Assembly (NCBI GenBank): GCA_013288205.1
Contig: JABDCH010000019.1
Span: 329-36,214 of the forward strand
Direction: 5' to 3'
DNA: 35,886 nt
DNA from: Bacteroidota bacterium
Lineage (GTDB): Bacteria; Bacteroidota; Bacteroidia; JABEUT01
The notes beneath the pieces were generated by a model, which was not told where the DNA came from, searched no databases, and saw only the letters and a list, made by a program, of their open reading frames with translations. This document shows, piece by piece, positions 1 through 35,886 of the stretch. Position numbers and translations under genes: made by a program. Each line of letters opens with the position of its first letter. The stretch's first letter is position 1.

Positions 1-1
1 C

Positions 2-583
2 ATACTGATTGAGAAAAGTATTTATAATAAATTCCGCGATGAATTTGTGGCAAAAGTAAAAGCCCTAAAAGTGGGACCACCCATGGAAGAAAAAAGCAAA
101 CTCGGAGCTATTGTATCGAAAAATCATTTCGAGAAAGTATTGTCATACATCGAACTTGCCAAGGACGAAGGCGGCACTATTTTATGCGGAGGAAATGCAA
201 TAAAAATGACAGGAGACCATAGCGACGGATGGTATATTGAACCAACTGTAATTGAAGGGTTGCCGCAAGATTGCCGCACCAATATGGAAGAAATATTCGG
301 CCCCGTGGTTACCCTGCAACCATTTGAAACGGAAGAACAGGCGCTTGAATTAGCAAATGCTACCGAATACGGGCTGACCTCCATGTTATGGACGGAAAAC
401 CTTACCCGAGCCCATAAAATGGCTATAGAATTTCGTTCAGGCATTGTATGGATAAACTGTTGGCTGCTTCGTGATTTGCGTACTCCTTTCGGGGGAATGA
501 AAAACTCCGGTGTAGGCCGTGAAGGCGGTTGGGAAGCCTTGCGCTTCTTTACTGAAGCGAAGAATGTGTGTATAAAGTTGTAG
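2..583 (+). CDS. Aldehyde dehydrogenase, 2-hydroxymuconate-semialdehyde type (3' part)
   Basis: The reading frame is already open at base 2, so this is the last 193 codons of a gene that begins before the window. A GTG at 47 is internal and not the start. The C-terminal half of an ALDH fold is clear: EEIFGPVV, then NATEYGLT, then CWLLRDLRTPFGGMKNSGVG and GREGGWEALRFFTE near the end. The CWLLRDLRTPFGG stretch is characteristic of 2-hydroxymuconate / 2-aminomuconate semialdehyde dehydrogenases (the ALDH8-like group), which oxidise ring-cleavage semialdehydes with NAD+ in the cytoplasm. The catalytic Cys and Glu lie before the window. In Bacteroidota such enzymes often belong to the kynurenine route of tryptophan breakdown, but no neighbour here confirms that. 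The ALDH call is firm; the substrate is inferred. Confidence 0.9.
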   Translation: MLIEKSIYNKFRDEFVAKVKALKVGPPMEEKSKLGAIVSKNHFEKVLSYIELAKDEGGTILCGGNAIKMTGDHSDGWYIEPTVIEGLPQDCRTNMEEIFGPVVTLQPFETEEQALELANATEYGLTSMLWTENLTRAHKMAIEFRSGIVWINCWLLRDLRTPFGGMKNSGVGREGGWEALRFFTEAKNVCIKL

Positions 584-597
584 AAAATTAATCAACC

Positions 598-831
598 ATG
601 AAACAGCCTTGGTTTAAAAGAAATGGAATATTTTTTATTCCCATATCATTTATTGGATGGGTTATCCTGTTGTGCGGATCAGCGTATGCAATATATACTG
701 TCATAGGACTTAACAATAGCTCTCATTCGGTAAGCGATTTTGTGAGGAACTCAGTTTTTAGTTTGGTGTTGATAGATGCGATTTACTCATTGGTAGCTTA
801 TTTGACTATTAGAATAAGTAAGCTATTTTAA
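598..831 (+). CDS. Small two-TM membrane protein, unknown function
   Basis: The product has 77 residues and starts 14 bases after the aldehyde dehydrogenase stop, so it is probably cotranscribed. Two hydrophobic segments are visible, about residues 11-35 and 49-68, separated by a polar loop containing NNSSHSVSD; both termini are basic. No catalytic motif or known family is recognised. Its stop codon overlaps the 5' base of a hairpin that may end the transcript. The ORF is supported by position, continuity and clear membrane character. Confidence 0.6.
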   Translation: MKQPWFKRNGIFFIPISFIGWVILLCGSAYAIYTVIGLNNSSHSVSDFVRNSVFSLVLIDAIYSLVAYLTIRISKLF

Positions 832-847
832 CAGGATTGCATCCTGT
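831..847 (+). terminator. Hairpin after the small membrane protein gene
   Basis: A perfect 7-bp stem ACAGGAT/ATCCTGT with a 3-nt loop starts on the last base of the preceding stop codon. The bases after it are T/A-rich (TCATTTATAT) but contain no uninterrupted T-run, so it is only a probable terminator. Confidence 0.5.
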
Positions 848-885
848 TCATTTATATCCGAAAAATTCATAATATGTGCTTAATT

Positions 886-919
886 TTTCGGTAACGAAAT
901 ATTTTTATTTTTGTCGTTA
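886..919 (+). promoter_or_regulatory. Promoter with possible operator upstream of SRPBCC gene 939
   Basis: TATTTTTG at 906-913 matches the Bacteroidota -7 element TAnnTTTG, 25 bases before the ATG at 939. It is bracketed by TAACGA (892-897) and TCGTTA (914-919), an inverted pair. TTTCG-GTAA-CGAAA (886-899) is a small palindrome on its own. The GGTAAC half-site resembles the operators at 2262-2305. The repressor link is inference. Confidence 0.45.
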
Positions 920-938
920 AACCAATAACCCCTATACT

Positions 939-1466
939 ATGACAGCATTAATAATTATCCTCTGCATTGTCGCAATCCCCTTTGTGATTGCACTTTTTAC
1001 CAGCAAACACTTTAAAGTAGAACGTGAAGTAGTCATCAATAAACCTAAACAAGAGATTTTTGACTATATAAAACACCTTAAAAACCACGACAACTTTACC
1101 GTGTGGGCAGCTATGGACCCGAACATGAAAAAAGAATATACCGGAACAGATGGAACGGTAGGTTTTTCATTTATATGGGCAAGCGACCATAAACAAGCAG
1201 GTCATGGTAAGCAAACCATCACTGCCATTAAAGAAGGGGAAGAATTAGACACGGAGGTTCATTTTTTAAAACCATGGGATAATATTGCCCATGCATATTT
1301 CAAAACTGAACTTGCAGAAGATAGCCAAACCAAAGTAAAATGGGGCATTTATAACGATGTTAAATATCCCATGAAAGTAATGCGCCTCTTTATGAATATG
1401 GATAAGATGATTGGTAAGGACTTTGATAAAGGCCTTGCCAAACTGAAAGAGGTGATGGAGAAGTAG
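939..1466 (+). CDS. SRPBCC (polyketide cyclase-like) protein with N-terminal membrane anchor
   Basis: The product has 175 residues. Residues 2-20 form one hydrophobic helix (ALIIILCIVAIPFVIALF), followed by a SRPBCC/START-like domain from about residue 26 to the end. The family's opening strand is seen in EREVVINKPKQEIFDYIKHL and the long C-terminal helix in FDKGLAKLKEVMEK. SRPBCC domains form a deep hydrophobic pocket and bind or process lipophilic small molecules. The ligand here is unknown. The anchor probably leaves the domain facing the cytoplasm or membrane surface. It has its own -7 element and is separate from the large SRPBCC cluster starting at 2341, but it is a distant relative of those genes. 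Confidence 0.8.
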   Translation: MTALIIILCIVAIPFVIALFTSKHFKVEREVVINKPKQEIFDYIKHLKNHDNFTVWAAMDPNMKKEYTGTDGTVGFSFIWASDHKQAGHGKQTITAIKEGEELDTEVHFLKPWDNIAHAYFKTELAEDSQTKVKWGIYNDVKYPMKVMRLFMNMDKMIGKDFDKGLAKLKEVMEK

Positions 1467-1485
1467 GGCAGTTTAAAAACTTTTT

Positions 1486-1493
1486 TACCTTTG
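1486..1493 (+). promoter_or_regulatory. Promoter -7 element for PH-domain gene 1515
   Basis: TACCTTTG matches TAnnTTTG and lies 21 bases before the ATG at 1515. No clear -33 TTTG is visible. Confidence 0.5.
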
Positions 1494-1514
1494 TTTTACT
1501 ATTAATTATTATAT

Positions 1515-2141
1515 ATGGTAAAAGAAACTACCCCGAACACTACTCCATCAGACTTTGAATCAGTATTAGACAATAATGAAAAAGTTATATGGACTGACAA
1601 GCCGGTATTCGCTCCGTATGTTTTAACCGTTGCCTGGCACCATTTTTTTATTATTATCTTCTTGGGGTTCTTCATGGTACAATTCTATAAAGGAGGAGGA
1701 GCAGTTAATGGTAATACACCTTATGTATTAATGCTGGCTGCCGTATTCCTGGTAGATCTGTATCTTCTGCTTTCAGGTTTTTTTAATTATTCAAATTTAG
1801 TATATGCCTATTCCAACAGGTGAATAATTATTCGTTATGGAGTTTTTACAATTAATTATAAAACTTTCGACTATGATCGTGTTGAGGATACTTCTGTTAC
1901 TGTAAACCTTATAGAACAGAGTTACAAAATAGGCAGTATACGTTTCTCTACCGGCGCACGAGATTCCAAAGGCAATCCTATCTATGAACAATTTACTTCT
2001 ATTCGCGACCCATACGAAGTTTTTAAAAAGCTGAAAGAAGTAACTGTTGATACAAAGACAGATTACAATTATCCTAATGCACTAAGGCCGGAGAACAATC
2101 CGGGGTACAATACTGGATATGACCAAAATGGAAACTCTTAG
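1515..2141 (+). pseudogene. PH-domain (bPH2-like) membrane protein split by one in-frame TGA
   Basis: Codons 1-102 encode an acidic N-terminus (DNNEKVIWTDKP) and two membrane helices (about residues 40-56 and 74-90), ending YAYSNR before TGA at 1821-1823. The same frame continues with no further stop for 105 codons to TAG at 2139-2141: IIIRYGVFTINYKTFDYDRV, then TVNLIEQSYKIGSIRFSTG. This is the standard bacterial PH (YdbS/YdbT-like) core, in which the split site normally reads like NRRIIIR. TGA therefore replaces a single Arg/Lys codon, and one substitution from CGA or AGA is enough. Both halves keep good coding character, which points to a recent mutation, a sequencing error or readthrough. 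TGA is an ordinary stop elsewhere in the window. Confidence 0.8.
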
Positions 2142-2261
2142 TTGCCTGAGAAATTATTTCTTAAGATAAATATTACGGGCTAATCCAAGCCCCACTAAAT
2201 ATTTCTCCCTGTAAAACAGATAGATAAGTAATCTTCACAAAAATTTAACAAAAAATATTAG

Positions 2262-2305
2262 GTAACCGAATGGTTTCGTATATATATTTGTAACCGAATA
2301 GTTAC
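2262..2305 (+). promoter_or_regulatory. Twin operators around the promoter of the RibD-ArsR-SRPBCC locus
   Basis: Two near-identical sites, GTAACCGAATGGTTTC (2262-2277) and GTAACCGAATAGTTAC (2290-2305), are 28 bases apart start to start. The first contains the perfect inverted repeat AACC-GAAT-GGTT and the second GTAAC-N6-GTTAC. Between and touching them is TATATTTG (2283-2290), a consensus -7 element, so a bound protein would cover the promoter. The nearest regulator is the ArsR gene at 2916, second in the transcript. This is the layout expected for ArsR autorepression. The site and promoter are seen; the protein match is inferred. Confidence 0.75.
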
Positions 2306-2340
2306 ACATTAGTATTTAAACAACCCTAAATATAAACAAT

Positions 2341-2907
2341 ATGAGAAAGATAGTTTCAAGCACCATTATGTCGTTGGACAACTTTGTAGCAAACACTTCT
2401 GGAGACCTCAGGATGTTCAAGGTAGAGGAAGAATTTTTCGACATGTCGCAAGCCTTAACCGATGCAGCCGATACTGCTCTGTATGGCAAAGGCACATATT
2501 CCATTATGCAGGCATATTGGCCCACTGCAGCCAATCAACCGGATGCATCAACGCATGATAAAGAACATTCCCTGTGGTATAATCATGTAAAAAAATATGT
2601 GTTGTCCACAACAATGAAAGACTCGGAAGCACCCAATACTACCATTATACGGGAGAATGTGGTAGAAGAACTCAAAAAATTAAAACAACAGGAAGGCAGA
2701 AACATTCAAATATTCGGCAGCCCGGGTGTGGTTCGTTCACTTACACAAGTAGGGCTGATTGATGAGTATTGGATATTTATCTTTCCTGTTATTATCGGGA
2801 ACGGCATTCCATTATTTAAAGATATCAACCAACAAATAGACTTAACCCTGGTGTCAGGCAAATTGATGACTTCAGGCGCAGCCGCATTACATTATATAAG
2901 AAAGTAA
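2341..2907 (+). CDS. Dihydrofolate reductase family / RibD C-terminal domain protein
   Basis: The product has 188 residues and spans a single RibD_C (DHFR-like) domain. It opens MRKIVSSTIMSLDNFVA, the usual start of stand-alone family members, has DTALYGKGTYSIM near residue 45, and ends with the conserved region IFGSPGVVRSLTQVGLIDEY and PVIIGNGIPLF. Relatives bind NADPH and reduce pterin- or flavin-like substrates, but these short paralogues mostly have no known substrate. It is the first gene behind the operator pair and lies 8 bases before the ArsR gene, so it should be under direct ArsR control. It is cytoplasmic, with no signal peptide. The family call is firm and the substrate unknown. 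Confidence 0.88.
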   Translation: MRKIVSSTIMSLDNFVANTSGDLRMFKVEEEFFDMSQALTDAADTALYGKGTYSIMQAYWPTAANQPDASTHDKEHSLWYNHVKKYVLSTTMKDSEAPNTTIIRENVVEELKKLKQQEGRNIQIFGSPGVVRSLTQVGLIDEYWIFIFPVIIGNGIPLFKDINQQIDLTLVSGKLMTSGAAALHYIRK

Positions 2908-2915
2908 TTAAAATT

Positions 2916-3254
2916 ATGAGAAGAGATGTATTTCAAGCAATAGCAGACCCGACCCGCAGAGAGATACTCGGGCTTTTAACAGCACAATCGTTAAATCTGA
3001 ATTCTGTTGCTGAGAATTTTAATATCAGTCGTCCTGCCGTTTCAAAGCATATCAAAATATTAACTGAATGTGGTTTGATAGTTATCAAGAAAGAAGGTCG
3101 CGAGCATTACTGTGAAGCACAATTTGATAAACTGCACGAAGTGTCAGACTGGGTAGAGCAATACCGCAAATTCTGGGAAGAACGGTTTGATGCATTGGAA
3201 ATCTATCTGAACAAGTTGCAAAATAAAAACAAGAAAAAATCTAAAAAGAAATGA
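2916..3254 (+). CDS. ArsR/SmtB-type winged-helix repressor
   Basis: The product has 112 residues. It opens VFQAIADPTRREILGLL, the hallmark of the ArsR subgroup usually paired with SRPBCC (AHSA1-like) genes. The recognition helix is in FNISRPAVSKHIKIL (residues 36-50), followed by the wing GLIVIKKEGREHYCEA. No paired metal-binding cysteines are visible; the single Cys near residue 50 and one in HYCEA do not make a classic metal site. The inducer is therefore more likely an organic molecule or another signal. The tail is lysine-rich (NKNKKKSKKK). Its stop overlaps the next start (ATGA at 3251), implying translational coupling. It probably represses its own operon through the 2262-2305 sites. 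Confidence 0.92.
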   Translation: MRRDVFQAIADPTRREILGLLTAQSLNLNSVAENFNISRPAVSKHIKILTECGLIVIKKEGREHYCEAQFDKLHEVSDWVEQYRKFWEERFDALEIYLNKLQNKNKKKSKKK

Positions 3255-4156
3255 AAAGGATAATCCTATATTCCGCTTTAGCAGTTCTGATATTATCATC
3301 GTTCAATAACGGAACGCAATCAGAAGAAAGCAATAAACAAATAAAAGCAACACTGCATGATACCTTAATTTCCCAAAATGGCTATTCGGAAGTCAACGGA
3401 ATTAAAATGTATTATGAAATTTATGGACAAGGCAAGCCACTTGTTTTGATTCACGGTGGTGGTTCTACCATTCAAACAACATTTGGGAGAGTCATCCCAA
3501 TGCTTGCCAAACACAGAAGACTTATAGCTATTGAGTTGCAAGCACACGGAAGAACCAGTGATAGAGAAAAGGATTTGTCCTTTGAGCAAGACGCAGACGA
3601 TGTTGCGGCACTTTTAAAGAATTTAAATATTGACAAAGCAGACTTTTTTGGTTTTAGTAACGGGGGGACAACTGCTGTTCAGATTGCAATTCGTCACCCT
3701 GAAATAGTAGATAAAATTATTTTGGCTTCTGCACTTTGCAAACGTAATGGAGTTCCCCAACAGTTTTGGGATTTTATGAAACAGGCAACTTTAGCCACTA
3801 TGCCTGAACAGTTAAAAGAAGCTTATATAAAAGTCGCACCCAACCCTAATAACCTGCAAGTGATGTGCGATAAGGATGTAAAAAGGATGGTGAATTATAG
3901 AGACATACCAGACGAACAGATCGAATCTATTAAAGCACCGACCCTAATCATCATTGGCGACAGGGATGTTATAAAACCCGAGCACGCTATAGAAATGCAT
4001 AGACAGATTGCTAATTCAGAGTTAGCTATAATCCCAGGTGTACACGGTGAATATATTGAGGAAATAACAACACTAAAGTTTGATTCTAAAGAAGCGGACT
4101 TTGTTATTCCAATGATTGAAGGTTTCCTAGATACATCATCAGAAAGAAAGCAATGA
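3251..4156 (+). CDS. Secreted or membrane-anchored alpha/beta hydrolase
   Basis: The product has 301 residues. A hydrophobic N-terminal segment (residues 3-16) looks like a signal peptide or anchor; no lipobox Cys is present. The alpha/beta hydrolase fold follows: oxyanion-hole region LVLIHGGG (about residue 65), nucleophile elbow GFSNGG with Ser136, acid in IIGDRDVI, and catalytic His in GVHGEY. Close relatives act as esterases or haloalkane/epoxide-type hydrolases, but the substrate cannot be told. Its start overlaps the ArsR stop by four bases, so it is in the operon. It is the only member of the cluster with an export-like N-terminus, so it may act outside the cytoplasm. Confidence 0.88.
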   Translation: MKRIILYSALAVLILSSFNNGTQSEESNKQIKATLHDTLISQNGYSEVNGIKMYYEIYGQGKPLVLIHGGGSTIQTTFGRVIPMLAKHRRLIAIELQAHGRTSDREKDLSFEQDADDVAALLKNLNIDKADFFGFSNGGTTAVQIAIRHPEIVDKIILASALCKRNGVPQQFWDFMKQATLATMPEQLKEAYIKVAPNPNNLQVMCDKDVKRMVNYRDIPDEQIESIKAPTLIIIGDRDVIKPEHAIEMHRQIANSELAIIPGVHGEYIEEITTLKFDSKEADFVIPMIEGFLDTSSERKQ

Positions 4157-4202
4157 CAAAACGTTGTGAAACATATAAAATTAATATTAAATAAAAACTA
4201 CT

Positions 4203-4610
4203 ATGGAGAATTTCATCTTAGATAATGACATAAAGGCTTTCTGCATAACCGCAAAATCTTTTCCTGATGGTGTATTGGAGGCACATCAAGCATTACATGC
4301 ATTAGTCCCTTTCACAACCGATAGAAAATATTTTGGAGTATCACGTCTGGAAAAAGGAGTGATCGTTTACAAATCCGTTGCTGAAGAAAAGAGTCCCGGA
4401 GAAGGTGACAAATTAGGTTGTGAACCCTTTAGCATACAAGCCGGAAAATACATTTATATAACCATTAAAGATTTCCGGAAAGATATTTCAACTATCTGGG
4501 AAGCCTTTGAGCAGCTCCTTTCCCACCCAAATATGGATCCCGAAGGGTATTGCCTGGAATGGTATTTGGGACAAAACGATGTACGCTGCATGATCAGATT
4601 AAAATCTTAA
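4203..4610 (+). CDS. GyrI-like / AraC effector-binding-type small-molecule binding protein
   Basis: The product has 135 residues and no DNA-binding domain. It is a stand-alone ligand-binding module of the SOUL/GyrI-like type, as judged from ITAKSFPDGVLEAHQALHAL, the central YFGVSRLEKG strand, FSIQAGKYIYITIKDF, and the closing strand CLEWYLGQNDVRCMI. The GxY..ITIKD...I...WEAFEQLL pattern is typical of effector-binding domains that sense drugs or other hydrophobic ligands, or shield targets from them. It follows the hydrolase by 46 bases and precedes the VOC gene by 11 bases. The exact family is less certain than for its neighbours because the domain is divergent. Confidence 0.7.
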   Translation: MENFILDNDIKAFCITAKSFPDGVLEAHQALHALVPFTTDRKYFGVSRLEKGVIVYKSVAEEKSPGEGDKLGCEPFSIQAGKYIYITIKDFRKDISTIWEAFEQLLSHPNMDPEGYCLEWYLGQNDVRCMIRLKS

Positions 4611-4621
4611 ACACTTATAAC

Positions 4622-5107
4622 ATGAAAACAAATCAATCAAACATCACACCATTTTTATGGTTCAACGGCAATGTAGAAGAAGCTGTTAATTTCTACGTAT
4701 CTGTTTTTAAAAACTCTCAAGTTCTCAATATGAATCAATTGCCGGGAGATGTTCCCGGGCATAAAGGGAAAGTATTTACAGCCACCATCGAATTAGATGG
4801 CCAAAAATTTATGCTGTTGGATGGCGGCCCTCAATTCAAATTCTCGCCTGCTGTTTCATTTTTTGTCAACTGCACCACGCAGAAAGAAGTGGATGATCTA
4901 TGGGAAAAACTTTCGGAGAGTGGTAAGCCAAACAGGTGTGGCTGGATTGATGATAAATTTGGTGTCACATGGCAAATTGTACCTAAAGCGCTGGGTGAGC
5001 TGATGGGTGACCCCGATCGCAAAAAGGCAAAGAGAGTAATGGAAGCCATGATGCAGATGGGAAAGATCGAGATAAAAAAACTAGAAGAAGCATATAACCA
5101 AAAGTAA
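4622..5107 (+). CDS. VOC family protein, PhnB / 3-demethylubiquinone methyltransferase-like
   Basis: The product has 161 residues from the ATG at 4622 (MKTNQSNITPFLWFNGN). A longer in-frame start at 4550 would lie inside the previous gene and add an unconserved tail. Features are FNGNVEEAVNFYVSVFKNS, LDGQKFMLLDGGP, and the WGxxxQIVP-type end FGVTWQIVPKALGELM. These define the VOC (glyoxalase/bleomycin-resistance fold) subgroup named after PhnB. Such proteins bind metals or hydrophobic ligands, and most lack a proven reaction. It is followed after 24 bases by the tandem SRPBCC gene. The pairing of VOC and SRPBCC genes is repeated at 7354-7867. Confidence 0.9.
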   Translation: MKTNQSNITPFLWFNGNVEEAVNFYVSVFKNSQVLNMNQLPGDVPGHKGKVFTATIELDGQKFMLLDGGPQFKFSPAVSFFVNCTTQKEVDDLWEKLSESGKPNRCGWIDDKFGVTWQIVPKALGELMGDPDRKKAKRVMEAMMQMGKIEIKKLEEAYNQK

Positions 5108-5131
5108 AATAATTTTAAAATATAATACCCG

Positions 5132-6079
5132 ATGGAAACACAAGTAAAAAGCAAAACAGCCGAGCGTGAACTAACTGCATCACGCTTATTAAATGCGCCA
5201 GTGGAATTAGTGTGGGAAGTATGGACAAACCCAGAACACATCAAGAATTGGTGGGGACCAAACGGATTCACCAATACTATATATAAAATGGACGTGAAAC
5301 CCGGGGGCGAATGGGAATTAATGATGCATAGTCCCGACGGAACCAATTTTTGGAATAAACATACTTATACGGAAGTCGTGAAATATAAAAAGCTCGTTCA
5401 CGTACATGGAGAACCAAAATTCGAGATGACCATTACATTCACGCCACAAGGAAACAAAACGCTCGTTAATATCGTTTCGCTATTTGAATCAATTGAAATA
5501 CTTAAAAAAGTAGTTGAAGAATTTGGCGCTGCAGAAGGACTACAGCAAAATGTGGATAAACTTGAAATCTATGTGAACAACCTGCCTGCAGAACACGAAT
5601 TGGTTATTATGCGTCGCTTCAATGCACCGCGCGAGCTTGTGTTTAAGGCCTGGACAGAACCCGAACGCCTTGCACAATGGTGGGGGGCACCAAAAGGTTC
5701 AGTTATTCACGTAAGTAAATTGGAGCTTAAACCGGGCGGTATGTTTCTTTATAGTATAAAAAACCCAAACGGGCAAGATATTTGGGGCAAGTTTATCTAT
5801 CATGAAATTACAGCACCGGAGAAGTTAGTTTTTGTAAATTCTTTTTCCGATAAAGATGGAGGTACAACTGCTAATCCATGGATGCCGGTGTGGCCATTGG
5901 AAATAATGAATACGGTTACACTTATTGAATACGAAGGTAAAACCACTTTGACTATTAAAGGCAAGCCAATCAATGCCACAACTGAAGAAATCAAGAGCTT
6001 CGAAACTTTCCGTGATTCTATGGAAGGTGGTTTTGGCGGAATCTTTGAACAACTAGAAGAATATCTTACAAAAAATTAA
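5132..6079 (+). CDS. Tandem SRPBCC (AHSA1-like) protein with two START-like domains
   Basis: The product has 315 residues, about twice the family length, made of two complete SRPBCC domains in one chain. Domain 1 (about residues 8-150) has LLNAPVELVWEVWTNPEHIK and WWGPNGFTN. Domain 2 (about residues 153-313) has RRFNAPRELVFKAWTEPERL and WWGAPKG. Both carry the xxPGGxxxY/W element and the long C-terminal helix. AHSA1-like domains bind hydrophobic ligands or partners and often sit beside ArsR genes, as here. The two halves differ enough to suggest an old fusion or duplication. It is followed by another single-domain SRPBCC gene 13 bases downstream. The ligand is unknown. Confidence 0.9.
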   Translation: METQVKSKTAERELTASRLLNAPVELVWEVWTNPEHIKNWWGPNGFTNTIYKMDVKPGGEWELMMHSPDGTNFWNKHTYTEVVKYKKLVHVHGEPKFEMTITFTPQGNKTLVNIVSLFESIEILKKVVEEFGAAEGLQQNVDKLEIYVNNLPAEHELVIMRRFNAPRELVFKAWTEPERLAQWWGAPKGSVIHVSKLELKPGGMFLYSIKNPNGQDIWGKFIYHEITAPEKLVFVNSFSDKDGGTTANPWMPVWPLEIMNTVTLIEYEGKTTLTIKGKPINATTEEIKSFETFRDSMEGGFGGIFEQLEEYLTKN

Positions 6080-6092
6080 TAATTAAAACATT

Positions 6093-6554
6093 ATGGAAAC
6101 ACAAAACAAGGAGCTCACCATCACTCGTACTTTTAATGCACCGCGTGAATTAGTATGGGAAGCATGGACAAATCAAAAGCACATAGAACAATGGTGGGGT
6201 CCAAAAGGATTTACCAACCCAGTATGTGAATGGAATGCAAAAAAGGGAAATAAAATTTACATTGAAATGAAAGCACCTGACGGGGTTCATTATCCTATGG
6301 ACGGGGTATTTGGAGAAATCGTCAAAAATGAAAAGATAATTTTTACAACTGCCGCATTGGATAAAAAGGGAGAACATCTTTTTGAAGTATTGAACACCAT
6401 TAATTTTATAGATGAAGGCGATAAAACAAAACTCGTTTTGCATTTTATCTTTTCCAATATCAAGCCTGAAGGCCTGCAACATATTGGTGGTGCTGAAATG
6501 GGCTGGAATATGAGCCTTGATAAACTGGTTGTGCTTTTAGATTATATAAAATAA
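6093..6554 (+). CDS. SRPBCC (AHSA1-like) protein
   Basis: The product has 153 residues and one SRPBCC domain: TITRTFNAPRELVWEAWTNQ, then WWGPKGFTNP, then GGAEMGWNMSLDKLV in the closing helix. The opening stretch closely resembles domain 2 of the gene just upstream (FNAPREL), so these are recent paralogues. Its C-terminal coding segment 6489-6524 recurs, with three mismatches in 36 bases, at 8343-8378 in front of the DoxX gene. The gap to the next gene is 7 bases. It is predicted to be a cytoplasmic ligand-binding protein; the ligand is unknown. Confidence 0.92.
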   Translation: METQNKELTITRTFNAPRELVWEAWTNQKHIEQWWGPKGFTNPVCEWNAKKGNKIYIEMKAPDGVHYPMDGVFGEIVKNEKIIFTTAALDKKGEHLFEVLNTINFIDEGDKTKLVLHFIFSNIKPEGLQHIGGAEMGWNMSLDKLVVLLDYIK

Positions 6555-6561
6555 ATTCATC

Positions 6562-7347
6562 ATGTCAAAAGTGATATCGAAAGACGGAACACCGATTGCA
6601 TATAGCAAAACGGGAAAAGGAGAACCGCTCATCATGGTAGATGGGGCTATGTGCAGTCGTGCATTTGGCCCCACACCTAAAATGGCGCCCTTGCTGGCAG
6701 CGCATTTTACCGTATACACATACGATAGGAGAGGAAGAAACGAAAGCGGAGACACTCTCCCCTACTCTGTTGAAAAGGAAATTGAAGATTTGGATGCGCT
6801 TATTAAAGAAGCGGGCGGTTCGGTATATATGATAGGTTTTTCTTCCGGGGCTGCATTAACGTTAAATGCAGCAGCAAAGGGACTCAACATAAAAAAGATG
6901 ATTTTGTACGAAGCTCCATACGTAATGAATATGGGTGGGCACAATCCACCGATTGATGCTGAAAAACAATTTAAACAGTTTATTGCATCAGGTGAAAGAG
7001 GCAAGGCAGTTACCTTTTTTATGAAAGACTTAATTGGCATGCCTGCTATATTCCCCATGATAATGAGTATTACTCCGGTATGGAAAAAACTTAAAGCGGT
7101 AGCACATACACTTCCTTACGATGCAGCAGTGATGAGGGACTATACCATACCTGCACAACTGGCAGCGTCTGTTGACACTCCTACACTTGTTGCTGGCGGA
7201 GAAAAAAGTCCCATACAGTTACGCAACTCTGTACAAAAACTCGCTGAAGCAATACCGAACAGCGAACTCCAAATCTTAAAAGGACAAAACCATAATGTGT
7301 CTGCAGGAGCTATTGTTCCGGTAATGATGGAATACTTTAAAAACTGA
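6562..7347 (+). CDS. Cytoplasmic alpha/beta hydrolase
   Basis: The product has 261 residues and no signal peptide. It opens MSKVISKDGTPIAYSKTGKG, typical of TAP-like/peroxidase-type alpha/beta hydrolases. The nucleophile elbow GFSSG has Ser94, the cap region follows, and the catalytic His is in GQNHNV near the C-terminus. The usual acid position reads VAGGEKSPIQLRN, with no obvious Asp; this GGxKSP form is common in the subgroup. It lies 7 bases after one SRPBCC gene and 6 before another, so it is firmly inside the operon. It probably hydrolyses a small ester or amide, substrate unknown. Confidence 0.9.
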   Translation: MSKVISKDGTPIAYSKTGKGEPLIMVDGAMCSRAFGPTPKMAPLLAAHFTVYTYDRRGRNESGDTLPYSVEKEIEDLDALIKEAGGSVYMIGFSSGAALTLNAAAKGLNIKKMILYEAPYVMNMGGHNPPIDAEKQFKQFIASGERGKAVTFFMKDLIGMPAIFPMIMSITPVWKKLKAVAHTLPYDAAVMRDYTIPAQLAASVDTPTLVAGGEKSPIQLRNSVQKLAEAIPNSELQILKGQNHNVSAGAIVPVMMEYFKN

Positions 7348-7353
7348 GAAATC

Positions 7354-7839
7354 ATGAAAAAAACAGAGTTAACAATAGAACGGGAAAAATTAGAAGTCAC
7401 TGTAACCAGGGTATTTGATACACCCAGGAAATTCCTCTACAAAGTTTTTACTGACCCGGCACACAAAGTCGTTTGGTGGAGATGTAACACCGTAACCAAC
7501 ATCTTTGTTCAAATGGATGTGAGGCCGGGTGGCTCCTGGCGCATTATACAAAGAGGCGAGGACGGAAAAGAATTTGCATTCCATGGCAAATACCTGGAAG
7601 TTATTTCACCGGAAAAGATTGTGAATACTTCGGAATTTGAAGAGATGCCCGGGCATGTAATTACTGAAACTGCTATATTTGAAGAGCAAGGTGATAAAAC
7701 AAAACTAACAATCATTTCCTCATTCCAAAATATAGAAGATTTGGAAGGAATGATAAAAGCCGGTATGGAATCGGGTACAACCGAAAGCATGGATCATATA
7801 GAAGAACTTTTAAGTAAACTCCAAACAATAACCATTTAA
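7354..7839 (+). CDS. SRPBCC (AHSA1-like) protein
   Basis: The product has 161 residues. The domain shows TVTRVFDTPRKFLYKVFTDP, then VVWWRCNTVTN, MDVRPGGSWRII, HGKYLEVISPEKIV and a final helix (TESMDHIEELLSKL). The WWRC... motif replaces the WWGPKG of its neighbours, so this is a separate branch that may bind a different ligand. It lies 6 bases after the hydrolase and 27 before a VOC gene. It is cytoplasmic. Confidence 0.92.
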   Translation: MKKTELTIEREKLEVTVTRVFDTPRKFLYKVFTDPAHKVVWWRCNTVTNIFVQMDVRPGGSWRIIQRGEDGKEFAFHGKYLEVISPEKIVNTSEFEEMPGHVITETAIFEEQGDKTKLTIISSFQNIEDLEGMIKAGMESGTTESMDHIEELLSKLQTITI

Positions 7840-7866
7840 ATTTCTAACCTTAAAAAAACAATCACC

Positions 7867-8298
7867 ATGGCTAAAACATCAATTTATCTCAATTTTGAAG
7901 GCAATTGCGAAGAAGCCTTCAACTATTACAAAAATGTATTTAAAACTGATTTTGTGGGTCAAATTTTCCGCATGAAGGATGCACCACCTATGCCCGGCGC
8001 ACCCAAGATTTCAGATAAGGAAGCAAATTCCATTATGAATATTGCACTCCCCATATTGGGCGGAACTATTATCATGGGTACCGATATGCTGGAATCCATG
8101 GGGCATAAATCAAAAATTGGCAATAACACCACTATCTGCCTTGAAGCAGACACTAAAGAAGAGATTGACCGCTTATATAAAGCCCTCTCGGATGGTGGTT
8201 CCGAAATGAGTGCTCCTATGGATATGTTCTGGGGCTATTGGGGCGTTTGCCTCGACCGTTTTGGCATCCGTTGGATGTTCAACTGTATGAACAAATAA
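7867..8298 (+). CDS. VOC family protein, PhnB/YjdN-like
   Basis: The product has 143 residues, the usual length for stand-alone PhnB/YjdN proteins. It starts with YLNFEGNCEEAFNYYKNVFK, contains MKDAPPMPGAPKISDKEANS and GGTIIMGTDML, and ends with WGYWGVCLDRFGIRWMFNC, the diagnostic C-terminal strand. It may be a metal- or ligand-binding VOC protein; the family's biochemical role is poorly known. It is the second VOC gene of the cluster but only distantly similar to the one at 4622. After it, tight gene spacing breaks for 115 bases holding a hairpin and a gene fragment. Confidence 0.92.
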   Translation: MAKTSIYLNFEGNCEEAFNYYKNVFKTDFVGQIFRMKDAPPMPGAPKISDKEANSIMNIALPILGGTIIMGTDMLESMGHKSKIGNNTTICLEADTKEEIDRLYKALSDGGSEMSAPMDMFWGYWGVCLDRFGIRWMFNCMNK

Positions 8299-8315
8299 AA
8301 TTATTTCCGGCAAAT

Positions 8316-8344
8316 CCCACAATGCTCCTTAAGGGCATTGTGGG
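8316..8344 (+). terminator. Strong hairpin inside the SRPBCC operon
   Basis: A perfect 10-bp stem CCCACAATGC (8316-8325) / GCATTGTGGG (8335-8344) closes a 9-nt loop that itself contains CCTTAAGG. No T-run follows, so it may attenuate, stabilise the upstream mRNA end or mark a duplication join instead of acting as a standard terminator. Confidence 0.55.
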
Positions 8345-8417
8345 TGCCAAAATGGGCTGGAATATAAGCCTTGATAAATTGTACCTTTATTCACTAATCA
8401 AAATAAAAACATCATGA
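8334..8417 (+). pseudogene. C-terminal fragment of an SRPBCC gene
   Basis: One frame reads GIVGAKMGWNISLDKLYLYS and ends at TGA 8415-8417, overlapping the DoxX start. The stretch VGAKMGWNISLDKL matches the C-terminus of the SRPBCC protein encoded at 6093-6554 (GGAEMGWNMSLDKL). At DNA level 8343-8378 matches 6489-6524 at 33 of 36 positions, and 26 of 27 over 8352-8378. No start codon or N-terminal domain remains, so it is a relic of duplication or deletion and not a gene. Confidence 0.75.
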
Positions 8418-8785
8418 AAAAAACAAACACTATCTACTGGATCTTTACAGGATTATTATCCCTAGGAATGCTATTTGCATCAGTACCAAGCTTAATTTTC
8501 AGAGCACAGGCTGAAACCTTCTTTGCTACGTTGAGTTTTCCTACCTATATGATTTCCTTTTTAGACATTGCTAAAATATTAGGAGTCATCGCCATCCTTG
8601 TCCCCGGTTATCCCAGGGTAAAAGAATGGGCCTATGCAGGGCTTACATTCGACTTATTGGGCGCTACTTATTGCCAAATAGCAAAAGGTCTTCCGGTGAC
8701 TAATTGGGTGTTCATGATTGTTTGGTTTGTACCACTTGTGGGCTCTTACATCTACTATCATAAAAAACTAAAAGCAACCGTATAA
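8414..8785 (+). CDS. DoxX-like four-TM membrane protein
   Basis: The product has 123 residues with four hydrophobic helices: about residues 7-28, 45-65, 71-90 and 96-115. The pattern GLLSLGMLFASVPSLIF, then FLDIAKILGVIAILVPGYPRVKEWAYAGLTFDLLGA, is typical of the DoxX-like family. Members are inner-membrane proteins linked to redox or thiol stress in some bacteria, but this short subgroup is uncharacterised. It is often found near ArsR and SRPBCC genes, as here. Its start overlaps the end of the SRPBCC fragment. Confidence 0.88.
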   Translation: MKKTNTIYWIFTGLLSLGMLFASVPSLIFRAQAETFFATLSFPTYMISFLDIAKILGVIAILVPGYPRVKEWAYAGLTFDLLGATYCQIAKGLPVTNWVFMIVWFVPLVGSYIYYHKKLKATV

Positions 8786-8794
8786 ATTATTGTC

Positions 8795-9010
8795 ATGTCA
8801 TTCCAGGCATATATTGATAATATCAAAAAGAAGACCGGCAAAACACCGGAAGATTTCAGAAAGCTTGCCGAAAAGAAAGGTTTGCTAAAACCCGGTGTTA
8901 AAGCTATGGAAGTGGTTAACTGGCTGAAAAAAGATTTCGGTTTGGGGCATGGACACGCCATGGCTATTTATGCAGTATTTAAAGGCATTAAGCAATCTAA
9001 ACAGGAATAG
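8795..9010 (+). CDS. DUF4287 domain protein
   Basis: The product is a 71-residue basic protein. It matches DUF4287 by MSFQAYIDNIKKKTGKTPEDFRKLA... and ...LKPGVKAMEVVNWLKKDFGLGHGHAMAIYAVFK. It is entirely helical in appearance with no membrane segment. The function of the family is not known; it recurs in stress-type clusters with DoxX-like and SRPBCC genes. It lies 9 bases after the DoxX-like gene and 3 before the next small gene. Confidence 0.88.
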   Translation: MSFQAYIDNIKKKTGKTPEDFRKLAEKKGLLKPGVKAMEVVNWLKKDFGLGHGHAMAIYAVFKGIKQSKQE

Positions 9011-9013
9011 TAA

Positions 9014-9238
9014 ATGCATACTGAAATGGTTGAAGTTTTCAAAACAAATGTTCGGCGGCCGAAACAGGCAAGGATACTGGAAGGTGCATTAACCTCACAA
9101 TTTCCATTAATCAAGATAAATTTTGATTTGGAAGATTGCGATAAAGTGCTGAGAGTGGAAGGCAAGAAATTTGCTCCGGAAAAAGTAATAGAGTTGCTCC
9201 ATTCCAACGGATATTTTTGCCAGGTACTGGAATATTGA
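9014..9238 (+). CDS. Small protein with possible HMA-like ferredoxin fold, no CxxC
   Basis: The product has 74 residues. The pattern VEVFKTNVRRPKQARILEGALTSQFP, then KINFDLEDCDKVLRVEG, then VIELLHSNGYFCQVLEY suggests the beta-alpha-beta-beta-alpha-beta order of heavy-metal-associated folds, where two helices pack on a four-stranded sheet. The metal-binding CxxC is missing, so metal transport is unlikely. An alternative start is ATG 9026 (MVEVFKTN). It sits 3 bases after the DUF4287 gene. The ORF is well supported by context; the fold is inferred from pattern only. Confidence 0.65.
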   Translation: MHTEMVEVFKTNVRRPKQARILEGALTSQFPLIKINFDLEDCDKVLRVEGKKFAPEKVIELLHSNGYFCQVLEY

Positions 9239-9262
9239 ATTTAATTATCTAACCTACACGAT

Positions 9263-9697
9263 ATGGAAACAACAAATGAACCGGTTATTATTGAGCGAGC
9301 TTTTAATGTGCCAGCTATTAAGGTATGGAAAGCTATTACCAATAGAGACCAAATGGCTAAATGGTATTTTGACCTAAAGGAATTTAAACCGGAGATTGGA
9401 TTTGAATTTAGCTTTAATGGCGGCCCTGCTGATAAAGTATATATCCACAAATGTAAAATAACAGAAGTGGAATACTGTAAGAAAATAACCTACAGTTGGC
9501 GGTATGAAGGGTATGAGGGTATCTCTTATGTAACCTTTGAATTATTTGCCGGAGGAGACAATCAAACCAGGTTGAAATTAACACACTTAGGATTGGAAAC
9601 CTTCCCTGCAAGCAACCCCGATTTGGCAAAACACAATTTTGTAGAAGGTTGGACAGATATTATCGGAAGGTCGTTGAAAGAATATTTGGAGAAATAA
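9263..9697 (+). CDS. SRPBCC (AHSA1-like) protein, last gene of the cluster
   Basis: The product has 144 residues. Recognised from IIERAFNVPAIKVWKAITNRDQMAKWYFDL, the FEFSFNGG strand, and the final helix HNFVEGWTDIIGRSLKEYLEK. WYFDL replaces the WWGPKG motif, marking the more divergent AHSA1 subgroup. It is the last same-strand gene of the locus; the next gene is convergent on the other strand, 17 bases away. Whether it is driven by the 2283 promoter or an internal one cannot be seen. Confidence 0.9.
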   Translation: METTNEPVIIERAFNVPAIKVWKAITNRDQMAKWYFDLKEFKPEIGFEFSFNGGPADKVYIHKCKITEVEYCKKITYSWRYEGYEGISYVTFELFAGGDNQTRLKLTHLGLETFPASNPDLAKHNFVEGWTDIIGRSLKEYLEK

Positions 9698-9714
9698 ACA
9701 AGGGCAGTAGATTC

Positions 9715-10647
9715 TTATATTTTCCCTTCCCTTTCTTCGGTAATTTGCTTCAGGGTAATAAGTTCACGCATTTTATCTTTTGCTTCGCCTGCAGGGCTTC
9801 CCAGATAGGATTTACCACCTTCGAGTGATTTGCTGGGAGCCGACTGTCCTAGCAGCACTGCCCCCTTGCCAATATGAATATTGCTTGGTATGCCAACTTG
9901 ACCCCAAAGGGTAACGCCATCTTCCAGGATAACGCATCCTGCTACACCAACTTGTGCAGCGATAAGACACATTTTACCAATGCAGGTATCGTGGCCTACG
10001 TGCACATGATTATCTAATTTACTTCCTGCCCCGATAATGGTTTTATCGGATACACCTTTGTCAATTGTACAGCAAGCGCCTAAATCAACATCATCCTCAA
10101 TAACCACATTTCCGCAGGAAAGCATTTTATCGAAATGAGTTGAACGTTTTTTGTAATAAAAAGCATCGGCACCTATTACGGTTCCCGAATGGATAGTTAC
10201 ACGATTACCAATGATAGTTTCATCGTAAATAGTAACGTTGGGATGAATTACACAATCATCTCCTATCACCACATTGTCACCAATAAATACCCCCGGCATA
10301 ATAACCGTATTATTCCCAATTTTAGCAGTTGGACTAATCATTTCCTTTTGAGAGAAATTTTCAGGATGGAAATGCTTTATGATTTTATTATAGGCACTAA
10401 ACGGATCATCTGAAAAAAGCAATGCTTTCCCTTCAGGGCGTGCTACTTTTTTATTAATGATAACGGTAGTAGCATTCGATTGCAGGGCCTTATCGTAGTA
10501 CTTAGGATGATCAACAAAAACTATATCACCTTTTTCTACCCGATGGATTTCGTTTAAACCTGTAATAAGGTGTTTAGGATTGCCATCAAACTCTGCCGCT
10601 ATAATAGAAGCAATTTGTTCAAGAGTCTGAGGTGGATTGATTTTCAT
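9715..10647 (-). CDS. LpxD-like UDP-3-O-acylglucosamine N-acyltransferase paralogue
   Basis: The product has 310 residues. An N-terminal uridine-binding-like domain (about 1-100) is followed by a left-handed beta-helix of hexapeptide repeats (about 105-270, for example IGNNTVIMPGVFIGDNVVIG). His219 in HVHVGHD aligns with the catalytic His of LpxD, which adds the N-linked acyl chain of lipid A in the cytoplasm. It is shorter than canonical LpxD (about 340) and lacks its long C-terminal helix. Bacteroidota often carry such a second copy beside a true lpxD, so it may be a paralogue with another sugar-nucleotide substrate. Start ATG is at 10647, four bases after a -7 element. Confidence 0.82.
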   Translation of the reverse strand: MKINPPQTLEQIASIIAAEFDGNPKHLITGLNEIHRVEKGDIVFVDHPKYYDKALQSNATTVIINKKVARPEGKALLFSDDPFSAYNKIIKHFHPENFSQKEMISPTAKIGNNTVIMPGVFIGDNVVIGDDCVIHPNVTIYDETIIGNRVTIHSGTVIGADAFYYKKRSTHFDKMLSCGNVVIEDDVDLGACCTIDKGVSDKTIIGAGSKLDNHVHVGHDTCIGKMCLIAAQVGVAGCVILEDGVTLWGQVGIPSNIHIGKGAVLLGQSAPSKSLEGGKSYLGSPAGEAKDKMRELITLKQITEEREGKI

Positions 10648-10651
10648 GGCC

Positions 10652-10659
10652 CAAAGATA
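10652..10659 (-). promoter_or_regulatory. Promoter -7 element, near-leaderless, LpxD-like gene
   Basis: On the minus strand TATCTTTG is followed by GGCC and then the ATG at 10647. With a start site 5-7 bases downstream of the element, the transcript would begin at about the start codon. Confidence 0.6.
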
Positions 10660-10685
10660 CGGATTATATGAACTTTACGAACTCA

Positions 10686-11171
10686 TTATTTCCTGAATTG
10701 CTTCGACCATTCAATGGCAGCCTCCATTTTATCAAAAACTTCTACGGGGGTGGGTTGCCTGTTTGTATTGATGAAAAAGTTCAATTGGAGTTTACCCTGG
10801 GTTTTTTCGACCACAAAAGCACGTGATAATTTATTTGTACACCCCTCACCGGACATATAATCCCTGGCTGCCTTATCCATCGACATCATATCCTTCCCGA
10901 ATATGATAACCGGGTACGAAAAACCCTCGGAATAACTAAGCCTGTTTTCAGTAATAATTTTAAAGTTTTCTGCTGTAAAATGCACTCGTTCAAGTCTTTC
11001 AATGAAGAGAATGCCATCCTTTATTTCGTAGATAGTGTTCCCAGTATTTAGCGGGGGTTTGTTAAGGATAGGCATCATAATTTCAAGTGAATCAGGAATT
11101 TCAACTCTCTTACTTATTGACAAATTGAATGCGGTTTGCGAAGATACTTTTTTTATATAATCTACTGTCAT
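10686..11171 (-). CDS. STAS/SEC14-like protein (DUF7793-type), unknown function
   Basis: The product has 161 residues, soluble, without signal or membrane segments. It resembles a Bacteroidota family annotated as STAS/SEC14-like. The pattern is two strands at the N-terminus (NTIYEIKDGILFIERLERV), a helix FTAENFKIITENRLSY, the strand YPVIIFGKDMM, AARDYMSGEGCTNKLSRAFV, and the end FFINTNRQPTPVEVFDKMEAAIEWSKQF, where an arm of the form FFxxxNxPxxPxxVF is typical. The role is unknown. It lies 38 bases upstream of the LpxD-like gene on the same strand and diverges from the DUF420 gene at 11223. Confidence 0.7.
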   Translation of the reverse strand: MTVDYIKKVSSQTAFNLSISKRVEIPDSLEIMMPILNKPPLNTGNTIYEIKDGILFIERLERVHFTAENFKIITENRLSYSEGFSYPVIIFGKDMMSMDKAARDYMSGEGCTNKLSRAFVVEKTQGKLQLNFFINTNRQPTPVEVFDKMEAAIEWSKQFRK

Positions 11172-11209
11172 TTTTAAAATAATAATACACCGCAGGATTT
11201 AAAAAAATC

Positions 11210-11217
11210 TACCTTTG
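11210..11217 (+). promoter_or_regulatory. Promoter -7 element, near-leaderless, DUF420 gene
   Basis: TACCTTTG is followed by CTGCC and then the ATG at 11223. The expected transcript would have a leader of only a few bases. Confidence 0.6.
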
Positions 11218-11222
11218 CTGCC

Positions 11223-11744
11223 ATGAATGATAAACTTGTTTCCCGGCTGATTATTGGCGTAACCATTGCAATACCGGTTGTCGTAACCGTACTTCATTTT
11301 ATGCCAAAACCCGATACCGTTCCCGATATAATAAAGCATTGCCCACTTTTAAATGCTACATTAAATGGAACTTGTACCCTGTTGCTTATAGCTTCTTACA
11401 TAGCCATACGGAACAAAAAAGTAACCGTACATAAAAGACTTAACGTAACCGCTTTTGTACTTTCAGCCATTTTCCTTTTAAGCTATGTAGCCTACCACTC
11501 TTTTGGCAAGGAAACCCGTTATCCAGATGGCCCTATGAGGCCTGTTTATCTGACCATCCTATTTTCGCATATCATACTGGCAGCCATAGTGTTACCAATG
11601 GTCTTGGTAAGTTTTTACCGGGGGCTTAGTAATCAAATTATCAAGCACCGGAAATTAGCTCGCTGGACTTTACCCATCTGGCTCTACGTTACCACAACGG
11701 GTGTAATTGTTTATTTGATGATTTCTCCCTACTATAATTTCTAA
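11223..11744 (+). CDS. DUF420 membrane protein (cytochrome oxidase-associated)
   Basis: The product has 173 residues with about five membrane helices. DUF420 features are LLNATLNGTCTLLLIASYIAIRNKKVTVHKRLN, then LLSYVAYHSFGKETRYPDGPMRPVYLTILFSH, then RKLARWTLPIWLYVTTTGVIVYLM. Several His residues (HKR, YHS, SH, KHRKLARW) sit at helix ends and could bind metal or heme. In Bacteroidota DUF420 usually closes a cytochrome c oxidase operon (SCO1-like and subunits). Here no oxidase genes lie upstream, since the neighbour is divergent, so it stands apart from them. The small CxxC protein downstream is the usual partner. Confidence 0.85.
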   Translation: MNDKLVSRLIIGVTIAIPVVVTVLHFMPKPDTVPDIIKHCPLLNATLNGTCTLLLIASYIAIRNKKVTVHKRLNVTAFVLSAIFLLSYVAYHSFGKETRYPDGPMRPVYLTILFSHIILAAIVLPMVLVSFYRGLSNQIIKHRKLARWTLPIWLYVTTTGVIVYLMISPYYNF

Positions 11745-11750
11745 GTTTCG

Positions 11751-11758
11751 TATCTTTG
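11751..11758 (+). promoter_or_regulatory. Promoter -7 element for small CxxC protein
   Basis: TATCTTTG matches TAnnTTTG and overlaps an upstream in-frame ATG at 11756, which therefore cannot be the start. ATG 11777 is the likely start, 18 bases downstream. Confidence 0.6.
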
Positions 11759-11776
11759 CGCTGCAAATGTTGCAAA

Positions 11777-12049
11777 ATGAATAAGCTTTCCAACATATTT
11801 TTTGCTTTAATTCTGCTCCTGTCTCCATTACTGACAGAGGCCCAATGCTCGGTGTGTACTGCCGGAGTTGCATCAACTGCGCGTACCGATGGAAAATTTG
11901 GTGCGGGTATTAATTCAGGCATAATATACCTGCTTATTGTTACTTACCTTGTTTTTTCCATAGCGGCCATATACTTTCTCCGCCACCGCATACGTTATTT
12001 CATGCGCACATTTGCCTCCCGTTGGCGAATGTTTATAGCTTCTTTCTGA
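11777..12049 (+). CDS. Small secreted/membrane CxxC protein following DUF420
   Basis: The product has 90 residues from ATG 11777 (MNKLSNIFFALILLLSPLL). A signal peptide ends near TEA, followed by QCSVCTAGVASTA, where the CSVC pair could bind a metal or form a disulfide. A membrane helix (IIYLLIVTYLVFSIAAIYFL) and a basic tail (RHRIRYFMR) follow. Similar small proteins sit after DUF420 in Bacteroidota oxidase operons, hinting at a copper or assembly role outside the membrane, but this is unproven. The ATG at 11756 is rejected because it lies in the promoter. The stop overlaps a hairpin. Confidence 0.75.
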   Translation: MNKLSNIFFALILLLSPLLTEAQCSVCTAGVASTARTDGKFGAGINSGIIYLLIVTYLVFSIAAIYFLRHRIRYFMRTFASRWRMFIASF

Positions 12050-12070
12050 GGAGCTTACACAGAAAGAAGC
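12038..12070 (+). terminator. Hairpin overlapping end of small CxxC gene
   Basis: An 11-bp perfect stem GCTTCTTTCTG (12038-12048) / CAGAAAGAAGC (12060-12070) straddles the stop at 12047-12049. The following bases are pyrimidine-rich but without a T-run. It is probably a terminator or mRNA 3' stabiliser. Confidence 0.5.
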
Positions 12071-12116
12071 CGCCATCTTCCTCTATTTTCAATAAAAGGA
12101 CCTTAGGTAAGCTGAC

Positions 12117-12135
12117 AGGAGTTTATAAAACTCCT
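12117..12135. terminator. Second hairpin before the trpS promoter
   Basis: AGGAGTTT-ATA-AAACTCCT is a perfect 8-bp stem with a 3-nt loop. It lies between the small CxxC gene and the -7 element at 12147. Confidence 0.45.
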
Positions 12136-12146
12136 TAAGAATTAGC

Positions 12147-12154
12147 TAATTTTG
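12147..12154 (+). promoter_or_regulatory. Apparent original trpS promoter -7 element
   Basis: TAATTTTG matches TAnnTTTG. The next regular gene on this strand is trpS, but a 440-base block with a four-helix-bundle gene and its repeats (about 12171-12609) now lies between. Confidence 0.5.
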
Positions 12155-12182
12155 CAAATATTAAAAAAATAGTGGTTAGTCT

Positions 12183-12201
12183 TCAGTAGTTAGTGGTCAG
12201 T
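12183..12201 (+). repeat. Left 19-nt inverted repeat flanking the four-helix-bundle gene
   Basis: TCAGTAGTTAGTGGTCAGT is the exact reverse complement of 12583-12601. It is preceded by a looser copy, AGTGGTTAGT at 12171, giving a short AGTNGTYAGT-type series. Confidence 0.85.
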
Positions 12202-12223
12202 ATAAAATTAAACATATTAAAAT

Positions 12224-12580
12224 ATGAAAATAAAGAGGTTTGAGGATATTATTGCATGGCAAAAGGCACAGGATTTGACTGTTGAGATTTATTCATTGTT
12301 TAAAGGATTAAAGGATTACTCTTTCAGAGACCAAGTTTGCAGAGCATCCGTTTCTATATCAAATAATATTGCTGAAGGGTTTGACAGAAGCAGCTTAATT
12401 GATTTCAAACGCTTCTTATATATTTCCCTAAGCTCATGTAGTGAGGTAAAATCTATGCTTTACTTAGCAGAAAGGCTAAACTATATTGATGAAAAAAATC
12501 GGAATTTACTAATCAACCAGGCAGCTGAGGTTTCGATGATACTTACAGGATTGATAAAATCCATTAACCCTTCTAACTGA
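12224..12580 (+). CDS. Four-helix-bundle protein (23S rRNA intervening-sequence protein family)
   Basis: The product has 118 residues. It starts IKRFEDIIAWQKAQDLTVEIY, contains FRDQVCRASVSISNNIAEGFDR and FKRFLYISLSSCSEVKSMLYLAERL, and ends with a long helix (NLLINQAAEVSMILTGLIKS). These are defining stretches of the S23/four-helix-bundle family. Members were first seen in rRNA insertions, and relatives include the Avd protein of diversity-generating retroelements, which binds nucleic acid. In Bacteroidota they commonly occur as lone genes bracketed by inverted repeats, as seen here. That suggests the gene and repeats behave as a small mobile or passively mobilised unit. No reverse transcriptase or variable repeat is nearby. 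Confidence 0.9.
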   Translation: MKIKRFEDIIAWQKAQDLTVEIYSLFKGLKDYSFRDQVCRASVSISNNIAEGFDRSSLIDFKRFLYISLSSCSEVKSMLYLAERLNYIDEKNRNLLINQAAEVSMILTGLIKSINPSN

Positions 12581-12582
12581 CG

Positions 12583-12601
12583 ACTGACCACTAACTACTG
12601 A
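12583..12601 (-). repeat. Right 19-nt inverted repeat flanking the four-helix-bundle gene
   Basis: ACTGACCACTAACTACTGA is the perfect inverse of 12183-12201. It lies two bases after the gene's stop and ends nine bases before the trpS ATG. Confidence 0.85.
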
Positions 12602-12610
12602 CAACTGACT

Positions 12611-13582
12611 ATGGCACGAATACTTACAGGCATACAAAGTACAGGCATACCGCATCTCGGCAACATTCTGGGCGCTATTAAGCCGGCTATTGAAATGGCT
12701 AACAATCCAAATAATGATGCATTTTTATTTATTGCCGATTTACATTCACTTACCACTATTTTTGATCCAAATATCCGTAAAGAGCACACCTATGGCGTGG
12801 CTGCCGCATGGCTGGCTTTTGGGCTCGACCCGGAAAAAACCGTTTTTTACCGCCAATCGGACGTTACAGAAGTATGCGAACTCACTTGGGATTTGTGCTG
12901 CTCTGCACCTTACCCTATGCTTGCCAATGCAACTTCTTTTAAAGATAAATTAGACCGCTTGTCAGATGTAAATGGAGGCATCTTCATTTATCCTGTTTTA
13001 ATGGCCGCAGATATCATATTGTATGATGCTAATTTTGTACCCGTAGGCAAAGACCAACAACAGCATCTTGAAATGACCCGAGATATTGCCAGTACATTCA
13101 ATAACCGCTATGGCGAAACCTTTGTTATTCCCGAAGCTAAAGTGGATGAACAGGTAATGATAATTCCGGGCATTGACGGACAAAAGATGAGCAAGTCTTA
13201 TAATAATACGGTTAACATTTTCCTGCCTGATAAAGAACTGCGCAAGGTGATTATGAAAATAATTACCGATGCTACTCCCGTGGAACAGCCAAAGAATCCG
13301 GATACTTGTAACGTTTTCAAGCTATACAGCTATGTTGCCACAACAGACAAGATAGAGGAAATGCGGCAAAATTATTTGCGCGGAGGGTATGGCTACGGAC
13401 AGGCAAAAGAGGCGCTATATCAAACCCTGGTGGAAAAGTTTAGTAAAGAAAGAGAGCTATATGCTAACTACATGAACAATAAAGAAGAGTTGGATAAAAA
13501 GCTAAAAATAGGTGCAGATAAGGCTAGAGTAGTGGCGCAAGAAACCTTAAAAAGAGTAAGAACAAAATTGGGATTTAAGTAA
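12611..13582 (+). CDS. trpS: Tryptophan--tRNA ligase
   Basis: The product has 323 residues, a normal bacterial length. It charges tRNA-Trp with tryptophan in the cytoplasm. The class I signatures are present: the HIGH-type GIPHLGN at residues 12-18 and KMSKS at 192-196. GKDQQQHLEMTRDIA, typical of TrpRS, lies between them. The start ATG follows the right inverted repeat by nine bases, so the leader is now formed by repeat sequence. No trp leader or T-box-like element is visible. The call is firm. Confidence 0.97.
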   Translation: MARILTGIQSTGIPHLGNILGAIKPAIEMANNPNNDAFLFIADLHSLTTIFDPNIRKEHTYGVAAAWLAFGLDPEKTVFYRQSDVTEVCELTWDLCCSAPYPMLANATSFKDKLDRLSDVNGGIFIYPVLMAADIILYDANFVPVGKDQQQHLEMTRDIASTFNNRYGETFVIPEAKVDEQVMIIPGIDGQKMSKSYNNTVNIFLPDKELRKVIMKIITDATPVEQPKNPDTCNVFKLYSYVATTDKIEEMRQNYLRGGYGYGQAKEALYQTLVEKFSKERELYANYMNNKEELDKKLKIGADKARVVAQETLKRVRTKLGFK

Positions 13583-13588
13583 AATAAT

Positions 13589-13664
13589 GGAACGCAGATG
13601 ACGCAGACTAATAAGATACTCGCAGATCATTTTAATCATAAACAATCTGTGTCATCTGCGTTCC
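13589..13664. repeat. Long inverted repeat between trpS and metH
   Basis: GGAACGCAGATGACGCAGA (13589-13607) pairs with TCTGTGTCATCTGCGTTCC (13646-13664) with one mismatch, spaced by 38 bases that hold another CGCAGATC. The cgcagatgacgcaga style is a dispersed intergenic repeat I recognise from Bacteroidota genomes. It could also end trpS transcripts. Confidence 0.75.
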
Positions 13665-13687
13665 ACTTGTATTAAATAATATATTGA

Positions 13688-16600
13688 ATGAAAAGTAAAA
13701 TAGAAATAGAACTTGAAAAACGCATCCTGGTAATTGATGGCGCTATGGGCACCATGATTCAGCGCTATAAGCCTACGGAAGAAGATTATCGCGGAGAGCG
13801 TTTTAAAGATTATCCGCATCCTGTAAAGGGCAATAATGACTTATTTTCCATCACTAATCCTAAGATGATTGAGGAAATCCATCGGGAATATCTAGATGCA
13901 GGGGCAGACATTATTGAAACCAATACCTTCAATGCTAACCCACTTTCGCTGGCTGATTACCACATGAGCGAACTGACCTATGAATTGAATTTTGAATCAG
14001 CCAAAATTGCAAAGAAAGCTACCGATGAATACACTGCAAAGAATCCGAATAAACCACGATTTGTTGCAGGAGCATTAGGCCCTACAAATAAAACCACTTC
14101 TCTTTCGCCGGATGTAAATGATCCGGGTTACAGGGCAGTAAACTATGATGATGTAGTAAATGCTTATACCGAACAAATCAGGGGGCTTGTAGATGGCGGC
14201 GCAGATGTGCTTTTAGTGGAAACTATTTTCGACAGCTTAAATGCTAAGGCGGCATTATTTGCGATTGAAACATATTATGAAAAAACCGGGAAGCGACTTC
14301 CAATCATGGTTTCAGTAACCATTACCGATGCCAGCGGAAGAACACTTTCGGGTCAAACGGTGGAAGCATTTCTTACTTCGGTAAGACATGAAAATCTGCT
14401 AAGCATTGGGTTGAATTGCGCATTGGGCGCAAAAGAAATGCGTCCTTACTTAGAAGAAATGTCTCAAAAAGCTCCTTATTATATTAGCTGTTACCCGAAT
14501 GCGGGACTGCCAAATCAATTTGGGGAATATGATGAAACACCCGAAACCATGTGCGTGTTTGTAGATGATTTTTTGAAAAATGGTTTTGTAAATATAATTG
14601 GTGGATGTTGCGGCACCACGCCTGACCATATTAAAGCCATTGCCCATGCCGCATCTAAAGCTATGCCGCACAAAAAACCGGAACCTGATACCTTGTTACA
14701 TTTAAGCGGTATGGAAGCGGTAACGCTTTTTCCCGGAAGCAATTTTATGAATATTGGCGAGCGTACCAATATTACTGGCTCTAAGAAGTTTGCAAAACTT
14801 ATTACTTCAGGTGATTATAACGGGGCACTGAGTGTTGCGAGAGACCAGGTAGATGGCGGTGCACAGGTTATCGATATCAATATGGATGAAGCCATGATCG
14901 ACTCGAAAGCTGCTATGGTTAAGTTCTTAAACTTAGTGGCAGCAGAACCGGATATTGCTAAACTGCCCATTATGATTGATTCATCGAAGTGGGAAGTGAT
15001 TGAGGCGGGATTGAAATGCACGCAAGGGAAATCTATTGTCAATTCGATCAGCTTGAAAGAAGGCGAAGAAAAATTTCTTGAACAAGCCCGGAAAGTCCGG
15101 AAATATGGAGCTGCTGTTATCGTGATGGCATTCGATGAAAAAGGCCAAGCTGATACATTGGATAGAAGAAAAGAAATTTGCGCAAGGGCTTATGATATTT
15201 TAACGAAACAAGTAAACTTTCCGCCGCAGGATATTATTTTCGATCCTAATATTTTCCCTGTTGGTACTGGCATTGAAGAGCACAAACGCAATGCCATTGA
15301 TTATTTTGAATCTACTAAATGGATAAAAGAAAACCTTCCATTTGCTAAGGTAAGTGGCGGTGTAAGTAATGTTTCATTTTCCTTCCGTGGAAATGATATG
15401 GTGAGAGAAGCTATACACTCCGCATTTTTATATCATGCTATCAAAGCGGGTATGGATATGGGAATTGTGAATCCGGGCATGTTGCAGATTTATGATGAAA
15501 TCCCCAAAGATCTATTAGTATTAGTTGAAGATGTGTTGCTGAATCGTAAAGAAGATGCGACAGAAAATCTGCTTACTTATGCGGAGACCATCAAATCAAA
15601 AGGAAAGAAGATTGAGAAAGATGAAGCCTGGAGAAGTCTCCCAGTGAATGAGCGGTTAGCCCATGCACTGGTAAAGGGTATAGATGAATATATTGAGCAA
15701 GACACGGAAGAAGCAAGAAAGAATTTTCCCAAATCGCTGGAAGTGATAGAAGGCCCGCTGATGGCCGGAATGAGCATAGTAGGCGATTTATTTGGTTCAG
15801 GAAAAATGTTTTTACCACAAGTGGTGAAGAGTGCCCGTGTGATGAAAAAATCGGTGGCATACCTCACCCCTTTCATGGAAGAGGAAAAAGCGGAAGGCGC
15901 CAGTGTGGCAGGTAAAATATTGATGGCGACTGTGAAAGGCGATGTGCATGACATCGGAAAAAATATTGTAGGCGTTGTACTGGGATGTAATAACTACAAG
16001 GTTATCGACCTCGGTGTGATGGTTCCTTGTGAGAAGATTTTAGAAGCTGCCATTAAAGAAGGTGTAGATGCCATAGGTGTTAGCGGACTTATTACGCCTT
16101 CGTTAGACGAAATGGTGCATATAGCCAAGGAAATGAAAAGGAATAACTTTAAAATTCCTTTACTTATTGGTGGAGCAACTACATCTAAAGTACACACGGC
16201 TGTCCGGATTGCACAGGAATATGACAACCCTGTAGTGTATGTAAATGATGCATCGCGTTGTGTAAATGTATTGAGCAGCTTATTATCTCCCAACCAAAAT
16301 GATTTCCTTGCGAATGTGGAAAGGGAATATGCACAGCTACGCATTATGCACAAAAATAAGAACTCTGAAAATAAGTTTATCTGTCTTGCCGAGGCACGCA
16401 GAAATAAGATGAAACCTAATTGGCAAAAAGCGGATATTACAACTCCCATACTTGTTGGTAATATTTCATTGCCTGATTTCCCTATTGCTGAAATTGCAAA
16501 ATACATTGACTGGACCCCTTTCTTCCACGCATGGGAAATGAAAGGAAGTTATCCGAAAATTTTTGATGATCCGGAAAAAGGCGTTGAAGCCAAAAAGCTT

Positions 16601-17353
16601 TTTGACGATGCACAGGAAATGTTGAATAAAATCATCGCTGAAAAATGGCTTACGGCTAAAGGTGTTGCAGGGTTTTATCCTGCTAATACGGTAAATGAGG
16701 ATGATATAGAAATTTACGATGACGAAAACCGTACCAATGTAAAAGCTGTGCTGCATACACTTCGGCAGCAAACTAAAAAGCCAGATGGACAAGCCAATAT
16801 TGCTTTAGCGGACTTTATCGCACCTAAAGATTCCGGCAAGGTTGATTACATAGGTGGTTTTGCAGTTACAGCGGGACTTGGCATTGAACGACTTATTCGC
16901 CGCTTTGAAAAACAACACGACGACTACAGCAGTATCATGATTAAAGCCCTTGCAGACCGTTTGGCAGAAGCCTTTGCAGAATTACTGCATGAAAAAGCAA
17001 GAAAGCAGTTCTGGGGTTATGCACCGGATGAAAACTTTACAGCACAAGAACTGGTTAAAGAATCATATCGTGGAATACGCCCAGCACCAGGCTACCCAGC
17101 TTGCCCGGACCATACAGAGAAAATAGAGCATTTCGAACTGTTTGAAGTATACACAAAAACAGGCATAGAGCTTACTGATAGCATGGCAATGTACCCTACT
17201 GCTGCCGTAAGCGGGCTATATTTTGCCAATCCTGAATCGCATTATTTTTCCTTGGGAAAAATAAACAGAGACCAGGTGCAAGATTATGCCAAACGCAAAG
17301 GCATGAGCATAGATGAAGTGGAAAAATGGTTGAGGCCTAATTTGGGGTATTGA
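13688..17353 (+). CDS. metH: Methionine synthase, cobalamin-dependent, full-length
   Basis: The product has 1221 residues. It moves a methyl group from methyl-tetrahydrofolate through B12 to homocysteine, making methionine. Domains in order: homocysteine-binding barrel (about 1-330; zinc ligands Cys244 in GLNC and Cys307/Cys308 in GGCCGTT), pterin-binding barrel (about 350-615; [15 protein letters not shown] type), B12 cap and cobalamin-binding Rossmann domain (about 640-880; DVHDIG at 752-757 with axial His754), and AdoMet-binding activation domain (about 900-1221; Arg1128 and Gly1135-Tyr1136 of RxxxxxxGY). All modules are in one chain, whereas some relatives split the homocysteine domain off. 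No cobalamin riboswitch is visible upstream. Confidence 0.97.
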
Positions 17354-17421
17354 AATGCAAGTAATGAATATCAAACAAGAAAATCGATTTATGAAGGGAA
17401 AGTCACGTTGCTTAAATCCTG

Positions 17422-17458
17422 ACACAGAGATCACGGAGGTTTTCACAGAGGCTCACAG
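17422..17458 (+). repeat. CACAGAG-type tandem repeat after metH
   Basis: Imperfect direct copies ACACAGAG-ATCACGGAGG-TTTTCACAGAGG-CTCACAG lie 69 bases downstream of metH. The style (cacagaga.cacggagg) is a widespread intergenic repeat in environmental Bacteroidota. No other copy is in this window. Confidence 0.55.
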
Positions 17459-17518
17459 TGCATAAATACAATTATTAAAAAAAAAATTGAGTATTAAATA
17501 TGTACATCGCATTTAAAT

Positions 17519-18289
17519 ATGAAGAAAATAATTCAACTCATACTATTAATTTTTCCTTTTGTAATAAATGCCCAGATAAATGTGCATGCTGAAGATAGCG
17601 AAATTGTAGTTGAAAACTATGACAGAATATCCAGATTAGTAAAATTTGATAGTATTGATACTCTGGCATCCTTGATAGAATATCCCTTAGTTCGACCCAA
17701 TCCCCTTCCTAATATCAATAATGCAAAGCAGTTTATTTCTTACTATGATACATTATTTGATGATACATTTAAGAAGAAGATAATAAATATGAGTGCCAAA
17801 GATATATTTCAACATGAAGGTGATTATGCTGTATTAAATGGAGATATTTGGATTAATGATTATGGTGAAATCCTATCTATAAATTACATTTCTGCAGCTG
17901 AACAAAAACTGAGCGAGAAGCTTTCAAATGAAGTTAAAAACAAAATGTATCATACAGTCAAATCCTGGGAAAGTAATATTCTGGTTTATAAATCTGATAA
18001 ATTCTTAATTAGATTGGATATTACTAAAGATAGTGGCATAAGATATGTTTCATGGGATAAAGGGAAGCAAATCTCGGATAAACCTGATTTAATATTGTAC
18101 AATGGTGTTGAAGAATTCCATGGAACTCAAGGAGGAGTTTCTTATTCTTTTAAAAAGGGGAACTGGATGTATGTCGTTGATGAAGTTGACATGTGTCCAG
18201 ATGATAATGAAGAGGAATGTGGATTATTTCTCAATATCTTTTCCAATGATAAAATGATTGAAAGCATTCGGTGTGTTGCAACAAAATAG
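17519..18289 (+). CDS. Secreted protein of unknown function
   Basis: The product has 256 residues. A clear signal peptide (KKIIQLILLIFPFVINAQ) is followed by an acidic soluble domain. Recognisable stretches, LASLIEYPLVRPNPLPNINNAKQFISYYDTLFDD, then AVLNGDIWINDYGEILSINYIS, resemble a family of uncharacterised secreted Bacteroidota proteins in which a Y-D-T-L-F-D element precedes a strand-rich core. Cysteines at the C-terminal end (DMCPDDNEEECG and IRCVATK) could form disulfides. No enzymatic motif is recognised. It stands alone between metH and a convergent T9SS protein. Confidence 0.75.
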   Translation: MKKIIQLILLIFPFVINAQINVHAEDSEIVVENYDRISRLVKFDSIDTLASLIEYPLVRPNPLPNINNAKQFISYYDTLFDDTFKKKIINMSAKDIFQHEGDYAVLNGDIWINDYGEILSINYISAAEQKLSEKLSNEVKNKMYHTVKSWESNILVYKSDKFLIRLDITKDSGIRYVSWDKGKQISDKPDLILYNGVEEFHGTQGGVSYSFKKGNWMYVVDEVDMCPDDNEEECGLFLNIFSNDKMIESIRCVATK

Positions 18290-18311
18290 TCACAATACAT
18301 CGAACAGCAAT

Positions 18312-19355
18312 TTACTGCACAATAAACTTCCCTCTATCCAACACATTTCCTGATATATCAGAGATGCGGTAGAAATACATACCTGCCGGATAAACAGAAG
18401 TATTCACCATAACCATACCGTTGTTCATTTCCTGTGCAGAAAGTTCTCTGCCGGTTATATCAAATACAGATACTTGTTTCGCTTGTGGTGCAGAGCAGTT
18501 GAACGTAATTTGAGTTTTGCAGGGATTAGGATAAACGGAAGTATATTGTGAATTGGAGATATTATCTATGCCCAAATTCCCGGAATGAAACCATTGAACA
18601 ATGGAGTCCTTTGTATTGGTATGATTCATTTGCATAGTAGCAAAATAATATGTGAGATTATTAGCATACCAGCGGTATATGTAACTCGCTGTAGATGTAG
18701 TGCGGTATATTACCCAGCTACCGTGGGCAACATGACCCCACAAGGTATCTACTGTAAGATCGTAATGTTTTTGACGGATTACGTTTTGAGTGCCATAGGG
18801 AGTAGTCATGGTGCCAAAAGCATCTACCGTATCGGCATAATGAATTGTTATATTAGCCTTTCCCGAATCAAAAGGGGAAAAATTAATTGCCATCGAAGTG
18901 TCGCCCTTGCTCACACCACCATCTGTAGTTCCATATATTGCAGGAAGCGGTATTTGAACATAATAAGGGTGTATGGTAATGGATAATGCAAATCCATATT
19001 TCGATTCACCAAGACCGGTACTATAGAAAGAGGTAGGTGTAGATGTGAAAAATGTATAGCCTGTACCATATTGCAAGCTATCGGCTAAATTAGAGGAATG
19101 GAAAGCCGGGGCATATATAGTAGAGGAAGGTTGAACAAACAAATAGGTGTTCGTTTGTGAATTTCCAAGTGTCGCATAATTCCAGGTTTGGGTCTTGTTA
19201 CTGGCAGCTTGCGGAGAAAAATTACCGGTAGCATCTACTGCCATAGAAGCCTGAGCCCATACGTTAGGTACATCGGCTTGTGTAATGGTAATTTGAGCTT
19301 TTGATAAATGACATAGGCAACTAATTGCAACTGATAATAAAGTAAGTTTTTTCAT
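18312..19355 (-). CDS. Secreted protein with T9SS type A sorting domain
   Basis: The product has 347 residues. A signal peptide (residues 1-20) and a strand-rich region with many Thr, Ser and Tyr residues lead to a C-terminal Por-type sorting domain (about 272-347): YPNPCKTQITFNC, VSVFDITGRELSAQEMNNG, VNTSVYPAGMYFYRISD, GKFIVQ. The domain directs export through the type IX secretion system and attachment or release at the cell surface. The body of the protein has no recognised catalytic site. It converges with the gene at 17519, with 22 bases between stops. Confidence 0.9.
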   Translation of the reverse strand: MKKLTLLSVAISCLCHLSKAQITITQADVPNVWAQASMAVDATGNFSPQAASNKTQTWNYATLGNSQTNTYLFVQPSSTIYAPAFHSSNLADSLQYGTGYTFFTSTPTSFYSTGLGESKYGFALSITIHPYYVQIPLPAIYGTTDGGVSKGDTSMAINFSPFDSGKANITIHYADTVDAFGTMTTPYGTQNVIRQKHYDLTVDTLWGHVAHGSWVIYRTTSTASYIYRWYANNLTYYFATMQMNHTNTKDSIVQWFHSGNLGIDNISNSQYTSVYPNPCKTQITFNCSAPQAKQVSVFDITGRELSAQEMNNGMVMVNTSVYPAGMYFYRISDISGNVLDRGKFIVQ

Positions 19356-19427
19356 GGCGTTATATTTTGGAGTTGTAAAGATATGAAATTAAGTCAAATA
19401 TGATACTCTTCTATGGGAATATCTATG

Positions 19428-19435
19428 TATATTTG
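19428..19435 (+). promoter_or_regulatory. Promoter -7 element for lipocalin-like gene
   Basis: TATATTTG is a consensus TAnnTTTG, 37 bases before the ATG at 19473. It shows that the in-frame upstream ATG at 19413 is not the real start. Confidence 0.6.
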
Positions 19436-19472
19436 TGTTACTCCCTATCGAAGAACCATAAAAAATCTTGTC

Positions 19473-19910
19473 ATGATAAAATCTATTAAACTTCTCACAC
19501 TGATTGCAGTATACTGTCTATTTGTAATACCTGTTTTTGCACAAAATACAACCCACGCAAAAAAAACTTCTTCCGGTCCGGCACTTTCGCCTGAGCGCAG
19601 TAAAATGCTTTGCAAACCATGGCAACTCGATACTATTTCGGAGTTTGATGTAGCTAATAAAGTTACCGGAAAAGAAGCGAATGATGGTGTTACCTTTACT
19701 GCCGACGGCAATTTTTTTATTACACAAGAAGGTGCTGCATCAACCGGAACCTGGACTTATTCTACAGGGCGGATAAATACCGTTACAACCAATCCGGATA
19801 ATAAAATGAGCTTAAAAATTATCAGCCTGGCAGATGATCGCCTGGTGTTAGAATATCAAGACCCTGACCTTAATAGAACGCAATATACCTATCATCCTAA
19901 GAAGCAATAG
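19473..19910 (+). CDS. Small secreted lipocalin-like protein
   Basis: The product has 145 residues from ATG 19473. The signal peptide (MIKSIKLLTLIAVYCLFVIP...FAQ) is followed by a linker and a domain resembling Bacteroidota lipocalin-like proteins: KPWQLDTISEFD, GVTFTADGNFFITQEGAASTGTWTY, MSLKIISLADDRLVLEY. The pattern W-x-L, F-x-x-D-G-x-F, G-x-W is the usual barrel signature. Ligand and role are unknown. Upstream in-frame ATGs are discarded because a promoter element lies between them and this start. Confidence 0.8.
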   Translation: MIKSIKLLTLIAVYCLFVIPVFAQNTTHAKKTSSGPALSPERSKMLCKPWQLDTISEFDVANKVTGKEANDGVTFTADGNFFITQEGAASTGTWTYSTGRINTVTTNPDNKMSLKIISLADDRLVLEYQDPDLNRTQYTYHPKKQ

Positions 19911-19913
19911 CTT

Positions 19914-21482
19914 TTATAAAAACAGGAAAAACGAATTGAAGTAGGCATAGAATGTGGAGCCTGCTTCAGTTTCCAGGGTATCTTCGGTAAATAAGGATAA
20001 CATAAAAATTATCCAAAAAATAAAATAAACGTAGGTATATATCTTCTTTGTTTTTATCCCCGGATAAAAGATGGAAAATACGAACCAGACAAGTCCAACG
20101 AAGCCAAACCCTACCATAATTTCAAGGTATTGGTCGTGTGACCGCAGCCGCCATTCAGGCCTCAGCGATGAATGTGTGACATCATAATAATTATCAAAAC
20201 CTTTGCGCACATCGCCCGTTCCGCAACCCATCAACGGGTGACGGCCAATAAGAATAAGCGCTATTCTCCAATATTCAAGCCGCATGGTAAGGGAATGTCC
20301 GTTTACGTCGCCCCCACGCTCATAGTTTCTGATTTCCCAAAACGCTTCATAAAGACGATAGTTTAGACTGGTGAGCGATTTAAAATGATAATTGGGTATG
20401 CCCCACTCCACAGCATGAATATCCTTTTGCGACAGCGCCCACACACCCGAAGAATCTTTCCGCAAATCCATGGATGTCATATACCGCAAGAGTGTATATC
20501 TAATTGGGTTTCCTTTTAAATCGCTGCTATCATAAGGTATTTTGCTCCTTTTGTTCCATTCGTTTTCCAATTCTTTCCAATTGATATACCGAATTACATA
20601 ATGCCCATTCTCTATATTATCACCCCAATTACCACCGAAATAAGTATTTCCATTTACAGTTTTAGCATCCAGTTTTGCTCTATCAACCACATCGGGCTTT
20701 GGGAAATAGAGATGATGTAAATAGAGCACATATCCTGCTGAACCGACTAATCCCAATATAAATAAGCCAATGATAGATACCCCCATCCATACTTTTTTAT
20801 TCCGTATGGCTTTTATGGCAACATACAGCAACAAGGCAAGGCAAATTACTACCACCATGATTACCGATGTTAGAGACTGCATCACCAGTAGGAAAAAGAG
20901 GAGCCACCCTATCCAAACGCTGCAAATAAACGACAATGTTGAAAATTTGCGGGTAACTATGTAATGCCCTAATATGAATATGGATAACACCATCATCATG
21001 CCCAACCGCACGGGAGCTATAAATGGAGAAATATCGTGTATATCTATTATTTTATGGTTGATGAGCAAATAGCCACCTGCAAAAGTGGCGCAGGTTACCG
21101 CCAGCATAAATATGATTATCACCATGCGCCTTTCTTTATCAAGCAAGGGTGCTGTAGTGGAAAATACCAGCGGGAAAAGCAACAATGGAAGCTTTTTATT
21201 GATGTCTTCCATTCCATAATTGAAATTGGTAGTGTAAAGCAGCCCCAGCAGGTGCATGATGTAAAAAGAACAGAGTACTACTGCAGGTTTATTGCGAATA
21301 AAACTTTTCCATTTGGAAATAAAATTGCCCTCTGCCACCCAATTGACAATAAGAGCCGCCTGCCCGATGCTATTTAAGCCATTTGACAAAGGCATACCCA
21401 CGCAAACGCACAGCAAACTAGCTAGAAAGATGTAGCGGTGTACTTGTGTTCGTAAGGATATATTTTCTGCGAGCGCTTCTAT
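19914..21482 (-). CDS. O-antigen ligase family protein (WaaL/Wzy-like), start uncertain
   Basis: The coding frame is clear from TTG 21414-21416 downward: 500 residues, about eleven membrane helices and a large loop between the sixth and later helices, as in O-antigen ligase/polymerase proteins. GRHPLMGCGTGDVRKGF and RPEWRLRSHDQYLEIMVGFGFVG are characteristic; the HxxLMGxGTG region is near the conserved O-antigen ligase site. The family joins or polymerises surface polysaccharide at the inner membrane's outer face. The frame stays open above TTG as LRTQVHRYIFLASLLCVCV, which looks like the true N-terminus, up to ATA at 21480-21482. No ATG or GTG exists there, so the start may be ATA, TTG or a lost ATG. 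It ends near the lipocalin-like gene (convergent). Confidence 0.85.
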   Translation of the reverse strand: MEALAENISLRTQVHRYIFLASLLCVCVGMPLSNGLNSIGQAALIVNWVAEGNFISKWKSFIRNKPAVVLCSFYIMHLLGLLYTTNFNYGMEDINKKLPLLLFPLVFSTTAPLLDKERRMVIIIFMLAVTCATFAGGYLLINHKIIDIHDISPFIAPVRLGMMMVLSIFILGHYIVTRKFSTLSFICSVWIGWLLFFLLVMQSLTSVIMVVVICLALLLYVAIKAIRNKKVWMGVSIIGLFILGLVGSAGYVLYLHHLYFPKPDVVDRAKLDAKTVNGNTYFGGNWGDNIENGHYVIRYINWKELENEWNKRSKIPYDSSDLKGNPIRYTLLRYMTSMDLRKDSSGVWALSQKDIHAVEWGIPNYHFKSLTSLNYRLYEAFWEIRNYERGGDVNGHSLTMRLEYWRIALILIGRHPLMGCGTGDVRKGFDNYYDVTHSSLRPEWRLRSHDQYLEIMVGFGFVGLVWFVFSIFYPGIKTKKIYTYVYFIFWIIFMLSLFTEDTLETEAGSTFYAYFNSFFLFL

Positions 21483-21514
21483 AGTTTTAAATTAACGTGG
21501 TTTTTGAATAGGGT

Positions 21515-21522
21515 TATATTTG
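21515..21522 (+). promoter_or_regulatory. Promoter -7 element for purD
   Basis: TATATTTG matches TAnnTTTG and lies 19 bases before the purD ATG. Confidence 0.6.
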
Positions 21523-21541
21523 CACAAAAATAAACTATAGA

Positions 21542-22819
21542 ATGAATCTGTTATTACTTGGAAGCGGAGGAAGAGAACATGCACTGGCATGGAAAATGGC
21601 TCAAAGCCCTCTTTTAGATACCCTGTATATTGCCCCTGGAAACGCTGGCACGGCTGCTTGCGGTACAAATCTGGATATTGATATTCTTGATTTTGACGCG
21701 GTGAAAAAAGTGGTGTTAGAAAAAAATATAGAGCTTGTTTTGGTTGGGCCTGAAGAACCTCTCGTTCGTGGCATATACGACTTCTTTAAATCTGACAAAC
21801 AGCTTTCCTCTATTCCGCTTATAGGACCATCGAAAGGCGCAGCAGCATTGGAAGGTAGCAAAGATTTCGCCAAAGAGTTTATGCTAAAATATGGTATCCC
21901 AACAGCCCGCTATTCTACCTTTACCCGGGAAACGATTGAAAATGGGATCTCCTTCTTAAAAACACTCTCCCCGCCTTATGTATTGAAAGCTGATGGACTG
22001 GCAGCAGGCAAAGGCGTTGTGATTCCAAACACATTGGCAGAAGCCGAAGCCACCTTGAAAGAAATGCTGCTCGATGAAAAATTTGGCGCCGCAAGCTGGA
22101 AAGTGGTGATAGAGGAATTTTTGCATGGAATTGAACTCTCTGTATTTGCCCTTACAGATGGAAAAAGTTTTCACATCTTACCGGAGGCAAAGGATTACAA
22201 ACGCATAGGTGAAAATGACACCGGCAATAATACGGGTGGTATGGGGGCCGTTTCGCCCGTACCCTTTGCAGATGCAGTTTTCCTTGATAAAGTAAAACAA
22301 CGGATTATAATACCGACTGTTGAAGGATTGAAAAAAGAAAAACTGGAATTTTCGGGATTTATTTTCGTTGGCTTGATGAATTGCGATGGAGAACCCAAAG
22401 TGATAGAATACAACGTGCGCATGGGCGATCCGGAAACAGAAGTGGTAATGCCTCGTATTAAATCGGATTTTGTGGAACTGTTGGTTGCAATTGGTAAAGA
22501 GGAGTTGGATAAAACTACGTTAGAAATTGATGAAAGAACAGCAGCAACAGTAATGCTAGTTTCAGGCGGATATCCGGATAAATATGAGAAGGGAAAGGAA
22601 ATTATAGGCTTAGACGACGTAAACAATAGCATTGTATTCCATGCAGGCACAAAGCAGGAAGGCAATAATGTTGTAACAAATGGCGGACGCGTTTTAGCAG
22701 TTACATCGTATGGAAAAATATTAAAAGAGGCTATAGCAACTTCCTACAAAAGCATTGCTAATATTGATTTCGAAAAGAAATATTTCCGCAGGGATATTGG
22801 GAAAGATGTGGGAGCCTAA
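21542..22819 (+). CDS. purD: Phosphoribosylamine--glycine ligase
   Basis: The product has 425 residues. It makes glycinamide ribonucleotide from phosphoribosylamine, glycine and ATP in purine synthesis. It opens NLLLLGSGGREHALAWKMAQSP, the diagnostic PurD N-terminus, and has an ATP-grasp domain (PYVLKADGLAAGKGVVI; GIELSVFALTDGKSFHILPEAKDYKR) and GDPETEVVMPRI with the metal-binding residues. The length is normal. No other pur gene is nearby. Its stop overlaps that of the convergent gene at 22816. Confidence 0.97.
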   Translation: MNLLLLGSGGREHALAWKMAQSPLLDTLYIAPGNAGTAACGTNLDIDILDFDAVKKVVLEKNIELVLVGPEEPLVRGIYDFFKSDKQLSSIPLIGPSKGAAALEGSKDFAKEFMLKYGIPTARYSTFTRETIENGISFLKTLSPPYVLKADGLAAGKGVVIPNTLAEAEATLKEMLLDEKFGAASWKVVIEEFLHGIELSVFALTDGKSFHILPEAKDYKRIGENDTGNNTGGMGAVSPVPFADAVFLDKVKQRIIIPTVEGLKKEKLEFSGFIFVGLMNCDGEPKVIEYNVRMGDPETEVVMPRIKSDFVELLVAIGKEELDKTTLEIDERTAATVMLVSGGYPDKYEKGKEIIGLDDVNNSIVFHAGTKQEGNNVVTNGGRVLAVTSYGKILKEAIATSYKSIANIDFEKKYFRRDIGKDVGA

Positions 22820-23127
22820 CTTTTTTCGTGGACGTTCAATTTCTTAATTACTTCATTAGCTCCGCTATCGGCATATATTCCATAAGCATTCACCAAAAGC
22901 CCTTTTAACTTGTATTTCTCAGAGGAAATAGCATACAAAACGGTTTGGTCTTCCGGATCGCTTTCTCCTTCAAAACGAAAAAACTTATCTACCTGAAAAT
23001 CTTTTGGTGATAACTGGTGCTTGCTATTGGTGCAATCGAGATAGTTTTCCCGAATATTAAAATCTTCTGTATAGCCCTGGGTTTTTAATCCATTTATGGC
23101 TTCTACTAAGGTGGCGTACGATTCCAT
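22816..23127 (-). CDS. Small conserved Bacteroidota protein (often misnamed PRPP synthetase)
   Basis: The product has 103 residues: ATLVEAINGLKTQGYTEDFNIRE, then YLDC, VDKFFRFEGESDPEDQTVLYAIS, and GLLVNAYGIYAD. Public annotations call such proteins phosphoribosylpyrophosphate synthetase, but at about 100 residues it has none of that enzyme's motifs, so the name is not supported. The sequence suggests a small alpha/beta protein; the function is unknown. Its stop overlaps that of purD (22816-22818 on this strand, 22817-22819 on the other). A consensus -7 element lies upstream. Confidence 0.8.
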   Translation of the reverse strand: MESYATLVEAINGLKTQGYTEDFNIRENYLDCTNSKHQLSPKDFQVDKFFRFEGESDPEDQTVLYAISSEKYKLKGLLVNAYGIYADSGANEVIKKLNVHEKS

Positions 23128-23150
23128 AATTCAACGATTTATTTCTCACA

Positions 23151-23158
23151 CAAAGTTA
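23151..23158 (-). promoter_or_regulatory. Promoter -7 element for small conserved gene 22816
   Basis: TAACTTTG on the minus strand fits TAnnTTTG, 23 bases before the ATG at 23127. Confidence 0.55.
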
Positions 23159-23182
23159 TTCTTTTTGTGTAAGATTTACAAA

Positions 23183-24247
23183 CTAAATTTGTAATTTCAA
23201 CTTTTGCTCAACTGCCTTTTCAAGACATTCAGGACAAAGACAACCCTTATCCGGATTCATAGGCATTATGTTGGGCAATTTACTGCACCAGCAATTGGCC
23301 GATGCGCAGGCAAAGCCTTTATCACATTCCGAACATTTCTTAAGCGTATATAGCTGTTTGCATTGGTTCCTGAATCTCTCCTCCATAGGAAAAATACCGG
23401 GATGGAAAAGCGAAGCAAGCAGTTCTATTCCGTCTACCAAATACAAGCTGGGACAGGTAAATAAATCTGCATCGGCTATATAAACCGCACCATTTTTTAC
23501 TGCTTTCAACTCATTCCATCCTTGCAGTTGTGTTAGTTTTTCGATTTCCTGCAATGCTCTTTCCACATGAAAACCGCAAGGCGCTACCACCAATACCTCC
23601 GGGTTATATTGCAACACTTTCTCCCAAGGGGTAACTATTGAATATCCACCCGGATTAGAAAGCATATCTACACCTCCGGCTTGTGCAATTTGGTACGGTA
23701 TCCAATGCCCGCAATTATATATGGGGTCAAGCCATTCCATTATCATCACTCTTTTCAATGGAGCGTTGTTTTCCCTTAGCTTATCAAGAATAGAACCGGT
23801 TCTTTTTTTTAGTTGAGCCAAAAGAATATGTGCTGCCTCTTCCTTACCTAATGCACTGGCAATAGTGATAGCATTAGCATATACGTCATCCAAATTACGG
23901 GGTATAAGCGGAATGATCTTGGGTTGTTTTTTCAGCTTATAAATAGCCCGCTCCACATAGCTTGTGCTAATCTGACATACATCGCACACATCTTGTGTGA
24001 AAATAATATCAGGGGCTATTTGCTGCAAAAGCTCTTCATCTATATAATAGAGGCTTTTGTCTTCTTGCTTTGATTCGGAAACAATCTTATCAATTTCGGC
24101 GCTGGTGTAATTGTTTCCTTCAAGATACGAGCGCACTACCCTAGGTTTGTCAGATGGACACTCAAAGGTTACCCCGCATAGGAACTCTTCCAAACCCATT
24201 TGGTAAATCATGCTGGTAGCAGCCGGTAAAAAGGAACAGACTTTCAT
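23183..24247 (-). CDS. Cytoplasmic cobalamin-binding (BtuF-like) protein fused to a cysteine-rich CWC domain
   Basis: The product has 354 residues. Residues 1-295 form a periplasmic-binding-protein fold of the BtuF/FecB class: CSFLPAATSMIYQMGLEEFLCGVTFECP at the start, IIFTQDVCDVCQIS, then WLDPIYNCGHWIPYQIAQAGG. Residues 305-341 hold eight cysteines (CSECDKGFACASANCWC; GCLCPECL), matching the cysteine-rich CWC domain, a likely metal site. No signal peptide is present, so it probably acts in the cytoplasm and is not a transport binding protein. It follows the ABC-F gene by 36 bases on the same strand. Corrinoid binding or sensing is inferred from the family; the nearby B12 riboswitch and MetH are consistent. 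Confidence 0.85.
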   Translation of the reverse strand: MKVCSFLPAATSMIYQMGLEEFLCGVTFECPSDKPRVVRSYLEGNNYTSAEIDKIVSESKQEDKSLYYIDEELLQQIAPDIIFTQDVCDVCQISTSYVERAIYKLKKQPKIIPLIPRNLDDVYANAITIASALGKEEAAHILLAQLKKRTGSILDKLRENNAPLKRVMIMEWLDPIYNCGHWIPYQIAQAGGVDMLSNPGGYSIVTPWEKVLQYNPEVLVVAPCGFHVERALQEIEKLTQLQGWNELKAVKNGAVYIADADLFTCPSLYLVDGIELLASLFHPGIFPMEERFRNQCKQLYTLKKCSECDKGFACASANCWCSKLPNIMPMNPDKGCLCPECLEKAVEQKLKLQI

Positions 24248-24283
24248 ATTAGCCCCTAAATTAGAAAATATAAAGAAACGACC

Positions 24284-26176
24284 CTACATTTCCATTTCAC
24301 TAAGTTCAAGCCAGCGCAATTGCTTAGCATCAAGTAAGTGAGTAGTTTCCCCCAGTTTATTAGATACTTCCGACAGTTCTTTATGGTCGCTCATTCCGCT
24401 AACAAGTTTTTCAGTAAGCTCAATCTTTTGCTTTTCAAGCGTCGCAATTTCTTTATCTAGATTTTGAAATTCAAATCGCTCCTTGTTGGTCATCTTGCGC
24501 TTAGCCGGAATATCTTTTATTATCTCTTCCGCAGGTTTAGGCTCCTGCTTAACTTCGGTCTTAGTTTCCAATTTTTTCTTCTCTTTTTCTTCTTCGCGGT
24601 ATTCGGTATACGAACCGATATAGTTTTTCACCACCCCATTACCTTCCAGTATGAAAAGCTGGTCAGCCAGTTTATCCATAAAATAACGGTCGTGGGAAAC
24701 CATGAGCAAACAGCCCTGAAAGTCCAACAGGAACTGCTCCAATGTACTAAGTGTAATCAGGTCGAGATCGTTGGTGGGTTCATCCAATACAAGAAAATTG
24801 GGGTTTTTCATCAGTACAGTAAGCAGGTACAAGCGTTTTTTTTCGCCACCACTTAGTTTAGATACATAGGTATATTGCATCTCGGGAGGAAACTGGAACA
24901 GTTGCAAAAGCTGCGATGGCAAAAGCTTTGTACCATCACCCATGGGGATATAATCGCCTACTTCCTTCACCACTTCAATCACGCGCTTATCATCTTTCAT
25001 TACAATCCCCTTTTGGGAATAATATCCAAACACAATGGTTTCACCCACATTTATTTTGCCCGAATCAGGTTGTTCAAGTCCGGTAATGATATTGAGAAAA
25101 GTTGTTTTTCCTGCGCCATTTTTCCCTGCAATGCCTATGCGTTCACCTTTTTTGAATGTGTAGTCGAATCCGTCTAAAATAACTTTATGGTCATAGCTTT
25201 TCCGTACTTTTTTCAATTCCAATATTTTTCCGCCAACACGGCTCATCTTCACTTGCAATTTCAATTCTTCCTGCTTCTTTCTTCCTGCAAACGATTCGCT
25301 TATTTTATCAAATTGGTCTACCCTGGCTTTCGACTTAGTGGTACGAGCTTTAGGCATCCTGCGGACCCATTCCAATTCGCGCCGGTAAAGATTTTTTGTC
25401 CTTTCCAATTCTTTGCTTTCATTCATTTCACGGTCAGCTTTCTTCTCAATAAAATACTCATAATTGCCCCGGTAGCGGTATAATTTTCCATTATCCAGTT
25501 CGAGTATATCGGTACACACATTGTCGAGGAAATAACGGTCGTGCGTAACCAACAGCAATGAAACATCGTTGCGGATAAAATAATTCTCCAGCCATTCTAT
25601 CATATCTAAATCAAGATGGTTGGTAGGCTCATCCATAATGAGGAGTTCAGGTTCTTCAATCAATACCCGCGCCAATGCCAGCCGCTTGCGCTCACCACCC
25701 GAAAGGGAACTCACCTTTTGTTCCAGGTGATGGATATTGAGCGAAGAAAGGATTTGCTTCACTTTAGTTTCATAGTTCCAGGCATCCTGTGCTTCCACCA
25801 TTTCTATAGCTTCGCCCAAAAGCTTCTGGTTTTCTTCTGAAGGGTTCTCTTCCTGTTTTTCCAGTGCAATTTCGTAGGCGCTTATAGCCTTTTGCATGTC
25901 ATTTTCGGAATGGAAAAGGGCGCGGTAGACAGTATCGTCCGCATTAAATGCAGGCTCCTGTTCTAAAAAAGATACCGCTATATCGTTACGGAAAGTAACA
26001 TTGCCGCTATCGGCAATATCGCCACCGGCTAAAATATTAAGAAGCGTTGATTTGCCGGCTCCGTTACGGGCAACAAGCGCTGCGCGCTGCCCCTGCTCAA
26101 TTCCGAAGCTAATGCCGGAAAACAATTGCTTATCGCCGTAAGCCTTATAAAGATTTTCTACTGATAAAAGATTCAT
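24284..26176 (-). CDS. ABC-F family ATPase (Uup-like)
   Basis: The product has 630 residues and no membrane segment. It has two ATP-binding cassettes: first Walker A GAGKSTLL (about 39-46) with LSGGERKRLALARVL; second Walker A GKNGAGKTTFLN with LSGGEKKRLYLLTVL. They are joined by the ABC-F linker (about residues 230-330). A long charged coiled-coil C-terminus (EEEKEKKKLETKTEV...EIATLEKQKIELTEKL) places it nearest Uup. ABC-F proteins act on the ribosome, rescuing stalled or drug-bound ribosomes; Uup is also tied to DNA stability. The start ATG lies four bases after a -7 element. Confidence 0.92.
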   Translation of the reverse strand: MNLLSVENLYKAYGDKQLFSGISFGIEQGQRAALVARNGAGKSTLLNILAGGDIADSGNVTFRNDIAVSFLEQEPAFNADDTVYRALFHSENDMQKAISAYEIALEKQEENPSEENQKLLGEAIEMVEAQDAWNYETKVKQILSSLNIHHLEQKVSSLSGGERKRLALARVLIEEPELLIMDEPTNHLDLDMIEWLENYFIRNDVSLLLVTHDRYFLDNVCTDILELDNGKLYRYRGNYEYFIEKKADREMNESKELERTKNLYRRELEWVRRMPKARTTKSKARVDQFDKISESFAGRKKQEELKLQVKMSRVGGKILELKKVRKSYDHKVILDGFDYTFKKGERIGIAGKNGAGKTTFLNIITGLEQPDSGKINVGETIVFGYYSQKGIVMKDDKRVIEVVKEVGDYIPMGDGTKLLPSQLLQLFQFPPEMQYTYVSKLSGGEKKRLYLLTVLMKNPNFLVLDEPTNDLDLITLSTLEQFLLDFQGCLLMVSHDRYFMDKLADQLFILEGNGVVKNYIGSYTEYREEEKEKKKLETKTEVKQEPKPAEEIIKDIPAKRKMTNKERFEFQNLDKEIATLEKQKIELTEKLVSGMSDHKELSEVSNKLGETTHLLDAKQLRWLELSEMEM

Positions 26177-26180
26177 GGCG

Positions 26181-26188
26181 CAAAGGTA
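26181..26188 (-). promoter_or_regulatory. Promoter -7 element, near-leaderless, ABC-F gene
   Basis: On the minus strand TACCTTTG is followed by CGCC and the ATG at 26176. The same TAnnTTTG-N4/5-ATG layout occurs at 10652 and 11210. Confidence 0.6.
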
Positions 26189-26198
26189 GTATACCCAA

Positions 26199-26237
26199 GA
26201 GATATAAGAGATAAGATATGAGATTTAAGATGTAGGA
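26199..26237. repeat. Short AT-rich tandem-like repeat (GAGATATAAGA type)
   Basis: Degenerate copies of AGAGATAtaAGA (agatataagagataagatatgag and following) fill the gap between the ABC-F promoter and the TonB receptor terminator. The style resembles dispersed intergenic repeats of Bacteroidota; no function is visible. Confidence 0.45.
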
Positions 26238-26246
26238 AAAACAAAA

Positions 26247-26268
26247 AGCCGGAGGTTTATTTCCGGCT
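26247..26268 (-). terminator. Rho-independent terminator of the BtuB-like receptor gene
   Basis: Stem AGCCGGA/TCCGGCT with an 8-nt loop. Read on the minus strand it is followed by TTTTTGTTTTTCC, a typical U-tract, 29 bases after the receptor stop. Confidence 0.85.
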
Positions 26269-26296
26269 CTTTAGTTCATTTCAAATTATTTGGCTG

Positions 26297-28489
26297 TTAA
26301 AATGTATAGCGTAAATTGAGAAAACAGCTTCTGCCAAGCGTGGTATATCCTAATATTTCGGAATACGCAGTGTTAAAAATATTTTCACACCTTGCGGTTG
26401 CAGAAAAATTATTGGTTATATCGCAAGAAGCATAGAAATCGAGAAGCGTATAATCGCCTACATTAACAAATCCTATAGCACCATATGGTCCGAGGTTATT
26501 ATCGTATTGCGCATCGAAACGGGTTCCTACATAACGGGCTCTCAACGTTATTGCAAGTTTCTTAACAGGGTGCCATATAATACTGAAATTAGCCAATGCG
26601 CCGGGTCTTCTTAACAAGCCTGTACTTTGTGAACTTCCGTTCAGGAATACGCCACCGTCATATATCTGAACCCAGTTATTATGTGTTTGCGAAGTGTCAA
26701 CATTGCTTTGATTATATTTCAAGGTAGTAGATAACAGGCTTATATTTCCTGCCAAATCGAGCTTCGGAGAAAGCTTGAGCGACATATTTAATTCAAAGCC
26801 CTGTGTGATTTCCTGCCCGAGGTTAAGATAGGTGTACCCATTATTGTCGCCATAATGAAGCGAATCAACAGGCATGCCTTTATTCCATAAAGCAACATAG
26901 TCGATATGATTATTAACCACCGTTTCGAACCAGGCAAGGGTGAAAAAGAAATTATTAGATACCCGTTGCTTGATACCCACTTCAAATGAGCCAGATGTTT
27001 CGGCAGAAAGTTTTGAATTTCCCAGTGTAACCGAAGTGGACGGATTATCGCCATATTTATCGGGGCTGAATAATTCATACAGGGAAGGTGTGCTGAAGCC
27101 TGTAGAATACGAAAGATATAAAGTAGTGTTAGCATTGAGTTTGTAGTAAGGATTCAATTCATAACTCACATTATTGCCGAAAATGGAGTTGGAAGTGTAC
27201 CTCATACCAAGTAGCAATGAAAAAGGGCTCCACTTTGAATTAAATGTCCCGCCATTAACATCTGCCTGGGCATAGAAATCGTTTGTGGTTTGCTTGAATT
27301 TAACAGAATCAGGCGTATCGTTATAAGTTGATGGAATCCCTCCGTAAATATCTTCGGTTGTGGTATTACTAGTCATTGATTCATTATAAGTGCCCCCACC
27401 AATAATAAACTGCGATGTTTTATAATCATACTCCGCTTTTAAGTTATGAGACATATATTGTGCAGTGTACATATCGCTATAGCTAGATACATCTCCATAC
27501 GAATCAATCGTATCCAAACCTTGCTTAACGATACGGTAATCATGCGAAAGAGCACCGGTATATTGAATGTTCAACTTATCATTAAACTTATAGGTAACCC
27601 CGCCGGTATAAAAATCCCTTACAAATTGATTATGCGCATTCTTGGCATCTTCAAAGGCAGCAGCATCAATATCGGCAAATTGGTTGGTATTTTTATACTC
27701 GGCATAGATATCCCAATGTTGATTCACAAACCCGATTTTAGCAAAGGGTGATGTTTGCTGGAAGTTATCGCGATCAGGGTTCATTTGATAGGGCAAGGGA
27801 TGCGTAACTGTATCTACTGTAGCATTAAGCCCCTTATCAGTATAGCGGTAGCAGCCACCTGAAATATATAACCCATTTTTAAAAGTGTAATTCAATAAAA
27901 TATTTCCTGTGAATGAACCTGTATTGGAACCAAACTCGCCACCGGTAACCGAAGCAGAAACATGCAAGCCTGGTTTGTAATTCTTTTTGGTGATAATATT
28001 TATTACCCCCCCGATAGAAGAAGAACCATATAGGGTAGAATGTGATCCGCGCACAATTTCAATCCTGTCAATATCTGCTAAAGAAAGCTCAGAAAGATCC
28101 AATTCTCCTGCATCAGTAGAAGGGTCATTTAATGGCACACCATCAATCATAATAGCGGTATTGTTATCATCGGCTCCCCTCATAAACAAACTCTGTATGG
28201 CTCCGGGGTTTTGCCCCGCACCATCAATAAAAATACCTTCCTGTTGCGAAAGTACCTCGGCAAGTGTATTACACCCTGCTTGTTTAATCTGTTCGGGAGT
28301 TATTACCGTTACACTCCTGCCCACATCCATCACATCTTTTTCGGTGCGTGTGGCTGTTACGGTTACCGTTTTAATAGAATCGGAAGGGTTTTGTGGGTTG
28401 TCTCCCTTTGCTGTTGAAGCATTCTGCGCATGCAAACCCGAATACAGGAATACACTTGCGCATAAAAAATACATTGCATTTTTTTTCAT
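26297..28489 (-). CDS. btuB: TonB-dependent cobalamin receptor (BtuB-like)
   Basis: The product has 730 residues from ATG 28489 (MKKNAMYFLCASVFLYSGLH), which begins a proper signal peptide; the upstream in-frame ATG at 28552 lies within the leader hairpin and is rejected. A TonB-box-like TVTVTATRTEKD precedes the plug domain (SVTVITPEQIKQAGCNTLAEVL; GVPLNDPS; IDRIEIVRGSHSTLYGSSSIGGVINIITKK), followed by a 22-strand barrel ending ...GRSCFLNLRYTF. Such receptors pull substrate across the outer membrane using TonB energy. A cobalamin riboswitch in its leader identifies vitamin B12 or another corrinoid as the likely substrate. The terminator is just downstream, so it is transcribed alone. Confidence 0.93.
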   Translation of the reverse strand: MKKNAMYFLCASVFLYSGLHAQNASTAKGDNPQNPSDSIKTVTVTATRTEKDVMDVGRSVTVITPEQIKQAGCNTLAEVLSQQEGIFIDGAGQNPGAIQSLFMRGADDNNTAIMIDGVPLNDPSTDAGELDLSELSLADIDRIEIVRGSHSTLYGSSSIGGVINIITKKNYKPGLHVSASVTGGEFGSNTGSFTGNILLNYTFKNGLYISGGCYRYTDKGLNATVDTVTHPLPYQMNPDRDNFQQTSPFAKIGFVNQHWDIYAEYKNTNQFADIDAAAFEDAKNAHNQFVRDFYTGGVTYKFNDKLNIQYTGALSHDYRIVKQGLDTIDSYGDVSSYSDMYTAQYMSHNLKAEYDYKTSQFIIGGGTYNESMTSNTTTEDIYGGIPSTYNDTPDSVKFKQTTNDFYAQADVNGGTFNSKWSPFSLLLGMRYTSNSIFGNNVSYELNPYYKLNANTTLYLSYSTGFSTPSLYELFSPDKYGDNPSTSVTLGNSKLSAETSGSFEVGIKQRVSNNFFFTLAWFETVVNNHIDYVALWNKGMPVDSLHYGDNNGYTYLNLGQEITQGFELNMSLKLSPKLDLAGNISLLSTTLKYNQSNVDTSQTHNNWVQIYDGGVFLNGSSQSTGLLRRPGALANFSIIWHPVKKLAITLRARYVGTRFDAQYDNNLGPYGAIGFVNVGDYTLLDFYASCDITNNFSATARCENIFNTAYSEILGYTTLGRSCFLNLRYTF

Positions 28490-28518
28490 GTTACATTTTG
28501 TTTTGTAACACTTCTGAT

Positions 28519-28550
28519 AAAAAAAGAATAGAAAAAGTGCCCGCTTTTTC
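28519..28550 (-). terminator. Leader hairpin plus U-tract, likely riboswitch expression platform
   Basis: On the minus strand GAAAAAG-CGGGCA-CTTTTTC (28550-28531) is followed after a few bases by seven T (28525-28519). It sits between the riboswitch and the receptor start, where a B12-controlled attenuator is expected. A second, weaker stem (GCTTT/AAAGC) lies just upstream. Confidence 0.6.
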
Positions 28551-28592
28551 AATCCTTGCTTTTTACCCGAAAGCGTTGAATTAATAAATTAT

Positions 28593-28758
28593 GCATTGGC
28601 AGGTCTTCTGACTCGCTCTGTTTTTGATGCCTTCCCATCTCGCTTACGCAAGACAGTGGCAAAAGAATTTCAAAAACATTTTTAAGAGCTTACAGCAGCG
28701 GGAACTGTCCGGGATTTTCACCCGATTCCCTTTTAATCCGCCACTTGGCGAAACCATT
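28593..28758 (-). ncRNA. Cobalamin (B12) riboswitch
   Basis: Read on the minus strand from about 28758, the conserved elements appear in order: GATTAAAAGGGAAT, then GGTGAAAATCC, GGACAG, CCCGCTGCTGTAAGC (B12-box core, about 28735-28686), GCCACTG (28660-28654), TGGGAAGGC (28637-28629), and AGTCAGAAGACCTGCC (28613-28598). All main class-I cobalamin riboswitch boxes are present. It controls the BtuB-like gene starting at 28489, normally lowering expression when B12 is abundant. A terminator-like hairpin downstream suggests control by transcription. Confidence 0.95.
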
Positions 28759-28764
28759 GCGGGG

Positions 28765-28772
28765 CAAAAGTA
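28765..28772 (-). promoter_or_regulatory. Promoter -7 element for the riboswitch-btuB transcript
   Basis: On the minus strand TACTTTTG fits TAnnTTTG, placing the start at about 28758, just where the riboswitch begins. Confidence 0.6.
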
Positions 28773-28779
28773 ACAAAAG

Positions 28780-28812
28780 TTTGATTTGTCCGAAAAAATT
28801 TGTATATCTTTG
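28780..28812 (+). promoter_or_regulatory. Divergent promoter for the cysteine-rich peptide gene
   Basis: TTTG (28780-28783) and TATCTTTG (28805-28812) are 21 bases apart, the usual Bacteroidota -33/-7 pair. It fires away from the riboswitch promoter on the other strand and leads to the ATG at 28842. Confidence 0.6.
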
Positions 28813-28841
28813 TGTTCTTACCGTATAAAACCCTACAAATC

Positions 28842-29066
28842 ATGAAAAAACTTTTTTTAGCTATAGCCATCATCGGAATGACCGGTTCTGCTTTTGCACA
28901 ACAACAACAAAGTACCTCATCCTCATCTTCTAAAGATGCCAAATGTAGCAAAGCATGTATGAAATCGTGTGGCAAAAGTTGCAAGAAAGGTTCTTGCACT
29001 AATATAAGCAAATCGACCAGCATTTCTGCCACATCTACCTCAGCTCCAAGCAACACTACAAAGTAA
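28842..29066 (+). CDS. Tiny secreted cysteine-rich peptide
   Basis: The product has 74 residues from ATG 28842. Signal peptide MKKLFLAIAIIGMTGSAFA precedes a Gln/Ser run and then five cysteines at residues 35, 39, 43, 47 and 52 (C-x3-C-x3-C-x3-C-x4-C) among lysines, and a Ser/Thr-rich tail. On a helix the i, i+4 spacing puts the cysteines on one face, suggesting metal or disulfide chemistry outside the cytoplasm; this is inference. The gene has its own promoter divergent from the B12 riboswitch and a strong terminator after it. The ATG at 28800 lies upstream of the -7 element and is not used. No family is recognised. Confidence 0.7.
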   Translation: MKKLFLAIAIIGMTGSAFAQQQQSTSSSSSKDAKCSKACMKSCGKSCKKGSCTNISKSTSISATSTSAPSNTTK

Positions 29067-29085
29067 TTGCTTATTGATATAAATT

Positions 29086-29120
29086 AAAAAGTCCCACCTT
29101 AACCTGGTTGGGACTTTTTA
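29086..29120. terminator. Bidirectional terminator between convergent genes
   Basis: AAAAAGTCCCA (29086-29096) pairs with TGGGACTTTTT (29109-29119) around a 12-nt loop. A and T runs at both ends let it work for the peptide gene and for the convergent methyltransferase gene. Confidence 0.88.
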
Positions 29121-29139
29121 GTTTATAGCAAATGCTTAC

Positions 29140-29937
29140 TTACTTTTTAATGGCAAAGGCTATTCCTTTGCGACTATGGATTTCAAAAAAATCGAAATCA
29201 TTCAGGTTTTTCTCTGTAAACTTATTCCATACTCCAATTAAATTATAACTCTCGGGCATAATATCATCAAACAGAATAATGCCGCCTTTGTCAATATGGG
29301 CAACTACATTATCAAGGTCTTTTGTAGCTACTTCAACACTATGCCCTCCATCAACCAGTATATAATCGAATTTTTTACCCGGGTTTTTAGTAAAGTATTC
29401 CGGAATTTTTATAGTTGAATCGCCTGAAACAAATTTTATTTTCCCGGTTGGAATATTAAAAGCCGCCAGGTTTTTGAGTACCTTCCCGGTAGATGCCTTT
29501 TCCACATAGCTGCCCACCCATTTGGTAAATCTCTCCGAGATGTTGATATTCCTTTTCTTTCCCATCAGTTTTGATAAAAAAGTAGCCATAGGGGTCGTAC
29601 TTACATATTCCCTCCACATATCAAAGCTTACTATCTCTTCTATACTTTCAAAATCGCTTTTAGGGTAGTCACAAAGCAGGGCTATGAGTGAACCGCCCGT
29701 ACGGGTGCCTATCTCTAGGATACGTTTCGGTTTCCGGGTAGCACCCACCCACGATTCAACCATATTGCTTTCCAGAAACATTCCATTTCTTACCAGGCTG
29801 GCTTCATTGGTAAGCTCTTTCCAGTAATAGTCATTGGGGTCGAGCGAAGCAAGTTTTTTAGCATTGGAAATTAAAAGGTCTTTATAATTTAGTATCGCCT
29901 GAAAGTCCTTATCATCCAGATTATGAAGCTTTTCCAT
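29140..29937 (-). CDS. Class I SAM-dependent methyltransferase, CmcI-like
   Basis: The product has 265 residues from ATG 29937. A promoter element at 29963-29970 makes the longer start at 29955 nearly leaderless and less likely. Residues about 75-95 carry ILEIGTRTGGSLIALL (SAM-binding loop), then FDYILVDGGHSVEVATKDLDN and GGIILFDDIMPESYN. This fits cephalosporin-hydroxylase (CmcI)-like proteins, which bind SAM and often modify sugars in polysaccharide clusters. The polysaccharide flippase next door is consistent. The substrate is unknown. Confidence 0.82.
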   Translation of the reverse strand: MEKLHNLDDKDFQAILNYKDLLISNAKKLASLDPNDYYWKELTNEASLVRNGMFLESNMVESWVGATRKPKRILEIGTRTGGSLIALLCDYPKSDFESIEEIVSFDMWREYVSTTPMATFLSKLMGKKRNINISERFTKWVGSYVEKASTGKVLKNLAAFNIPTGKIKFVSGDSTIKIPEYFTKNPGKKFDYILVDGGHSVEVATKDLDNVVAHIDKGGIILFDDIMPESYNLIGVWNKFTEKNLNDFDFFEIHSRKGIAFAIKK

Positions 29938-29962
29938 TAAAATAGTGTGTTTCAATAAAAGA

Positions 29963-29970
29963 CAAAGGTA
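29963..29970 (-). promoter_or_regulatory. Promoter -7 element for CmcI-like gene
   Basis: On the minus strand TACCTTTG; a start at about 29957 favours ATG 29937 with a roughly 20-base leader. Confidence 0.55.
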
Positions 29971-30100
29971 AAAAGAAAACGGAGAGGCATGGAAACCGTA
30001 TCCTTAACAATATTTAAGACAAAATTGCACGATGAAGATAGCAGTACAAGGTTTCAAGAGGAAACTTATTGTCATATTTGCATCTTATCAGGCCTAAAGA

Positions 30101-31588
30101 ATGGGAATTGTACAGAAAGCTAGCATAAAACTAACCATAGTTTCATACCTGGGGGCAGCTTTGGGATATATGAACCGGGTGCTTTTATTCGCCAACTTCC
30201 TATCGCCCAACCAGGTGGGGCTTACTAATGTGCTGTTAAATGCCTCTGTATTATATGCACAATTTGCTGCCCTAGGTATTCCCATTATAAGTAATCGTTT
30301 TTTTCCCTTTTTCAATAACAAAGAAAAACAACACAATGGTTTCTTTTTTTGGGGAAATGTGTTAGTTTTTATAGGGTTTATGATAACAACCCTGTTCTTC
30401 TTTTTATTTAAGCCCATTATTATCAGGCAGTTTATTGATAATTCACCCATGATAGTCGATTACTATTATTACCTTATACCCCTTGCTCTTACATCTGTTT
30501 ACTTTCAATTTTTTGAAACCTATTTACGATCGCTGCTCAAAACAGTCGTACCTACTTTCTTAAATGAAGTCTTCTCGAAAATATTAGTCACGATAGTAAT
30601 AGCTTTATACGCTTTGAAGTGGATAAACTTTCACCAGTTTATACTGCTTTATGTCGGATGTTACTTTCTGATAACATTTATACTTTTAGTTTACATCATT
30701 TTCCTGAAACAGTTTTTTTTACTACCTGGAAAAAGCAATATGTATAAGCGTTTATTGAAACCCATACTGCTTTACGGAGCATTTACTATCCTTTCTGTTT
30801 TAGGCAGTTCAATACTCATGCAAATTGACAGTTTGATGATAGCTGCCAAGCTGGGGTTGGCGCAAACGGGTATATACGGCACTATCTTTTTAATTGCCAC
30901 TGCATTAACGTATCCATATCGTTCTATTCAGCGCATAAGTTACCCACTTGTTGGACGGTTATGGAGAAACAGGGATATGAAGGCTGTTGCAGATTTGTAC
31001 ACTAAAACAACCCTAACAATGATGATTATAGGGGGTGGACTCATTTTACTTTTATGGGGAAATATTGATAGCATTTTCCGGTTTATACCAAAAGAGTATT
31101 CTATAGCGCGCTATTCGTTCTACCTACTCTGTTTTGCCAAATATTTCGACATGATTATGGGACTGAATGGCATTATAGCTGTTACCTCAAAAAAATATAA
31201 ATACGATTTGTATTTTTTATTGTTCTTGGTAATATTAACTATTGTTTTAAACCTTCTGCTCATACCCATGTATGGTATTACAGGAGCTGCTATGGCAGCC
31301 ATGATAAGTCTTGTTATTTACAACCTGATGCGCATGTTTTTTGTATGGTACAATTTCAAAATGCAACCTTTTAACCTCGATTGCCTATGGGTGTTATTAA
31401 TTACCATTGGCACCTTATGCATTATACACTTTATCCCGTTTATCATTAACAAGTACATAAGTATTTGTATCAATTCCATTATAATTGCGGTGATATATGG
31501 AGGTGTCATGCTCTTCTTCGGTTTTTCACCCGAAATGAATAATATCGTATATAAATATACCAAGTGGTCCAGGCTTAAACGAGACTGA
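30101..31588 (+). CDS. Polysaccharide flippase (Wzx/MATE-like)
   Basis: The product has 495 residues and about 14 membrane helices. It starts SIKLTIVSYLGAALGYMNRVLLFANFLSPNQVGLTNVLLNA, the usual N-terminus of Bacteroidota oligosaccharide flippases; ILMQIDSLMIAAKLGLAQTGIYGTIFLIATAL and RIGSYPLV-type segments are typical too. It moves lipid-linked sugars across the inner membrane. It is tandem with the Omp85-like gene (76 bases) and divergent from the methyltransferase; with the O-antigen ligase at 19914 it suggests surface polysaccharide functions spread over the window. Confidence 0.9.
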   Translation: MGIVQKASIKLTIVSYLGAALGYMNRVLLFANFLSPNQVGLTNVLLNASVLYAQFAALGIPIISNRFFPFFNNKEKQHNGFFFWGNVLVFIGFMITTLFFFLFKPIIIRQFIDNSPMIVDYYYYLIPLALTSVYFQFFETYLRSLLKTVVPTFLNEVFSKILVTIVIALYALKWINFHQFILLYVGCYFLITFILLVYIIFLKQFFLLPGKSNMYKRLLKPILLYGAFTILSVLGSSILMQIDSLMIAAKLGLAQTGIYGTIFLIATALTYPYRSIQRISYPLVGRLWRNRDMKAVADLYTKTTLTMMIIGGGLILLLWGNIDSIFRFIPKEYSIARYSFYLLCFAKYFDMIMGLNGIIAVTSKKYKYDLYFLLFLVILTIVLNLLLIPMYGITGAAMAAMISLVIYNLMRMFFVWYNFKMQPFNLDCLWVLLITIGTLCIIHFIPFIINKYISICINSIIIAVIYGGVMLFFGFSPEMNNIVYKYTKWSRLKRD

Positions 31589-31664
31589 GAGGCAGGCGGA
31601 ATCAGCATATTTTAATAATTTTAGCATTTCTACGTTAGCATTCTAACTATTTCCATTGTTCATC

Positions 31665-33431
31665 TTGAAACATACAAGTCTGTTTGGCATCTTATTCTTA
31701 TCACATATAGCAACCGCGCAGGTATCTAAAAAACTATTACCTCCTGCTAAAAAATTACTATTACAAGTAGTAAATGTGGATTCGGCCAGCAATAAAGATT
31801 TCAAAATGCCAGATTATGGTAAAGAATATACAAACCCGGCGGAACGATTACAAGCATTACAAATACTGATTGGAAACATCCATGATGCCTCATACCTCAC
31901 TGCAACCATTGACAGTACCATCCACGACAGCACTAAGCTTACGGCTTTTCTTTCCCCCGGCAAACCCTATAAATGGGCTCATCTGCATACGGGAAATGTT
32001 GCTGAAGTAGCTATTAATTTATCGGGCTACCGCAATAAATTATTTCAAAATAAACCCCTCTATTTTAAAGCAGCAGCAGGGTTGATGAATGCCATTCTAG
32101 CTTATTATGAAAATCACGGATATCCTTTTGCAAGGATAAATTTAGACAGCCTACAAATAAATGGAAATACAATTTCGGCATCGCTGAATGTGGACAAGCA
32201 GAATGTAGAAACTATTGATAGCGTTGTTGTGAAGGGAACGCTCAAAATTTCGTCAAAATACCTCTATGGATACTTAGGAATTAAACCAGGCGACCTGTAT
32301 GATGAATCGAAAGTAGCGGCTATTGAAGTACGCATAAAGGCATTGCCTTTCCTGGTGGAAACAAAGCCCCTGCAAGTATTATTTATAAAAGATAAAGCCA
32401 GCATATTGCTCTATCTTTCCCGCAGGAATGCTGACCAGTTTAACGGCATTATCGGCATACTACCCAATAATACAGGAAAAGTAACTATAACTGGCGATGT
32501 TACATTACAACTGCAAAATGCCTTCCATCACGACGATGAAATTGGTTTTCATTGGCAGCATTTACAACCACTAACTGAAAACCTGACTATCAACTTCAGC
32601 TATCCTTATTTGTTTCAAACACCCATCGGAATTGATGAAAATTTTAAACTCTTTAAGCAAGATACTACCTATCTTCAATTAGATAATAAATTAGGATTCA
32701 AGTATCTTTTTATAGGAGGCAATTATTTAGAGGTGTATTACGAAAGTATTGTCACTAGCCTCTTATCTACTGTTGCCCTGCAAAATCTTGCCAGCCCTCC
32801 CCCACCCTACACCGATGGTACAACCGATTTATATGGAATAGAATATAAAGTACGTAAATTAGACTATATCTATAATCCGCGAAAGGGATATGATTTAACC
32901 GGTTCAGTAGCTGTAGGAGAGAACACTATTCGTGAAAACTCTGCTGTTAGTCCTGATGTTTATGCAGGCCTGCAACTCAATTCAGTTGAATACCGTGGCA
33001 CCCTTCAGGCCGATTATTATATCCCGGTCGCCACCCGAGCCGCTATTAAATGGGAAGTAAATGGAGGTTATATACAAGACCCCTCTCTTTTACTGAATGA
33101 CCTTTACCGTATTGGAGGACTGGAAATATTACGAGGATTCAATGAACAATCGATCTACGTTTCGCAATATGCTGTAGGAACTATAGAATTCCATTACCTG
33201 CTGGAACAAAACTCATTCTTTTTCCTATTCTACGACCAGGGATGGTGCCGGGAAACGCTTGCATCTTCCATTCAGTATTTTAATGATACACCATCCGGAT
33301 TTGGCGCCGGAATGGATTTTCAAACTAAAGCAGGCATTTTTTCCCTTTCTTATGCTATAGGTAATAGCATAGGGAATCCTTTTAATTTTGGAACAGGAAA
33401 AATAAATTTTGGAATAGTAGATTATTTTTAA
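31665..33431 (+). CDS. Omp85/BamA-TamA family outer membrane protein, TTG start
   Basis: The product has 588 residues from TTG 31665, giving the signal peptide MKHTSLFGILFLSHIATAQ; no ATG is available upstream in the frame, and TTG 31656 adds only three residues. After a helical/POTRA-like region (about 100-240; GYRNKLFQNKPLYFKAAAG, YYENHGYPFARINLDSLQ, YGYLGIKPGDLYDESKVAAIE) comes a beta-barrel ending FSLSYAIGNSIG and INFGIVDYF with a terminal aromatic. RIGGLEILRGFNEQSIYVSQ is the conserved (V)RG(F/Y) motif of the Omp85 barrel. The family inserts or exports outer-membrane proteins or surface material. It is shorter than BamA and probably a TamA-like paralogue. Confidence 0.85.
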   Translation: MKHTSLFGILFLSHIATAQVSKKLLPPAKKLLLQVVNVDSASNKDFKMPDYGKEYTNPAERLQALQILIGNIHDASYLTATIDSTIHDSTKLTAFLSPGKPYKWAHLHTGNVAEVAINLSGYRNKLFQNKPLYFKAAAGLMNAILAYYENHGYPFARINLDSLQINGNTISASLNVDKQNVETIDSVVVKGTLKISSKYLYGYLGIKPGDLYDESKVAAIEVRIKALPFLVETKPLQVLFIKDKASILLYLSRRNADQFNGIIGILPNNTGKVTITGDVTLQLQNAFHHDDEIGFHWQHLQPLTENLTINFSYPYLFQTPIGIDENFKLFKQDTTYLQLDNKLGFKYLFIGGNYLEVYYESIVTSLLSTVALQNLASPPPPYTDGTTDLYGIEYKVRKLDYIYNPRKGYDLTGSVAVGENTIRENSAVSPDVYAGLQLNSVEYRGTLQADYYIPVATRAAIKWEVNGGYIQDPSLLLNDLYRIGGLEILRGFNEQSIYVSQYAVGTIEFHYLLEQNSFFFLFYDQGWCRETLASSIQYFNDTPSGFGAGMDFQTKAGIFSLSYAIGNSIGNPFNFGTGKINFGIVDYF

Positions 33432-33458
33432 AAAATAACCTTGCTCAATATGGGCAGA

Positions 33459-33665
33459 TTAATGGGAGGAATGATGCTCTCCGCTATGGTCAATATCATC
33501 CTTAATAAGGAAATAAAAACCTGCTAAAAAGCCTACACCTGTAAAGAATACGCCAAAAACACTTAATCCATGAGCATCCGCATCCACGTCAAGGACGGCA
33601 TAACGGAAAGGAAGTAAAAAAGTAACTGCAAAAATGGCGATGGCAATAAGTTGGCTCTTTTTCAT
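33459..33665 (-). CDS. Small two-TM membrane protein with His-rich tail
   Basis: The product has 68 residues. Helices lie at about residues 5-23 and 35-54, and the tail DDIDHSGEHHSSH is His-rich and could bind metal. No family is recognised. Its -7 element (33689-33696) is 23 bases before the ATG. It converges with the Omp85 gene (27 bases). Confidence 0.65.
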   Translation of the reverse strand: MKKSQLIAIAIFAVTFLLPFRYAVLDVDADAHGLSVFGVFFTGVGFLAGFYFLIKDDIDHSGEHHSSH

Positions 33666-33688
33666 GTGATTAAGTTTTCTTTCGGGGG

Positions 33689-33696
33689 CAAAAGTA
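33689..33696 (-). promoter_or_regulatory. Promoter -7 element for small membrane gene 33459
   Basis: On the minus strand TACTTTTG, a TAnnTTTG match upstream of ATG 33665. Confidence 0.55.
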
Positions 33697-33732
33697 ATAA
33701 AAATTTAATCTGTACTCTGTTGGAAATACAGC

Positions 33733-34836
33733 CTACCCGAAATATTTCTCATCAAGCTCGTCCTCAACACCTTCTGGCACTATCTTATCCGAATAAATAA
33801 GCTTTAATATCAGTTCTTTATATATATCACCTTCATCCATGGAAACATTTCCCAACCCTTTTGACTTGAGATCGTATTCCTTAAGAATATGCATAATTTT
33901 TTGAAGTGATGTTATGGGATAAAGCCTGGCTGCACTTATATAGTCCTTCACAAAAAATGGAGATACCCCCAACCCCGCAGCTACACTATTGGGTGATTTA
34001 TCTTTAAGCGTATGGTAAATAAGCAGCTTGCTGAAATAGCTGTATAGTGCGCCCATACTCACCACGAAGGGGTTGTCTTTGGTATTCGAGGCGAAATAGT
34101 CAATAATGCGAATCGTTTTTTCCGTATCTCTGCTGCCTAATGCATTCTGCAACTCAAATACATTGTAATCTTTACTGATGCCAATGTTTTGTTCAATGTC
34201 GTTTATGGTAATTTCAGCCGGAGCCTTGACATTAAGCATCATTTTATTCAGCTCATTCGATATTTTGCTCAGGTCGTTCCCTAAATATTCTGCCAGTAGC
34301 GCGAGCGCTTTATGCCCTATAGTTAACCCCTTATCTTTTAAATAATTTTCTATCCATGCCGGAACCTGGTTATCATAAAGCTTTTTCGATTCAAAAAAGA
34401 CCGCGCTTTTATCTAACTTTTTAGCAAGCGCCGTTCGTTTATCAAGCGTTTTATATTTATAGCAAAATACCAGTACAGTTGTTTTCTGAGGCTTATCCAG
34501 GTAAGTGCTTAATAAATTCTCCTTTTCATCGTCCTTATCTTTTTTACCTTCTCTTGTGCGGGGCATCAAATCTTTCAAATCCTGGGCTTCCTTCACAATA
34601 ATAACCTGGTGATTGGCCATCATAGGAAAGCGATAGGCTGCATCTAATACTGTGGCCAGGTTATTTTCGCGTCCATAAAAAACAAACTGGTTAAACTCCC
34701 TTTCGGTTTCATCAAGCACTCCTTTCTCTATTGCATTGCTGAGCATATCTATATAAAAAGCTTCTTCACCACAAAAAAAGTAGACCGGGTGGAAAAGCTT
34801 TTTCTCAATATCAGCTATGATGTCTTTATAGTTCAT
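33733..34836 (-). CDS. holA: DNA polymerase III subunit delta
   Basis: The product has 367 residues. Delta is the clamp-loader subunit that opens the beta clamp during replication. The N-terminal domain has IEKKLFHPVYFFCGEEAFYIDML with Phe/Tyr of the family, then MANHQVIIVKEAQDLKDL, TTVLVFCYKYKTLDKRTALAKKL, and the C-terminal collar (NVFELQNALGSRDTEKTIRIIDYF; KGLGNVSMDEGDIYKELILKLIY). The gene diverges from the HsdR-N-like gene, a common arrangement in Bacteroidota. Confidence 0.95.
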   Translation of the reverse strand: MNYKDIIADIEKKLFHPVYFFCGEEAFYIDMLSNAIEKGVLDETEREFNQFVFYGRENNLATVLDAAYRFPMMANHQVIIVKEAQDLKDLMPRTREGKKDKDDEKENLLSTYLDKPQKTTVLVFCYKYKTLDKRTALAKKLDKSAVFFESKKLYDNQVPAWIENYLKDKGLTIGHKALALLAEYLGNDLSKISNELNKMMLNVKAPAEITINDIEQNIGISKDYNVFELQNALGSRDTEKTIRIIDYFASNTKDNPFVVSMGALYSYFSKLLIYHTLKDKSPNSVAAGLGVSPFFVKDYISAARLYPITSLQKIMHILKEYDLKSKGLGNVSMDEGDIYKELILKLIYSDKIVPEGVEDELDEKYFG

Positions 34837-34852
34837 TGGATAAATTCGCCCC

Positions 34853-34860
34853 CAAATTTA
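34853..34860 (-). promoter_or_regulatory. Promoter -7 element for holA
   Basis: TAAATTTG on the minus strand, 16 bases before the ATG. The divergent element for the next gene begins 17 bases away. Confidence 0.6.
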
Positions 34861-34877
34861 GTTTTCTATGTAATAAC

Positions 34878-34885
34878 TACATTTG
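34878..34885 (+). promoter_or_regulatory. Promoter -7 element for HsdR-N-like gene
   Basis: TACATTTG fits TAnnTTTG. An upstream in-frame TTG at 34883 lies inside it, so ATG 34901 is the start. Confidence 0.6.
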
Positions 34886-34900
34886 TATTTATTAACAATC

Positions 34901-35374
34901 ATGTCCACCCCATCTTTATCGGACCTCCCTATTCTTAATTTCCCCCACTACGAATTCCGTATTATGGAAGAAAAAGGGCAGTTGAAAATTTTTGACCTTG
35001 TCCGGAAGAAATACGTGGCTTTAACCCCTGAGGAATGGGTGCGGCAGCATCTTATTCATTACCTGCATAAAGATAAAGATTACCCGCTGGGGCTGATGAT
35101 GGTGGAAAAGGAATTCAAATTACATACACTAACTAAGCGTGCCGATATTGTGGTTTGCAGCCGCGACGGCAATCCGCTTTTAATGGTGGAATGCAAAAGC
35201 GCTAATGTGGAAATAACCCAGGATGTTTTGGACCAAATTATGCGGTATAACTTAATAATGAATGTTGCGACTGTGATACTGAGTAATGGCTTAAAGCATT
35301 TCTGCTTTCAATTAGATACTCCTAATCAGACCTATATAGCATTGGCTGAAATACCCCGGTGGGAAAAGCAATAA
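34901..35374 (+). CDS. Small PD-(D/E)XK nuclease-like protein (HsdR N-terminal domain type)
   Basis: The product has 157 residues from ATG 34901. It is annotated in relatives as a type I restriction enzyme HsdR N-terminal domain protein. YVALTPEEWVRQHLIHYL precedes the nuclease core: LTKRADIVV gives the catalytic Asp and LLMVECKSANVEITQDVLDQ the E-x-K, followed by RYNLIMNVATVILSNG. It is much too short for HsdR and no hsdM or hsdS genes are near, so it is a stand-alone nuclease-fold protein, conserved next to holA in Bacteroidota and of unknown role. Confidence 0.88.
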   Translation: MSTPSLSDLPILNFPHYEFRIMEEKGQLKIFDLVRKKYVALTPEEWVRQHLIHYLHKDKDYPLGLMMVEKEFKLHTLTKRADIVVCSRDGNPLLMVECKSANVEITQDVLDQIMRYNLIMNVATVILSNGLKHFCFQLDTPNQTYIALAEIPRWEKQ

Positions 35375-35467
35375 TTATGTGTTGGATACCACTCTGATAA
35401 CATTCTTTTTTGTATTAATTAATCGTTAAATAACCGCAAACACTATCACATCTATTTGATAGGGCTT

Positions 35468-35475
35468 TAAGTTTG
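35468..35475 (+). promoter_or_regulatory. Promoter -7 element for the final gene
   Basis: TAAGTTTG matches TAnnTTTG, 20 bases before ATG 35496. Confidence 0.5.
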
Positions 35476-35495
35476 CTTCCGCAAAACTAAAAACC

Positions 35496-35886
35496 ATGGT
35501 TAAAAAATATTTTCTGCCGCTTGCATTGTTCTTCGCAGGCATCTTTTCGGCTAATGCGCAATATGCCGATATCCACGACTTCAACGGAACAGCAGGTTCA
35601 ATCCCTCAAGGCTCATTAATTCTTGTGGGTAATAAACTTTACGGCATGACCTACCAGGGAGGAGCCAATAATGATGGATGTGTATTTTCTGTTGATACTA
35701 ACGGAAGTGATTATAAAGATATTCTTGATTTCGCTGGCTCGAATGGAAAGTATCCTTATTTCGGAAAGTTAGTCTGTTCCGGTGAAGTGTTGTATGGCAT
35801 GACCGGCTCGGGCGGATCAAATAACGATGGCTGCATCTTTTCTGTTGATACCAACGGAAGTCATTATAAAGATTTGCACGACTTTA
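35496..35886 (+). CDS. Secreted protein with GloVer-type tandem repeats (5' part)
   Basis: The first 130 codons of a gene that runs off the window. Signal peptide MVKKYFLPLALFFAGIFSAN is followed by at least two repeats of about 57 residues: LYGMTYQGGANNDGCVFSVD / TNGSDYKDILDF, then LYGMTGSGGSNNDGCIFSVD / TNGSHYKDLHDF. The YGMT-x-x-G(G)-x-x-x-x-DGC-x-F-S-V-D pattern is the choice-of-anchor GloVer (Gloeo/Verruco) repeat, probably beta-propeller- or tandem-sheet-like, found in large surface proteins. Because the window ends here, a T9SS sorting domain further on can only be guessed. Confidence 0.85.
   Translation, partial: MVKKYFLPLALFFAGIFSANAQYADIHDFNGTAGSIPQGSLILVGNKLYGMTYQGGANNDGCVFSVDTNGSDYKDILDFAGSNGKYPYFGKLVCSGEVLYGMTGSGGSNNDGCIFSVDTNGSHYKDLHDF

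Follow-up and report, generated by a model that had tools for sequence, protein, structure and literature searches.

What does a protein with the fold of a BtuF-type binding protein do when it carries no export signal? We analysed a 35,886-nucleotide stretch of DNA (the window) from a Bacteroidota bacterium, in which an earlier note had described such a protein. We suggest that it is a cytosolic, thiol-marked corrinoid acceptor that would act between import and cobamide assembly, with corrinoids as the predicted ligand. We give this reading a probability of about 0.5. The features of the locus are collected in Table 1.

Table 1. Features around the leaderless PF01497 gene (positions in the window)
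Feature	Position	Strand	Details
Leaderless PF01497 protein gene	23183-24247	(-)	354 aa, CWC-type tail
CWC-like cysteine tail	23213..23341	(-)	residues 303-345, eight Cys
PF01497 binding-protein fold	23357..24247	(-)	residues 1-297
ABC-F ATPase (Uup/EttA-like)	24284..26176	(-)	ABC_tran (PF00005) x2, PF12848 linker, PF16326 C-terminus
Terminator-like hairpin between btuB and ABC-F	26242..26273	(-)	12-pair stem, T tail; pattern match only
BtuB-type TonB-dependent receptor	26297..28552	(-)	PF00593, PF07715; longest frame
Cobalamin riboswitch RF00174	28581..28773	(-)	113.9 bits, E 5e-28
Methyltransferase-like gene	29140..29955	(-)	synteny anchor to congeners G002 and G006

We found that the protein is BtuF-like and leaderless, as the earlier note had claimed. 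Pfam PF01497 matched it with an E value of 5e-16, most strongly over residues 88-261. The first strand of the fold begins directly at the ATG start (MKVCSFLPAATSMIYQM), and neither the translation nor a hydrophobicity measure revealed a hydrophobic leader at the N-terminus. In a fold search, the AF2 model (pLDDT 87.5, pTM 0.84) matched 2r79 (Z 22.7, rmsd 2.8, 262 aligned) and E. coli BtuF, 1n4a (Z 21.7, rmsd 2.6, 235 aligned). Because heme, siderophore and B12 binding proteins tie in this search, we rejected the fold as a pointer to the ligand. Among proteins of solved structure, those closest in sequence bind iron or heme, which counts against a corrinoid ligand, and profile alignment of the protein family to E. 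coli BtuF gave a probability of only 2.7.

The lack of a leader extends to the relatives of the protein. No signal peptide or lipobox was found in any of 80 relatives (68 scored by the hydrophobicity measure, 12 by eye). Hydrophobicity was 0.70-2.03 in the 68 scored relatives, compared to at least 2.6 in 10 of 12 BtuF controls. The earlier note had named relatives with signal peptides and BtuCD neighbours as evidence that would speak against its proposal. The former did not appear. The latter did in part: a BtuC-type permease gene lies within 10.5 kb at 17 of 81 loci (the relatives plus the window), but each of these loci also has a separate BtuF-type gene (16/17 by profile, the 17th, L024, by Pfam). 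The separate BtuF-type proteins had leaders in 10 of 12 cases checked, and also by eye in L024 and L025.

Many relatives lie in riboswitch-controlled B12-salvage clusters, and intracellular handling of B12-like molecules is therefore the probable role of the window protein. Of the 81 loci, 64 have btuB and 65 a cobalamin riboswitch within about 10.5 kb; the Rfam gathering score was reached by the window's riboswitch and by those of 7/7 loci given. Genes for cobamide metabolism were counted as well: DUF71 (39/81), cobU (38/81), cobC (37/81), cobT (36/81), cobS (35/81) and bluB (13/81). At two loci (L044, L045) the riboswitch is followed directly by DUF6580 and the leaderless PF01497 gene. The link extends to loci outside Bacteroidota. 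A CobB/CobQ-type gene lies directly upstream in Nitrosomonas (L014). The order in Neobacillus (L025) is btuF, FecCD, a cbiA piece and the leaderless gene, and in Aquibacillus (L024) DUF71, an ATPase, FecCD and BtuF are divergent from it. Cytoplasmic corrinoid handling, as proposed earlier, thus gains support from what surrounds many relatives (riboswitches, btuB, genes of cobamide assembly) and from the absence of leaders. B12 genes were not seen beside the relatives at six Bacilli loci (L023, L026-L029, L031), in most of a phylum-wide distant set, or in plasmid records of Haloferax, Qipengyuania and Cyanobacterium, whose gene tables are incomplete; these cases count against a corrinoid role.

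The relatives share a signature of cysteine, tryptophan and histidine residues that is absent from E. coli BtuF. Cys30, Cys88, Cys91, Cys179, His181, Cys224, Glu171, Trp172 and Trp182 were invariant in 55 aligned sequences. Five motifs (Cys30, TQxxCxxC, EWxxP, G[HN]W and CG) were present in 80/80 near relatives and in 15/20 sequences of the phylum-wide set. Among 16 control binding proteins, four of the motifs occurred in none and the fifth in one. Cys30, Cys88, Cys91, Trp172, Trp182 and Cys224 were retained in all six plasmid-borne relatives compared, which represent six phyla. In the AF2 model the conserved residues come after strands 23-27, 81-85, 165-170, 176-178 and 218-221, on what we take to be the ligand side of the fold. 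Proteins of the leaderless PF01497 type make up a branch of their own, marked by cysteines, with members in Haloferax as well as in several bacterial phyla.

Known systems resemble this branch only in part. The window protein shares with BtuF the PF01497 fold and a B12-related context; it differs in the missing signal peptide and in the signature. The BtuF pocket is described as aromatic (Y50, W66, W85, F162, F168 and W196; PMC5269720). A Qipengyuania citrea protein named 'cobalamin-binding protein' by NCBI (WP_163886790) has the same leaderless start of the fold and the same cysteines, but is 30.6% identical and has no B12 genes annotated beside it, and we found no basis for its name. The DUF71/COG2102 B12 salvage group is similar in its gene context: 75 of 102 DUF71 genes of the B12 group are reported to adjoin B12 transporter genes (PMC3541065). 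CWC is absent from that paper, the accessible part of which names BtuCDF but no leaderless binding protein. No leaderless BtuF-like protein was among the literature matches listed, in a search with subscription journals mostly outside it, and the accessible part of PMC8620254 holds none.

Upstream of the PF01497 gene, on the same strand, we found the btuB-type receptor gene and the cobalamin riboswitch, neither of which the earlier note had recorded. The best NCBIfam match of the receptor was the B12 receptor family TIGR01779 (4e-61, 207 bits, below the cut-off of 599.7). Its translation probably starts at an ATG downstream of the first codon of the longest frame. No cob genes lie beside the window's PF01497 gene, which counts against a corrinoid role. 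In the window's genome, which is 62% complete, a single cobalamin riboswitch was found, and cobU, DUF6580 and FecCD were not found. The terminator-like hairpin separates the PF01497 gene from the riboswitch-controlled btuB, and this also counts against a corrinoid role; such hairpins numbered seven in the region and 6.0 in shuffled sequence, and this one has the longest stem.

We compared 11 genomes of the genus. Because they are 52-99% complete, absences among them carry little weight. DUF6580 was found in 10/11, FecCD in 3/11 (one, in G007, a short match) and cobU in 2/11. Six congeners besides the window carry the leaderless PF01497 gene. In four (G001, G004, G008, G009) the order is btuB, DUF6580, leaderless gene; G005 has DUF71 between; and in G007 the order is a propeller-like gene, DUF6580, DUF71 and the leaderless gene. 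The FecCD gene of G004 and G009 adjoins its own binding protein, which has a leader.

The earlier note had also described eight C-terminal cysteines of the CWC type. Nine cysteines lie beyond residue 290, and eight of these fit the pattern of Cys_rich_CWC (PF14375). Against the Pfam model, the tail alone scored 15.4 bits (E 0.025), below the cut-off of 24, as did the stand-alone CWC protein of G002 (20.4 bits). However, hhalign gave probabilities of homology between the tail and stand-alone CWC proteins of 99.7% (group 15) and 88.9% (group 16), and one member of group 16 reaches 49.6 bits against Pfam CWC. The fusion with a BtuF-like protein is real, but among the loci seen it is confined to the window's genus: CWC was fused at 6 of the 81 loci, all in this one genus, encoded by a separate gene at 28 and not found at 47. 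We regard the CWC part as an accessory to the pathway of the PF01497 protein, joined to it by fusion in this genus, and it may bind zinc. The literature yielded just an annotation table, in which a 'cysteine-rich CWC protein' stands in a Sulfurospirillum corrinoid gene list, with no function stated in the part available (PMC7755780).

How corrinoids would cross the inner membrane appears to differ among the clusters. DUF6580 was present in 50 of the 80 relatives and a BtuC-type permease in 17, with both in 0 and neither or unscored in 13. DUF6580 and BtuFCD may replace each other in the clusters, with the leaderless PF01497 protein retained. The predicted fold of DUF6580 is of the S-component type and closest to BtuM (8ovv; Z 14.2, rmsd 3.7, 168 aligned), which ranks first in both fold searches. 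The first 23 entries of one search were BtuM, ECF subunits and transition-metal transporters (Z 9.7-14.2; the next, 7.2); the Foldseek E value was only 0.38, with none below 0.001. BtuM is described as a solitary, S-component-like B12 carrier that decyanates via Cys80 (PMC6072759). In contrast to BtuM, DUF6580, a neighbour in relatives and not in the window, has no invariant cobalt-binding cysteine (the column richest in cysteine has it in 26/38), and the invariant thiols sit in the soluble PF01497 protein.

We rejected DUF6580 as a B12-only family. A paralogue lies near another gene, presumably serC, in congeners that lack the leaderless PF01497 gene (loci L119, L120, L122). DUF6580 was present in 59 of 148 genomes: 15/24 with the leaderless PF01497 family and 44/124 without. 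In 6 of the 15 genomes with both, the two genes are directly adjacent. Of the 30 DUF6580 loci from these genomes that were scanned, 7 lay within about 1.5 kb of a btuB- or btuG-like gene; one of these also had the leaderless PF01497 gene, and none had a riboswitch. We found no literature on DUF6580.

Based on these results, we propose the following route. Corrinoids (cobinamide, foreign cobamides, cyanocobalamin) would enter via BtuB and would cross the inner membrane via BtuFCD or, in most relatives, via the putative BtuM-like carrier DUF6580. The leaderless PF01497 protein would then hold the corrinoid in its interlobe cleft after import, and not in the periplasm. The conserved thiols and the Trp and His residues are predicted to lie in the cleft near the cobalt, where a thiol might contact it. 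The bound corrinoid would possibly be base-off and have lost its upper ligand. It may be handed over to adenosylation, after which CobU, CobT, CobS and CobC would rebuild the lower ligand. A more specific version, which we hold only tentatively and consider rather doubtful, is a two-part intake system. Here DUF6580, without a catalytic cysteine, would work with a topologically inverted, cytosolic binding protein. The latter would provide the thiols, draw the corrinoid across, take off its upper ligand and deliver the molecule to cobamide assembly.

The chief alternative is a cytosolic metal or Fe-S protein: zinc, iron or an Fe-S cluster would be held by the invariant cysteines, four to five in number, and the link to B12 would be indirect. 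This would cover a metallochaperone, cobalt supply or a redox partner. It is possible, though we think it unlikely. Consistent with it, Cys30, Cys88, Cys91 and Cys224 are retained across six phyla even where no B12 genes were seen nearby, and the CWC partner is rich in cysteine. In addition, the leaderless gene follows ribonucleotide reductase genes by 15 bases in Alicyclobacillus dauci, and a distant Thermus relative lies ~0.7 kb from such genes, with one gene between. However, the salvage context seen in Bacteroidota as well as some Bacillota and Pseudomonadota, the riboswitches, and the conservation of Trp, His and Glu together with the cysteines argue against it. The protein might also be a corrinoid-binding regulator or sensor with control over partner proteins; the earlier note had allowed for sensing. 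A cytosolic binding-protein fold within regulated clusters would suit this role, but Pfam found no DNA-binding or signalling domain, the model is one fold plus a tail, and the clusters are already equipped with riboswitches. We regard this as improbable.

It is still less probable that the protein is an ordinary BtuF that serves BtuCD, either exported by a route we did not recognise or translated from a start that was missed. The shared fold and the 17 loci with a BtuC-type permease would fit, but so many relatives without a leader, the separate BtuF-type genes at those loci, the 50 loci with DUF6580 and no BtuC-type permease nearby, and the lack of the signature in E. coli BtuF and other controls do not. 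Least likely of all is that the ABC-F gene and the BtuF-CWC gene form a functional unit tied to translation. The 36-base gap on the same strand and the ABC-F domains were confirmed (the gene scores above the NF000355 ABC-F cut-off and below those for EttA and Uup), and in G002 a stand-alone CWC gene of 68 aa comes after an ABC-F gene 86% identical to the window's. However, none of the 80 relatives has a close ABC-F near the leaderless gene (identities of 24-30% at best), and among the loci seen ABC-F precedes it solely in the window. At the threshold set, ABC-F was found in 6/11 genomes of the genus. It follows btuB in the window and in two congeners, G002 and G006, and lies elsewhere in G001, G008 and G010. 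In G002 and G006 the order is methyltransferase, riboswitch, btuB, ABC-F, with no leaderless PF01497 gene, and no CWC was found in the G006 stretch. We therefore rejected ABC-F as a partner; it looks like a chance neighbour. Of the conserved neighbourhood that had been suggested as a check, it is the cobamide salvage context that recurs, and not ABC-F.

A cytosolic corrinoid acceptor would bear on B12 uptake in the phylum. The route of corrinoids across the inner membrane in Bacteroidota clusters without BtuCD has apparently not been described before, and our analysis names candidates for it: the carrier DUF6580 and a cytosolic acceptor with defined residues. The results also call for caution in annotation, as leaderless PF01497 proteins, some of which are annotated as transporter subunits, form a distinct branch.

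We found that the family to which the window's PF01497 gene (Table) belongs characteristically lacks an export leader. As read from the open reading frame, the fold of the product starts straight from the N-terminus. Scanning genome contigs yielded 135 confirmed relatives, of which the best 80 were used; the 80 are mostly Bacteroidota, with Bacillota and Nitrosomonas also represented. N-terminal hydrophobicity was 0.70-2.03 in the 68 of 80 relatives that fitted a start motif, and the remaining 12 had, by eye, the same first strand at the N-terminus. Twelve BtuF proteins encoded in these loci served as controls, and ten of them scored at least 2.6; the other two scored 0.96 and 1.96, and the called frame starts early there. 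Because none of the 80 relatives had a leader and all 17 loci that encode a BtuC-type permease also have a separate BtuF-type gene, the missing leader is a family trait. The earlier note had described the protein as lacking a signal peptide, and this was borne out; leadered relatives with BtuCD neighbours, which it had named as evidence against its reading, were not found among the 80.

Features in and around the PF01497 gene of the window
Feature	Position	Strand	Remarks
Leaderless PF01497 gene	23183-24247	-	354 residues; PF01497 E 5e-16
ABC-F gene	24284-26176	-	stop 36 bases before the PF01497 gene
Terminator-like hairpin	26273-26242	-	5' of the ABC-F gene, after btuB; pattern match
BtuB-type receptor gene	26297-28552	-	upstream of the ABC-F gene, same strand
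Cobalamin riboswitch	28773-28581	-	113.9 bits; upstream of the ABC-F gene
Small protein	28800-29066	+	88 aa, Cys/Ser/Lys-rich, leader-like start; between the riboswitch and a methyltransferase gene; no Pfam family matched

The leaderless branch is marked by cysteines. Cys30, Cys88, Cys91, Cys179, Cys224, His181, Glu171, Trp172 and Trp182, among others, were invariant in 55 aligned sequences. In the model, the conserved residues are located at strand ends, which in the binding-protein fold face the cleft. All 80 near relatives carried five motifs (Cys30, TQxxCxxC, EWxxP, G[HN]W and CG), as did 15 of 20 sequences drawn from the 26 places of a phylum-wide search. Four of the others (L167, L174, L181 and L183) lacked one motif each, L167 still having the cysteine itself; the last, L184, is a lipoprotein BtuF adjoining a FecCD gene and had 0/5. 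In contrast, four of the motifs were absent from all 16 control binding proteins, and CG occurred in one. One control was leaderless, the second PF01497 protein of the window's own genome (262 aa, contig C88, L081 1345-2133(-)), judged leaderless by eye and without the cysteine signature. Six plasmid-borne relatives (31-61% identical; taken from eight matching records), from Bacillota, Pseudomonadota, Cyanobacteriota, Actinomycetota, Deinococcota and Haloarchaea, all kept Cys30, Cys88, Cys91, Trp172, Trp182 and Cys224.

The BtuB-type receptor and the riboswitch, absent from the earlier note, change the question asked. We called genes in the flanks (~10.5 kb) of 81 loci (80 relatives and the window) and searched six-frame translations with profiles made from neighbour clusters. 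The counts, which are lower bounds because several loci are short, were btuB, 64; DUF6580, 50; DUF71, 39; cobU, 38; cobC, 37; cobT, 36; cobS, 35; CWC, 34; BtuC-type permease, 17; BtuF-type, 17; bluB, 13; and btuG-like, 11. Pfam assignments on representatives were concordant (DUF6580, CobU, DBI_PRT (CobT), a nitroreductase-DBI_PRT fusion, CobS, His_Phos_1 (CobC), Diphthami_syn_2 (DUF71), FecCD and DUF5074). In L003 (5419-7110), a single protein combines a BluB-like nitroreductase with CobT (Pfam), and other loci show like fusions by length. A nucleotide profile built from eight riboswitches detected a riboswitch in 65/81 loci; the 16 without a match include the Nitrosomonas loci, the Bacillota loci bar one, and several short loci. 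All seven loci submitted to Rfam reached the gathering score. Loci L044 and L045 have DUF6580 and then the PF01497 gene immediately after the riboswitch.

The earlier note had stressed a BtuF/CWC fusion behind an ABC-F gene. The fusion is present in the window, but among the 81 loci it is confined to the window and its congeners L001-L005; CWC lies in a separate nearby frame in 28 more of the 81 loci, and the profile search found none in 47. Profiles linked the fused tail to stand-alone CWC forms, although alone it scored below the Pfam cut-off. Stand-alone CWC carries a second domain, DUF5522 (Pfam), in Flavobacterium L016 (10921-11316), and a similar arrangement was seen by eye in L009, L012 and L015. 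In a further locus (L190 1486-3496), a propeller-like gene, a CWC gene and DUF6580 are consecutive, with the binding-protein gene absent. Conservation of the ABC-F adjacency did not hold up: among the loci seen, ABC-F precedes the PF01497 gene in the window only. ABC-F follows btuB in the window and in congener genomes G002 and G006, and lies elsewhere in G001, G008 and G010; G002 has a stand-alone CWC after ABC-F, at the position of the window's fusion. Most congeners having the gene carry DUF6580 after btuB, whereas the window carries ABC-F. The difference probably reflects a local rearrangement, which, because of the hairpin after btuB, may have removed the gene from riboswitch control.

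DUF6580 is a candidate BtuM-like carrier. For the inner-membrane step, 50 of the 80 relatives had DUF6580, 17 a BtuC-type permease, none both and 11 neither, and two loci were too short for scoring. A quick tree of the gene required six changes between DUF6580 and permease; well supported branches alone force 3-4 per label. Two fold searches with the predicted structure (pLDDT 92.1) each ranked BtuM first, Foldseek with E 0.38 and probability 0.99 and the other with Z 14.2. In the latter, BtuM, ECF subunits and transition-metal transporter entries filled the top 23 rows (Z at least 9.7; next row, 7.2). A sequence search found no solved relative, and the range of the family is broader than B12. 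In the distant relative L183 (31% identical), DUF6580 lies directly before the gene, preceded by a protein weakly resembling the propeller group (24%) and matching no Pfam family.

Outside Bacteroidota, a CobB/CobQ-type gene is immediately upstream of the PF01497 gene in Nitrosomonas L014, and a piece of one lies ~1.3 kb upstream in Nitrosomonas L013. Neobacillus L025 has the order btuF, FecCD, cbiA piece, PF01497 gene; in Aquibacillus L024, DUF71, ATPase, FecCD and BtuF genes are divergent from it. The flank search found no B12 genes in Bacilli loci L023, L026-L029 and L031. On an Alicyclobacillus dauci plasmid (L131 2623-6936), ribonucleotide reductase genes end 15 bases before the gene. A distant relative on a Thermus oshimai plasmid (L130 2617-6858) is divergent from ribonucleotide reductase genes, ~0.7 kb off with one gene between. 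The chief rival explanation is a metal or Fe-S protein, as relatives that show no B12 context also keep the cysteines.

Our literature search found no account of the leaderless PF01497 branch or of DUF6580. Reports on related components describe an aromatic pocket in E. coli BtuF that binds cobinamide and cobalamin (PMC5269720), the two Bacteroides thetaiotaomicron BtuF proteins, each binding cobalamin and listed as lipidated (PMC12751083), a predicted B12-salvage role for DUF71 proteins (PMC3541065), and CWC proteins listed in a Sulfurospirillum corrinoid region (PMC7755780). A thiol-marked cleft, as predicted for the leaderless protein, would resemble BtuM, whose Cys80 is reported to bind cobalt and remove cyanide (PMC6072759). 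On the simplest account, the gene product would accept corrinoids in the cytosol, at a step between import and assembly. Because DUF6580 has no invariant cysteine, we speculate that the soluble protein would supply the one it is missing.
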